The notes beneath the pieces are model-generated. The model was given only the letters and a program-made list of their open reading frames with translations. It made no database searches and had not been told where the DNA came from. Positions 1 through 43,811 of a stretch of 43,811 bases of DNA are shown piece by piece. The number at the start of each line of letters is the position of its first letter. Position 1 is the stretch's first letter. The stretch comes from Spirochaetota bacterium (GTDB lineage Bacteria > Spirochaetota > UBA4802 > UB4802), in NCBI GenBank assembly GCA_040756435.1, contig JBFLZD010000032.1:1-43811 (forward strand). The letters run 5' to 3'. A program made the position numbers and the translations under genes.

Positions 1-540
1 AAATTAAATGGGAAGAAATTAATTGAAAATATATATAAAAGATATCCTTATTTTACTTTAAAGAGTGAAATAGCCTGTGGAAAAGATAATATTAAATTAG
101 AAAAATCCCCATGTTTTTTTACAATTGGTTATGAAGGGAAAACAATCGATGAATATTTAAATCAAATAATAAAAGAAAACATATATCTGATAATTGATGT
201 AAGGAAAAATCCTGTGAGTATGAAATATGGGTTCAGTAAAAAATTTTTATTTAAAACTTTGCCGGAAAGCAACATTCAATATATTCACATGCCTGAACTT
301 GGTATAGAAACAGAGAAACGCAAGAATTTAAATTCCGTTGAGGATTACAAAAAATTATTTGTTGAATATGAGAAAGAAATATCAAATAAACCAGTACTGA
401 TTGAAAAAATAATAAAATTATATCAAAACAAAAAAAGAATTGGGCTTACTTGTTTTGAGAAAGAATATATACAATGTCATAGATCAATAATATCAAAAAA
501 AATTGAATATAATTATGGGATTAAAGTATCTCATATATGA
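1..540 (+). CDS. DUF488 family protein, 5' end cut by window edge
   Basis: The frame is open from base 1 to the TGA at 538-540, so the real start lies outside the window; 179 residues are visible. About 40 residues of an N-terminal extension precede the DUF488 core. The core shows TIGYEGKTIDEY, then DVRKNPVSMKYGFSKKFL, then a HMPELGIE segment, and near the C-terminus CFEKEYIQCHR. That Cys-Phe-Glu...Cys-His-Arg signature is typical of DUF488. The biochemical role of this family is not established. The gene overlaps the next one by four bases (ATGA at 537-540), so the two are probably translated together. Base composition is visibly more A-rich than in the ribosomal block downstream, which fits accessory DNA. 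The family call is firm; the function is unknown. Confidence 0.85.
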   Translation, partial: KLNGKKLIENIYKRYPYFTLKSEIACGKDNIKLEKSPCFFTIGYEGKTIDEYLNQIIKENIYLIIDVRKNPVSMKYGFSKKFLFKTLPESNIQYIHMPELGIETEKRKNLNSVEDYKKLFVEYEKEISNKPVLIEKIIKLYQNKKRIGLTCFEKEYIQCHRSIISKKIEYNYGIKVSHI

Positions 541-1376
541 TTGTAAAAGATGTCAAAATACTCATACTTGTAAAAACATATCCTTCTCTTTCAAAAAAAT
601 ATGGTGAATTAGTATGTACTGCTGGGATTGATGAAGATGGTAAATGGATTAGGCTTTACCCTATACCGTTTCGTCTACTTGAGTATGAAAAACGCTATAA
701 AAAATATCAATGGATTAAAGCAAAAATAGGAAAAAATAAATCAGATCCGCGTCCCGAAAGTCATATAATCATTGATAATAATTCTATTAAACTTCTTGAT
801 GTTGTGGATACAGAAGATAAATGGGCAAAGCGGAAAGCATTATTAAAAAAAACGCCTATCTATAATGATATTTCACAATTAATTGAGAAAGCAAATAAAA
901 ATATTCTTTCTTTGGCTATCTTTAAACCTGAAGAAATTATAGATTTAAAAATAGAAGAGACTGATAGAGAATGGGACAAAGAAAAAATTAAACAGATTGA
1001 ACAAAATAATAAACAACTTGAACTTTTTTCTTCTGAAGAAGAAATTTATTTTAAGGAAACATTCGAATTAGTTAAAAAAATTCCGTATATCTTTTCTTAT
1101 ACTTTTACTGATATAAAAGGGAAAAAATCGACTTTAATGATTGAGGATTGGGAAATAGGTCAATTATACTGGAATTGTTTAAAAAGATCGAATAATAACG
1201 AAAAAAAAGCTCTGGAATTGGTAAAAAATAAATATTTAAAAGAATTTCAGAAAAAAGATATATTATTTTTTCTCGGCACAACCCGGCAACATCATGGACG
1301 GGCAAAAAATCCTTTTGTTATTATTGGGGTATTCTATCCTCCGAAAAAAATCTTGACAAATAACACCTTTTTTTAG
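537..1376 (+). CDS. Conserved protein of unknown function coupled to the DUF488 gene
   Basis: A 279-residue cytoplasmic protein with no signal peptide or membrane segment. The start ATG overlaps the DUF488 stop codon (ATGA). Recognisable conserved-looking stretches are VKILILVKTYPSLSKKYGE, then CTAGIDEDGKWIRLYPIPFR near residues 27-46, and a C-terminal GTTRQHHGRAKNPF followed by IIGVFYPP. I recall similar proteins next to DUF488 genes in other bacteria but know of no assigned function. The histidines in the C-terminal motif could be catalytic or could bind nucleic acid; this is inference only. Lys and Asn are abundant and the DNA is A-rich. The gene ends 42 bases before the tRNA. Confidence 0.8.
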   Translation: MIVKDVKILILVKTYPSLSKKYGELVCTAGIDEDGKWIRLYPIPFRLLEYEKRYKKYQWIKAKIGKNKSDPRPESHIIIDNNSIKLLDVVDTEDKWAKRKALLKKTPIYNDISQLIEKANKNILSLAIFKPEEIIDLKIEETDREWDKEKIKQIEQNNKQLELFSSEEEIYFKETFELVKKIPYIFSYTFTDIKGKKSTLMIEDWEIGQLYWNCLKRSNNNEKKALELVKNKYLKEFQKKDILFFLGTTRQHHGRAKNPFVIIGVFYPPKKILTNNTFF

Positions 1377-1418
1377 GAATATTTTATTTAAAATGTATAT
1401 ATTGTATATTTCAGACAT

Positions 1419-1491
1419 GCCCACGTAGCTCAGTCGGCAGAGCATTTGCATGGTAAGCAAAAGGTCACCAGTTCGATTCTGGTCGTGGGCT
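1419..1491 (+). tRNA. tRNA-Thr (anticodon GGU)
   Basis: The cloverleaf folds by eye. The acceptor stem GCCCACG (1419-1425) pairs with CGTGGGC (1484-1490), with U1491 as discriminator. The D stem is GCTC/GAGC. The anticodon stem TTTGC/GCAAA encloses the loop ATGGTAA, giving anticodon GGT at 1452-1454. The T stem ACCAG/CTGGT encloses TTCGATT. CCA is not encoded. It reads ACC and ACU codons. tRNA genes often precede secE-nusG in bacteria, although tRNA-Trp is the more usual immediate neighbour of secE and is absent here. Confidence 0.97.
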
Positions 1492-1556
1492 CATTATTAA
1501 TTTTATAAAAATTTTTATTTTTTTTTGATTCAGGTAATTAATTACTTGACGTGGTG

Positions 1557-1571
1557 TGCTATATTTATAGC
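1557..1571 (+). promoter_or_regulatory. Candidate extended -10 promoter for rpmG-secE-nusG
   Basis: TGC directly precedes TATATT (1557-1565), an extended -10 pattern with five of six matches to TATAAT. No good -35 lies at 17 bases, although a TTGACG occurs at 1546-1551, too close to pair with it. The same bases form a small inverted repeat, GCTATA-TT-TATAGC (1558-1571). It lies about 95 bases ahead of rpmG. The DNA between the tRNA and here is T-rich (1512-1526) and may end tRNA transcription. Call by eye only. Confidence 0.35.
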
Positions 1572-1640
1572 GTGCTTTCGTATCTATAAAATTGCATACA
1601 AACGCTAAAAAACTGTAAAAATTCAATACACTTATACAAA

Positions 1641-1656
1641 CTATTATTAATAATAG
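1641..1656. repeat. Perfect 16-bp palindrome overlapping the rpmG ribosome-binding site
   Basis: CTATTATTAATAATAG reads identically on both strands. Its right end overlaps the AGGA (1655-1658) that serves as Shine-Dalgarno for the rpmG ATG at 1666. It could be an operator or a weak structure hiding the ribosome-binding site. The composition is almost all A and T, so chance is a real alternative. Confidence 0.45.
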
Positions 1657-1665
1657 GATATCATT

Positions 1666-1818
1666 ATGCGTGAAGTAGTTCTATTATCATGTAAAGATTG
1701 TAAAAATCGCAATTATGCAACCAAAAAGGACAAGAAAAAGCAAACTGGAAAGCTTGAAGTAATGAAATACTGTAAGCATTGCAATAAGCATACATTGCAT
1801 AAAGAAACTAAAGCATAA
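1666..1818 (+). CDS. rpmG: 50S ribosomal protein L33
   Basis: A 50-residue protein starting [12 protein letters not shown]. The four cysteines C9, C12, C36 and C39 form two CxxC pairs, so this is the zinc-ribbon (C+) form of L33, a small protein near the ribosomal E site. An AGGA lies seven bases before the ATG. The gene opens the secE-nusG-ribosomal protein block, a common bacterial position for L33, and its TAA is followed two bases later by the secE start codon, so the two are almost certainly co-translated. Confidence 0.95.
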
Positions 1819-1819
1819 G

Positions 1820-2014
1820 GTGCGTACCGTGTTTAATAAAACAGTACAGTTTGTTAAGGAATCCAGAGACGAGCTTAAAAAAGTTTCCTGGCCCGAACGT
1901 GATGAGGTAAGTGCTTTGACTATGGTTGTTGTTATAACGGTTATAATCACTGCGTTGTTTCTATGGTTGGTTGATGCTGCGTTGATGAAAATAGTATCTC
2001 TGGTGATGCAATAG
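1820..2014 (+). CDS. secE: Preprotein translocase subunit SecE
   Basis: A 64-residue protein with one membrane segment (about residues 33-57) after the conserved cytoplasmic motif ESRDELKKVSWPERDEV. This is the short, single-span form of SecE that clamps SecY in the Sec translocon of the inner membrane. The start is a GTG at 1820, giving MRTVFNK; a second GTG at 1829 is possible. It stands directly before nusG, two bases apart, in the usual bacterial arrangement. The partner secY lies about 25 kb downstream in the same block. Confidence 0.95.
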   Translation: MRTVFNKTVQFVKESRDELKKVSWPERDEVSALTMVVVITVIITALFLWLVDAALMKIVSLVMQ

Positions 2015-2016
2015 CT

Positions 2017-2559
2017 ATGACAAAAGGGTGGTATGTAATACATACATATTCCGGCCATGAGAATAAAGTCAAACTGGCGCTGGAAAAAAAAGTCCAGAAT
2101 CTTAACCTGGGGGATAAGATATTTCAGGTGAAGATTCCAACTGTTGAGGAACATTCAGTTAAAGATGGAAAGAAGGTTGTAAAACCAAAGAAGATATTTC
2201 CCGGATATGTTCTGGTTGAAATGGTTCTTGATGATGAAACGTGGATGGCAATCAAGAGTATACCGGGGGTTACGAACTTTGTAGGTTCTTTTGGTACTGA
2301 AAAACCAAGGCCGCTTTCTGAAAAGGAAGTTGATAGCCTTTTCAATAAAATGGGTGAAGTCACAACCAAAGACAAAGTTGCCGTGGTCATGGATTTTTCT
2401 GTGGGCGAACATGTTAAGGTAATTGACGGCCCGTTTAAAGAATTCACCGGCGTTATTGAAGAGGTGTATCCCGATAAAGGGCGCTTGCGTGTTAAAGTTG
2501 AGATATTTGGCAGGGGAACTCCTGTTGAATTAGATTTTGTTCAGGTTGGTAAGATTTAA
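2017..2559 (+). CDS. nusG: Transcription antitermination protein NusG
   Basis: A 180-residue protein with an N-terminal NGN domain (GWYVIHTYSGHENKVK, binds the RNA polymerase clamp) and a C-terminal KOW domain (about residues 125-180, VIDGPFKEFTGVIEEV...). NusG promotes processive elongation and can link polymerase to the ribosome or to Rho. The length is normal and there is no extra inserted domain. It follows secE by two bases and precedes rplK. Confidence 0.97.
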   Translation: MTKGWYVIHTYSGHENKVKLALEKKVQNLNLGDKIFQVKIPTVEEHSVKDGKKVVKPKKIFPGYVLVEMVLDDETWMAIKSIPGVTNFVGSFGTEKPRPLSEKEVDSLFNKMGEVTTKDKVAVVMDFSVGEHVKVIDGPFKEFTGVIEEVYPDKGRLRVKVEIFGRGTPVELDFVQVGKI

Positions 2560-2591
2560 TTTAAAAATATTGTTTTATAGGGTTGATTACG

Positions 2592-3026
2592 ATGGCTCCA
2601 AAGAAGAAAAAAATAGTCACTCAAATTAAGTTACAAATCCCAGGCGGCCAGGCTAATCCTGCGCCACCGGTTGGTCCTGCTTTAGGTCAGCATGGCCTTA
2701 ATATCATGGAGTTTTGTAAAGCATTCAATGAAAGAACAAAGGATCAACAGGGCACCATATTGCCTGTTATTATAACAGTGTATGAAGATAGGACGTATAC
2801 ATTTATCATTAAAACTCCACCTGCTGCTGTTCTCATTAAAAAGGCGTTGAAACTTGAAAAAGGCTCCAGTGAGCCTAACAAAAAAAAGGTTGGTAAAATT
2901 ACTCAGGCTCAGCTTGAAGAGATAGCAAAATTAAAAATGCCGGATCTCAATGCGCATGATGTTGAAGCTGCTAAACGCATTATTGCAGGCACAGCTCGCT
3001 CTATGGGAGTAGAGGTGGTTGACTGA
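2592..3026 (+). CDS. rplK: 50S ribosomal protein L11
   Basis: 144 residues from the ATG at 2592, which sits nine bases after an AGGG. An in-frame TTG at 2583 would leave no room for a ribosome-binding site, so it was not used. The N-terminal domain carries the proline-rich segment ([19 protein letters not shown]) that contacts release factors and is the thiostrepton-site region in other bacteria. The C-terminal domain binds 23S rRNA at the GTPase centre. First gene of the L11-L1-L10-L12 set. Confidence 0.96.
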
Positions 3027-3064
3027 TTTTTCACATTGAAATTTAGGATTTTTTGGGGTTGTAT

Positions 3065-3748
3065 ATGAAGAGAGGAAAAAGAATAACAGACGCACGAGCA
3101 AAAATAGATAAAAGCAAACTCTATCCACTAGAAGAAGCATTGGCTATGATGAAAGAGTTGGCTTTTGCAAAATTTGATGAGACTGTTGAAGTATCGGTAA
3201 AAGTCATTCATAAAAGTTATCAAAATGTACGTGGTTCGGTAGTGTTGCCGCATGGCACGGGTAAGGATATCAAGGTGCTTGTTATTTGCAAAGGCGATAA
3301 GCAGAAAGAAGCTTTAGAAGCAGGGGCTGATTTTGTTGGAGCTGAAGATGCTATCGAAAAAATTAAAAATGGATGGCTTGATTTTCAGGCTGTTATTGCT
3401 ACACCCGATATGATGAAAGAAGTTGGAAAATTAGGCCCCATACTTGGAAAAAGAGGGCTTATGCCTAAACCAAAGTCGGGTACAGTGACTGATGATGTGA
3501 AAACTGCTGTTAAGGAATTAAAAGGCGGAAGAGTGGAATATAAGGCTGATAAAACAGGAGTTATTCATTTAGGAGTTGGAAAACTTTCTTTTGAACCGCA
3601 AAAATTAGCTGAAAATATTAAAGCATTTTATAGCCAGGTTGTTAAAGACAAGCCTTCGGATGCAAAAGGTAACTATATACGTTCTTTTCATGTATGCTCT
3701 ACAATGGGGCCAGGAATCAAAATTAATTATAAGGGGATTGAACGGTAA
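3065..3748 (+). CDS. rplA: 50S ribosomal protein L1
   Basis: 227 residues from the ATG at 3065, six bases after GGGG; an upstream in-frame TTG at 3053 is less likely. L1 forms the mobile stalk that moves deacylated tRNA out of the E site. The typical [25 protein letters not shown] segment and the conserved C-terminal GPGIKIN are present. The TAA overlaps the rplJ ATG (TAATG), so L1 and L10 are translationally coupled. In other bacteria L1 represses its own operon by binding mRNA; I see no clear L1-type leader before rplK. Confidence 0.96.
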
Positions 3749-4263
3749 TGGTTAAGCAATATAAGGTGGATTTTGTTAATGAGCTAAAGGAAAAATTAGC
3801 TTCAAAAAAGAATGTTATATTAACTAATTACTCAGGCATTAAAGTTAAGGATATGTATCAGCTCCGCAAGATTTTGCGTGAAAAGGGAGCTGAGTATAAG
3901 GTTGTCAAAAATACGTTGTTCAGGAAAGCTCTTAAAGATTGTGGTTATCCTGAAATAGATCAATATCTTGTGGGGCCTATTGGCGTTGTCTTTGTAGATA
4001 AAGAAGTTAGTGAAGTTGCCAAGGTTTTAAAGGATTTTCAGAAAGAGCAGGATAAGTTCCAGTATAGCGTGGCGATAATGGATAACGTTGTATATTCGCC
4101 AAAAGATGTGCAGCGTATTGCAGATCTACCGTCAAAAGAAGTATTGCTGGCACAGGTGATGTCACTTATAAATGGTCCGGCATCAGGTACGGCTATAGCT
4201 ATTAATCAGATTATGGCATCGTTGGCACGTGGTATTAAGCTGGTTGCAGAAAAAAACGCATAA
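3748..4263 (+). CDS. rplJ: 50S ribosomal protein L10
   Basis: 171 residues. L10 anchors L7/L12 dimers to the ribosome as the stalk base. The N-terminal rRNA-binding domain contains ILTNYSGIKVKDMYQLRK and VVKNTLFRKAL; the C-terminal helix (SGTAIAINQIMASLARGIKLV) binds L12 dimers. The start codon overlaps the rplA stop by one base. A 145-base gap with a long hairpin separates it from rplL. Confidence 0.96.
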   Translation: MVKQYKVDFVNELKEKLASKKNVILTNYSGIKVKDMYQLRKILREKGAEYKVVKNTLFRKALKDCGYPEIDQYLVGPIGVVFVDKEVSEVAKVLKDFQKEQDKFQYSVAIMDNVVYSPKDVQRIADLPSKEVLLAQVMSLINGPASGTAIAINQIMASLARGIKLVAEKNA

Positions 4264-4286
4264 ACAATTAATTACAGCATATAATC

Positions 4287-4345
4287 AAGGGTAAATGATA
4301 CTGAGTAAAGATGTGATTAACAGCTTTTTAGTATTGGTTACCCTT
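4287..4345 (+). ncRNA. Long hairpin between rplJ and rplL
   Basis: AAGGGTAA (4287-4294) pairs with TTACCCTT (4338-4345). After one A-G mismatch and two G-U pairs the stem continues as ATACT (4298-4302) with AGTAT (4330-4334), and a further AAAG/CTTT (4307-4310, 4324-4327) can close the top. There is no T run after it, so it does not look like a simple terminator. A processing site, or an element that sets the L10 to L12 ratio, is plausible. L12 must be made in excess of L10. Confidence 0.6.
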
Positions 4346-4408
4346 ATAGGTTTTTACGACTAAAGTTCGTATTAACTTCAAGATTCACTAAGTATAAGGA
4401 GTAACATA

Positions 4409-4792
4409 ATGGCAAAGTTATCAGTACAGGAATTGTTGGAAGCAATTGGTAGTTTAACACTTGTTGAAGCGGCTGAACTTGTAAAAGCTATGGAAGAAAA
4501 GTTTGGCATTTCAGCAGCAGCACCAGTTGCAGTAGCAGCAGCACCAGCAGCAGGTGCAGCAGCTGCAGAAGTTGAGGAAAAAACAGAATTTGATGTTATC
4601 CTCACTGGTTTTGGTGATAACAAGATTAATGTTATCAAGGAAGTCAGAGCCATTACCGGTTTAGGTTTAAAAGAAGCCAAAGACCTGGTAGAAGCTGGTG
4701 GCAAGCCAGTCAAGGAAAAGGTTTCCAAGGAAGAAGCCGAGAAGATTAAAAAACAGCTTGAAGAAGCTGGAGCTACTGTCGAGATTAAGTAA
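4409..4792 (+). CDS. rplL: 50S ribosomal protein L7/L12
   Basis: 127 residues in the normal three-part layout: an N-terminal dimerisation domain (to about residue 33), an Ala-rich hinge ([20 protein letters not shown]), and a C-terminal domain that recruits translation GTPases ([18 protein letters not shown]... [12 protein letters not shown]). A strong ribosome-binding site (AAGGAG, about 4397) precedes the ATG. It stands alone between two structured gaps, which would allow separate control of its expression. Confidence 0.97.
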
Positions 4793-4844
4793 CGTTTTAA
4801 ACGTAAAATATCTTGAAAAGATTTTGGTAATACTGTATATTGAA

Positions 4845-4889
4845 AACAGTAGTAGGTTTGGTTGCGATGCAATCAAACCTACTGTTGTT
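4845..4889 (+). ncRNA. 21-bp perfect hairpin between rplL and rpoB, likely transcript processing site
   Basis: Bases 4845-4865 pair without interruption with 4869-4889 (18 Watson-Crick and 3 G-U pairs) around a 3-base GAT loop. The core is GTAGGTTTGGTTGC against GCAATCAAACCTAC. No T run follows. In E. coli the rplL-rpoB gap holds an attenuator and an RNase III site, and this long double-stranded stem in the same place suggests a similar role by inference. The remaining bases to rpoB (4890-5063) are AT-rich with no confident promoter. Confidence 0.75.
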
Positions 4890-5063
4890 GATATTTGTAG
4901 AATTTACTATCATTTTCAGTCTTTTGTATACAATAACAGTGCCCCAAACAGTATGAATAAAACAATAAACGAACAATATATTTTTACAATAATTTTTAAT
5001 CGATTGTCCGATTTTCTTCATATTTTGGCTTATTGTGAATAAATTTTATTTTAGGTGTAAACT

Positions 5064-8000
5064 ATGCAAAAACAACAAAAAGTTATCCGTTTTGGTAAAA
5101 TAAAACCCGGCATTGGATTGCCAAATTTGATCGAAAATCAAACCGAATCGTTTAAATGGTTTTTACAGAAGGATGTAGCCCCTTCCAAAAGGAAAAACCA
5201 GGGTCTTCAGGCAGTGTTTCTTGAAACATTTCCAATAATAAGTCCCAATGATGATATAGAACTGGAATTTGTTGAATATGAGTTGGGTGAGCCAAAATAT
5301 AATGTGCAGGAATGTAAGGAAAGAGATGTTACGTATGCAGCTCCGCTCAAAGCAACAATACGGCTCATTAAGAAGGATACCATGGAAGTCCGTGAGCAGT
5401 CTGTGTATATGGGCGATATACCATTAATGACAGAAAGTGGCACCTTCATTATAAATGGTGCAGAACGTGTTGTGGTAAATCAGTTGCACAGGTCACCGGG
5501 AATCTTCTTTTTCTGGGATGAAGTTGAAAGAATGTACAGTGCCCGGGTAATCCCTGACAGGGGATCATGGCTGGAATTTGAAATGGATGCTAAAGGCCTG
5601 ATAGTTGCTCGTATTGACAGGAAGAAAAAATTCCCTGCAACTATCATTCTTAAAGCATTAGGGTATAATACTAACGAAGAGATAATTAAGCTTTTCTATA
5701 ATACAAAAAAGATAACCCTTACTGAGGAAAAAGATTACGAATCTCTGAAAAATAAACGAGTTGCTTCTGATGTTATTAATCCAGAAACAGGAGAAGTACT
5801 ATTAGAGGCTGGTGAACGAATAACTATTGACTATGTTGATATATTGCGGGATGAGAAGATAAAAGCTGTAGAAGTTATAGAATTCCCAAAGAATAAAGAC
5901 GATGCATATCTCATTACTTCCTTAGAAAAAGACGATTGCAAAAGCTCTGAAGAAGCATTATTGAAATTGCATCAGATGCTTAGACCTGGTGAGCCAACCA
6001 ATATTGACAATGCACGTGAGATATTTAACCGATTATTCTTTGATCCCAGAACATACAGTTTGGGGGGTGTTGGACGCTATAAGATAAATAAGAAGTTTGG
6101 CTTTGATATGAAAGAGGTAAAGGAAGATTACCTCAGAAAAGAAGATATAGTACATACGGTTAAATATTTAATTAACCTTATTGCTGAAGTCGATGGATAT
6201 ATCGTTGATGATATAGACCATTTAGGAAACAGGAGAATACGGCCCGTTGGCGAGCTTATTCAGAATCAGATAAAAATTGGCTTCCAACGAATGGAACGTG
6301 TTATTAAGGAACGTATGACCATACAGGATGTTGATGTGGTCACACCACAGGCGCTCATTAGCATCAAGCCAATTACTGCTGTCATCAATGAATTTTTTGG
6401 TTCCAGCCAGCTATCGCAGTTTATGGACCAGACAAACCCATTGGCAGAGCTAACCCATAAACGGCGGCTTAATGCATTAGGGCCAGGTGGTTTAACTCGT
6501 GAGCGCGCTGGTTTTGAAGTGCGTGATGTTCACCCATCACACTATGGAAGAATGTGTCCAATAGAGACTCCTGAAGGCCCCAATATTGGATTGATCATAT
6601 CGATGAGTACGTATGCACGCATTAATGACTATGGTTTTCTGGAAACTCCCTATAAGGTTGTTGAAAATGGCAGGGTTACTGATAAGGTTGTATATCTTAC
6701 TGCTGATGAAGAGGATAAATATTTTATAGCCCAGGCCAACGCCAAAATAGATGAAAGCGGCAAGTTTGTTGATAACCTCATTCCTTGCCGTCACCGGGGT
6801 GATTTCCCCTATAAACGCCCTGAAGAAATTCAGTATATGGACGTATCACCGGATCAGGTATTTTCAGTTTCAACATGCCTCATTCCGTTCCTGGAACATG
6901 ATGATGCAAACCGTGCACTTATGGGTTCAAATATGCAAAGGCAAGCAGTGCCACTGTTAACGGAAGAAGTTCCGCTGGTAGGTACAGGTATGGAAGGCCC
7001 TGCGGCTATGGATTCAGGTGTTGTGATTAAGGCAAAACGCGCCGGCGAAGTAATATATGCAGATGCAAAAGTTATCAGGGTAAAAACATCAAGCGGCGAG
7101 ATAGATGAATATACTCTCCTGAAGTTTAAACGAACCAATCAGGGCACCTGTTTCAACCAGAAACCAATTGTACGTAAAGGTCAAAAAATAAAAGCAGGTG
7201 ACATCCTGGCTGATGGGCCTGCCACAGACAATGGGAAATTAGCGTTAGGGAAAAACATCCTGGTAGCATTCATGCCATGGATGGGATATAACTTTGAGGA
7301 TGCTATTCTGCTTTCTGAACGCCTGGTATATGATGATATATATACATCATTACATATTGAGCAGTTTGAGATAGAAGCCAGAGAGACAAAGCTTGGAAGG
7401 GAAGTGATAACCCGTGATATTCCCAACCTGAGTGAAAAAGCGTTCAGAGATCTTGATGAAAATGGTATCGTTAGGATGGGTGCTTATGTTGCTCCGGGCG
7501 ATATACTTGTGGGCAAGGTAACTCCTAAGGGAGAGCAGGACCTTACACCTGAATACAAACTGCTGCATTCCATATTTGGTGAAAAAGCGCGTGAGGTGCG
7601 CGATACATCGCTCAGAGTGCCTAATGGTGTTGAGGGTATAGTGATTGATGTGAAGCGTTTTTCGCGTGAGAATGGAGATGAGTTGTCTGCGGGTGTAGAA
7701 GAGCTTGTCAAAGTGTACATTGCTTCAAAAAGGAAGATATCAGTTGGCGACAAGATGGCGGGACGCCACGGTAACAAGGGTGTTATATCAAGGATAGTTC
7801 CTGTATATGATATGCCGTATTTACCTGACGGAACACCGGTTGATATTGTTTTAAATCCACTATCGGTACCATCCCGAATGAATTTGGGACAGCTTCTGGA
7901 AACTGAATTGGGCTGGGCGGCAAAGGAATTAGGATTTATAGCTGAATGCCCTATCTTTGATAGCCCAGAAGAGCAGGAGATACGCGAACTTTTGAAAAAA

Positions 8001-8513
8001 GCAGGTTTGCCAGAATCATCAAAGACTGTCCTGTATAATGGCCAGACAGGTGAGCCTTTTGAAAGTGAGGTTATGGTTGGTTACATTTACATGCTGAAAT
8101 TAGCTCACATGGTTGATGATAAGATTCATGCGCGTTCAACAGGCCCCTATTCACTGGTAACACAGCAGCCATTGGGTGGTAAGGCACAGTTTGGCGGGCA
8201 GCGATTGGGTGAGATGGAAGTATGGGCACTTGAAGCATATGGTGCTGCATACACACTGCAGGAGCTTCTTACGGTGAAATCCGACGATATGTTAGGGCGA
8301 GCACGGATTTATGAAGCGATAGTTAAAGGTATTAACACTACCTCGCCTGGGATTCCGGAGTCATTCAATGTACTGGTTCAGGAATTGCGCGGCCTTGCAC
8401 TGGATGTCAGAATTTATGATGACAATGGTAATGAGATAAATCTCTCTGAATGGAGCGAAGGCTTAAGCAAGCCAAAGAGAAAAATCAAGCTTGAAACGCT
8501 TGAAAATGAGTAA
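5064..8513 (+). CDS. rpoB: DNA-directed RNA polymerase subunit beta
   Basis: 1149 residues, compact and without the large lineage-specific inserts of enterobacterial RpoB. The rifampicin-pocket segment [20 protein letters not shown] then [11 protein letters not shown] is intact, with Asn470 (codon AAT at 6471-6473) where E. coli has Ser531. The [20 protein letters not shown] motif and the active-site [12 protein letters not shown] (residues 895-906) are present. It pairs with RpoC to form the catalytic cleft of RNA polymerase. The gene is separated from rplL by a 271-base gap and from rpoC by 42 bases. Confidence 0.98.
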
Positions 8514-8555
8514 TTGGTAAATTTTAAAAAATTTAATGTAAGGTAAGAAGGTAAT

Positions 8556-11500
8556 ATGATGAGAGATTTTAATGATTTCAATTCTATTCAAATAAAATTA
8601 GCTTCTCCTGATATGATCCGCGAGTGGTCATATGGTGAAGTGAAAAAACCTGAAACAATTAACTATCGTACCTTAAAACCTGAAAGGGATGGCCTCTTTT
8701 GCGAAAGAATATTTGGTACAACAAAAGAATGGGAATGCTATTGCGGCAAGTTCAAATCAATACGATATAAAGGTGTCGTGTGCGATCGTTGTGGTGTAGA
8801 GGTCACACATTATAAAGTCAGGCGTGAGCGTGGCGGTCATATTGAATTAGCATGCCCGGTGGCTCATATATGGTATTATCGCTCAGTACCATCACGAATA
8901 GGGTTGTTGCTTAATTTAACAGTGAATGAGTTAAAATCTATACTGTATTATGAAAAATACGTTGTTATTGATCCTTCTGATTCTGATTTGAAATATGGCG
9001 ATGTTATAGATGAAGATACATTCAACCATTATTATGAAACCTATGGTGATGAGTTTGTAGCAGATATGGGAGCAGCTGCAATCAAGGAAATGCTAAGAAG
9101 GATAGACCTTGACGGCGAAGCACGTGAATTGCGAAGCAAAATTGCAGGCCAGGATAAACTGAAAGTAGATAAAAAAGATATTAAACGACTTGAACTCATA
9201 GAAGCTTTCAGAGATTCAGGCAACCGGCCTGAGTGGATGATACTTGATGTTGTACCGGTTATTCCTCCGGAACTAAGACCAATGGTTCAGCTTGATGGTG
9301 GAAGGTTTGCAACATCTGACCTTAATGACCTTTACAGGCGTGTTATCAATAGAAATAACCGGTTAAAACGATTACTTCTTCTGAGAGCACCTGATATTAT
9401 TGTAAGAAATGAAAAACGCATGCTTCAGGAAGCTGTGGATGCACTGTTTGATAATAGCAAGCGCAAACGTGCAGTGAAAGGAAAAGCCAACAGGCCTCTT
9501 AAGTCGCTTAGTGACATGTTAAAAGGCAAACAGGGCAGGTTTAGACAGAACCTTCTGGGTAAGCGAGTTGATTATTCAGGTCGTTCAGTTATAGTTATTG
9601 GCCCTGAGCTTAAACTGCATCAGTGTGGATTGCCAAAGAAGATGGCTGTTGAGTTGTTCAAGCCTTTTATCATGAAGAGGCTGGTAGATAAAGGTTTTGT
9701 GCAGAATATAAAGTCTGCTAAAAAGATGGTGGAAAACGAAAGGCCTGAAGTGTGGGAAGTTTTAGAAGAGGTTATTGCCGAACATCCCGTGCTGTTAAAC
9801 CGTGCTCCTACACTACACCGGTTAGGAATACAGGCGTTTGAACCAGTACTTGTAGAGGGGAAAGCTATCAAGCTGCATCCATTAGTATGCCATGCATACA
9901 ATGCTGACTTTGATGGCGACCAGATGGCTGTTCACGTTCCCCTATCACCCCGGGCCCAGATAGAATGCTGGACATTAATGCTTTCGGCTAATAATTTACT
10001 TAACCCTGCCAATGGGCAGCCTATTGTAACTCCAACCCAGGATATTGTTCTTGGGATATATTATTTAACATCTGAACTCCGAAGCGAAACTGAATATCTT
10101 CCATATTTTGGCTCGATGGATGAAGTATTATATGCACTGGAATTCAGGCAAATTAAGTACAGGACAAAGATTAAATATCTGATGGATGGTGAATTTATTG
10201 AAACAACACCAGGTAGGTTAATCTTTAACGAGAAACTTCCGGCAGGATACCCTTTTGTTAACTATACTGTCAATGATAAGGAACTTTCAAAAATTATTTC
10301 TAAAATCTTCAGAGAGTTTGGTCCAACTGCAACAGTAAAGGTGCTTGATGACATCAAGGAATTGGGCTATAAATATGCAACATATTTTGGGCCAACTATC
10401 TCAACAAGTGATGTAAAAGTACCTCCATTGAAGGACGAATTAATTAAAAAATCTAATGAGATGCTGGAAAAGATTGAGAATGAATATCGTAACGGTTATA
10501 TAACCAATGAAGAGCGGTATAATCGTGTTATTGACCTCTGGACAAAAACCAATGAAGATGTTACCGATGTTATGTTTAATACAATGTCACAGGATGCTGA
10601 TGGATTTAATCCAATTTATATTATGGCACAGTCCGGAGCACGAGGAAGTAAACAGCAGATACGCCAGCTTGCAGGTATGCGTGGCCTTATGGCAAAACCA
10701 AGCGGTGAAATCATTGATGTACCCATCAAGTCAAATTTTAAAGAAGGACTGACAGTACTTGAGTATTTTATCTCCACTAACGGTGCACGAAAAGGTCTGG
10801 CAGATACTGCATTAAAAACTGCTGATGCCGGGTATTTAACACGAAGACTTGTTGATATCGCCCAGGATGTAGTTATAACAATGGATGATTGCGGTACCTC
10901 GGTAGGAATTGATGTAGGCGCATTGAAAGAAGGGGATGAGGTGGTGGAATCTATTGGTTCCAGGGTATTGGGCAGAACCCTGCTTTATGATCTGTATCAT
11001 CCGGTTACCAATGAAATTATTTGCAAGAGTGGTGAATTAATTACTGAAGAGATTGCAGAAAAGATTGATGAATTAGGCCTTGACCGCATAACAATCAGAT
11101 CGGTATTAACATGTGAAGCTCGACATGGTGTTTGTGCACGCTGTTATGGTAGAAATTTAGCTACTGCACGTATGGTTGATATTGGTGAGGCTGTGGGAAT
11201 TATTGCGGCACAGTCTATTGGTCAGCCAGGTACTCAGCTTACCATGCGTACCTTCCACATCGGAGGTACTGCATCTCACGTTGTTGAAGAAAGTGAAATC
11301 AGTTTTAATTACCCTGTCTACATAAAGGAAACTACCTTCAAAACAGTAAAAACTGAGGACGAACAGGGTGAGAAGAAAACCATATCTGTACGGCGTGGTT
11401 ATATCGTTTTACAGCGATTACTGGAAGAGATACCGGTAAAAAGTGGTGAACTGGTGGTACATGATGGTGACAGAGTATATAGTGGAACTCCAATAGTAAA

Positions 11501-12764
11501 AAAATCTGACGGTTCATTTACTGTTACAACAAAATCAGGTGTGGTCAAACTTGATAAATCCAGGGCATATATTCTTGGTGAGCCCAATATGATTCCTGTT
11601 AATATAGGTTCTACAATTTATTTAAAAACTGATAAATTTTATAATGTAAACCCACAGACGGGGAAAACTGATGTGCTGGTGAAATTTGATCCCTGGTTTG
11701 AGCCAATATTAACAGAAATAAATGGTAAGGTAAAATTTATTGATATTGAAATCAATAAGAGTATGAGGGAGGAGATAGATCCTCAGACACATCAGCTTAA
11801 GCGTATTATCGTTGAGGCAAAAACTGAAAAGTTACAGCCAGCTATCGAAGTTTCATCTGCTGATGAAACATTCAACTATCTATTACCAAAAGGCGCACAC
11901 CTGTTTGTTGATGATGGACAGACAGTAAAGGCAGGCATGGTTCTTGCAAAAATACCAAAAGAAGTGGAAAAGACAAAAGATATTACAGGTGGCTTGCCAC
12001 GAGTAGCTGAACTGTTTGAAGCACGCACCCCCAAGGATAAGGCAACCATATCCGAAATTGACGGACGTGTTAAAATTGGCGATACCGTTAAGAATAAACG
12101 TAAGATAATTGTTACCGGTGATTATGGCGAAGAAAGAGAATATCAGATACCTGCTTCCAAGTATTTACGGGTTCAGGATGGCGACTGGATCAATAAAGGT
12201 GATAAAATAGATGATGGCCCAATTGATCCCCATGATATCCTTGATATTAAGGGACCGCGTGAACTTGAAAAATTCCTTGTAAACGAAATTCAGGAAGTGT
12301 ATCGTTTACAGGGTGTTCAGATAAATGATAAGCACATTGAGATAATTGTGCGACAGATGTTAAGAAAAGTCATCATAGAAGATCCTGGTGATACAAGCTT
12401 TGTGGTAGACCAGATAGTTGATAAGTTTGAGTTTGATGATGAAAATATGCGTGTTGAAAAAGAAGGTGGTAAAGCAGCATCTGCAAAACCGGTACTGATG
12501 GGTATAACAAAATCTGCTCTTAATACAGAATCGTTTATATCTGCTGCATCGTTCCAGGAAACAACACGCGTGTTAACCGAAGCAGCAATTAAAGGAAAGA
12601 TTGATAGATTACGTGGATTAAAGGAAAATGTAATCATTGGTCATCTAATCCCAGCAGGTACGGGTGTGCGCGAATACAATAAGGTTACCGTATATCAAAA
12701 AGTTAAGGGCGATTTAGATGGCGTTGCAAAAGAAGTAGAGGAAGAAATCCCTGCTGAGAAGTAA
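8556..12764 (+). CDS. rpoC: DNA-directed RNA polymerase subunit beta'
   Basis: 1402 residues. The N-terminal zinc finger uses C61, C63, C76 and C79. The catalytic Mg2+ loop NADFDGD gives D451, D453 and D455. A second zinc site uses C779, C853, C860 and C863. The trigger-loop region shows [15 protein letters not shown]. The start is one of two adjacent ATG codons (8556 or 8559), both behind AAGGTAAGAAGG. A 117-base gap with a hairpin and a promoter follows before rpsL. Confidence 0.98.
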
Positions 12765-12793
12765 AATTTCTTGACAATTCTACAGGTAAAATT

Positions 12794-12833
12794 GATTAAT
12801 CACTTTCAATTAAAATTTTGAAAGTGGTTAATC
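12794..12833 (+). promoter_or_regulatory. Inverted repeat after rpoC overlapping the rpsL promoter
   Basis: GATTAATCACTTTCAA (12794-12809) pairs with TTGAAAGTGGTTAATC (12818-12833), 16 bp with one G-U, loop of eight bases. It could end or process rpoBC mRNA. Its right arm also contains the -35 hexamer of the downstream promoter, so it could equally be an operator for a dimeric regulator. There is no T run as in a classical terminator. Confidence 0.6.
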
Positions 12834-12846
12834 TGCATAATATAAT
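12818..12846 (+). promoter_or_regulatory. Strong sigma70-type promoter for rpsL-rpsG-fusA
   Basis: TTGAAA (12818-12823), a 17-base spacer, then a perfect TATAAT (12841-12846), 35 bases before the rpsL ATG at 12882. The leader has a strong GAGGAG ribosome-binding site. A second upstream TTGACA (12771-12776) has only a weak -10 partner around 12795. This promoter makes the str genes at least partly independent of rpoBC transcription. Confidence 0.75.
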
Positions 12847-12881
12847 GATATAATATTTAATAAATGTAGTGAGGAGACAGG

Positions 12882-13256
12882 ATGCCTACAATTAATCAGT
12901 TAATACGGAAAGGGAGATCTGAAAAGGTTAAGAAATCAAAATCCCCGGCACTGAAGAGTTGCCCTCAGAAAAGAGGAGTATGTACACGAGTAATGACTGT
13001 TACTCCAAAAAAACCTAATTCAGCATTACGGAAGGTTGCCCGTGTGAGGCTGACCAATGGAATAGAAGTAACTGCATATATTCCAGGTATAGGCCATAAT
13101 CTTCAGGAACACTCTGCTGTGCTTGTAAGAGGTGGAAGGGTAAAGGACCTGCCTGGTGTCAGGTACCATATAGTACGTGGAACATTGGATTCTTTAGGTG
13201 TTAATGACCGCAAAAAAGGCAGATCAAAATACGGCACTAAGCGGCCAAAAGCATAA
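12882..13256 (+). CDS. rpsL: 30S ribosomal protein S12
   Basis: 124 residues. S12 sits at the decoding centre and helps set accuracy. The two loops known for streptomycin resistance mutations are wild type: [11 protein letters not shown] with Lys43 and Lys44, and [13 protein letters not shown] with Lys88. Asp89, the usual methylthiolation target, is present. The gene has its own promoter and an ideal ribosome-binding site, and is first of the str operon; rpsG follows after 33 bases. Confidence 0.98.
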
Positions 13257-13280
13257 TGTAATAATTATTTGGTATAGTGA

Positions 13281-13760
<480 letters not shown>

Positions 13761-13794
13761 TTATATTATTTGCTGTTGAAAAGTTTGATATATA

Positions 13795-13821
13795 AAATAC
13801 CAGGGCATCCCCCTGGTATTT
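13795..13821 (+). terminator. Hairpin between rpsG and fusA, possible attenuator
   Basis: AAATACCAGGG (13795-13805) pairs perfectly with CCCTGGTATTT (13811-13821) around CATCC. Only a short TTT is part of the stem and no longer T run follows, so termination would be partial at best. It lies 34 bases after rpsG and 41 bases before the fusA ATG. Confidence 0.5.
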
Positions 13822-13861
13822 GATGCTTTGTCATAAATAATTATATTTGTCATCAGGAATT

Positions 13862-15940
13862 ATGGGAAGAGAGTTACCATTACACAGAACGCGAAATATT
13901 GGGATAATGGCTCATATTGATGCAGGTAAAACCACATTAACCGAGCGTATCCTCTATTATACTGGCAAGACGTATAAAATTGGTGAAGTCCATGATGGCA
14001 CTGCAGAGATGGACTGGATGATTCAGGAAAAGGAACGAGGAATTACCATAACTGCTGCTGCTACCACAACCTACTGGAAAAATACACGCATCAATATCAT
14101 TGACACTCCAGGGCATGTTGATTTCACCGTTGAGGTGGAACGAAGCCTGAGAGTTTTAGACGGAGCTATCGCCGTATTTGATGCCGTTGCCGGAGTGGAG
14201 CCTCAGAGTGAAACAGTGTGGAGACAGGCTACACACTACAATGTCCCCCGAATATGTTTTGTAAATAAAATGGATAGAGTGGGTGCAGATTTTGAGAATT
14301 GTCTCACCATGATAAAGGAACGTTTGTATTCCGTACCGTTGCCCCTACAAATTCCCTATGGAAAAGAGGATAGCTTTAAGGGTGTTATAGATATAGTCCA
14401 GATGAAAGCATTGGTGTGGGCTGACCAGTTGGGTGAGCATTATGACATTGTTCCAATACCTGACCAATACCAGGATGAAGCTTTGTATTATCGCGAACAC
14501 CTGATTGAACTTGTTGCAGAATACGATGAAGAAATGCTGGAAAAATATTTGGAAGGTGTGGAAATAACCGAAACTGAGCTGAAACGTGCTATTCGCAATG
14601 CAACGTTGAAAACTGCATTGTTCCCGGTATTTTGTGGCAGTGCACTGAAAAATAAAGGTGTCCAGCCATTGATTGATGCCATTATTGACTATCTGCCCTC
14701 GCCTAAGGATATCCCGGCTGTAAAGGGGCATGATGTACATCATGATGATAAAATCATAGAGCGCCATCCTGATGACAGGGAACCTTTTTGTGCACTGGTC
14801 TTTAAGATAGCAAGTGACTCGTATGTGGGGAAGCTCTGTTATATCAGAGTGTACTCGGGGCATCTGGCAGCGGGTGATACTGTTTATAATGTCAATAAGC
14901 AGAAAAAAGAACGTATTGGACGGATATTGCGGATGCATGCCAATGACCGGGAAGACATCAAAGAAATATATACGGGGGATATTGCTGCACTTGTGGGTTT
15001 GAGGTTTGCCCAGACAGGCGATACCATCACATCGATTGATGCGCCACTACTTCTAGAAAAGATGGAATTTCCGGAGCCTGTAATATCGCGGGCAGTAGAG
15101 CCCAAAACAAGGGCAGATCTTGAAAAATTGCATACAGTTCTAAAGCGTTTGGAAGAAGAGGATCCAACGTTTTTTGTCAAAATTGATGAAGAAAGCGGGC
15201 AAACGATCATTTCGGGGATGGGTGAACTGCATCTGGAAATCATTGTTGACAGGTTACAGCGTGAGTTCAATGTGCTTGTCAATGTTGGCAAGCCACAGGT
15301 TGCCTATAAAGAAACAGTCACAGCAGCAGCCAGGGCTGAAGGAGTATTTGAAAAAGACATTGCCGGAAAATTGCAATATGGCCATGTACTGCTTGAGGTA
15401 AGTTCGTGCGATAGTTCCTTTGAGTTTGTTTCAAAGGTGGATACATCATTGTTACCCGAAAATTGCCTAAAAGCCGTGGAGATGGGTTGCCGTGATGCAC
15501 TCAGTTCCGGGGTAATAGCTGGATATGAGATGACAAAGATACGGGTTGTACTTGAAGATGCAAAATACCGCGAAGATGCTTCAGTTGACCATGCATACCG
15601 TATTGCTGCAACAATGGCTTTCAGAGATGCAGCACGGAAAGCTTCACCAATGTTGCTTGAGCCTGTTATGAAGCTGGAAGTGGTGGTGCCTGATGAATAT
15701 ATGGGTGACATAATCAATGATATTAATTCACGACGTGGAAAAATTGAACATATTGATATTCGTGGTATGCTAAAGGTTATAGATGCGTATGTGCCACTGG
15801 CTGAAGCATTTGGCTATACAACTGCTATACGTTCACTGAGCCAGGGGAGAGCATCGCATACGTTGCAATTCAGCCATTATGAAGTTGTCCCCCAGGCTGT
15901 GATGGAAAAGGTTCTTGGCAGTTACTATCGCCCTGTTTAG
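13862..15940 (+). CDS. fusA: Elongation factor G, diverged in domain IV
   Basis: 692 residues from the ATG at 13862 (AGGA just ahead; the in-frame TTG at 13847 has no ribosome-binding site). GTPase motifs are complete: AHIDAGKTT, the RGIT switch, [12 protein letters not shown] and GSALKNKG. Domain III shows [14 protein letters not shown]. The start of domain IV, usually GGxGQYG/FG, reads [12 protein letters not shown] (residues 498-509), so the GG is missing. The C-terminus has [22 protein letters not shown] moves tRNA and mRNA after peptide transfer and assists ribosome recycling. The position in the str operon argues for the main EF-G, but the sequence is unlike the spdEFG1 type that I recall for Leptospira, so a second EF-G elsewhere is possible. 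Confidence 0.93.
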
Positions 15941-16018
15941 TATAAAATAATGATAAAAAATTAATTTTAATTTTTATAAAAAAATATTTGATATTTTATA
16001 AATTACGCAATAAATTAG

Positions 16019-16047
16019 TTGACAGATAAAGCATATATTTTTTTAAT
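16019..16047 (+). promoter_or_regulatory. Promoter P1 of tuf
   Basis: TTGACA (16019-16024), a 17-base spacer, then TTTAAT (16042-16047, five of six matches). It would give a leader of about 170 bases before the EF-Tu ATG, beginning close to the inverted repeat at 16049-16097. Confidence 0.65.
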
Positions 16048-16048
16048 T

Positions 16049-16097
16049 CACACACTTCCACCGTTATGCACTAAAATAGATGATGTGGAAGTTTGTG
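16049..16097 (+). promoter_or_regulatory. Stem-loop in the tuf leader
   Basis: CACACACTTCCAC (16049-16061) pairs with GTGGAAGTTTGTG (16085-16097) with one mismatch and a 23-base loop. It starts just after the P1 -10 box, so it would form the very 5' end of a P1 transcript (or lie across its start site as an operator). No T run follows. Confidence 0.5.
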
Positions 16098-16166
16098 TTA
16101 TCTGAACGTAATACTTTCTAACGATCATAGAGTGATAAAATCTTTAGCGTTGGTGCTACGTTTGTA

Positions 16167-16194
16167 TTGTATTATTGTGTTTATGTGATATAAT
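16167..16194 (+). promoter_or_regulatory. Promoter P2 of tuf
   Basis: TTGTAT (16167-16172), a 16-base spacer, then a perfect TATAAT (16189-16194). Transcription would start about 25 bases before the ATG at 16227, leaving only the AAAGGAG ribosome-binding site as leader. Together with P1 this gives tuf tandem promoters, fitting its need for very high expression. Confidence 0.5.
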
Positions 16195-16226
16195 GAAATT
16201 TATTATTTTTATAAAGGAGATAACAA

Positions 16227-17441
16227 ATGGCAAAGGCAAAATTTGACAGAACCAAACCACATGTTAATGTTGGAACAATCGGCCATATTGACCATGGCAA
16301 GACTACATTAACATCTGCAATAACAAAAGTTCTTGCGGCTGCGTATGGTGGCAATAATAAACCTGTAGAATTTGATCAGATAGATAATGCACCAGAAGAA
16401 AAAGCACGAGGTATAACGATTGCTACTTCACATCAGGAATATGAAACACCAAACAGGCATTATGCACATGTTGATTGTCCTGGCCATGCTGACTATATTA
16501 AAAACATGATTACCGGTGCTGCACAGATGGACGCTGCTATTCTTGTTGTTGCAGCAACTGACGGCCCAATGCCTCAGACAAAAGAGCACGTTCTTTTAGC
16601 TCGCCAGGTTAACGTACCTTATATCATTGTTTTTCTTAATAAAGTTGATATGCTTGATCCGGCTGACAGGGATGAGCTGGTTGAGCTGGTTGAAATGGAA
16701 ATCAGAGATCTTCTCAACAAGTATGAGTTCCCTGGTGACACAATTCCAATTATACCTGGTTCTGCATTGAAAGCCATGCAGTGTGGTTGCGGAAAGAAAG
16801 AATGTGAAGCATGTGGACCAATTATAAAATTGGCTGAAACCCTTGATACCTATGTTCCTGAACCAAAGCGTGATAGGGATAAACCATTCCTTATGCCTAT
16901 TGAAGACGTATTTTCAATTACTGGCCGTGGAACAGTTGTAACCGGAAGGATTGAGCGTGGTATTGTAAGGACTGGTGATGAAGTTGAGATTGTTGGTTTT
17001 GGTGAAACCAAAAAGACAGTTGTTACCGGTGTTGAAATGTTCCGAAAGATTCTTGATGAAGGTATTGCTGGTGACAACGTAGGATGTCTCCTCCGTGGTA
17101 CAGGCAAGGATGAAGTTGAGCGTGGACAGGTTTTGGCAAAACCGGGTTCAATTACTCCTCATAAAAAATTTGAAGCTGAAGTTTACGTACTATCAAAAGA
17201 AGAAGGTGGTCGTCATACTCCATTCTTCAGTAACTATCGCCCACAGTTCTATTTTAGAACTACTGACGTAACCGGCATCATTCAGTTGCCTGAGGGTGTA
17301 GAGATGGTTATGCCAGGTGACAATATTAAGATGACGGTAGAGCTTATTACACCTGTTGCAATGGAAGAAACCCTTCGATTTGCAATACGAGAAGGTGGAA
17401 GGACTGTTGGAGCTGGTGTAGTTTCCAAGATATTAGAATAA
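16227..17441 (+). CDS. tuf: Elongation factor Tu with a four-cysteine insert
   Basis: 404 residues. GTP-binding motifs [21 protein letters not shown] and GSALK are intact, followed by domains 2 and 3 ([13 protein letters not shown], and [24 protein letters not shown]). EF-Tu delivers aminoacyl-tRNA to the ribosome. Between the G-domain GSALKAM and the EALDTYVP-like helix lies [11 protein letters not shown] with Cys186, Cys188, Cys193 and Cys196, a pattern that could bind a metal. SHQEYE replaces the more common THVEYE. It has its own promoters and terminator and an ideal AAAGGAG ribosome-binding site, so it is probably transcribed both alone and with fusA. Confidence 0.97.
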
Positions 17442-17472
17442 ATAATTTATTGATTTAAAATTAGTAATGTTC

Positions 17473-17511
17473 ATAGTTGTCAGGCTGGTGTACAATCAAC
17501 CTGACAACTAT
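17473..17511 (+). terminator. Hairpin after tuf, probable terminator
   Basis: ATAGTTGTCAGG (17473-17484) pairs perfectly over 12 bp with CCTGACAACTAT (17500-17511); the 15-base loop can pair further (TGGT with ATCA). Only TTT follows, so read-through into the S10 operon is likely. The remaining bases to rpsJ hold an isolated TATAAT (17590-17595) without a good -35. Confidence 0.6.
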
Positions 17512-17625
17512 TTACAATATAACGGGAATATTATCCATTGAAGAAGATTGTTATAGACGATCTTGATGTGGGTGAACAGCGTAAGAAATTATAATTTGAT
17601 ATTTGGATGAAAGAAAGGTGTTACA

Positions 17626-17943
17626 GTGGCAAAGCTTACGGGACAACGAATTAGGGTGAAATTGAGATCATTTGATCCATATTTATTAGATCAATCGGCA
17701 GCTAAAATAGTTGCGACAACGAACAGGAGTGGTGCAAAAGTAGCAGGTCCTATACCGCTACCTACACGAATTGAAAAATTTTGTGTATTGCGTTCCCCTC
17801 ATGTTAACAAGAAGTCGCGTGAGCAGTTTGAGATACGAACTCATAAGCGTCTGATCGATATCATCGATCCTAACTCCGATACAGTTGAAGCGCTTATGAA
17901 GTTGGAATTGCCTGCTGGTGTTTCTGTAGATATAAAATCATAA
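17626..17943 (+). CDS. rpsJ: 30S ribosomal protein S10 (also NusE)
   Basis: 105 residues from a GTG start at 17626 behind AAAGGTG. Besides its role in the 30S head, S10 joins NusB in transcription antitermination and can bridge NusG to the ribosome. [18 protein letters not shown] and [29 protein letters not shown] (given here as two family signatures) are typical. It leads the S10 operon. An 84-base gap with a small CTCTTT/AAAGAG hairpin (17977-17991) separates it from rplC. Confidence 0.97.
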
Positions 17944-18027
17944 TTATTTCATCTTTCATGAAAATTTGGTAGATAGCTCTTTAAGAAAGAGTGTGATAGT
18001 CTTATAATCGATGCATGGGATAGGAAA

Positions 18028-18645
18028 ATGAAAAAGGCTTTAATTGGCAAAAAGATAGGGATGAGTCAGATGTTTTTAGACGATGGGACAGTGGTTCCGG
18101 TTACTGTGTGTGAACTTGGTCCGTGCGTTGTTGTACAGAAGAAGACTGTTGAAAAGGACGGATATAATGCATTGAAACTGGGATATGGTGAAACAAAAGC
18201 TCATCGTCTTACAAAACCGATATTGCAAGATTTAAAGAAGAAAAATCTTCCTTTACTGAAGGTATTCAGGGAAGTTGAAAACTTTGATGAAAATCTTCAG
18301 GAAGGAAGTGTTATTACCTGTGAGATATTTACTGAAAACCAGATGGTTGATGTTACCGGTATTTCTAAGGGAAAAGGGTTTGCTGGTGTTATTAAAAGGC
18401 ATGGATTCCATGGTGGTAGAGAAACCCATGGGTCAAACTTCCACAGAGCTCCTGGCTCCATTGGTGCAAACACATTCCCTGCTGAAGTCTGGAAGGGGAA
18501 AAAATTGCCAGGAAGACATGGTGGAAAAACTGTTACTGTTAAAAATTTAAAGATAGTTAAGATAATCAAAGACAAGAATTTAGTATTAATATCTGGTGCT
18601 GTCCCTGGTACCGTTAATTCAATTATTACAGTACAAAGCAAATAG
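18028..18645 (+). CDS. rplC: 50S ribosomal protein L3
   Basis: 205 residues. L3 is an early 23S rRNA-binding protein whose long loop reaches the peptidyl transferase centre. The loop contains GRETHGSNFHRAPGSIG, with the Gln/Met methylation-site region replaced by HRAPGS as in many bacteria, then FPAEVWKGKKLPGRHGG. A TAGGAAA ribosome-binding site precedes the ATG. Confidence 0.97.
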   Translation: MKKALIGKKIGMSQMFLDDGTVVPVTVCELGPCVVVQKKTVEKDGYNALKLGYGETKAHRLTKPILQDLKKKNLPLLKVFREVENFDENLQEGSVITCEIFTENQMVDVTGISKGKGFAGVIKRHGFHGGRETHGSNFHRAPGSIGANTFPAEVWKGKKLPGRHGGKTVTVKNLKIVKIIKDKNLVLISGAVPGTVNSIITVQSK

Positions 18646-18656
18646 GCAGGGTTATT

Positions 18657-19283
18657 ATGGTTGTTGATGTTTATACAGTTGATGGAAAAGTTAAAGGACA
18701 GATTGAGTTGAATGAAACCATCTTTAATGCAAAGATTAATGATGTTCTGATATATGAATTGATTAAGGCTGCAAATGCCAATTTGCGTCAGGGAACTCAT
18801 GATACCAAAGAGCGTTCTTTAGTATCAGGTGGTGGGGCAAAACCATGGAGGCAGAAAGGTACAGGTAGAGCACGCCAGGGATCTATTCGTGCTCCTCAGT
18901 GGAAGGGTGGTGGCGTGGTTTTTGGTCCACATCCACGTGACTATCGTATTGAATTACCTAAAGGTATCAGGCAGGAAGCCTATCGTTCATTATTATCTCT
19001 GAAGTTCAAGGAAGGCGCAGTTAAAGTTGTTGAGGACTTTTCAGTGGAAAGTGGTAAAACTAAGGATATAGCTTCAATAGCCAAAAAGCTTAATGTTAAA
19101 AAAGGTGTACTGATTACTGATAGTGAAGATACCATGTTGAAAAGAGCAATACGAAATATTCCATGGTTTGTGTATAATAATGTAAAACGGCTATCAAGCA
19201 GGGATATATTTTATACTCAGACAGTTTTAATAACCGAAAGTGCTGCAAAAATTATTAATTCGAAGTATGCAAAAGGTGAGTAA
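18657..19283 (+). CDS. rplD: 50S ribosomal protein L4
   Basis: 208 residues. The internal extended loop that lines the peptide exit tunnel is visible as GGGAKPWRQKGTGRARQGS followed by RAPQWKGGGVVFGP; macrolide-resistance mutations map here in other species and the loop looks wild type. In E. coli L4 also represses the S10 operon. It lies 11 bases after rplC and two bases before rplW. Confidence 0.97.
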   Translation: MVVDVYTVDGKVKGQIELNETIFNAKINDVLIYELIKAANANLRQGTHDTKERSLVSGGGAKPWRQKGTGRARQGSIRAPQWKGGGVVFGPHPRDYRIELPKGIRQEAYRSLLSLKFKEGAVKVVEDFSVESGKTKDIASIAKKLNVKKGVLITDSEDTMLKRAIRNIPWFVYNNVKRLSSRDIFYTQTVLITESAAKIINSKYAKGE

Positions 19284-19285
19284 TT

Positions 19286-19570
19286 ATGGATGTTAATGAT
19301 ATAATCATACGCCCTGTTATTACAGAAAAGGCAACTGAACTTGCAAAACAAAACAAATACGTGTTTAGAGTACATAAAAAAGCAAATAAAGATATGATAG
19401 AGAAGGCTATAAGCAGTATTTTTGGCGTTACACCCGTAAAGGTGAATGTTATGATTGTACGGGGCAAGCGTAAAAGAGTGCGGTATAATTACGGATATAC
19501 AGCATCATGGAAAAAAGCGATAGTTACGTTAAAAGAAGGCGATAAAATAGAAGTTTTTGAATCAAAATAA
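19286..19570 (+). CDS. rplW: 50S ribosomal protein L23
   Basis: 94 residues. L23 sits at the exit of the peptide tunnel and is the docking point for trigger factor and signal recognition particle. The signature IIRPVITEKATELAKQNKYVF opens the protein. Its ribosome-binding site lies inside the end of rplD (AAAGGTGAG). Confidence 0.96.
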   Translation: MDVNDIIIRPVITEKATELAKQNKYVFRVHKKANKDMIEKAISSIFGVTPVKVNVMIVRGKRKRVRYNYGYTASWKKAIVTLKEGDKIEVFESK

Positions 19571-19604
19571 GAAATTTTTACTATAAGCAATAAAGGTAAC
19601 GACA

Positions 19605-20429
19605 ATGGGTTTGAAAAAGTATCGGCCATTAACACCAACATTACGATATCAGACAGTGCTGGATTTCAGTGAGATTACCACTGATGAACCGTTGAAGTCG
19701 CTTACAAAGGGCAAGAAAAGTTATGCGGGTAGAGGCTTCAAGGGGCAGGTTTCTGTCAGAAGAAAAGGTGGTGGGCATAAGCGCCGCTATAGAATTATTG
19801 ATTTCAAGCGCAATAAATATAATATTGAAGGTAAGGTTGCTACATTAGAATATGATCCAAACCGAAGTGCAAATATTGCTTTAATCGTTTATAAAGACGG
19901 TGAAAAAAGATACATTATTGCACCTGCTTCGGTTAAGGTTGGTGATACGATAGTTTCTGGCGAAAATGTTGAAGTTAAACCAGGTAATGCAATGCCTTTA
20001 AAAAACATACCGGATGGTACCAATATTTATAATATTGAGTTGCATAAAGGTAAAGGTGGTCAGTTAGTGCGTTCAGCAGGTACCAGTGCCGTTATAACTG
20101 CAAAAGAAGGTGATTATTGCCTGATCAAATTACCCTCGGGCGAAATCAGGAAGATACATTGTGAATGCTATGCAACAATTGGTGAAGTTTGCAATAAGGA
20201 TCATATAAATGTAGATATAGGAAAGGCTGGTAGAAGCAGATGGTTGGGGAGAAGGCCAAAGGTAAGAGGTGTCGCAATGAATCCGGTTGACCATCCACTT
20301 GGTGGTGGCGAAGGGAAATCATCTGGAGGAAGACACCCCTGTTCGCCAACTGGCAAACCTACAAAAGGGTATAAGACCAGGAAGAAGAAGAAATACAGCG
20401 ACAAAATGATTATTAAACGAAGGAAGTAA
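19605..20429 (+). CDS. rplB: 50S ribosomal protein L2
   Basis: 274 residues, full length. L2 is needed for subunit joining and peptidyl transferase assembly. The C-terminal segment [20 protein letters not shown] carries the conserved histidine near the catalytic centre; the basic tail GYKTRKKKK follows. The start has AAAGGTAACGACA ahead of the ATG. Confidence 0.98.
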
Positions 20430-20434
20430 TTGCT

Positions 20435-20722
20435 ATGGCTCGTTCATTGAAAAAAGGACCGTATGTTGATATAAAGTTATTTAAGAAAATTGAGGAAATG
20501 AACTCAACAAACACCAAAAAAGCCATTAAAACATGGTCACGAAGGTCTACTATATTCCCTGAGATGATTGGCCATACGATTATGGTCCACAATGGGAAGA
20601 ATTTTATTCCGGTATATGTAACTGAGAATATGGTTGGACATAAATTGGGTGAGTTTGCACCTACCAGAACTTTCAGAGGTCATGCAGGCAAAGATGATAA
20701 GGTAGCAAAGAGGGGCAAGTAA
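20435..20722 (+). CDS. rpsS: 30S ribosomal protein S19
   Basis: 95 residues beginning [12 protein letters not shown], ending with [18 protein letters not shown] and a basic tail. It forms a complex with S13 in the 30S head near the A site. Its stop codon is directly adjacent to the rplV start (20722/20723). Confidence 0.97.
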
Positions 20723-21061
20723 ATGGAAACAAGGGCATTGTCACGATATAACAGAATTTCTGCCAGTAAGGCACGTCTGGTTGCAAATGAAATACGGGGT
20801 TTTTCCTTTCCTGAAGCCATTGATATTCTGAAAGCAATACCCCGTAAAGCATCAAAGGTTATCATGAAAACGCTGTATTCAGCAGCGGCAAATGCTAAAT
20901 ATAGCAATCCTGAAGTACGGGAAAATAATTTATATATCAAGAAGGTTGTTGTGGACGAGGGCCCAACAATGAAACGGTTCAGACCTCGTGCACGTGGACG
21001 AGCTTCACGTATACGAAAAAGAACCAGCACAATTGAAATAATTTTATCTGATGAAAATTAA
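20723..21061 (+). CDS. rplV: 50S ribosomal protein L22
   Basis: 112 residues. It spans the 50S from surface to tunnel wall. The tunnel hairpin region reads DEGPTMKRFRPRARGRASRIRKRTS (positions about 77-101), without the deletions known from macrolide resistance. The ribosome-binding site GAGGGG lies in the end of rpsS, so the two are coupled. Confidence 0.96.
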   Translation: METRALSRYNRISASKARLVANEIRGFSFPEAIDILKAIPRKASKVIMKTLYSAAANAKYSNPEVRENNLYIKKVVVDEGPTMKRFRPRARGRASRIRKRTSTIEIILSDEN

Positions 21062-21079
21062 TCAGTAAAAGGTGTAATA

Positions 21080-21760
21080 ATGGGACAGAAAGTTAATCCA
21101 ACAGGACTGAGAGTAGGAATAATACGAACATGGGATTCGGTATGGTTTGCTGAAAAGGATGAGTATCGGAAAAATCTCCATGAAGACATTAAAATACGAA
21201 AGTATATTATGAATAAATTTAAGACAGCAGGGATTGCAAAGGTTGGCATTGAGCGATTTCCTGACAGAATTAATGTTTATATTCATACTGCAAGGCCGGG
21301 ATTGCTTATTGGCCGCAAGGGTGTTGATATAGAAAATTTAAAAGAGGAATTACAAAAGAAAGTCCAGAAAAATGTGAATATATATGTTCAGGAAGTGAAA
21401 AAACCTGAACGTGTTGCTAAGCTTGTAGCAGAACAGATTGCAGCACAGATTGAAAATCGTTTCCCATACCGGAGAGCCATTAAGCAAGCTATTACTGCGG
21501 CAATGAGAAGCGGTGCGCTGGGGATTAAGGTTAATATTTCTGGGCGCTTGAATGGGGCTGAAATGGCCAGGGAAGAAGCCTATAAAGAGGGCAGAATCCC
21601 TCTGCATACATTACGTGCAGATATTGATTATGGATTTGCTGAAGCTCTCACCACATTTGGGCTTATAGGGGTTAAGGTGTGGATTTATAATGGTGATGTT
21701 CTTTCAAATGCTGAGGAACAGGAAGAAGAAAAATTTGCATTACGGAAAAAATCACAATAA
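21080..21760 (+). CDS. rpsC: 30S ribosomal protein S3
   Basis: 226 residues. A type II KH domain includes [14 protein letters not shown] (GxxG-like loop), and the C-terminal domain includes [20 protein letters not shown] and [13 protein letters not shown]3 lines the mRNA entry channel and has helicase activity with S4 and S5. The C-terminus ends in an acidic then basic tail ([15 protein letters not shown]). Confidence 0.97.
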
Positions 21761-21780
21761 TTGAATAAAGGTGCACAACA

Positions 21781-22197
21781 ATGTTAATGCCCAACAGAAC
21801 AAGGTATAGAAAAGTTCATCGTGGACGAATGAAGGGAAAGGCAGTACGTGGTTCTACTATCCATTTTGGCGAGTATGCGTTAAAATCACTAGAATGCGGT
21901 GAGATCAACTCCCGTCAGATTGAAGCAGCACGTATTGCTATCAGCCGTAAGGTTAAGCGTGGTGGCAAGCTGTGGATTAGAATTTTCCCTGACAGGCCGT
22001 TTACCAAAAAGCCAGCTGAAACACGAATGGGTAAAGGAAAAGGTAACCCTGAAGGATTTGTTGCACGTATTAAACCGGGAAGAATATTATTTGAACTGGC
22101 CGGTATTGATGATGCAGTTGCTCGTGAAGCATTATCACTTGCAGCCCATAAATTACCAGTTAAAACCAAGATAATATCAATACATGATAATAATTAG
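21781..22197 (+). CDS. rplP: 50S ribosomal protein L16
   Basis: 138 residues starting [21 protein letters not shown], so the first ATG is used, as in most L16 proteins, behind AAAGGTG. L16 organises the A-site region of the 50S subunit. The conserved [21 protein letters not shown] segment (21 residues, about 78-98) holds the arginine hydroxylated in E. coli. Confidence 0.97.
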
Positions 22198-22212
22198 TTC
22201 TGGAGTTGTTCA

Positions 22213-22422
22213 ATGAAGGGTAAATTAGATGAATTGACAATAGATGAATTGCAAAGAACGTTACAGGAAGCAAAAGAAGAATTACGAAAAGAGCGATTCA
22301 AAAGGACAGTGAGCAGGGTTGAAAATCCCAAAAAGGCAATGCAGCTTAAAAAGCAGATTGCAAGAATTTTAACATTGCTCAGAGAGTATGAGTTGGGCAA
22401 AAGGACTTTACGAAGTAAATAA
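22213..22422 (+). CDS. rpmC: 50S ribosomal protein L29
   Basis: 69 residues forming two antiparallel helices (LDELTIDELQRTLQEAKEEL and the KKAMQLKKQIARILTLLRE stretch). It lies beside L23 at the tunnel exit. GGAG precedes the ATG by eight bases. Confidence 0.95.
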   Translation: MKGKLDELTIDELQRTLQEAKEELRKERFKRTVSRVENPKKAMQLKKQIARILTLLREYELGKRTLRSK

Positions 22423-22440
22423 TTGTGGTGGTAGATAGTT

Positions 22441-22695
22441 ATGGAAGGTAAAAACCGAAAACAGATCGTTGGTAAAGTAATTAGCAATAAAATGGATAAG
22501 ACAGTTGTAGTTGAGATTGAAAGGATGATGATGCATCCTAAATATCATAAGTTTGTCCGTAAAACCAAAAAAGTAAAAAGCCATGATGAACGCAATGAGT
22601 GTTCAATTGGTGATATTGTTCTTATAGAAGAAACAAGGCCTTTGTCCAAGGAAAAGCGTTACCGTTTGGTGAAGATAGTTGAAAAGGTAAAATAG
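22441..22695 (+). CDS. rpsQ: 30S ribosomal protein S17
   Basis: 84 residues, an OB-fold 16S rRNA-binding protein of early assembly. Typical segments are [18 protein letters not shown] and [20 protein letters not shown]. Last gene of the S10 operon; the spc operon begins ten bases later, so there is no visible operon boundary. Confidence 0.96.
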
Positions 22696-22705
22696 GGTTA
22701 GAGCT

Positions 22706-23098
22706 ATGATTCAGGTTCAAACAATGTTAGATGTTGCTGATAACAGTGGTGTAAAAAGAGTGCAGTGTATAAAAATATTAGGTGGAACCAAGAGGCGATA
22801 CGCTTCGGTTGGTGATGTCATAATTGTTGCGGTAAAAGATGCACATCCATCGTATGGATTGAAAGATTCAACAGGAAAGAAAGTTCATGGCAAAGCAGTG
22901 TTACGAGCTGTAGTTGTGCGAACAACCAAGCCTGTACGGCGACCTGATGGTTCATATATACGGTTTGATGATAATGCAGTTGCAATTATCGATACTAAAG
23001 GTGAACCCAGGGGTTCCCGTATATTTGGTCCGGTAGCTCGTGAATTACGTGATAGAAACTTTTTGAAAATAGTTTCTTTAGCTCCAGAGGTTTTATAA
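22706..23098 (+). CDS. rplN: 50S ribosomal protein L14 with a short insertion
   Basis: 130 residues, about eight longer than the usual 122. The extra residues lie in [16 protein letters not shown] (about residues 48-63), replacing the common IPNGKVKKGD. From memory Leptospira L14 has a very similar insertion. The rest is standard: [31 protein letters not shown], and [23 protein letters not shown] at the end. L14 contributes to intersubunit bridge B8 with 16S helix 14. Confidence 0.97.
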
Positions 23099-23110
23099 AA
23101 AGGTGTTACT

Positions 23111-23428
23111 ATGGTACAAACTCGATTAAAAAAAGATGATCTTGTAATGGTGACTACAGGCGCTGATAAAGGCAAACGTGGCAAAGTGTTGTTTGTTGAC
23201 AAAAAGCGCGGTAGGGTAATTATAGAAGGTGTTAATTTGCGGAAGAAATATGTGAGGCCTTCACAGGAGAACCCCAAAGGTGGGCAGATAGAATTGCCAT
23301 ACCCAATTAATATTTCAAATGTAATGGTATTTTGCGAAAAATGCAAAAAGGCTGTGAGGGTTGGCATCAAGATAGACGGTGATGCAAAATATCGCGTATG
23401 CAAAAAATGTGGCAAACGAATTGATTAG
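23111..23428 (+). CDS. rplX: 50S ribosomal protein L24
   Basis: 105 residues with an N-terminal KOW motif ([17 protein letters not shown]) and a C-terminal pair of CxxC motifs ([11 protein letters not shown]... CKKCGKR), the zinc-ribbon-like tail found in many bacterial L24 proteins. L24 starts 50S assembly. Its stop codon overlaps the region of the rplE ribosome-binding site. Confidence 0.96.
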
Positions 23429-23439
23429 TGAGGAAAATG

Positions 23440-23988
23440 ATGGCAGCACGATTGCGTATATTATATGAAAAGGATATTAAAAAGCGGTTGATGGATAAAT
23501 TTAAATATTCATCAGTTATGCAGATCCCTAAAATTGAGAAAATTGTTCTCAATGTTGGCGAAGGTGAAGCTCATTCCAATCCCAACCTGCTTAAATCAAT
23601 AATTGATGAGCTATCACTTATTACCGGTCAGAGAGCGGTTAAAACTGTTGCACGAAAATCAATTGCGGCGTTTAAAATTCGTGAGGGGTATGATGTAGGT
23701 GCTCGTGTCACGTTGCGTGGTGACAAGATGTATGAGTTTTTAGACAGGCTGGTTAATGTTGCTCTACCACGAGTGCGTGACTTCAGGGGACTATCGCCCA
23801 ATTCATTTGATAATGCGGGTAATTATAATTTTTCAGTAAAAGAGCAGATAATTTTCCCGGAGATAAACCTGGATAAAGTTGAGAAAATCTATGGGATTAA
23901 TATAACAATTAAAACAACAGCAAAAAATGCCAGTGAGGCACGTGCGTTGCTTGAAGAATTCAGATTTCCATTCCAAGAAGCGAGGTAA
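23440..23988 (+). CDS. rplE: 50S ribosomal protein L5
   Basis: 182 residues from the ATG at 23440 ([13 protein letters not shown]), five bases after TGAGGA; the ATG at 23437 and GTG at 23428 are possible alternatives. L5 binds 5S rRNA and contacts P-site tRNA. Typical motifs are [13 protein letters not shown] and GGKPVKTxARKS-like [20 protein letters not shown]. Confidence 0.95.
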
Positions 23989-23993
23989 GTCAG

Positions 23994-24179
23994 GTGGCTA
24001 GCGAAAGAATGTTTGCAAAGGCCCGAAGAGAGCCTAAGTTTAAGATACGTCAAAGAAATAGATGTAAGGTATGTGGAAGGCCAAGGGGCTACTACAGACG
24101 GTTTGAACTTTGCAGGGTTTGTTTGCGGAAGTTGGCCGGTGAAGGCTTAATCCCGGGTGTTAAAAAATCATCCTGGTAA
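23994..24179 (+). CDS. rpsN: 30S ribosomal protein S14, zinc-binding type
   Basis: 61 residues from a GTG start, eight bases after GAGG. C24, C27, C40 and C43 form the zinc site of the short S14 type (also called type Z), unlike the about 100-residue zinc-free S14 of enterobacteria. S14 binds late in the 30S head. Confidence 0.96.
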
Positions 24180-24203
24180 AATTTAATAGGGAGTATAAGC
24201 GTT

Positions 24204-24605
24204 ATGAGTTGTATTTCTGATCCAATTGCAGATATGTTGACCCGAATGCGAAATGCAATTAATGCAGGACACGTTAAAGTTGATATACCCTCATCAAAAA
24301 TGAAAATGGCAATTGCAAAGATTTTAAAAGATGAAGGTTTTATTAAAAACTATAAACTTATTGATGATAATAAGCAAAAAACATTACGAATTTACCTTAA
24401 ATATAGTGCAGATAATCAGTCAGCAATTATTCAAATGAAACGGATAAGCACTCCCGGAAGAAGAGTATATATTAAAGCCGAGGATCTGAAGCCGGTATAC
24501 AACAATATGGGTATTATGATTCTTTCTACATCAAAAGGTATTATTACTAATAAAGCCGCCAAACAGCTGAATATTGGCGGAGAAGCTTTATGTGAGATTC
24601 TATAA
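24204..24605 (+). CDS. rpsH: 30S ribosomal protein S8
   Basis: 133 residues. S8 binds 16S helix 21 and in E. coli represses the spc operon by binding the rplE start region. Opening SDPIADMLTRMRNA and closing STSKGIITNKAAKQLNIGGEALCEIL match the family. A GGGAGTATAAGCGTT leader gives the ribosome-binding site. Confidence 0.97.
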   Translation: MSCISDPIADMLTRMRNAINAGHVKVDIPSSKMKMAIAKILKDEGFIKNYKLIDDNKQKTLRIYLKYSADNQSAIIQMKRISTPGRRVYIKAEDLKPVYNNMGIMILSTSKGIITNKAAKQLNIGGEALCEIL

Positions 24606-24618
24606 GGGGCAGCCGGAT

Positions 24619-25164
24619 ATGTCTAGAATAGGGAAAAAACCGATAGTGATACCAAATGGTGTATCAGTTGATCTGAGTGGTGAAATGATTACTGTTAAAG
24701 GGCCTTTAGGAACTCTGCAGTATACGTTGCAGGATGCCATTAATGTAGTTATTGATAACAATGTTATTAATATAGCAAAAAAAGATGAGCAGTCCAAAGA
24801 CAAGAAAGTCAATGCTTTATGGGGATTAACACGGGCGTTGATACATAATATGGTTGTTGGCGTATCAAGTGGATTTGAAAAAAATTTGGAGATAGTTGGT
24901 GTTGGATACAGAGCAACCCAGAAAAGCAACGATGTTGAGTTCCAGTTGGGTTATTCGCACAGCATACTGTTTTCACCACCTGCTGGTATAAAGGTTGAAG
25001 TCGTTGAGCCAACAAAATTAAAAGTAAAAGGTATTGACAAACAGTTAGTTGGCCAGGTGGCAGCAAATATTCGCAAATTACGCCCACCAGAACCATATAA
25101 AGGCAAGGGTATCCGCTATAAGGATGAGCAGATTAGAAGAAAAGCTGGCAAGACCGGCAAGTAA
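24619..25164 (+). CDS. rplF: 50S ribosomal protein L6
   Basis: 181 residues from the ATG at 24619 (MSRIGKKPIVIP), nine bases after AAGGGGC. A longer frame runs back into rpsH but is only read-through of an overlapping frame. L6 is built of two similar domains and supports the sarcin-ricin region. The C-terminal signature is LRPPEPYKGKGIRYKDEQIR. Confidence 0.97.
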   Translation: MSRIGKKPIVIPNGVSVDLSGEMITVKGPLGTLQYTLQDAINVVIDNNVINIAKKDEQSKDKKVNALWGLTRALIHNMVVGVSSGFEKNLEIVGVGYRATQKSNDVEFQLGYSHSILFSPPAGIKVEVVEPTKLKVKGIDKQLVGQVAANIRKLRPPEPYKGKGIRYKDEQIRRKAGKTGK

Positions 25165-25192
25165 GATTATTTGGGTGTAAAGGATAGTAATT

Positions 25193-25558
25193 ATGAATAG
25201 ATTGAAATTGAAAAAAGTAAGATACTTGCGCAGGCGCATGCGCGTAAAATCTAAAATAAGAGCCAATACCCAGCGGCCGCGTATGTGTATTTCGCGAAGC
25301 AATAAAAATTTCTATGTGCAGATTATCGATGACAGCAAGGGTCATACACTGGTGAGTGCTTCAACTTTGGAAAAAGATTTCCCAATAACCAAGAACCGAA
25401 GTAATAAGGCAGCAGCCAAAGAATTAGGCAAAATCATTGCCCAGAGAGCTGTGGCTAAAAATATAAAGCAGGTGGTCTTTGACAGAAACGGTTACCTTTA
25501 TCATGGGAAGATAAAGGAATTTGCTGATGCTGCCCGCGAAAATGGATTAGAATTTTAG
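25193..25558 (+). CDS. rplR: 50S ribosomal protein L18
   Basis: 121 residues, 5S rRNA-binding. A basic N-terminal arm ([16 protein letters not shown]) precedes the globular domain with [20 protein letters not shown] and [20 protein letters not shown]. Confidence 0.96.
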
Positions 25559-25569
25559 GGGAGATGGTA

Positions 25570-26085
25570 ATGAAGATTTTGAAAAAACGTGTAAAGCCTG
25601 AAGGACTGGAGTTATCCGAAAAGATAATTATCATCAACCGTGTTGCAAAGGTTGTAAAAGGTGGTAGAAGGTTTTCTTTCAATGCCATGTCTGTTGTTGG
25701 TGATAATAAAGGGCATGTTGGTATAGGATTTGGGAAAGCCAATGAAGTGCCTGATGCTATTAGGAAAAGCGTTGAGGATGCCAAAAAGAATTTATATAAA
25801 ATAAATGTTAATAAAAACACTATACCGCATGAGGTTATAGGAAGATTTAAATCAACGCGTGTTATCCTGAAGCCTGCTGCACCAGGTACAGGACTTATTG
25901 CCGGTGATTCAGTTAGAGCAGTTGTGGAAAAGGCAGGAATAGTGGATATATTATCAAAGACTTTAGGATCACGAAACCCGGTTAATGTTACCAAAGCAAC
26001 GATAAATGGCTTGTTGCAGTTGCGAAGCCTGAAAGAAGCGGCCGATTTACGTGAAGTTCCGTTACCAAAGTTATGGCAACCATAA
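25570..26085 (+). CDS. rpsE: 30S ribosomal protein S5
   Basis: 171 residues from the ATG at 25570, six bases after GGGGAG; the ATG at 25564 would be too close to that site. S5 supports decoding accuracy and the mRNA entry helicase. Key segments are [19 protein letters not shown] and [20 protein letters not shown]. Confidence 0.96.
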
Positions 26086-26094
26086 GAGGTGTAT

Positions 26095-26283
26095 ATGGCT
26101 AAGAAATTACGTGTAAAACAGATACGAAGTTATATAAGTGCAAAACCAAAGCAGAAAGCAACGCTGAGGGCTTTGGGATTGCGGAAAATAAATGCAGAAA
26201 GAGTACATGATGATACTCCTGTAATCAGAGGGATGCTTCAGGTTGTCAAACATATGGTTGAAGTTTCAGAGATTAAAGAATAA
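26095..26283 (+). CDS. rpmD: 50S ribosomal protein L30
   Basis: 62 residues from the ATG at 26095 behind AAGAGGTG. Signature KQIRSYISAKPKQKATLRALGLRKIN, of which LRALGLRKIN is the family core, followed by VIRGMLQVVKHMV. Some bacteria lack L30; it is present here. Confidence 0.95.
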   Translation: MAKKLRVKQIRSYISAKPKQKATLRALGLRKINAERVHDDTPVIRGMLQVVKHMVEVSEIKE

Positions 26284-26303
26284 AAGTAGTAGGTGTGAAT
26301 GGT

Positions 26304-26741
26304 ATGCAATATACATTGAAAAAACCTGAATATATAAAAAAGAAAAAACGCATTGGTTGTGGCCCCGGAAGTGGCCATGGAAAAACAAGCTGCAAGGGAC
26401 ATAAAGGGCAAAAAGCCAGGTCGGGCGCTCATTTTAAGCCGGGTTTTGAAGGCGGACAGATGCCCTTACAAAGAAGGGTCCCCAAACGTGGATTTAACAA
26501 TGCACAATTTAAGGAAGAAGTGCAAATTATTAATATTAATGATATAGTACGATTAGGGATTCAGGAAGTTACTCCTGAAGTATTGTATCAGAAAGGTTTG
26601 ATTATATCACAGTTGTTACCGGTAAAACTGCTTGGAAATGGGGATATTACTTCGGCAGTTAAAGTAACTGTTGATGCAGTTTCAACTTCTGCAAAAGAGA
26701 AAATTGAAAAGGCCGGTGGAAGTGTTGCGCTTAGATCATAA
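26304..26741 (+). CDS. rplO: 50S ribosomal protein L15
   Basis: 145 residues from the ATG at 26304, eight bases after TAGGTG; the GTG at 26295 lies on the ribosome-binding site itself. The glycine- and lysine-rich N-terminal arm (RIGCGPGSGHGKTSCKGHKG) penetrates the 50S core; a normal C-terminal domain follows. Confidence 0.96.
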   Translation: MQYTLKKPEYIKKKKRIGCGPGSGHGKTSCKGHKGQKARSGAHFKPGFEGGQMPLQRRVPKRGFNNAQFKEEVQIININDIVRLGIQEVTPEVLYQKGLIISQLLPVKLLGNGDITSAVKVTVDAVSTSAKEKIEKAGGSVALRS

Positions 26742-26767
26742 TTATAAAAAGAGGTCATAAAGAAATA

Positions 26768-28114
26768 ATGCCAAATGTAATTGCAAATATATTTAAAATT
26801 CCAGAACTGCGGAAAAGGGTGTTATTTACCCTTTTTATTTTGGTAGTATACCGTATTGGGGCACATATACCAATACCAGGGGTGAACATTGAGGCATTAA
26901 GTTCATATTTTGAGATGGCTGCAAAAAGCCATGGTGGGGGATTTGTTGATTTTTTTGACCTTTTTGCAGGTGGTGCGCTAAAACGCTTTACCATATTTGC
27001 CTTAGGGATTATGCCCTATATTTCGGCATCTATTATAATGCAGCTATTAACAGTGGTTATTCCAGCTATAGAAAAGTTATCCAAGGAAGGACCTGAAGGA
27101 TATAAGAAGATAAACCAGTATACCCGTTATGGGACCGTACTTTTGTGTGCACTGCAGGGCTTTGGCCTCACCATGTGGATGAAATCCATGACATCCCCCA
27201 AAGGTACAGTTGTGCCTCAGGATGCAGGCATTGGCTTCATTATAGTTGCAGTACTTGCCATTACTACCGGGACCATGATACTTATGTGGCTTGGCGAAAT
27301 GATAACAGAACGGGGTATTGGTAATGGGATATCGCTCATTATTTATGCTGGAATTGTTGTTCGTGCTCCTTCAGCGTTCCTTGATACCATGAATAGAATA
27401 ATCAGCAGAAGTGATCCCATCATTGCGCTTATACTGATTGCGTTATTTATAGGGGTAGTGGCCGCATCAATACTATTAACGCTGGGTGTACGAAAGATTC
27501 CTGTACAATATGGCAAACGTGTTGTTGGAAGGCGTATGGTACAGATGGCATCACAGGCTATCCCACTGCGGGTTAATGCGGCAGGTGTTATTCCAATCAT
27601 TTTTGCTTCATCAGTTATTTTGTTCCCGGCTCAGATAAGTAACATGCTGGGTGCAACTAAATATGCAATTTTTACCAAGATACAATACTGGCTGTCACCA
27701 GGGCATACAGCATATATGATTATATACAGCTTGTTAATTATATTTTTCTGCTATTTTTATACGGCAATACAATTTAATCCCAATGATCTGGCCGAAAATT
27801 TGAAGAAATACGGTGGATTTATACCAGGGATACGGCCGGGTCAAAACACTGCGGATTATATTATGCATATTTTAAACAGGATTACTTTACCAGGTTCTAT
27901 CTTTTTAGCATTGATAGCGATAGTTCCTGATTTTATTATACGTGTATGGCCTGAAGAGGTATCACCGGGAATGGCATACCTTTTTGGTGGTACATCATTA
28001 CTGATTATAGTTGGTGTGGCACTGGATACATTGAAGCAGATAGAGTCACAACTTTTGATGAGACATTATGATGGCTTCTTTAAAAAAGGGCGTATAAAAG
28101 GTAGAAGATATTAA
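26768..28114 (+). CDS. secY: Preprotein translocase subunit SecY
   Basis: 448 residues with ten hydrophobic membrane segments. It forms the protein-conducting channel with SecE and SecG in the inner membrane. Opening IPELRKRVLFTLFILVVYRIGAHIP is family-typical (first membrane span), then DLFAGGALKRFTIFALGIMPYISASI and the loop GERGIGNGIS-like TERGIGNGISLIIYAGI. The cytoplasmic C5 loop with conserved arginine is in GGFIPGIRPG. It is followed directly by map rather than adk. Confidence 0.97.
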   Translation: MPNVIANIFKIPELRKRVLFTLFILVVYRIGAHIPIPGVNIEALSSYFEMAAKSHGGGFVDFFDLFAGGALKRFTIFALGIMPYISASIIMQLLTVVIPAIEKLSKEGPEGYKKINQYTRYGTVLLCALQGFGLTMWMKSMTSPKGTVVPQDAGIGFIIVAVLAITTGTMILMWLGEMITERGIGNGISLIIYAGIVVRAPSAFLDTMNRIISRSDPIIALILIALFIGVVAASILLTLGVRKIPVQYGKRVVGRRMVQMASQAIPLRVNAAGVIPIIFASSVILFPAQISNMLGATKYAIFTKIQYWLSPGHTAYMIIYSLLIIFFCYFYTAIQFNPNDLAENLKKYGGFIPGIRPGQNTADYIMHILNRITLPGSIFLALIAIVPDFIIRVWPEEVSPGMAYLFGGTSLLIIVGVALDTLKQIESQLLMRHYDGFFKKGRIKGRRY

Positions 28115-28161
28115 ATTTAAAAGCTATATTTATTCTTTATACAATTATATTTTGAGGCGTT

Positions 28162-28914
28162 TTGGCTATATTTATTTACAGTGAAGAGGAGATTAAGCGG
28201 GTTGAGGATGCATGCAGGATAACTGCTGCTGTTCTGGATGAGATTGGAAAGCATGTTGTTGCAGGTATCAGCACTTTTGAGCTGGATAGGATTGCAAGGG
28301 ATTTAATAAAAAACTTTAAGGCAATCCCTGCATTTTTAGGGTATAAGGGGTATCCAGCAGCTATCTGTACTTCAATTAATGAAGTTGTTGTCCATGGGAT
28401 ACCCAGTAAAGGGCAAATCTTAAAAAAAGGCGATATCGTTGGTATTGATATAGGCGTTCAGTATAATGGATATTTTGGTGATGCAGCAAAAACATTTGTT
28501 GTTGGTAAGGTAAACAATACCGTAAAAAAATTGCTTGAAGTTACAAGAGAAGCACTTGAACGTGGTATTTTACAGTGTAAAGATGGGAATCATCTGACTG
28601 ATATATCGCATGCAATTGAATCACATGTAGTTCAGTATGGTTTTCAACCTGTTCATGAGTTTGTTGGCCATGGTATAGGAAGGAATTTACATGAAGAACC
28701 TTCTATACCCAACTTTGGCAAGCCTGGCAAAGGTCCTGTAATAAAAACAGGGATGATCTTTGCAATAGAGCCAATGATTAATGAAGGAACATATCAGGTT
28801 GAAATTTTGCAGGATGGATGGACAGCAGTAACAAAGGATAGAAAGTTTTCAGCACATTTTGAACATACTGTGGCTGTTGTTAATGGAAATCCAAAAATAT
28901 TAACACACAATTAA
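28162..28914 (+). CDS. map: Methionine aminopeptidase, type I
   Basis: 250 residues. It removes the initiator methionine from new proteins. Metal ligands are visible in [16 protein letters not shown] (two Asp), [12 protein letters not shown] (His), AIEPMINEG (Glu) and FEHTVAV (Glu); the substrate histidine is in [10 protein letters not shown]. The start is a TTG at 28162 four bases after GAGG; no ATG suits the conserved N-terminus [16 protein letters not shown]. The secY-map-infA order is common, usually with adk between the first two. Confidence 0.95.
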
Positions 28915-28942
28915 TTTTTTATTACAAGGAGTTAAAAACTGG

Positions 28943-29161
28943 ATGGCCAAAGAAGAACCAATTGAAGTTGAAGGTGAAGTGGTTGAAGCACTTCCCAATG
29001 CCATGTTCAGGGTTAAATTGGATAATGGTCATGTGGTATTAGCTCACATATCAGGCAAAATGAGGATGCACTATATACGAATTTTACCCGGTGACAGAGT
29101 AACAGTTGAGCTGTCGCCGTATGATTTAAGCAGAGGAAGGATAACCTATCGGTCCAAATGA
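28943..29161 (+). CDS. infA: Translation initiation factor IF-1
   Basis: 72 residues, a single OB-fold that occupies the 30S A site during initiation. Signature [19 protein letters not shown] and [20 protein letters not shown]. The AAGGAG at 28925 lies eleven bases ahead of the ATG, a longer gap than elsewhere in the operon. Confidence 0.97.
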
Positions 29162-29184
29162 TAGTTAATGTTTGAGGTATAGAT

Positions 29185-29313
29185 ATGAAAGTCAGAGTTT
29201 CAGTAAAAAAGATTTGCAGTGATTGTAAAGTTATAAAGCGTCATGGTGTTGTACGTGTGATTTGTAAAAATCCACGGCATAAACAACGACAGAAGAAAAG
29301 AACAGTGAAATAA
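29185..29313 (+). CDS. rpmJ: 50S ribosomal protein L36
   Basis: 42 residues, slightly longer than the usual 37-38 through a basic tail (RQKKRTVK). [19 protein letters not shown] opens it; the zinc ligands are C11, C14, C27 and H32. A TTGAGGTAT ribosome-binding site precedes the ATG. It stands between infA and rpsM, its normal place. Confidence 0.96.
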
Positions 29314-29331
29314 TGTGAGGTAGAGGTATAT

Positions 29332-29706
29332 ATGGCACGAATTGCAGGTGTTGATTTACCAAACAATAAGCGTGTTGAAGTTGCGCTTACCTATATTTTT
29401 GGTATTGGGCCTTCATCATCAAAGAAAATTTTACAGGATGCACAGGTTAATCCTGACACTCGCGTAAAAGACCTGACTGATGAAGAGATTAATCAGTTAC
29501 GAAAGATCATTGAAAAAAGCTATAAGGTTGAAGGTGATTTGCGAACCCAGATAGCAATGGATATTAAAAGGCTTATGGATATTGGTTGCTATAGGGGTAT
29601 ACGACACAGGCGAGGATTGCCGGTGCGGGGACAGAATACCAAGAACAACGCGCGAACCCGCAAAGGAAACAGAAAAGTATCCGTTGGAAGCAAAAAGAAG
29701 AAATAG
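29332..29706 (+). CDS. rpsM: 30S ribosomal protein S13
   Basis: 124 residues. S13 forms bridges to the 50S and touches P-site tRNA through its basic tail. [21 protein letters not shown] is replaced only slightly from consensus; [20 protein letters not shown] is the tRNA-proximal signature. First gene of the alpha operon. Confidence 0.97.
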
Positions 29707-29729
29707 TAAGTCAATGATAGAGGTGTACA

Positions 29730-30116
29730 GTGAAGCAGAAACGAACTAAGAAGCAGGAAAAGAAGAATATACCAGTAGGTAAAGCGTTCATTCAGGCTAC
29801 GTATAATAATACTATTATTACAATAACTGATATGCAGGGTAATGTTGTATCATGGGCAACAGCAGGCGGAGAAGGATTCCGTGGTTCAAGAAAATCCACA
29901 CCGTTTGCAGCACAGATGGCTGCAAAAGCTGCTGCACAGAAAGCAATGGATAATGCAAACATGCGGACAGTTGAGGTATATGTAAAAGGTCCTGGTATTG
30001 GACGTGAAGCAGCAATCCGTTCATTATATCAGGCTGGTTTAAATATCTCAAAGATTAAAGATATTACACCCATACCACATAATGGGTGCCGACCACGCAA
30101 ACGAAGAAGAGTATAA
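29730..30116 (+). CDS. rpsK: 30S ribosomal protein S11
   Basis: 128 residues from a GTG start behind AGAGGTG. S11 lies on the platform near the mRNA Shine-Dalgarno helix. Signature motifs are [34 protein letters not shown] and [13 protein letters not shown] at the end. Confidence 0.97.
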
Positions 30117-30132
30117 TGTGAGGTTTTAGTTT

Positions 30133-30762
30133 ATGGCAAAGTACACAGGGCCTTTATGTAAATTATGTAGACGAGAAATGACTCCTTTAATGCTTAAAGG
30201 GAGGCGTTGTTTAACCGATAAATGTGCCATCAAGCATAAAAAGTATCCTCCAGGACCTCCCCGAAAGAGGAGAACCAAATTATCTGACTATGGTGTACAG
30301 ATGCGTGAAAAGCAGAAGATTAAGCGCAGCTATATGCTTTTAGAAAATCAGTTTAAGCGTACGTTTGATGAAGCTACACGCCTTAAAGGTGTTACCGGCG
30401 AGAATATGCTTGTTCTGCTGGAACGAAGGCTTGATAATGTTGTGTATAGATTGGGCTTTGCATCTTCCCGGTTACAGGCACGACAGTTTGTACAGCATGG
30501 GCATGTAACTATTAATGGCAAGCGTGTTGATATCCCTTCTTATCAGGTTAAGGTAAATGACATTGTTGAGATCAAGGAGGATTTTAAAACCAACACAATG
30601 CTGGAAGATGCTATCAAATTGTCAAAGGCAGTGGGATCAGTTCCTCAATGGCTGGAAGTTGACTATGACAAAAGAAGTGGTAAAATAATACGGTTACCTG
30701 AACGCAAAGATATTGAGCCGATATTTAATGAACAGGTGGTTGTTGAGTTATATTCTAAGTAA
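30133..30762 (+). CDS. rpsD: 30S ribosomal protein S4, zinc-binding type
   Basis: 209 residues. C9, C12, C26 and C31 make an N-terminal zinc site, which enterobacterial S4 lacks. The S4 RNA-binding domain includes RLDNVVYRLGFASSRLQARQ and VQHGHVTINGKRVDIPSY. S4 starts 30S assembly and, in other bacteria, represses the alpha operon. Confidence 0.97.
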   Translation: MAKYTGPLCKLCRREMTPLMLKGRRCLTDKCAIKHKKYPPGPPRKRRTKLSDYGVQMREKQKIKRSYMLLENQFKRTFDEATRLKGVTGENMLVLLERRLDNVVYRLGFASSRLQARQFVQHGHVTINGKRVDIPSYQVKVNDIVEIKEDFKTNTMLEDAIKLSKAVGSVPQWLEVDYDKRSGKIIRLPERKDIEPIFNEQVVVELYSK

Positions 30763-30802
30763 GTCATGTGGTTAAGTATGTGTTTATTTATTGGAGGTAA
30801 TA

Positions 30803-31768
30803 ATGTCCCATAAAAACCTATTGAAGGGTTTTCGAAGACCATCGAAAATTGTGTTTGAACATGATGAAGTTAATCAAAATTACGGAAGATTTATTGCTGA
30901 ACCTTTTGAACGAGGATATGGTTTAACTATAGGGAATTCTTTACGACGAGTTTTATTATCATCGATTGAAGGTGCTGCTATTACTGCAGTAAAAATTCAG
31001 GGCGTGCCTCATGAATTTACTGCTATCGATGGTGTAGTAGAGGATGTAACCCGTATCATATTAAATTTAAAAAAACTACGGTTTAAGTACGATAGTGAGC
31101 TGCCAAAGGTACTGCATATAGTCAAAGATGGTGAAGCAGAGCTGACAGGTGCAGATTTTGCAATAGATAGTGATGTGGAAGTGATGAATCCTGAAACTCA
31201 TATTGCAACTATTGAGCGTGGTGGCAGGATTGATATGGAAGTACAGATTGAACGTGGCAGAGGCTATTTACCTGGTGAAATTAGCAAGTCAAGTGTAGAA
31301 ACCATTGGCGTTATACCTATTGATGCAATTTTTTCACCTATTCGAAAAGTTAATATAAAGGTAGAAGATACGCGAGTTGGACAACGAACTGACTATGATA
31401 AATTGATTATAGAAATATGGACAGATGGTTCGGTTAAGCCTGAAGATGCACTGGCGCAGGCAGCAAAGATTATAAAAGATCATATGACCATATTTATTAA
31501 CTTTGAAGAAGAAGTTGAAGAAGAGGAAGTAGCTGTTGATGAAAGCCACGATAAGCTGAAAGTAATACTGGCTAAATCAATTGATGAGCTTGAATTTTCA
31601 GTCCGTGCATATAATACATTGAAGAGCTTAGAATTGAATACACTGGAAGATGTTGTACGGAAAACTGAAGATGAACTTAAAAAATCAAAACATTTCAGCG
31701 ATCAGGTATTAGCTGAAATTAAAAAGAAATTAGAAGAGCATCATTTGAGCTTAGGAATAAAGGAATAA
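30803..31768 (+). CDS. rpoA: DNA-directed RNA polymerase subunit alpha
   Basis: 321 residues from the ATG at 30803, directly after an ideal GGAGGT. The N-terminal domain (YGRFIAEPFERGYGLTIGNS, then LRRVLLSSIEGAAI) dimerises and assembles beta and beta'. A short acidic linker (EEEVEEEEVAVDE) leads to the C-terminal domain, which keeps R268 and N271 (E. coli R265 and N268). The helix-4 motif GKKS of E. coli is replaced by SDQV (residues 299-302). Both ends resemble Leptospira RpoA as I remember it. Confidence 0.97.
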   Translation: MSHKNLLKGFRRPSKIVFEHDEVNQNYGRFIAEPFERGYGLTIGNSLRRVLLSSIEGAAITAVKIQGVPHEFTAIDGVVEDVTRIILNLKKLRFKYDSELPKVLHIVKDGEAELTGADFAIDSDVEVMNPETHIATIERGGRIDMEVQIERGRGYLPGEISKSSVETIGVIPIDAIFSPIRKVNIKVEDTRVGQRTDYDKLIIEIWTDGSVKPEDALAQAAKIIKDHMTIFINFEEEVEEEEVAVDESHDKLKVILAKSIDELEFSVRAYNTLKSLELNTLEDVVRKTEDELKKSKHFSDQVLAEIKKKLEEHHLSLGIKE

Positions 31769-31782
31769 GAGGTAGTGACATT

Positions 31783-32235
31783 ATGAGACACCGTAATAGT
31801 GTTAGAACATTAGGGCGCTCCCATGAGCATAGAAGAGCAATGTTTGCCAATATGGTGACATCGTTGTTTCAGCATGAAAGAATAATTACGACAAAGCAGA
31901 AGGGCAAAGAATTAAAACGGATTGCTGAGCGATTGATAACAAGGGCCAAGGAAAACTTAAGCCTTACGGAAAATGAAGGTGCACGGAAACTCCATAACAA
32001 GCGTGAAGTCATGCGCCTTATTAAGAATGAAGATGTTGTAAAGAAGCTTTTTGATGATATTGCACCACGCTTTGTGACACGCCCGGGTGGTTATACCCGT
32101 ATGTACTTACTTGATAGGCGTGAAGGTGATGCTGCTCAGATGGCAATTGTAGAACTGGTAGTTAAGCCAGAAACAAAGAAAAAAGATAAAAAAGAAGATA
32201 AAAAAGATGAAAATAGCAAAAAAACCACAGCATAA
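31783..32235 (+). CDS. rplQ: 50S ribosomal protein L17 with a lysine-rich tail
   Basis: 150 residues. Core signatures are MRHRNSVRTLGRSHEHRRAM and RLGDAAxMAxxEL-like REGDAAQMAIVELV. Residues from about 127 on form a charged tail (KPETKKKDKKEDKKDENSKK). The last codons and the TAA are part of the operon terminator hairpin, so the very end of the protein is partly dictated by that hairpin. Last gene of the + strand block. Confidence 0.97.
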   Translation: MRHRNSVRTLGRSHEHRRAMFANMVTSLFQHERIITTKQKGKELKRIAERLITRAKENLSLTENEGARKLHNKREVMRLIKNEDVVKKLFDDIAPRFVTRPGGYTRMYLLDRREGDAAQMAIVELVVKPETKKKDKKEDKKDENSKKTTA

Positions 32236-32247
32236 GCTGTGGTTTTT
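32220..32247. terminator. Strong bidirectional terminator containing the rplQ stop codon
   Basis: AAAAACCACAGC (32220-32231) pairs perfectly with GCTGTGGTTTTT (32236-32247) around the loop ATAA. On the + strand five T residues end the stem; on the - strand the run is seven T. The rplQ TAA is 32233-32235, inside the loop. It separates the ribosomal block from the convergent - strand gene that ends at 32258. Confidence 0.9.
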
Positions 32248-32257
32248 AATGTGATAT

Positions 32258-33109
32258 TTATTTTAGTTTTTTCTCCAGGCGAGCTTTCTCAATTGAATGT
32301 ACTAAGCTCATATTGTCATTAGCATCAACTTTAAATTCCTCGGGTATACGGTCATCATAAATAGGATCCAGCTTATTGCTTTCAAGGCCGTATTTACGCT
32401 GTATGGTGTCTAATTGATGTACTTTAACCATTTTGTGAATTTCAATCCCATATTGTTTTGCAAGACGACAAAAATCAATAACTGCAAGATATTGTTTTAT
32501 GATAAATTCAAGCTCATCGTGCTTGATATTTTTTTTGCTTTTTAAGTATATTATATCCTGATTATTATAGATGTTTTTTGCTTCCTGAAGTTTTTTATAG
32601 CCATTTTTGAGATAGCGTTCAATTGTTTCCCTGTCAAAAAAAAGGTGGTATTCTTCAGGGTTATATGGTTTAATTTCTTCAACAGGATTATAGGGTTTTT
32701 GAAAATATTTTTTTAAGGTACTGTTTTTGTCATACTTTATCATAATGTCAAAGGATTGCTTTGAGGTTGAGTCCAGAATCTGCTGAGCCCTGTTAATATA
32801 CAGGGTGGCAAGTGCATCGGTGAGAGTAACCAGTTCCTGTTTTACCTTATAATACTTCTGGTGTGAGCTGTCAAAATTTTGCCCGTAATATTCTTCAGAA
32901 GCATTTTGAAAAAGCGTTTGTATTTCCTGATACTTGTTTTTTGTAGTCTCATCACCAAAGTTTTCAACCATGATGCGAATCTGCCGCAGCAGTGAAAGAG
33001 TAAGGAAATAGTCATTCTGTGCTTTCACGGCAGTAGAAACAGCAAATGATGAAGCCGTGATGATAAGCACTATAATTGTGGAACACAGTATAATTAGATG
33101 CTTATGCAT
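32258..33109 (-). CDS. Exported protein of unknown function
   Basis: 283 residues from the ATG at 33109 (MHKHLIILCST), eight bases after AAGG; an ATG at 33124 lacks a ribosome-binding site and longer frames run into the divergent gene. A signal peptide (IILCSTIIVLIITASSFA) ends near residue 20-29, so the protein is periplasmic or surface-bound. The mature part is charged and mostly helical by appearance, with Tyr- and Lys-rich stretches such as NPVEEIKPYNPEEYHLFF. No family recognised. Convergent to rplQ, divergent from the DUF2225 gene across about 220 bases without an obvious promoter. Confidence 0.75.
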   Translation of the reverse strand: MHKHLIILCSTIIVLIITASSFAVSTAVKAQNDYFLTLSLLRQIRIMVENFGDETTKNKYQEIQTLFQNASEEYYGQNFDSSHQKYYKVKQELVTLTDALATLYINRAQQILDSTSKQSFDIMIKYDKNSTLKKYFQKPYNPVEEIKPYNPEEYHLFFDRETIERYLKNGYKKLQEAKNIYNNQDIIYLKSKKNIKHDELEFIIKQYLAVIDFCRLAKQYGIEIHKMVKVHQLDTIQRKYGLESNKLDPIYDDRIPEEFKVDANDNMSLVHSIEKARLEKKLK

Positions 33110-33326
33110 ATCATTAACCTTCATATGATAGTCTTTTTTATTGTATCGGTAACATATGAAAACTGCTTTATGTATATTTTTATAATAGTAAATGATTTGT
33201 TTATCAGTTACTATCGCCAAAAATTTTAAGCGATAATAATTAATAAAGTAAATATTTGATTGCAAAGATACAGGTGATACTGTTACATGAAAACAATAAC
33301 TGTATTTTTGTTGTGGGGATGAACGT

Positions 33327-34202
33327 ATGGAAAATGAGGATACCAAAAAGAAGATATCATTCAGGCAGAAAAATCCCACCATATGTCCGGTATGTGGGTA
33401 TGAATTTTATCGCGAGGAGATGCTGACGGGTGGTGGCAGGCTTATAGCGGGCAAATTAACCGATGAATTGCGCAGAACCTATGAAAAAAATGAAAAATGG
33501 GGAGTGATATATCCGCTTGCATACGTGGTAACGGTTTGCCCGAGGTGTCTGTATGCAGCGTATCCAAAGGATTTTCCAACACTACAGGCTGATGAAATGC
33601 AGAAGATAAACGCAACTACCAATGCACGAAAACAGTCCATTGATAAGTTTTTTGGCGGGCTTGATTTTAATCAGGATAGGGGATTGTATCATGGGGCTGC
33701 ATCGTATTTGCTGGCAATGGATTGCTATTCGTTCAGGAATAAAAATGTGGCGCCGACGTTTAAAATGGCTGTCAGTGCTATACGGGCAGCATGGCTTTTT
33801 GGGGATCTGGCTAAGTTAGAGCCGGATAAGCCGTATAAAAAGATTTCGGACTTTTTTTACAAAAAGGCGTATGATTATTATTTTAAGGTGGTTGACATCA
33901 TTCAAACTGGTGCTGAACCTGCTGATGCAGCAGGCAACATGGGGCCGGATATTGATAAAAATTGGGGTTATGATGGCATACTGTATATGTGTGCAATACT
34001 TACGTTGAAGGTGGGTGCAAAAGAACCTGATATAAATAAGCGGATTGAAAATTTTGAGCGCACAAAGCGCTATTTAAGCAAACTGTTTGGCAGCGGTAAG
34101 GCGTCAAAAAGTAAGCCGGGCCCGCTTCTTGACATGACCCGTGATTTATATGACAAGATGAACGAGATGCTTGACCAATGGAAAGTCGGGGAACAAGAGT
34201 GA
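33327..34202 (+). CDS. DUF2225 family protein with two CxxC motifs
   Basis: 291 residues, no signal peptide. The N-terminal part carries CPVCGYEF and about 50 residues later CPRCLYAAYP, a probable zinc site, which together identify DUF2225. The C-terminal half is helical with TPR-like spacing (AASYLLAMDCYSF, ILYMCAILTLKVGAKEP). The family is found in spirochaetes and clostridia among others and its function is not known. The start ATG follows GGGGATGAAC. Its TGA overlaps the truA GTG (GTGA at 34199-34202). Confidence 0.85.
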   Translation: MENEDTKKKISFRQKNPTICPVCGYEFYREEMLTGGGRLIAGKLTDELRRTYEKNEKWGVIYPLAYVVTVCPRCLYAAYPKDFPTLQADEMQKINATTNARKQSIDKFFGGLDFNQDRGLYHGAASYLLAMDCYSFRNKNVAPTFKMAVSAIRAAWLFGDLAKLEPDKPYKKISDFFYKKAYDYYFKVVDIIQTGAEPADAAGNMGPDIDKNWGYDGILYMCAILTLKVGAKEPDINKRIENFERTKRYLSKLFGSGKASKSKPGPLLDMTRDLYDKMNEMLDQWKVGEQE

Positions 34203-34960
34203 GGTATGCGCTTATTGTACAGTATGATGGTACTGCCTACAGTGGTTTTCAAATACAGGACAATGCCAATTCCATTCAACATGAAATAGAAAAAGCATTG
34301 AAAATTTTTACACGCCAGAATGTACGGATTGTTGCAGCAGGAAGGACTGATGCTGGCGTTCATGCATTGGGGCAGGTTGTACACTTTGATCTTGATACTC
34401 ACGTGCCTGCTGACAGGTTATGCATAAGCCTTAATGGGATATTGCCGGCTGATATTGCAGTAAAGAAGGCGTTTGTAGTTGATAACCTTTTCCATGCACG
34501 TTACAGTGCCATTGCGCGAGAATATCTGTATGTCATTTATAATCATCCGTACAAAAGCCCGTTTATGCGCTATCGTGCAATGTGGGTGCGTGAACCTATT
34601 GATATTGAGTTTTGCCGTAAGGCTGCAACATACTGTATAGGTGAAAAGGATTTTGCTTCATTCTGTAAAAAAACATCAGCCGAAGAAAGCACTGTGCGGT
34701 ATATAGAATATATTACTGTAGAACGTATGTTTGATGATGTAGTGGTTTTTACTATCAAGGGCAATGCCTTTTTACATAATATGGTACGGATTATTGTAGG
34801 GACCATACTGTACCTGCAACACAAGGGCAAAAGCCCGGAAACAATGAAAGATATTATTGAAAGCTGCGATAGAAACTGCAGTGGACCAACTGCACCTGCA
34901 TATGGATTATATTTTAAAAAGGTGTATTATTCAGAAGCGTACAATTTTTTAAACGTGTAA
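34199..34960 (+). CDS. truA: tRNA pseudouridine synthase A
   Basis: 253 residues from the GTG at 34199, about seven bases after GGGGAA and overlapping the previous stop codon; an ATG at 34178 would add seven non-conserved residues. TruA makes pseudouridine at positions 38-40 of the tRNA anticodon arm. The catalytic Asp lies in AAGRTDAGVHALGQV. Other family motifs are FHARYSAIAREYLY and AFLHNMVRIIVGT. Length is normal. Confidence 0.96.
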   Translation: MRYALIVQYDGTAYSGFQIQDNANSIQHEIEKALKIFTRQNVRIVAAGRTDAGVHALGQVVHFDLDTHVPADRLCISLNGILPADIAVKKAFVVDNLFHARYSAIAREYLYVIYNHPYKSPFMRYRAMWVREPIDIEFCRKAATYCIGEKDFASFCKKTSAEESTVRYIEYITVERMFDDVVVFTIKGNAFLHNMVRIIVGTILYLQHKGKSPETMKDIIESCDRNCSGPTAPAYGLYFKKVYYSEAYNFLNV

Positions 34961-35092
34961 CAAAAATAATTACATTGGTTCGTATTAGATATGAGCATTT
35001 GCCAGGTACTCTATACTGATGCTATAAAAAATAATAATTGACACATTACTACACAAAAACAATGGTAATTGAAAAAAAGAAGGATGAATACC

Positions 35093-35662
35093 GTGAAGTT
35101 GAAACTATATTATGCCTTCATTGCCTGTATCATGCTTTGTGTGTGCACAGATGTTTTTGCGCAGCGTAAAAAGGCTGATTATTTTTTAAAACCACAATTG
35201 GGGATATGGTTTGGTCCTGTAACACCGGTTTTTTCCACGGGTGATGATGTTGATACTGCACTGTGGGGTGGTGGATTTTTACGCTTTAATGTATTCTCAC
35301 TTCCATTGAAAGTTGGTTTTGATTCTTCGTATGAGCATTTTAAATCTGAAGGTGTCAAGGAGCTTACGGTAATACCGGTATATGGCAATATATTGTGGCG
35401 ACTGCCCATTGATATGCCTATTGCCTTTCAGCTTAAAGCAGGAGCAGGTAGTGCTAAGGTAACCATACAACCTGAAAATGCAAGCCAGTGGGATCCGTTA
35501 GGGATGCTTGGATTTGAACTGTCGTTTCCTGCGGGCAAATGGATTAATATAGGCCTGCGCATTGATTATCTTTTTATATATGAAGGTTACATTGAAGGTG
35601 CACGCAAAAACGGGCATATCATTAATACTGGTTTAACACTTTATCTGAATATTGGGATATAA
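35093..35662 (+). CDS. Predicted outer-membrane beta-barrel protein
   Basis: 189 residues from a GTG at 35093, nine bases after AAGAAGG; an ATG at 35084 directly abuts that site. The signal peptide MKLKLYYAFIACIMLCVCTD ends at VFA-Q (about residue 23). The mature part shows alternating hydrophobic strands rich in Gly and aromatic residues (GIWFGPVTPVFSTG, FGFELSFPAGKWINIGLRIDY-like) and finishes with LTLYLNIGI, typical of small porin-like barrels. No specific family recognised. The next gene starts directly after its stop codon, so the pair is probably one unit. Confidence 0.65.
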   Translation: MKLKLYYAFIACIMLCVCTDVFAQRKKADYFLKPQLGIWFGPVTPVFSTGDDVDTALWGGGFLRFNVFSLPLKVGFDSSYEHFKSEGVKELTVIPVYGNILWRLPIDMPIAFQLKAGAGSAKVTIQPENASQWDPLGMLGFELSFPAGKWINIGLRIDYLFIYEGYIEGARKNGHIINTGLTLYLNIGI

Positions 35663-37042
35663 ATGAGTATGAAGAAATGGTTTTATTACATAGCATTTTT
35701 TATGGCGATAGTTCTTGTGAATGGTTGCACCGGCAACAAGCCACTGTTTGATGAATTATCCGGAAGCCGACTGACGGTGTTGTTAAAGGGAACATTTGAA
35801 TCAACAAGCGATAGTAACTGTGTAAAAAGCTGGGATACTACTCTTCCTGGAACAAAAATTGATAATTCCGTCAATGATTTTATAACCGATAGCCAGGAAA
35901 GCTTTCCCACTACATTTATGGTAGATATTGCCGAGATGCGACTTGATGATGACAAAGTGGCAAATTACCGACAGGTGTTTACCGCCAGCGTGGATGACAG
36001 TGACCCGTTTTTTAACGGGCAGGGTGTGCGCCTGAAATGTGATGATGTAAAGCCTGGCAAAAGGTATAATTCAGTAAAATTATATATACGAAAGCTTGTC
36101 TTTGATAATGCAACGCAGTGGCATATTGATGCAAGTAATACAGTAGTGCAGGATGATGCTCCTGAAGTAATATTCCATGAAAAAACAGTGAAAGGCTTTG
36201 ATTTTAACCAGCTTATGGTTAATACCTACTATGATTATTTAAAAGAAAATTATCAGGATATTATACGGGTATTTCCGCTGGTTATCCCCATTGATGGTGG
36301 ACTTGTAGTAAATGAGGATGAAGAGGTGGTGCTTGAAATACGGCTGGTAATTAAAAATTTTATCAAGCTATACGAATATGATTTTACCAATGATGACGGA
36401 TATGGAGCAGCATACCATTACTGGGCACCAAGTGATTGGTTAAGAGACGTACAACCGGATGATGTATATATTGGGGGCAATCTATTGGGTGTGGCACGGG
36501 TATACCGCAAAGATAAAGTGGCAACGGTAAGTGGGAATACTGGTGGAAATAGTGGCTATGTGATTGCCATACCTGCAAATGATGTTTATGGCAATCCGCA
36601 AACAATTGCTGATTATTTTCTTGATGATGACAATGCAGCATGGACACGGCCCACAGTTTATCCACCTGCAACACCTTCGGTGAAAGTTGGAACCGTTGAA
36701 GGCTTGTTAGATTACTATTTGCGCTATGAGCAGTATAAAATTGAATATAATACATTTGTTGATGCAGTAAATGATGGCAGTTATGAAACTTTATGGAATA
36801 ATTATAATGATTATAAATGGTCACTGCTTCTCCCACCACTGGTGGCACACACAGGCACCGGGAATAATTATATTTTAACAAATGTGCCATATGGCGAGTA
36901 TTTGTTTTATTTTGTGGCAGACCAAAATATTCCATATACAGGGGAAAATAATCCTTATGGCAATATGCCACAGGAGTTAGATGATTTAGATTCTATAGGT
37001 AACCTTATTGTTAATGGGGATCTTACAAACATTAATTTCTAA
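35663..37042 (+). CDS. Large lipoprotein of unknown function
   Basis: 459 residues. The signal sequence ends in a lipobox-like VLVNGC (Cys at about residue 22), so the protein is likely lipid-anchored. The mature part is acidic, rich in Asp, Asn and Tyr, with beta-type stretches (YNSVKLYIRKLVFDN, VVLEIRLVIKNFIKLYEYDF). The part at about residues 80-230 resembles DUF4382-like or carbohydrate-type beta domains only in general character; I cannot assign it. It abuts the upstream barrel gene, suggesting a shared surface role. No terminator is seen before the repeat region. Confidence 0.7.
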   Translation: MSMKKWFYYIAFFMAIVLVNGCTGNKPLFDELSGSRLTVLLKGTFESTSDSNCVKSWDTTLPGTKIDNSVNDFITDSQESFPTTFMVDIAEMRLDDDKVANYRQVFTASVDDSDPFFNGQGVRLKCDDVKPGKRYNSVKLYIRKLVFDNATQWHIDASNTVVQDDAPEVIFHEKTVKGFDFNQLMVNTYYDYLKENYQDIIRVFPLVIPIDGGLVVNEDEEVVLEIRLVIKNFIKLYEYDFTNDDGYGAAYHYWAPSDWLRDVQPDDVYIGGNLLGVARVYRKDKVATVSGNTGGNSGYVIAIPANDVYGNPQTIADYFLDDDNAAWTRPTVYPPATPSVKVGTVEGLLDYYLRYEQYKIEYNTFVDAVNDGSYETLWNNYNDYKWSLLLPPLVAHTGTGNNYILTNVPYGEYLFYFVADQNIPYTGENNPYGNMPQELDDLDSIGNLIVNGDLTNINF

Positions 37043-37235
37043 TTATTATATATAATCATATGTTTGATATGTTCAAGGCAATACCGTTTATAAACTTCAC
37101 TTAATGCCTGTTGCTATCCTGAATTGTCAAAAAAATAACATACAATAATTTTTTTCAACTTTTGGATATCTTAAATAGGTTGCATAATTTAAAATCATCA
37201 TTCTGATTCACAACAAAGTCAGAACTTGCAACTTT

Positions 37236-37634
37236 GGGATTGCTTCGTCGCTGGGGCTCCTCGCAATGACGGGGAAAGGGATTGCCACGCACCTGCGGTG
37301 CTCGCAATGACGGAAGGGTAAGAGTCATTGCGAGTATAGCGCTTGTCCTGAGTGCTTCGACGAGCTCAGCAACCACTTGTCGAAGGGAAGCAATCCCAGT
37401 GCCACGAAAGGAGAGATTGCTTCGTCGCTGGGGCTCCTTGCAATAACGGGGAAAGAGATTGCCACGCACCTGTGGTACTCGCAATGACGGGAGGGTAAGA
37501 GTCATTGCGAGTATAGCGCTTGTCCTGAGTGCTTCGACATGCTCAGCAACCACTTGTCGAAGGGAAGCAATCCCAGTGCCACGAAAGGAGAGATTGCTTC
37601 GTCGCTGGGGCTCCTTGCAATGACGGGAGGGGTA
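37236..37634. repeat. Tandem array of a 177-bp composite repeat, about 2.3 units
   Basis: One full unit is 37324-37500; the next begins at 37501 and follows it closely to about 37634; the end of a preceding unit covers about 37236-37323. Each unit starts with a module of about 124 bases (37324-37447, 37501-37624) bounded by GTCATTGCGAG on the left and the near-inverse CTCCTTGCAATGAC or CTCCTTGCAATAAC on the right. Inside lie CTTCGAC and GTCGAAG arms (37355-37361 and 37379-37385). The remaining 53 bases carry ATTGCCACGCACCTG and another CTCGCAATGAC. The units differ at only a few bases, so the duplication looks recent. A diverged copy lies at 42576. Confidence 0.9.
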
Positions 37635-38043
37635 AAAGTCATTGCAAGCCATAGGCGAAGCAGTCTTGCTGGTTTATTATACAAGACTGTCACACGTGGA
37701 TAGACACAATATAAGACTTTAAAAATTAGAACAGTGCATTGGCATAAAGGGTTACAGTTAAATGTAACTGTCAAATTAACCACAGGGTAGTTGCAACACA
37801 ATAAAAATGCAATACAATATTTTTTGTTGTTAATCTTTTACGCTGTTTGGATAGTTGTAATTTTTAGAAGAGCAATGACATACGCATATTCCATACTATA
37901 ACCCCTTTTTTTATCATGATAAAGATAAAGAATAACTTGTTACCTATCTATTTTATGTGGCAAAAGTGCGTAGTAATTTTCTTCACCGGTGGCATATGAT
38001 AGTCGACTCAATAGATGACATAAGTATTTTAGATAATAAAGGC

Positions 38044-38073
38044 TTGACTTATTATTATGTATGCTGGTAGAAA
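38044..38073 (+). promoter_or_regulatory. Candidate promoter for the lipoprotein gene at 38159
   Basis: TTGACT (38044-38049), an 18-base spacer, then TAGAAA (38068-38073), followed by about 85 bases of AT-rich leader. Five of six and four of six matches to consensus. Moderate support only. Confidence 0.35.
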
Positions 38074-38158
38074 TTTAAAGCATTGAATAATAACAAATTA
38101 GTTATTATAATTGTTTTTGTTTTAAATGTCGTTACATTACTATACCTGGAGGAATGCC

Positions 38159-38851
38159 GTGAAAAAGATTAGATTACTGTTTGGCTTACTGTTTATTATT
38201 TCCTGTGGCGCTTCAGTGAACCCACAATTAAAGGCAAAGGTTGATAATCAATTTGCCCAATCCGGACAAACAACGTATGCTGGCACACAAAAATTTATGA
38301 AACCAAAACCATATGCAGTTGGACAGTATGTTGTTATGGGGCAAAATTCCGATGGTAAAAAAAGTATCACGCGAATGGCAATTGTTGGAAAACAGCAAGG
38401 TGGTTGGGTTATTGAAAGTTATACAGTGTCAGAAAGTCAGGAAGGCATCATGCAGATGCTTATAGTTGGGTTGGAAAAAGTTGCAACAACGGGCAATATT
38501 GATGATCTGGATATTATATGGGTCAAAGTCAAAGATGAAAATGGACAGATCCAGACCATAGAAGGACCTATGCTTTCAATGATGAAAGGATTGTACAAAA
38601 AAGGGCTGGCAAGTGTTAGTATGAAGATTAACACGTATAAAGACGGTGGAGTAATTCAGGTGCCTGCTGGAATATTTAAAGGAACCAATGTTGTTGATAC
38701 CGAATCAACCATTTTTGGCAAAAAAACTAAATCAAAAGGGTGGTATCATTATTCAGTTCCCATTAATGGAATTGTAAAAGCTGTTGATGATGATGGCAAT
38801 ACACTGGTATTATTACAGTTTGGATTTGATGCAAAGCCCATGTTGAAATAA
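38159..38851 (+). CDS. Small lipoprotein of unknown function
   Basis: 230 residues from a GTG at 38159, six bases after GGAGG. MKKIRLLFGLLFIISC ends in a lipobox-like FIISC, with Cys at residue 16 and Gly-Ala following. The mature protein opens with a short Ser/Gln-rich linker and then looks like a single beta-rich domain: YAVGQYVVMGQNSDGKKS, GGWVIESYTVSESQ, VPAGIFKGTNVV, KGWYHYSVPINGIVKA. The VPAG/K...Y.S..VP.NG pattern resembles lipoproteins that sense or bind ligands, but I cannot name a family. It is flanked by non-coding DNA on both sides and is probably transcribed alone. Confidence 0.8.
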   Translation: MKKIRLLFGLLFIISCGASVNPQLKAKVDNQFAQSGQTTYAGTQKFMKPKPYAVGQYVVMGQNSDGKKSITRMAIVGKQQGGWVIESYTVSESQEGIMQMLIVGLEKVATTGNIDDLDIIWVKVKDENGQIQTIEGPMLSMMKGLYKKGLASVSMKINTYKDGGVIQVPAGIFKGTNVVDTESTIFGKKTKSKGWYHYSVPINGIVKAVDDDGNTLVLLQFGFDAKPMLK

Positions 38852-38992
38852 TAATCAGCTACATTCATTTAAACTATTATTATAGCTTATATGCTGGATA
38901 ATTGATTTTGTTGCAGCATTTAGGATTTGGTGGAAATGCTATTGTAACATTTTGTGTGAAGTGTTGAAAAAAATTTTTCTGGAGGGAGCAAA

Positions 38993-39799
38993 ATGAAATC
39001 ATTAGATGGTACACATATCTATATTACCGGTGGTTCAAGTGGTATTGGATTGGCATTTGCTAAGTTAGCTGCTTCAAAGGGTGCAAACATTGCAATTATT
39101 GCACGCGATAAAAAGAAATTGGAACAGGCAAAAAAGGAAATTCACTCTTTATGTATGCACAGCAGTCAAAAAGTTGAAGCTTATTCCATAGATGTGTGTG
39201 ATCCAAAAAAGCTGTATAAAGCACTTCCTGCCATGATAAAACAATCTGGCAGTCCTGATGTTTTAGTATGTGCGGCTGGTGTGGGTTTATCAAATTATTT
39301 TGAAAAGATAACAGATGATGATTTTAAAAAGATCATGGATATTAATGTCTTTGGTATATGGTATACATTGAAAGCATTTTATCCCTATCTTAAAAATAGA
39401 AATACTCACTGCGTGCTGTTATCTTCACTTGCCGGACTCATTGGCGTGTACACCTATTCGGCATATGGAACTTCAAAATTTGCAGTGTTTGGTCTGGCAG
39501 ATTGTCTTAGAAGCGAGTTTAAGGAAAATGGAATTGCCCTTTCAGTAATTTGTCCCCCTGAAGTGGATACACCATTTTTGCAGGAGGAACTAAAAACTAT
39601 ACCGGTAAAAGCAAAACGAATTAAAAAAATTACAGGTGTTCTTTCAGCAGATACTATCGCCCAATCAATTATGAAAGCAATACTAAAAAAGAAATTCATT
39701 GTTGTTCCTGGTTTTATGAGTAAAACAACATGGTTGCTACACCGATTATTAAATGGATATGGAACACGGTTGCTTACTGATATATTGATTAAACTATGA
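38993..39799 (+). CDS. Short-chain dehydrogenase, possibly 3-ketosphinganine reductase-like
   Basis: 268 residues, classical SDR fold. The NAD(P) motif is TGGSSGIG (about residues 12-19) with ARDKKKLE after strand 2, which suggests NADPH. NAG is replaced by AAG in VCAAGVG. Catalytic Ser lies in LLSSLAG and the YxxxK in YSAYGTSK. The C-terminal end is hydrophobic and basic (MSKTTWLLHRLLNGYGTRLL), suggesting membrane contact. The overall look (ITGGSSGIG...IIARDKKKL) resembles 3-ketodihydrosphingosine reductases, but other lipid-directed SDRs are similar. A strong GGAGGGAG precedes the ATG. It overlaps the next gene by four bases (ATGA). Confidence 0.85.
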   Translation: MKSLDGTHIYITGGSSGIGLAFAKLAASKGANIAIIARDKKKLEQAKKEIHSLCMHSSQKVEAYSIDVCDPKKLYKALPAMIKQSGSPDVLVCAAGVGLSNYFEKITDDDFKKIMDINVFGIWYTLKAFYPYLKNRNTHCVLLSSLAGLIGVYTYSAYGTSKFAVFGLADCLRSEFKENGIALSVICPPEVDTPFLQEELKTIPVKAKRIKKITGVLSADTIAQSIMKAILKKKFIVVPGFMSKTTWLLHRLLNGYGTRLLTDILIKL

Positions 39800-40620
39800 T
39801 AAAAATTGATAATCTGCTTATTGGTATAAGTTTTATAAGCGTCCTTGTGGTATCTTTATATATAGGTGTAGTCTATAAAACTGATACGTATATAGAAATT
39901 GAAAAAGAAGTTTACAGGGCGATAGTTCATAGTAATATAACCAGACTTCATAAAGTTCCAATACTGTTATACCATAACATTGATGGGAAAGGCCCCTATT
40001 CTCTTCCTTTTGATAAACTAAAAAACCAGTTTATACAATTGCAGAACAATGGTATTAAGGTAATATCCCTGCAACAATTGGAATCGCATATTGATGAACA
40101 TAATCCGTTTGGTGAAAAGGTTATATCAATAACCTTTGATGATGGATATTACTCCATGTATACCATGTTAATGCCATTGGCCCGTTCTATGAACTATCCA
40201 ATAACTCTATTTGTATATATAGACACCATTACGCAGGGTGGGTCAAAAAGTTTGACGTGGAAAATGTTACATATACTGCAGAAAAATAATATTGATATAC
40301 AATGCCATTCTCATAGTCATGCAGATTTAGTAAAACTATATAACCAGGGAACAATTGATAGCAGATATGCATTGTACAGGGAAATTTACCTTTCCAGAAA
40401 GGTTTTGGAATTATATCTCAATAAAAAAATTGTTTATTTTGCATTTCCGTATGGTAGGTATTCGGCTGAATTAACGGAGTTATGCAAAGATGCAGGCTAT
40501 AAACGGGTTTTCTCTACTGATTATGGCCCCAATATAGTTACAAGAGATAATTTTTGTTTACGAAGGCACCATGTTAAAAGCAGTTATTCAGATGAAAAAG
40601 TTTTATCGTTAGCATGGTAA
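39796..40620 (+). CDS. Membrane-anchored polysaccharide deacetylase
   Basis: 274 residues. One N-terminal membrane segment (LLIGISFISVLVVSLYIGVV) anchors a NodB-type domain. Carbohydrate esterase family 4 motifs are visible: ITFDDGYYS (motif 1, the Asp pair), QCHSHSHADL (H-x3-H, metal site), and FAFPYGRYS (motif 3). The lead-in KVPILLYHNI is typical of this group. It should remove acetyl groups from an exported or cell-wall polysaccharide. The start codon overlaps the SDR stop codon, so the two are translated together. Confidence 0.9.
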   Translation: MIKIDNLLIGISFISVLVVSLYIGVVYKTDTYIEIEKEVYRAIVHSNITRLHKVPILLYHNIDGKGPYSLPFDKLKNQFIQLQNNGIKVISLQQLESHIDEHNPFGEKVISITFDDGYYSMYTMLMPLARSMNYPITLFVYIDTITQGGSKSLTWKMLHILQKNNIDIQCHSHSHADLVKLYNQGTIDSRYALYREIYLSRKVLELYLNKKIVYFAFPYGRYSAELTELCKDAGYKRVFSTDYGPNIVTRDNFCLRRHHVKSSYSDEKVLSLAW

Positions 40621-40720
40621 AAAAATTGTTGACAATTATTTATTAAAATTAAAGCTATAATAAGGTTACTGTTTGCTTATAAATAAGAAAACTTCTAAAA
40701 CTTTTTTTGAATGTTTCCTT

Positions 40721-40800
40721 GTGGGCACAATGTAATAGAATAAAACTGCTTTCTATTATATGAATAATTGTGGAAGAAAGCATTATTGAGAGGTGCCCAT
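40721..40800 (+). promoter_or_regulatory. Possible structured leader before the M23 peptidase gene
   Basis: TGGGCAC (40722-40728) pairs with GTGCCCA (40793-40799), enclosing two alternatives: TAATAGAA/TTCTATTA (40733-40740, 40751-40758) or TGCTTTCT/AGAAAGCA (40747-40754, 40775-40782), which exclude each other. A TTGACA (40629-40634) and a TATAAT (40656-40661) lie upstream but 21 bases apart, too far for a normal promoter. It matches no riboswitch class I know. AT-rich sequence makes inner pairings cheap, so support is modest. Confidence 0.3.
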
Positions 40801-40884
40801 AATTTTCTATACATATAATCTCTATAGTAAGCCAACCCCACGAGTGGTTGTTATAAAAAATGATATGTACAGGATTGATCTGTT

Positions 40885-41607
40885 ATGGGTACAAAGAAAT
40901 TACTACTTGTTTTTTTTGTTATTATTACCACATTAACATTTGCCAATGAGCTTTATTTCATAGATAATGAACATATACAGCGTTATAATGGTAAAAGTGG
41001 AAAATGGGTGGAAGTTAGCACTGTAAAACAGCTGAAGGTTTATGCTGAGCAGTTTGGTACAAGTATTGATGAAGTATATGCAATAAATACTATTAATGAA
41101 AAAAAGTTTAAAAGATCGTATGTTTTTATCCCTTATTCTGATGCCTATATTCAAATGTTGATGGAAAAAGGCATTTCCCTGCAGTCTGTAAATATTTCAT
41201 ATAATGAATTTATATGGCCAATTGGCGATCCTGAAAAAATAACTTCTGGACTTGGAAGACGCTGGGGAAGATTTCATCCTGGTGTGGATATCCCTGCGCC
41301 AAAAGGCACTCTGGTACGTGCTGCTATGGAAGGCAAAGTAATTTATGCAGGATATTGTGGAAATTACGGCAATGCCATTACACTTGAACACCGAGATAAT
41401 TATATCACCCGCTATGCCCATAATTCAGTGTTACTGGTAAAAGTTGGTGATTATGTACAAAAAGGCCAGGTTATTGCTCTAGTAGGAAGTACAGGTCGCT
41501 CTACCGGCAATCATTTGCATTTTGAGATTCGTTGTGCTGATATACCGCTAAATCCACTTGATATGTTGCCTGAAAAAAATCTCATTATCATGAAAAACCC
41601 AAAGTAA
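40885..41607 (+). CDS. M23 family (LytM-type) metallopeptidase
   Basis: 240 residues. A signal peptide (KLLLVFFVIITTLTFA, cleavage near residue 20) exports it. Residues 45-95 look like a degenerate LysM-type or helical spacer (VKQLKVYAEQFGTSIDEVYAIN). The M23 domain shows the zinc ligands in FHPGVDIPAP (H-x3-D) and HLHFE (H-x-H), with GLGRRWGRF, GNYGNAITLEH and YAHNS between. The catalytic set is complete, so it should cut peptidoglycan cross-links rather than act as a mere activator. The PHP gene follows after 17 bases. Confidence 0.92.
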   Translation: MGTKKLLLVFFVIITTLTFANELYFIDNEHIQRYNGKSGKWVEVSTVKQLKVYAEQFGTSIDEVYAINTINEKKFKRSYVFIPYSDAYIQMLMEKGISLQSVNISYNEFIWPIGDPEKITSGLGRRWGRFHPGVDIPAPKGTLVRAAMEGKVIYAGYCGNYGNAITLEHRDNYITRYAHNSVLLVKVGDYVQKGQVIALVGSTGRSTGNHLHFEIRCADIPLNPLDMLPEKNLIIMKNPK

Positions 41608-41624
41608 TGTGATACATTTTTTCT

Positions 41625-42509
41625 ATGGCTCACCGTATTGATCTACATATCCATTCTTGCTATAGTGAGGATGGTGATTATACTGTTGATTTTATCTTTG
41701 AACTTGCAAAAAATGCAGGTTTATCCACAATCAGTATTACCGACCATGATTCAATAGAATCCATACCCGATGCGTTGAATGCTTCAAAAATATATGGAGT
41801 GGAGTACATCCCTGGAGTTGAATTAACAACAATTTATGAAGATGGCTCGCAGCAGCATATTCTGGGTTATTATATACATGATAATCCACACTTGAACGCG
41901 ACACTAAAAAGAATAGGACAGTTCAGGTGGGAGATAGCAAAAAGAAGAATTAACAAATTGCGTGAAATTGGCTTTACAATGAATGAAGATAATGTGTGGA
42001 AAAAGGCAAATAATCGTCCACCAACAGGTACTGCTATCATGCTTGAGGTGTTTGATAATCCTGAAAACAGAAATGATGAGCGCTTACAGGAATATTTTGA
42101 AGGGAAAAAATCTGATAATAGATTAATGTTTTTTTATAGAGAATATTTAGCTGAAAATATGCCTGCCTACGTACCATTTGTATCTATTCCTACAAAAGAA
42201 GGTATTGATGTAATTAAGGCCTCAGGTGGTATACCGGTACTTGCTCATCCAAAGTTTGTTAATGGGCAAGAGCACCTGCAAAAAATTGCTTCTATGGGCA
42301 TCATGGGTATAGAAGCTATCTCCTCATATCACACTAAACAGGAAATTGCATATTTTCAGGAATTTGCTGTGAAACATAACCTTGTTATAACTGCAGGATC
42401 TGATTTTCATGGTCCAACATCAAAGCCTAAGGTTTTATTAGGTGGCATAGAGGGGAATGAGTATTATTTATTGGAAGAGTTGAAAAAATTGCATAACAAA
42501 CATAAATGA
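41625..42509 (+). CDS. PHP domain phosphoesterase
   Basis: 294 residues. The metal-ligand motifs are DLHIHSCYSEDG, TDHDS, PGVELT, ILGYYIHD, LAHPKF and GSDFHGP, i.e. a complete PHP active site. The layout and length match the TrpH/YciV group (RNase AM and nucleoside 3',5'-bisphosphate phosphatase), which act on short RNA or nucleotide phosphates. Exact substrate cannot be read from sequence. No clear ribosome-binding site precedes the ATG; it may rely on coupling with the M23 gene. Confidence 0.9.
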   Translation: MAHRIDLHIHSCYSEDGDYTVDFIFELAKNAGLSTISITDHDSIESIPDALNASKIYGVEYIPGVELTTIYEDGSQQHILGYYIHDNPHLNATLKRIGQFRWEIAKRRINKLREIGFTMNEDNVWKKANNRPPTGTAIMLEVFDNPENRNDERLQEYFEGKKSDNRLMFFYREYLAENMPAYVPFVSIPTKEGIDVIKASGGIPVLAHPKFVNGQEHLQKIASMGIMGIEAISSYHTKQEIAYFQEFAVKHNLVITAGSDFHGPTSKPKVLLGGIEGNEYYLLEELKKLHNKHK

Positions 42510-42527
42510 ACATGTATACCATGTATG

Positions 42528-42743
42528 GGGCTGTCTCAAAACAAACCGTGGTGCTCGCAAAAATGTGAGTGCAATGTCATTGCGAGCGTAGCGCCTGTGC
42601 TGAGTGCATCTACAAGCTTGGTAACCACTTGCCGAAGGGAAGCAATTCCAGTGTTATGAAAGACGAGATTGCTTCGTCACTTCGTTCCTCGCAATGACGC
42701 AGGTGTACAGTAATTACAATGAGGTGTCTTTTGGGACACCCTC
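42528..42743. repeat. Diverged repeat copy flanked by imperfect inverted ends, MITE-like
   Basis: Bases 42576-42698 match the 124-base module of the 37 kb array, here bounded by a perfect pair GTCATTGCGAG and CTCGCAATGAC. Outside it, GGGGCTGTCTCAAAA (about 42527-42541) is the near-inverse of TTTTGGGACACCCTC (42729-42743), 12 of 15 matches. That resembles terminal inverted repeats of a small non-autonomous element. No clear target duplication is visible. The right end can also fold by itself (GGTGTC/GACACC, 42723-42740) and may serve as a weak terminator for the convergent genes. Confidence 0.6.
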
Positions 42744-42755
42744 ATACATATTTAA

Positions 42756-43634
42756 TTATTTTGTTGTTTGTGGTACCTCTAATTTGAATTCATTTATAAT
42801 ATCACTGTCTTTGGGGAAATTTTGTAAAATTTCTTTTTCTTCTTCCGGTGTGCCATAATATGCCCAGTTACATAACTGGCCAATTAAGCCCTTAATTTCT
42901 TCATCAAGATTATTATATATAAAGATTATATTGGCACCTGATTTATATCCCCAGTTAAAACCATCAGCACTGTTGACCATAAATATTTCAGTAATGCCAT
43001 CACCATCACTATCTTCTGCATAGTAATGCTTTTCATCAATAGTCTTGCCACTTACCGTTATCTTGTATTTAGTAGGTGTTTCAGGTGCGTTAAGGTATGC
43101 AGGTATGGGGAGTGGTGTACGGGTTACAATAAGGCCTGATTCCTTGCGATCTACCATAAGCTTTTTAAATATTTCTACGTGTTTTTTGATAAAAGCATTG
43201 CGGACATTTAAAAAGAATGTACCAAAGTTTTTGGATACAAAATCTTCGCTGAAATTTTTCAAAAGCTCAACTTTGCGATCAGTAATCCGTACATAATCGG
43301 GTTTATTATTGATTTTATTTTCCCATAAATCGCCTACTAATTTTGTTTCCATTTCTAAACGTAGACGATTGTTGGCAACTATGTCAGGGTTGTCGTATCC
43401 ATCCTGTATAAGATAAATTTTTCTTTCTTTAACTATTAAGAGAGCAGAAAAAGAATTGTCCAGGTTTGGCGATATCTGTTTCTGAACATGTTGATATGCT
43501 ATTCTATCTTCGTTATATCGTGATATATCTTCGATTATTATAGGTTTAAAATTGAAGTCGATTGCAATACTTGCAGTTGCACATAGCAGTATAAACACCA
43601 ATACAAAAAAATTCCTTTTTTGTAAAATTAACAT
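42756..43634 (-). CDS. Exported protein of unknown function
   Basis: 292 residues from the ATG at 43634, five bases after a perfect GGAGG; a further ATG upstream (43646) overlaps that site. A signal peptide (NFFVLVFILLCATASIA) probably ends near residue 25. The mature part is mixed alpha/beta with many Lys, Asp and Asn. It contains DSDGDGITEIFMVNSADG (about residues 213-230), similar to calcium-binding DxDGDG repeats. No family recognised. The - strand has TATAAT at 43663-43668 but no good -35. It converges with the PHP gene across the repeat copy. Confidence 0.75.
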   Translation of the reverse strand: MLILQKRNFFVLVFILLCATASIAIDFNFKPIIIEDISRYNEDRIAYQHVQKQISPNLDNSFSALLIVKERKIYLIQDGYDNPDIVANNRLRLEMETKLVGDLWENKINNKPDYVRITDRKVELLKNFSEDFVSKNFGTFFLNVRNAFIKKHVEIFKKLMVDRKESGLIVTRTPLPIPAYLNAPETPTKYKITVSGKTIDEKHYYAEDSDGDGITEIFMVNSADGFNWGYKSGANIIFIYNNLDEEIKGLIGQLCNWAYYGTPEEEKEILQNFPKDSDIINEFKLEVPQTTK

Positions 43635-43811
43635 ATATTCCTCCATCCCTGTAAGTAATAAAATTATACTATTTGCTCAGGCTGAACGCTTACGCAATAT
43701 TGCTAGATAACAATTGGGATATAAAATATCTGAATAAAATATTTTTGTCAAACACTAATTATTCCTAAATGTGGAAATTTGAATAAAATATAAAAATAGT
43801 GTACACCCCCG

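What the first reader, a model, noticed from the sequence alone, without database searches (positions are those of the whole stretch)
4845..4889. 21-bp uninterrupted hairpin at the rplL-rpoB junction
All 21 positions pair, around a 3-base loop. The same junction in E. coli contains an attenuator and an RNase III cleavage site that separates ribosomal from polymerase mRNA. A comparable stem in a distant phylum would be either conserved logic or convergence.
Basis: partly seen in the sequence, partly recalled or inferred. Interest (0 to 1): 0.5.

Follow-up and report, generated by a model that had tools for sequence, protein, structure and literature searches.

The report
Conserved hairpin before polymerase genes
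Between the genes for ribosomal protein L7/L12 and RNA polymerase in an uncultured spirochaete lies an RNA hairpin that most of its relatives preserve; it probably works like the brake known from E. coli that lets only part of the transcription pass on into the polymerase genes.

Summary
The 21-bp hairpin at 4845-4889 is real (-26 kcal/mol, z -8.3) and lies between rplL (4409-4792) and rpoB (5064-8513). It is not a one-off. In the window's order (phylum Spirochaetota), 39 of 46 genomes have a strong match (E at most 8.8e-6), always at this junction; three have no readable junction and four of the 43 readable ones lack it. Both arms vary together (13 of 20 pairs change on both sides; 0 of 500 shuffles). 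Core mismatches are G-U on the sense strand (51 G-U, 0 A-C, 6 other), so selection acts on sense RNA rather than on a DNA operator. No Rfam family matches at its gathering score.

Best reading: a leaky transcription attenuator between ribosomal and polymerase genes, working like E. coli's (Rfam P26) but not a P26 member. A 3' tail is conserved independently of pairing, with Y7-G8-Y9 after the stem as in Gammaproteobacteria (29 of 32 and 19 of 29 tails; 4 of 24 other E. coli terminator-like hairpins). The U-tract is poor in most members, so termination is unproven. RNase III cleavage is possible but not specifically supported. A second order-wide hairpin sits at rpsG-fusA.

The parts
4409..4792 (+). 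rplL, 50S ribosomal protein L7/L12, upstream gene
   Evidence: TIGR00855, 168 bits
4845..4865 (+). 5' arm of the hairpin; order-conserved core AGGTTTGGTTG at 4854-4864
   Evidence: fold; alignment A3 and pair counts
4866..4868 (+). loop GAT; loop length and sequence vary among relatives
4869..4889 (+). 3' arm of the hairpin; conserved core CAATCAAACCT at 4870-4880
4880..4890 (+). conserved 3' tail (order consensus TATTGGYGTYT after the stem's CC); here Y7 = T4886, G8 = G4887, proposed pause/release point (inferred)
   Evidence: alignment columns 53-58 carry 0.81-2.0 bits, their 5' partners 9-14 at most 0.41; YGY at +7 in 29 of 32 tails
4813..4841 (+). promoter-like TTGAAA-17-TATATT directly upstream; its start would fall inside the 5' arm; seen only in the window's own family
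   Evidence: TTGAAA-17-TATAYT in all 5 loci of that family tested
5064..8513 (+). rpoB, RNA polymerase beta subunit, downstream gene
   Evidence: TIGR02013, 1775 bits
13795..13821 (+). possible companion element: sequence-conserved hairpin AAATACCAGG..CCTGGTATTT between rpsG and fusA

Best explanation
The element is a leaky transcription attenuator in the rplKAJL-rpoBC unit. RNA polymerase that has finished rplL makes the hairpin (core AGGUUUGRUUG..CARUCAAACCU), reaches the conserved U-rich tail, and pauses about seven bases past the stem at Y7/G8. There the hairpin releases a fraction of the complexes and the rest read through into rpoBC, so that L7/L12 mRNA is made in excess over polymerase mRNA. 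Shown: position, structure, sense-strand RNA selection, conservation in most of the order, the conserved tail. Inferred: pausing, partial termination, and the ratio of ribosomal to polymerase mRNA.
For: One strong site per matching genome of the order, best on the sense strand just after rplL (places compared with rplL for 38 genomes and with rpoB for G004). Covariation. Core cells: 339 Watson-Crick, 51 G-U, 0 A-C, 6 other, as expected of sense RNA. In all six genomes of genus g12 the spacer is 106-110 nt and the stem ends about 40 nt before rpoB, leaving little room for a separate promoter, so polymerase presumably reads through. E. coli has a hairpin at +39 after rplL, against +29 to +60 in 34 of 40 order loci, with tail CC-TTTTTGC7G8C9T10. 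YGY at +7 occurs in 29 of 32 order tails and 19 of 29 gammaproteobacterial tails against shuffle means of 2.2 and 2.8, and in 4 of 24 other E. coli terminator-like hairpins. Some divergent members have textbook terminator tails: L032 TTTTTGCGTTTTT, L045 TTTTGTTTTTTG. Literature: an attenuator in rplL-rpoB decouples rpl and rpoBC in E. coli (PMC4670729, passage seen); a cyanobacterial rpoBC leader is listed as corresponding to it (PMC1242208, table passage seen).
Against: Most tails lack a proper U-tract: terminator score (formula recalled) 5.8 in the window, negative in 23 of the 40 loci that scored (two of 42 had none; in several, e.g. L019, L027, L028, L034, L039, the best-scoring stem was another one), 35 for E. 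coli. A terminator alone does not explain why the stem sequence is conserved. The YGY comparison has limits: rows in a clade are related, two pairs of order tails are identical, the 24 control hairpins were chosen for U-rich tails, YG without the following Y is also frequent at +4 in the order (26 of 32), and gammaproteobacterial tails are also somewhat enriched at +11 to +13 (14 of 29, mean 8.2). In 42 other bacterial junctions YGY at +7 is 6, shuffled mean 3.2. rpsG-fusA has a similar conserved hairpin although no reduction of fusA is expected. Four of 43 readable junctions lack this family, and G014 has no strong hairpin. No transcript data.
Confidence: 0.6

Rival explanations
1. RNase III processing site: the long duplex is cut after transcription, separating rplL mRNA from rpoBC mRNA, as in the first reader's suggestion.
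For: 21 perfect bp here; an RNase III gene over the curated cut-off in the same genome; lower pairs (columns 10-14) and still lower ones (6-9) pair more than permuted rows, 0.639 against 0.556 (0 of 2000) and 0.521 against 0.433 (13 of 2000); rplL-rpoB is named as an E. coli RNase III substrate (PMC2777011, passage seen).
Against: With one mismatch allowed, 17 of 35 stems span 16 bp or less, and the six of g12 span 14-17; from general knowledge RNase III needs neither the strict stem sequence nor the conserved tail seen here.
Confidence: 0.2
2. Binding site of an RNA-binding regulator, or an end-protecting hairpin: the conserved stem sequence and tail are read by a protein that sets stability or read-through.
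For: Conservation of both arms and tail exceeds what pairing requires; a second, differently worded, conserved hairpin at rpsG-fusA suggests shared machinery; in the window's family a promoter-like sequence would start transcripts inside the 5' arm.
Against: No candidate protein was looked for or found; members with different stems keep place and pairing (L032, L036, L045).
Confidence: 0.12
3. DNA operator palindrome for a transcription factor.
For: Perfect inverted repeat; promoter-like sequence overlaps it in one family.
Against: Loop between half-sites varies from 3 to 14 nt; core mismatches are G-U on one strand; tail conserved on one side only.
Confidence: 0.04

Closest known systems
E. 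coli rplL-rpoB (rpoBC) attenuator / Rfam RF00630 P26
   Same: Same junction, hairpin soon after the rplL stop, similar hairpins in many related Gammaproteobacteria, tail with YGY at +7. That P26 is the attenuator is inferred from its place and fold.
   Different: Different stem sequence (GGCUGGUGAC..GUCACCAGCC); the P26 model has an extra upstream hairpin; E. coli has a U5 tract, the spirochaete element usually has none; the window does not match P26.
Cyanobacterial rpoBC operon leader (Axmann et al. 2005, PMC1242208)
   Same: Comparative genomics found a leader that the authors equate with the E. coli attenuator (table passage).
   Different: Sequence not compared here; the table row carries '-' where some others carry '+', which I take as not detected.
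B. subtilis rplJL L10(L12)4 attenuator
   Same: Transcription attenuation in the same gene cluster (review PMC10931766, passage seen).
   Different: Acts in the rplJL 5'UTR through a kink-turn and alternative folds (same passage); alternative folds were not searched for systematically here.
E. coli rplL-rpoB RNase III site
   Same: Same intergenic region (PMC2777011, passage seen).
   Different: No cleavage evidence here; no unusual structure downstream of the hairpin in the window.

Membership tests
Rfam RF00630 P26 | Match to the covariance model at its gathering score | tested here: not met
   Window 4793-5063 gives no P26 match up to E 10; the E. coli locus L201 does, 74.5 bits
rplL-rpoB transcription attenuator (functional class) | Conserved RNA hairpin between rplL and rpoB, sense strand | tested here: met
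   39 of 46 order genomes, covariation and G-U bias
rplL-rpoB transcription attenuator (functional class) | U-tract directly after the stem, as in intrinsic terminators | tested here: inconclusive
   Imperfect U/G tail; scores -35 to 33 over 40 loci, 23 negative, window 5.8, E. coli 35 (recalled formula)
rplL-rpoB transcription attenuator (functional class) | Partial termination measured by RNA ends or read-through | not testable with these tools
   No transcript data for this lineage
RNase III processing site | Duplex of about two helical turns kept across relatives | tested here: not met
   One mismatch allowed: 16 bp or less in 17 of 35 rows, 19 or more in 10 of 35
RNase III processing site | Host RNase III present | tested here: met
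   TIGR02191, 265.5 bits, G000:C4
RNase III processing site | Staggered cleavage in the stem | not testable with these tools
   Needs RNA-seq or in vitro cleavage
DNA operator | Fixed spacing of half-sites | tested here: not met
   Loop 3-14 nt

The most novel reading that the evidence does not exclude
The rpoBC attenuator is a distinct kind of terminator in which a sequence-conserved hairpin is followed not by a full U-tract but by a conserved pause signal (Y7-G8 about seven bases after the stem). Spirochaetota and Gammaproteobacteria share this design, so polymerase supply is set by a pause-gated, probably polymerase-sensitive brake. In the spirochaete order the same machinery also reads a second hairpin before fusA.
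Probability: 0.25. Interest if true: 0.65.

Novelty: new member of a known kind. Interest (0 to 1): 0.45.

Why it matters
How cells keep ribosomal proteins and RNA polymerase, encoded in one gene cluster, at different levels is known mainly from E. coli (general knowledge). A covarying hairpin with a conserved tail, kept at the same junction through most of a spirochaete order and not matched by Rfam, suggests that the brake is either old or has been reinvented. The conserved bases name exact positions to mutate.

Tried and rejected
A DNA operator was rejected: spacer length varies and core mismatches are G-U on one strand. A mobile repeat was rejected: AGGTTTG-N2-20-CAAACCT lies at two places in the genome, here and once elsewhere with unlike inner bases. 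A generic feature of every junction in the cluster was rejected: at rpoC-rpsL, 28 of 30 loci could be read; the window's hairpin there is in 4 of 5 genomes of the genus, and others have none or unrelated stems (e.g. 15 bp in L184). rpsG-fusA, meant as a further control, turned out to have its own conserved hairpin. A separate downstream structure was not found. Model R1 was not found to reach beyond the order: among 392 phylum genomes, searched with strict filters, four outside the order matched at E <= 0.01, and the 2.5-3.5 kb fetched around them held no rplL or rpoB. A universal YGY tail was not found: in 42 other junctions (duplicates and presumed Gammaproteobacteria removed) YGY at +7 is 6 (shuffled mean 3.2, 178 of 2000 as high), though 19 have it at +6 to +8 (mean 9.1, 0 of 2000). 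Alignment A1 mixed strands and was discarded. Rfam lists weak matches to the hairpin (best mir-2797, 28.5 bits against a gathering score of 74, E 0.0018), which I take as generic-hairpin matches.

Rows dropped. Of 40 order loci, A3 leaves out L003 and L025 (near copies), L020 and L045 (different stems). The tail count leaves out L003, L020, L021, L025, L032, L036, L038, L045 of the 40; by eye L038 and, depending on the anchor, L032 have YGY at +7, while L020, L021, L036 and L045 do not. Within the 32, L030, L041 and L042 lack it. L017 and L033 have no comparable hairpin and were not in A2 or A3. Gammaproteobacteria: 30 best-scoring of 76 genomes with L12 in the class of the Alloalcanivorax genome, plus E. 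coli; 29 of 31 had a stem over the score limit. Six loci present among the others were set aside as gammaproteobacterial; L098's record says only Proteobacteria, and keeping it gives 7 of 43. Survey: 79 loci given, 10 without rpoB in the locus, first 200 nt of the spacer searched. still held two duplicate loci in the other group; one search replaces it.

Papers: passages found by term only, and search listings with the starts of abstracts. That no report on spirochaetes turned up rests and these other searches of the held open-access library.

Full report
Observation. The hairpin is present as described: 21 pairs, loop GAT, -26 kcal/mol, z -8.3, the highest-scoring uninterrupted + strand stem in a scan of the window. 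It starts at the 53rd base after the stop codon of rplL and ends 174 nt before rpoB. NCBIfam names nusG, rplK, rplA, rplJ, rplL, rpoB, rpsL and fusA around it; rpoC and rpsG are named from gene order and alignment with relatives, not scanned. The phylum is Spirochaetota: a genome of the same order (G023) has a contig of the same length, with rplL at the same place, as MIBJ01000062.1, 'Spirochaetes bacterium RBG_16_49_21'.

Relatives. rplL was found in 55 of 59 genomes, the window's included. I read 50 rplL-rpoB junctions, 42 of them in the order. Most members of the order have a hairpin, 29-60 nt after the rplL stop in 34 of 40, with the core AUAGGUUUGRUUG..CARUCAAACCUAU, while flanking columns carry little information. 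Covariance model R1, built from 36 of them, matched 39 of 46 genomes of the order, the weakest best match at E 8.8e-6. These best matches lie at the junction: 38 by comparison with the rplL coordinates, and G004 by rpoB beside it. Weaker matches on the opposite strand at the same place reflect the palindrome; two further places, G004:C58 and G036:C95, appear at E 0.18 and 0.28. Most of the 39 genomes supplied training rows, so their matches are expected. What is informative is that no genome has a second strong site, that G004, not in the training set, was found, and that among 392 phylum genomes only four outside the order matched at E <= 0.01 (best 2.5e-5), with no rplL or rpoB in the stretches fetched. 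Of the seven order genomes without a match, G024, G025 and G032 had no readable rplL; G010 and G012 have other hairpins at the same place, G019 a 6-bp stem, G014 nothing of note.

It is an RNA. Over 36 sequences 88.2% of cells pair (shuffles 79.9, sd 0.7), 13 of 20 pairs have changes on both sides (shuffles 8.3), 62 cells have such changes (shuffles 19.9); none of 500 shuffles reached any measure, and slid structures pair in 26.0-48.3%. The shuffles do not correct for relatedness. In the 11 core pairs there are 339 Watson-Crick cells, 51 G-U, no A-C and 6 others. A-C on this strand would be G-U on the other, so the sense RNA is what is kept. Loop length varies from 3 to 14, which speaks against a DNA operator.

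The tail. Columns 53-58 on the 3' side carry 0.81-2.0 bits, their 5' partners 14-9 at most 0.41; the tail is thus a sequence element, not merely the lower stem. Counting from the stem's CC, the order reads T1 A2 T3 T4 G5 G6 Y7 G8 T9 Y10 T11. The E. coli hairpin is followed by TTTTTGC7G8C9T10, other Gammaproteobacteria have TTTTCCCGTTT, TTTTGCCGTTG and similar. YGY at +7: 29 of 32 (order), 19 of 29 (Gammaproteobacteria), with shuffled means 2.2 and 2.8; 6 of 42 elsewhere, mean 3.2; 4 of 24 other E. coli terminator-like hairpins. Limits: rows within a clade are related, the 24 controls were chosen for U-rich tails, YG also occurs at +4 in 26 of 32 order tails, and Gammaproteobacteria are also somewhat enriched at +11 to +13 (14 of 29, mean 8.2). 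Y at the RNA end with G as the next base is the recalled consensus of elemental pausing; the link is inference.

Mechanism. Place, sense-strand hairpin, tail and the E. coli parallel point to a leaky attenuator. In the six g12 genomes the spacer is 106-110 nt and the stem ends about 40 nt before rpoB, so full termination followed by a separate downstream promoter is unlikely. Against this, the U-tract is poor: the terminator score is negative in 23 of 40 scored loci, and the strict stem sequence is more than a terminator needs. RNase III remains possible: its gene is present, and the lower stem pairs somewhat more than permuted rows, but 17 of 35 stems span 16 bp or less.

Known systems. Rfam P26 (RF00630) covers the E. 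coli hairpin. The 17 other loci given (14 from the class search and its centre, plus L067, L092, L098) did not reach its threshold, nor did L211 and L225, and the window does not match it. A cyanobacterial rpoBC leader was equated with the E. coli attenuator in 2005 (PMC1242208, table passage). In 69 junctions from other bacteria 42 had a hairpin unmatched by 60 shuffles. The kind is therefore known; this family of sequences was not found in Rfam. Common descent with P26 cannot be shown, since the stems differ.

Companion. At rpsG-fusA 27 of 30 loci share TACCAGG..CCTGGTATT (TATCAGG in one) with a loop of variable length. Model R2, trained on 24 of these, matches 39 of 45 genomes of the order at E <= 0.05; 37 of the 39 best matches lie shortly downstream of rpsL on the same contig, G016 and G019 on another contig (compared). 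Several tails resemble the rplL-rpoB tail, e.g. L181 TATTTGGTGTTTTT. Here the core shows no sense-strand bias (3 G-U, 5 A-C, 4 other; lower pairs 12 G-U, 3 A-C, 20 other), so RNA action is less sure than at rplL-rpoB. No Rfam match up to E 1. This is the most useful lead for further work.

Noticed in passing
13795-13821: Sequence-conserved hairpin between rpsG and fusA (AAATACCAGG..CCTGGTATTT, tail rich in T and G); 39 of 45 order genomes match model R2; no Rfam match up to E 1; no sense-strand G-U bias in its core.
   Followed up: partly
12794-12833: 16-bp hairpin between rpoC and rpsL, in 4 of 5 genomes of the genus and not seen in the other readable order loci; its 3' arm holds the TTGAAA of a promoter-like TTGAAA-17-TATAAT at 12818-12846.
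   Followed up: partly
4813-4841: Promoter-like TTGAAA-17-TATAYT just before the hairpin in all 5 loci tested of the window's family, including a diverged genus; the start would fall in the 5' arm.
   Followed up: partly
32220-32247: Symmetric hairpin with runs of A and T, overlapping the end of the + strand ORF 31783-32235 and facing the - strand ORF 32258-33382; probably a two-way terminator, showing that proper U-tracts occur in this genome.
   Followed up: no
L211-L239: Many gammaproteobacterial rplL-rpoB hairpins share a GGCTGGTGGC..GCCACCGGCC type stem and a TTTTNNYGYT tail; none of the 15 of these 29 loci given to Rfam matched P26 (13 at the gathering score, 2 up to E 0.1); the family could be extended.
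   Followed up: partly
1419-1491: tRNA gene upstream of the nusG-rplK cluster.
   Followed up: no
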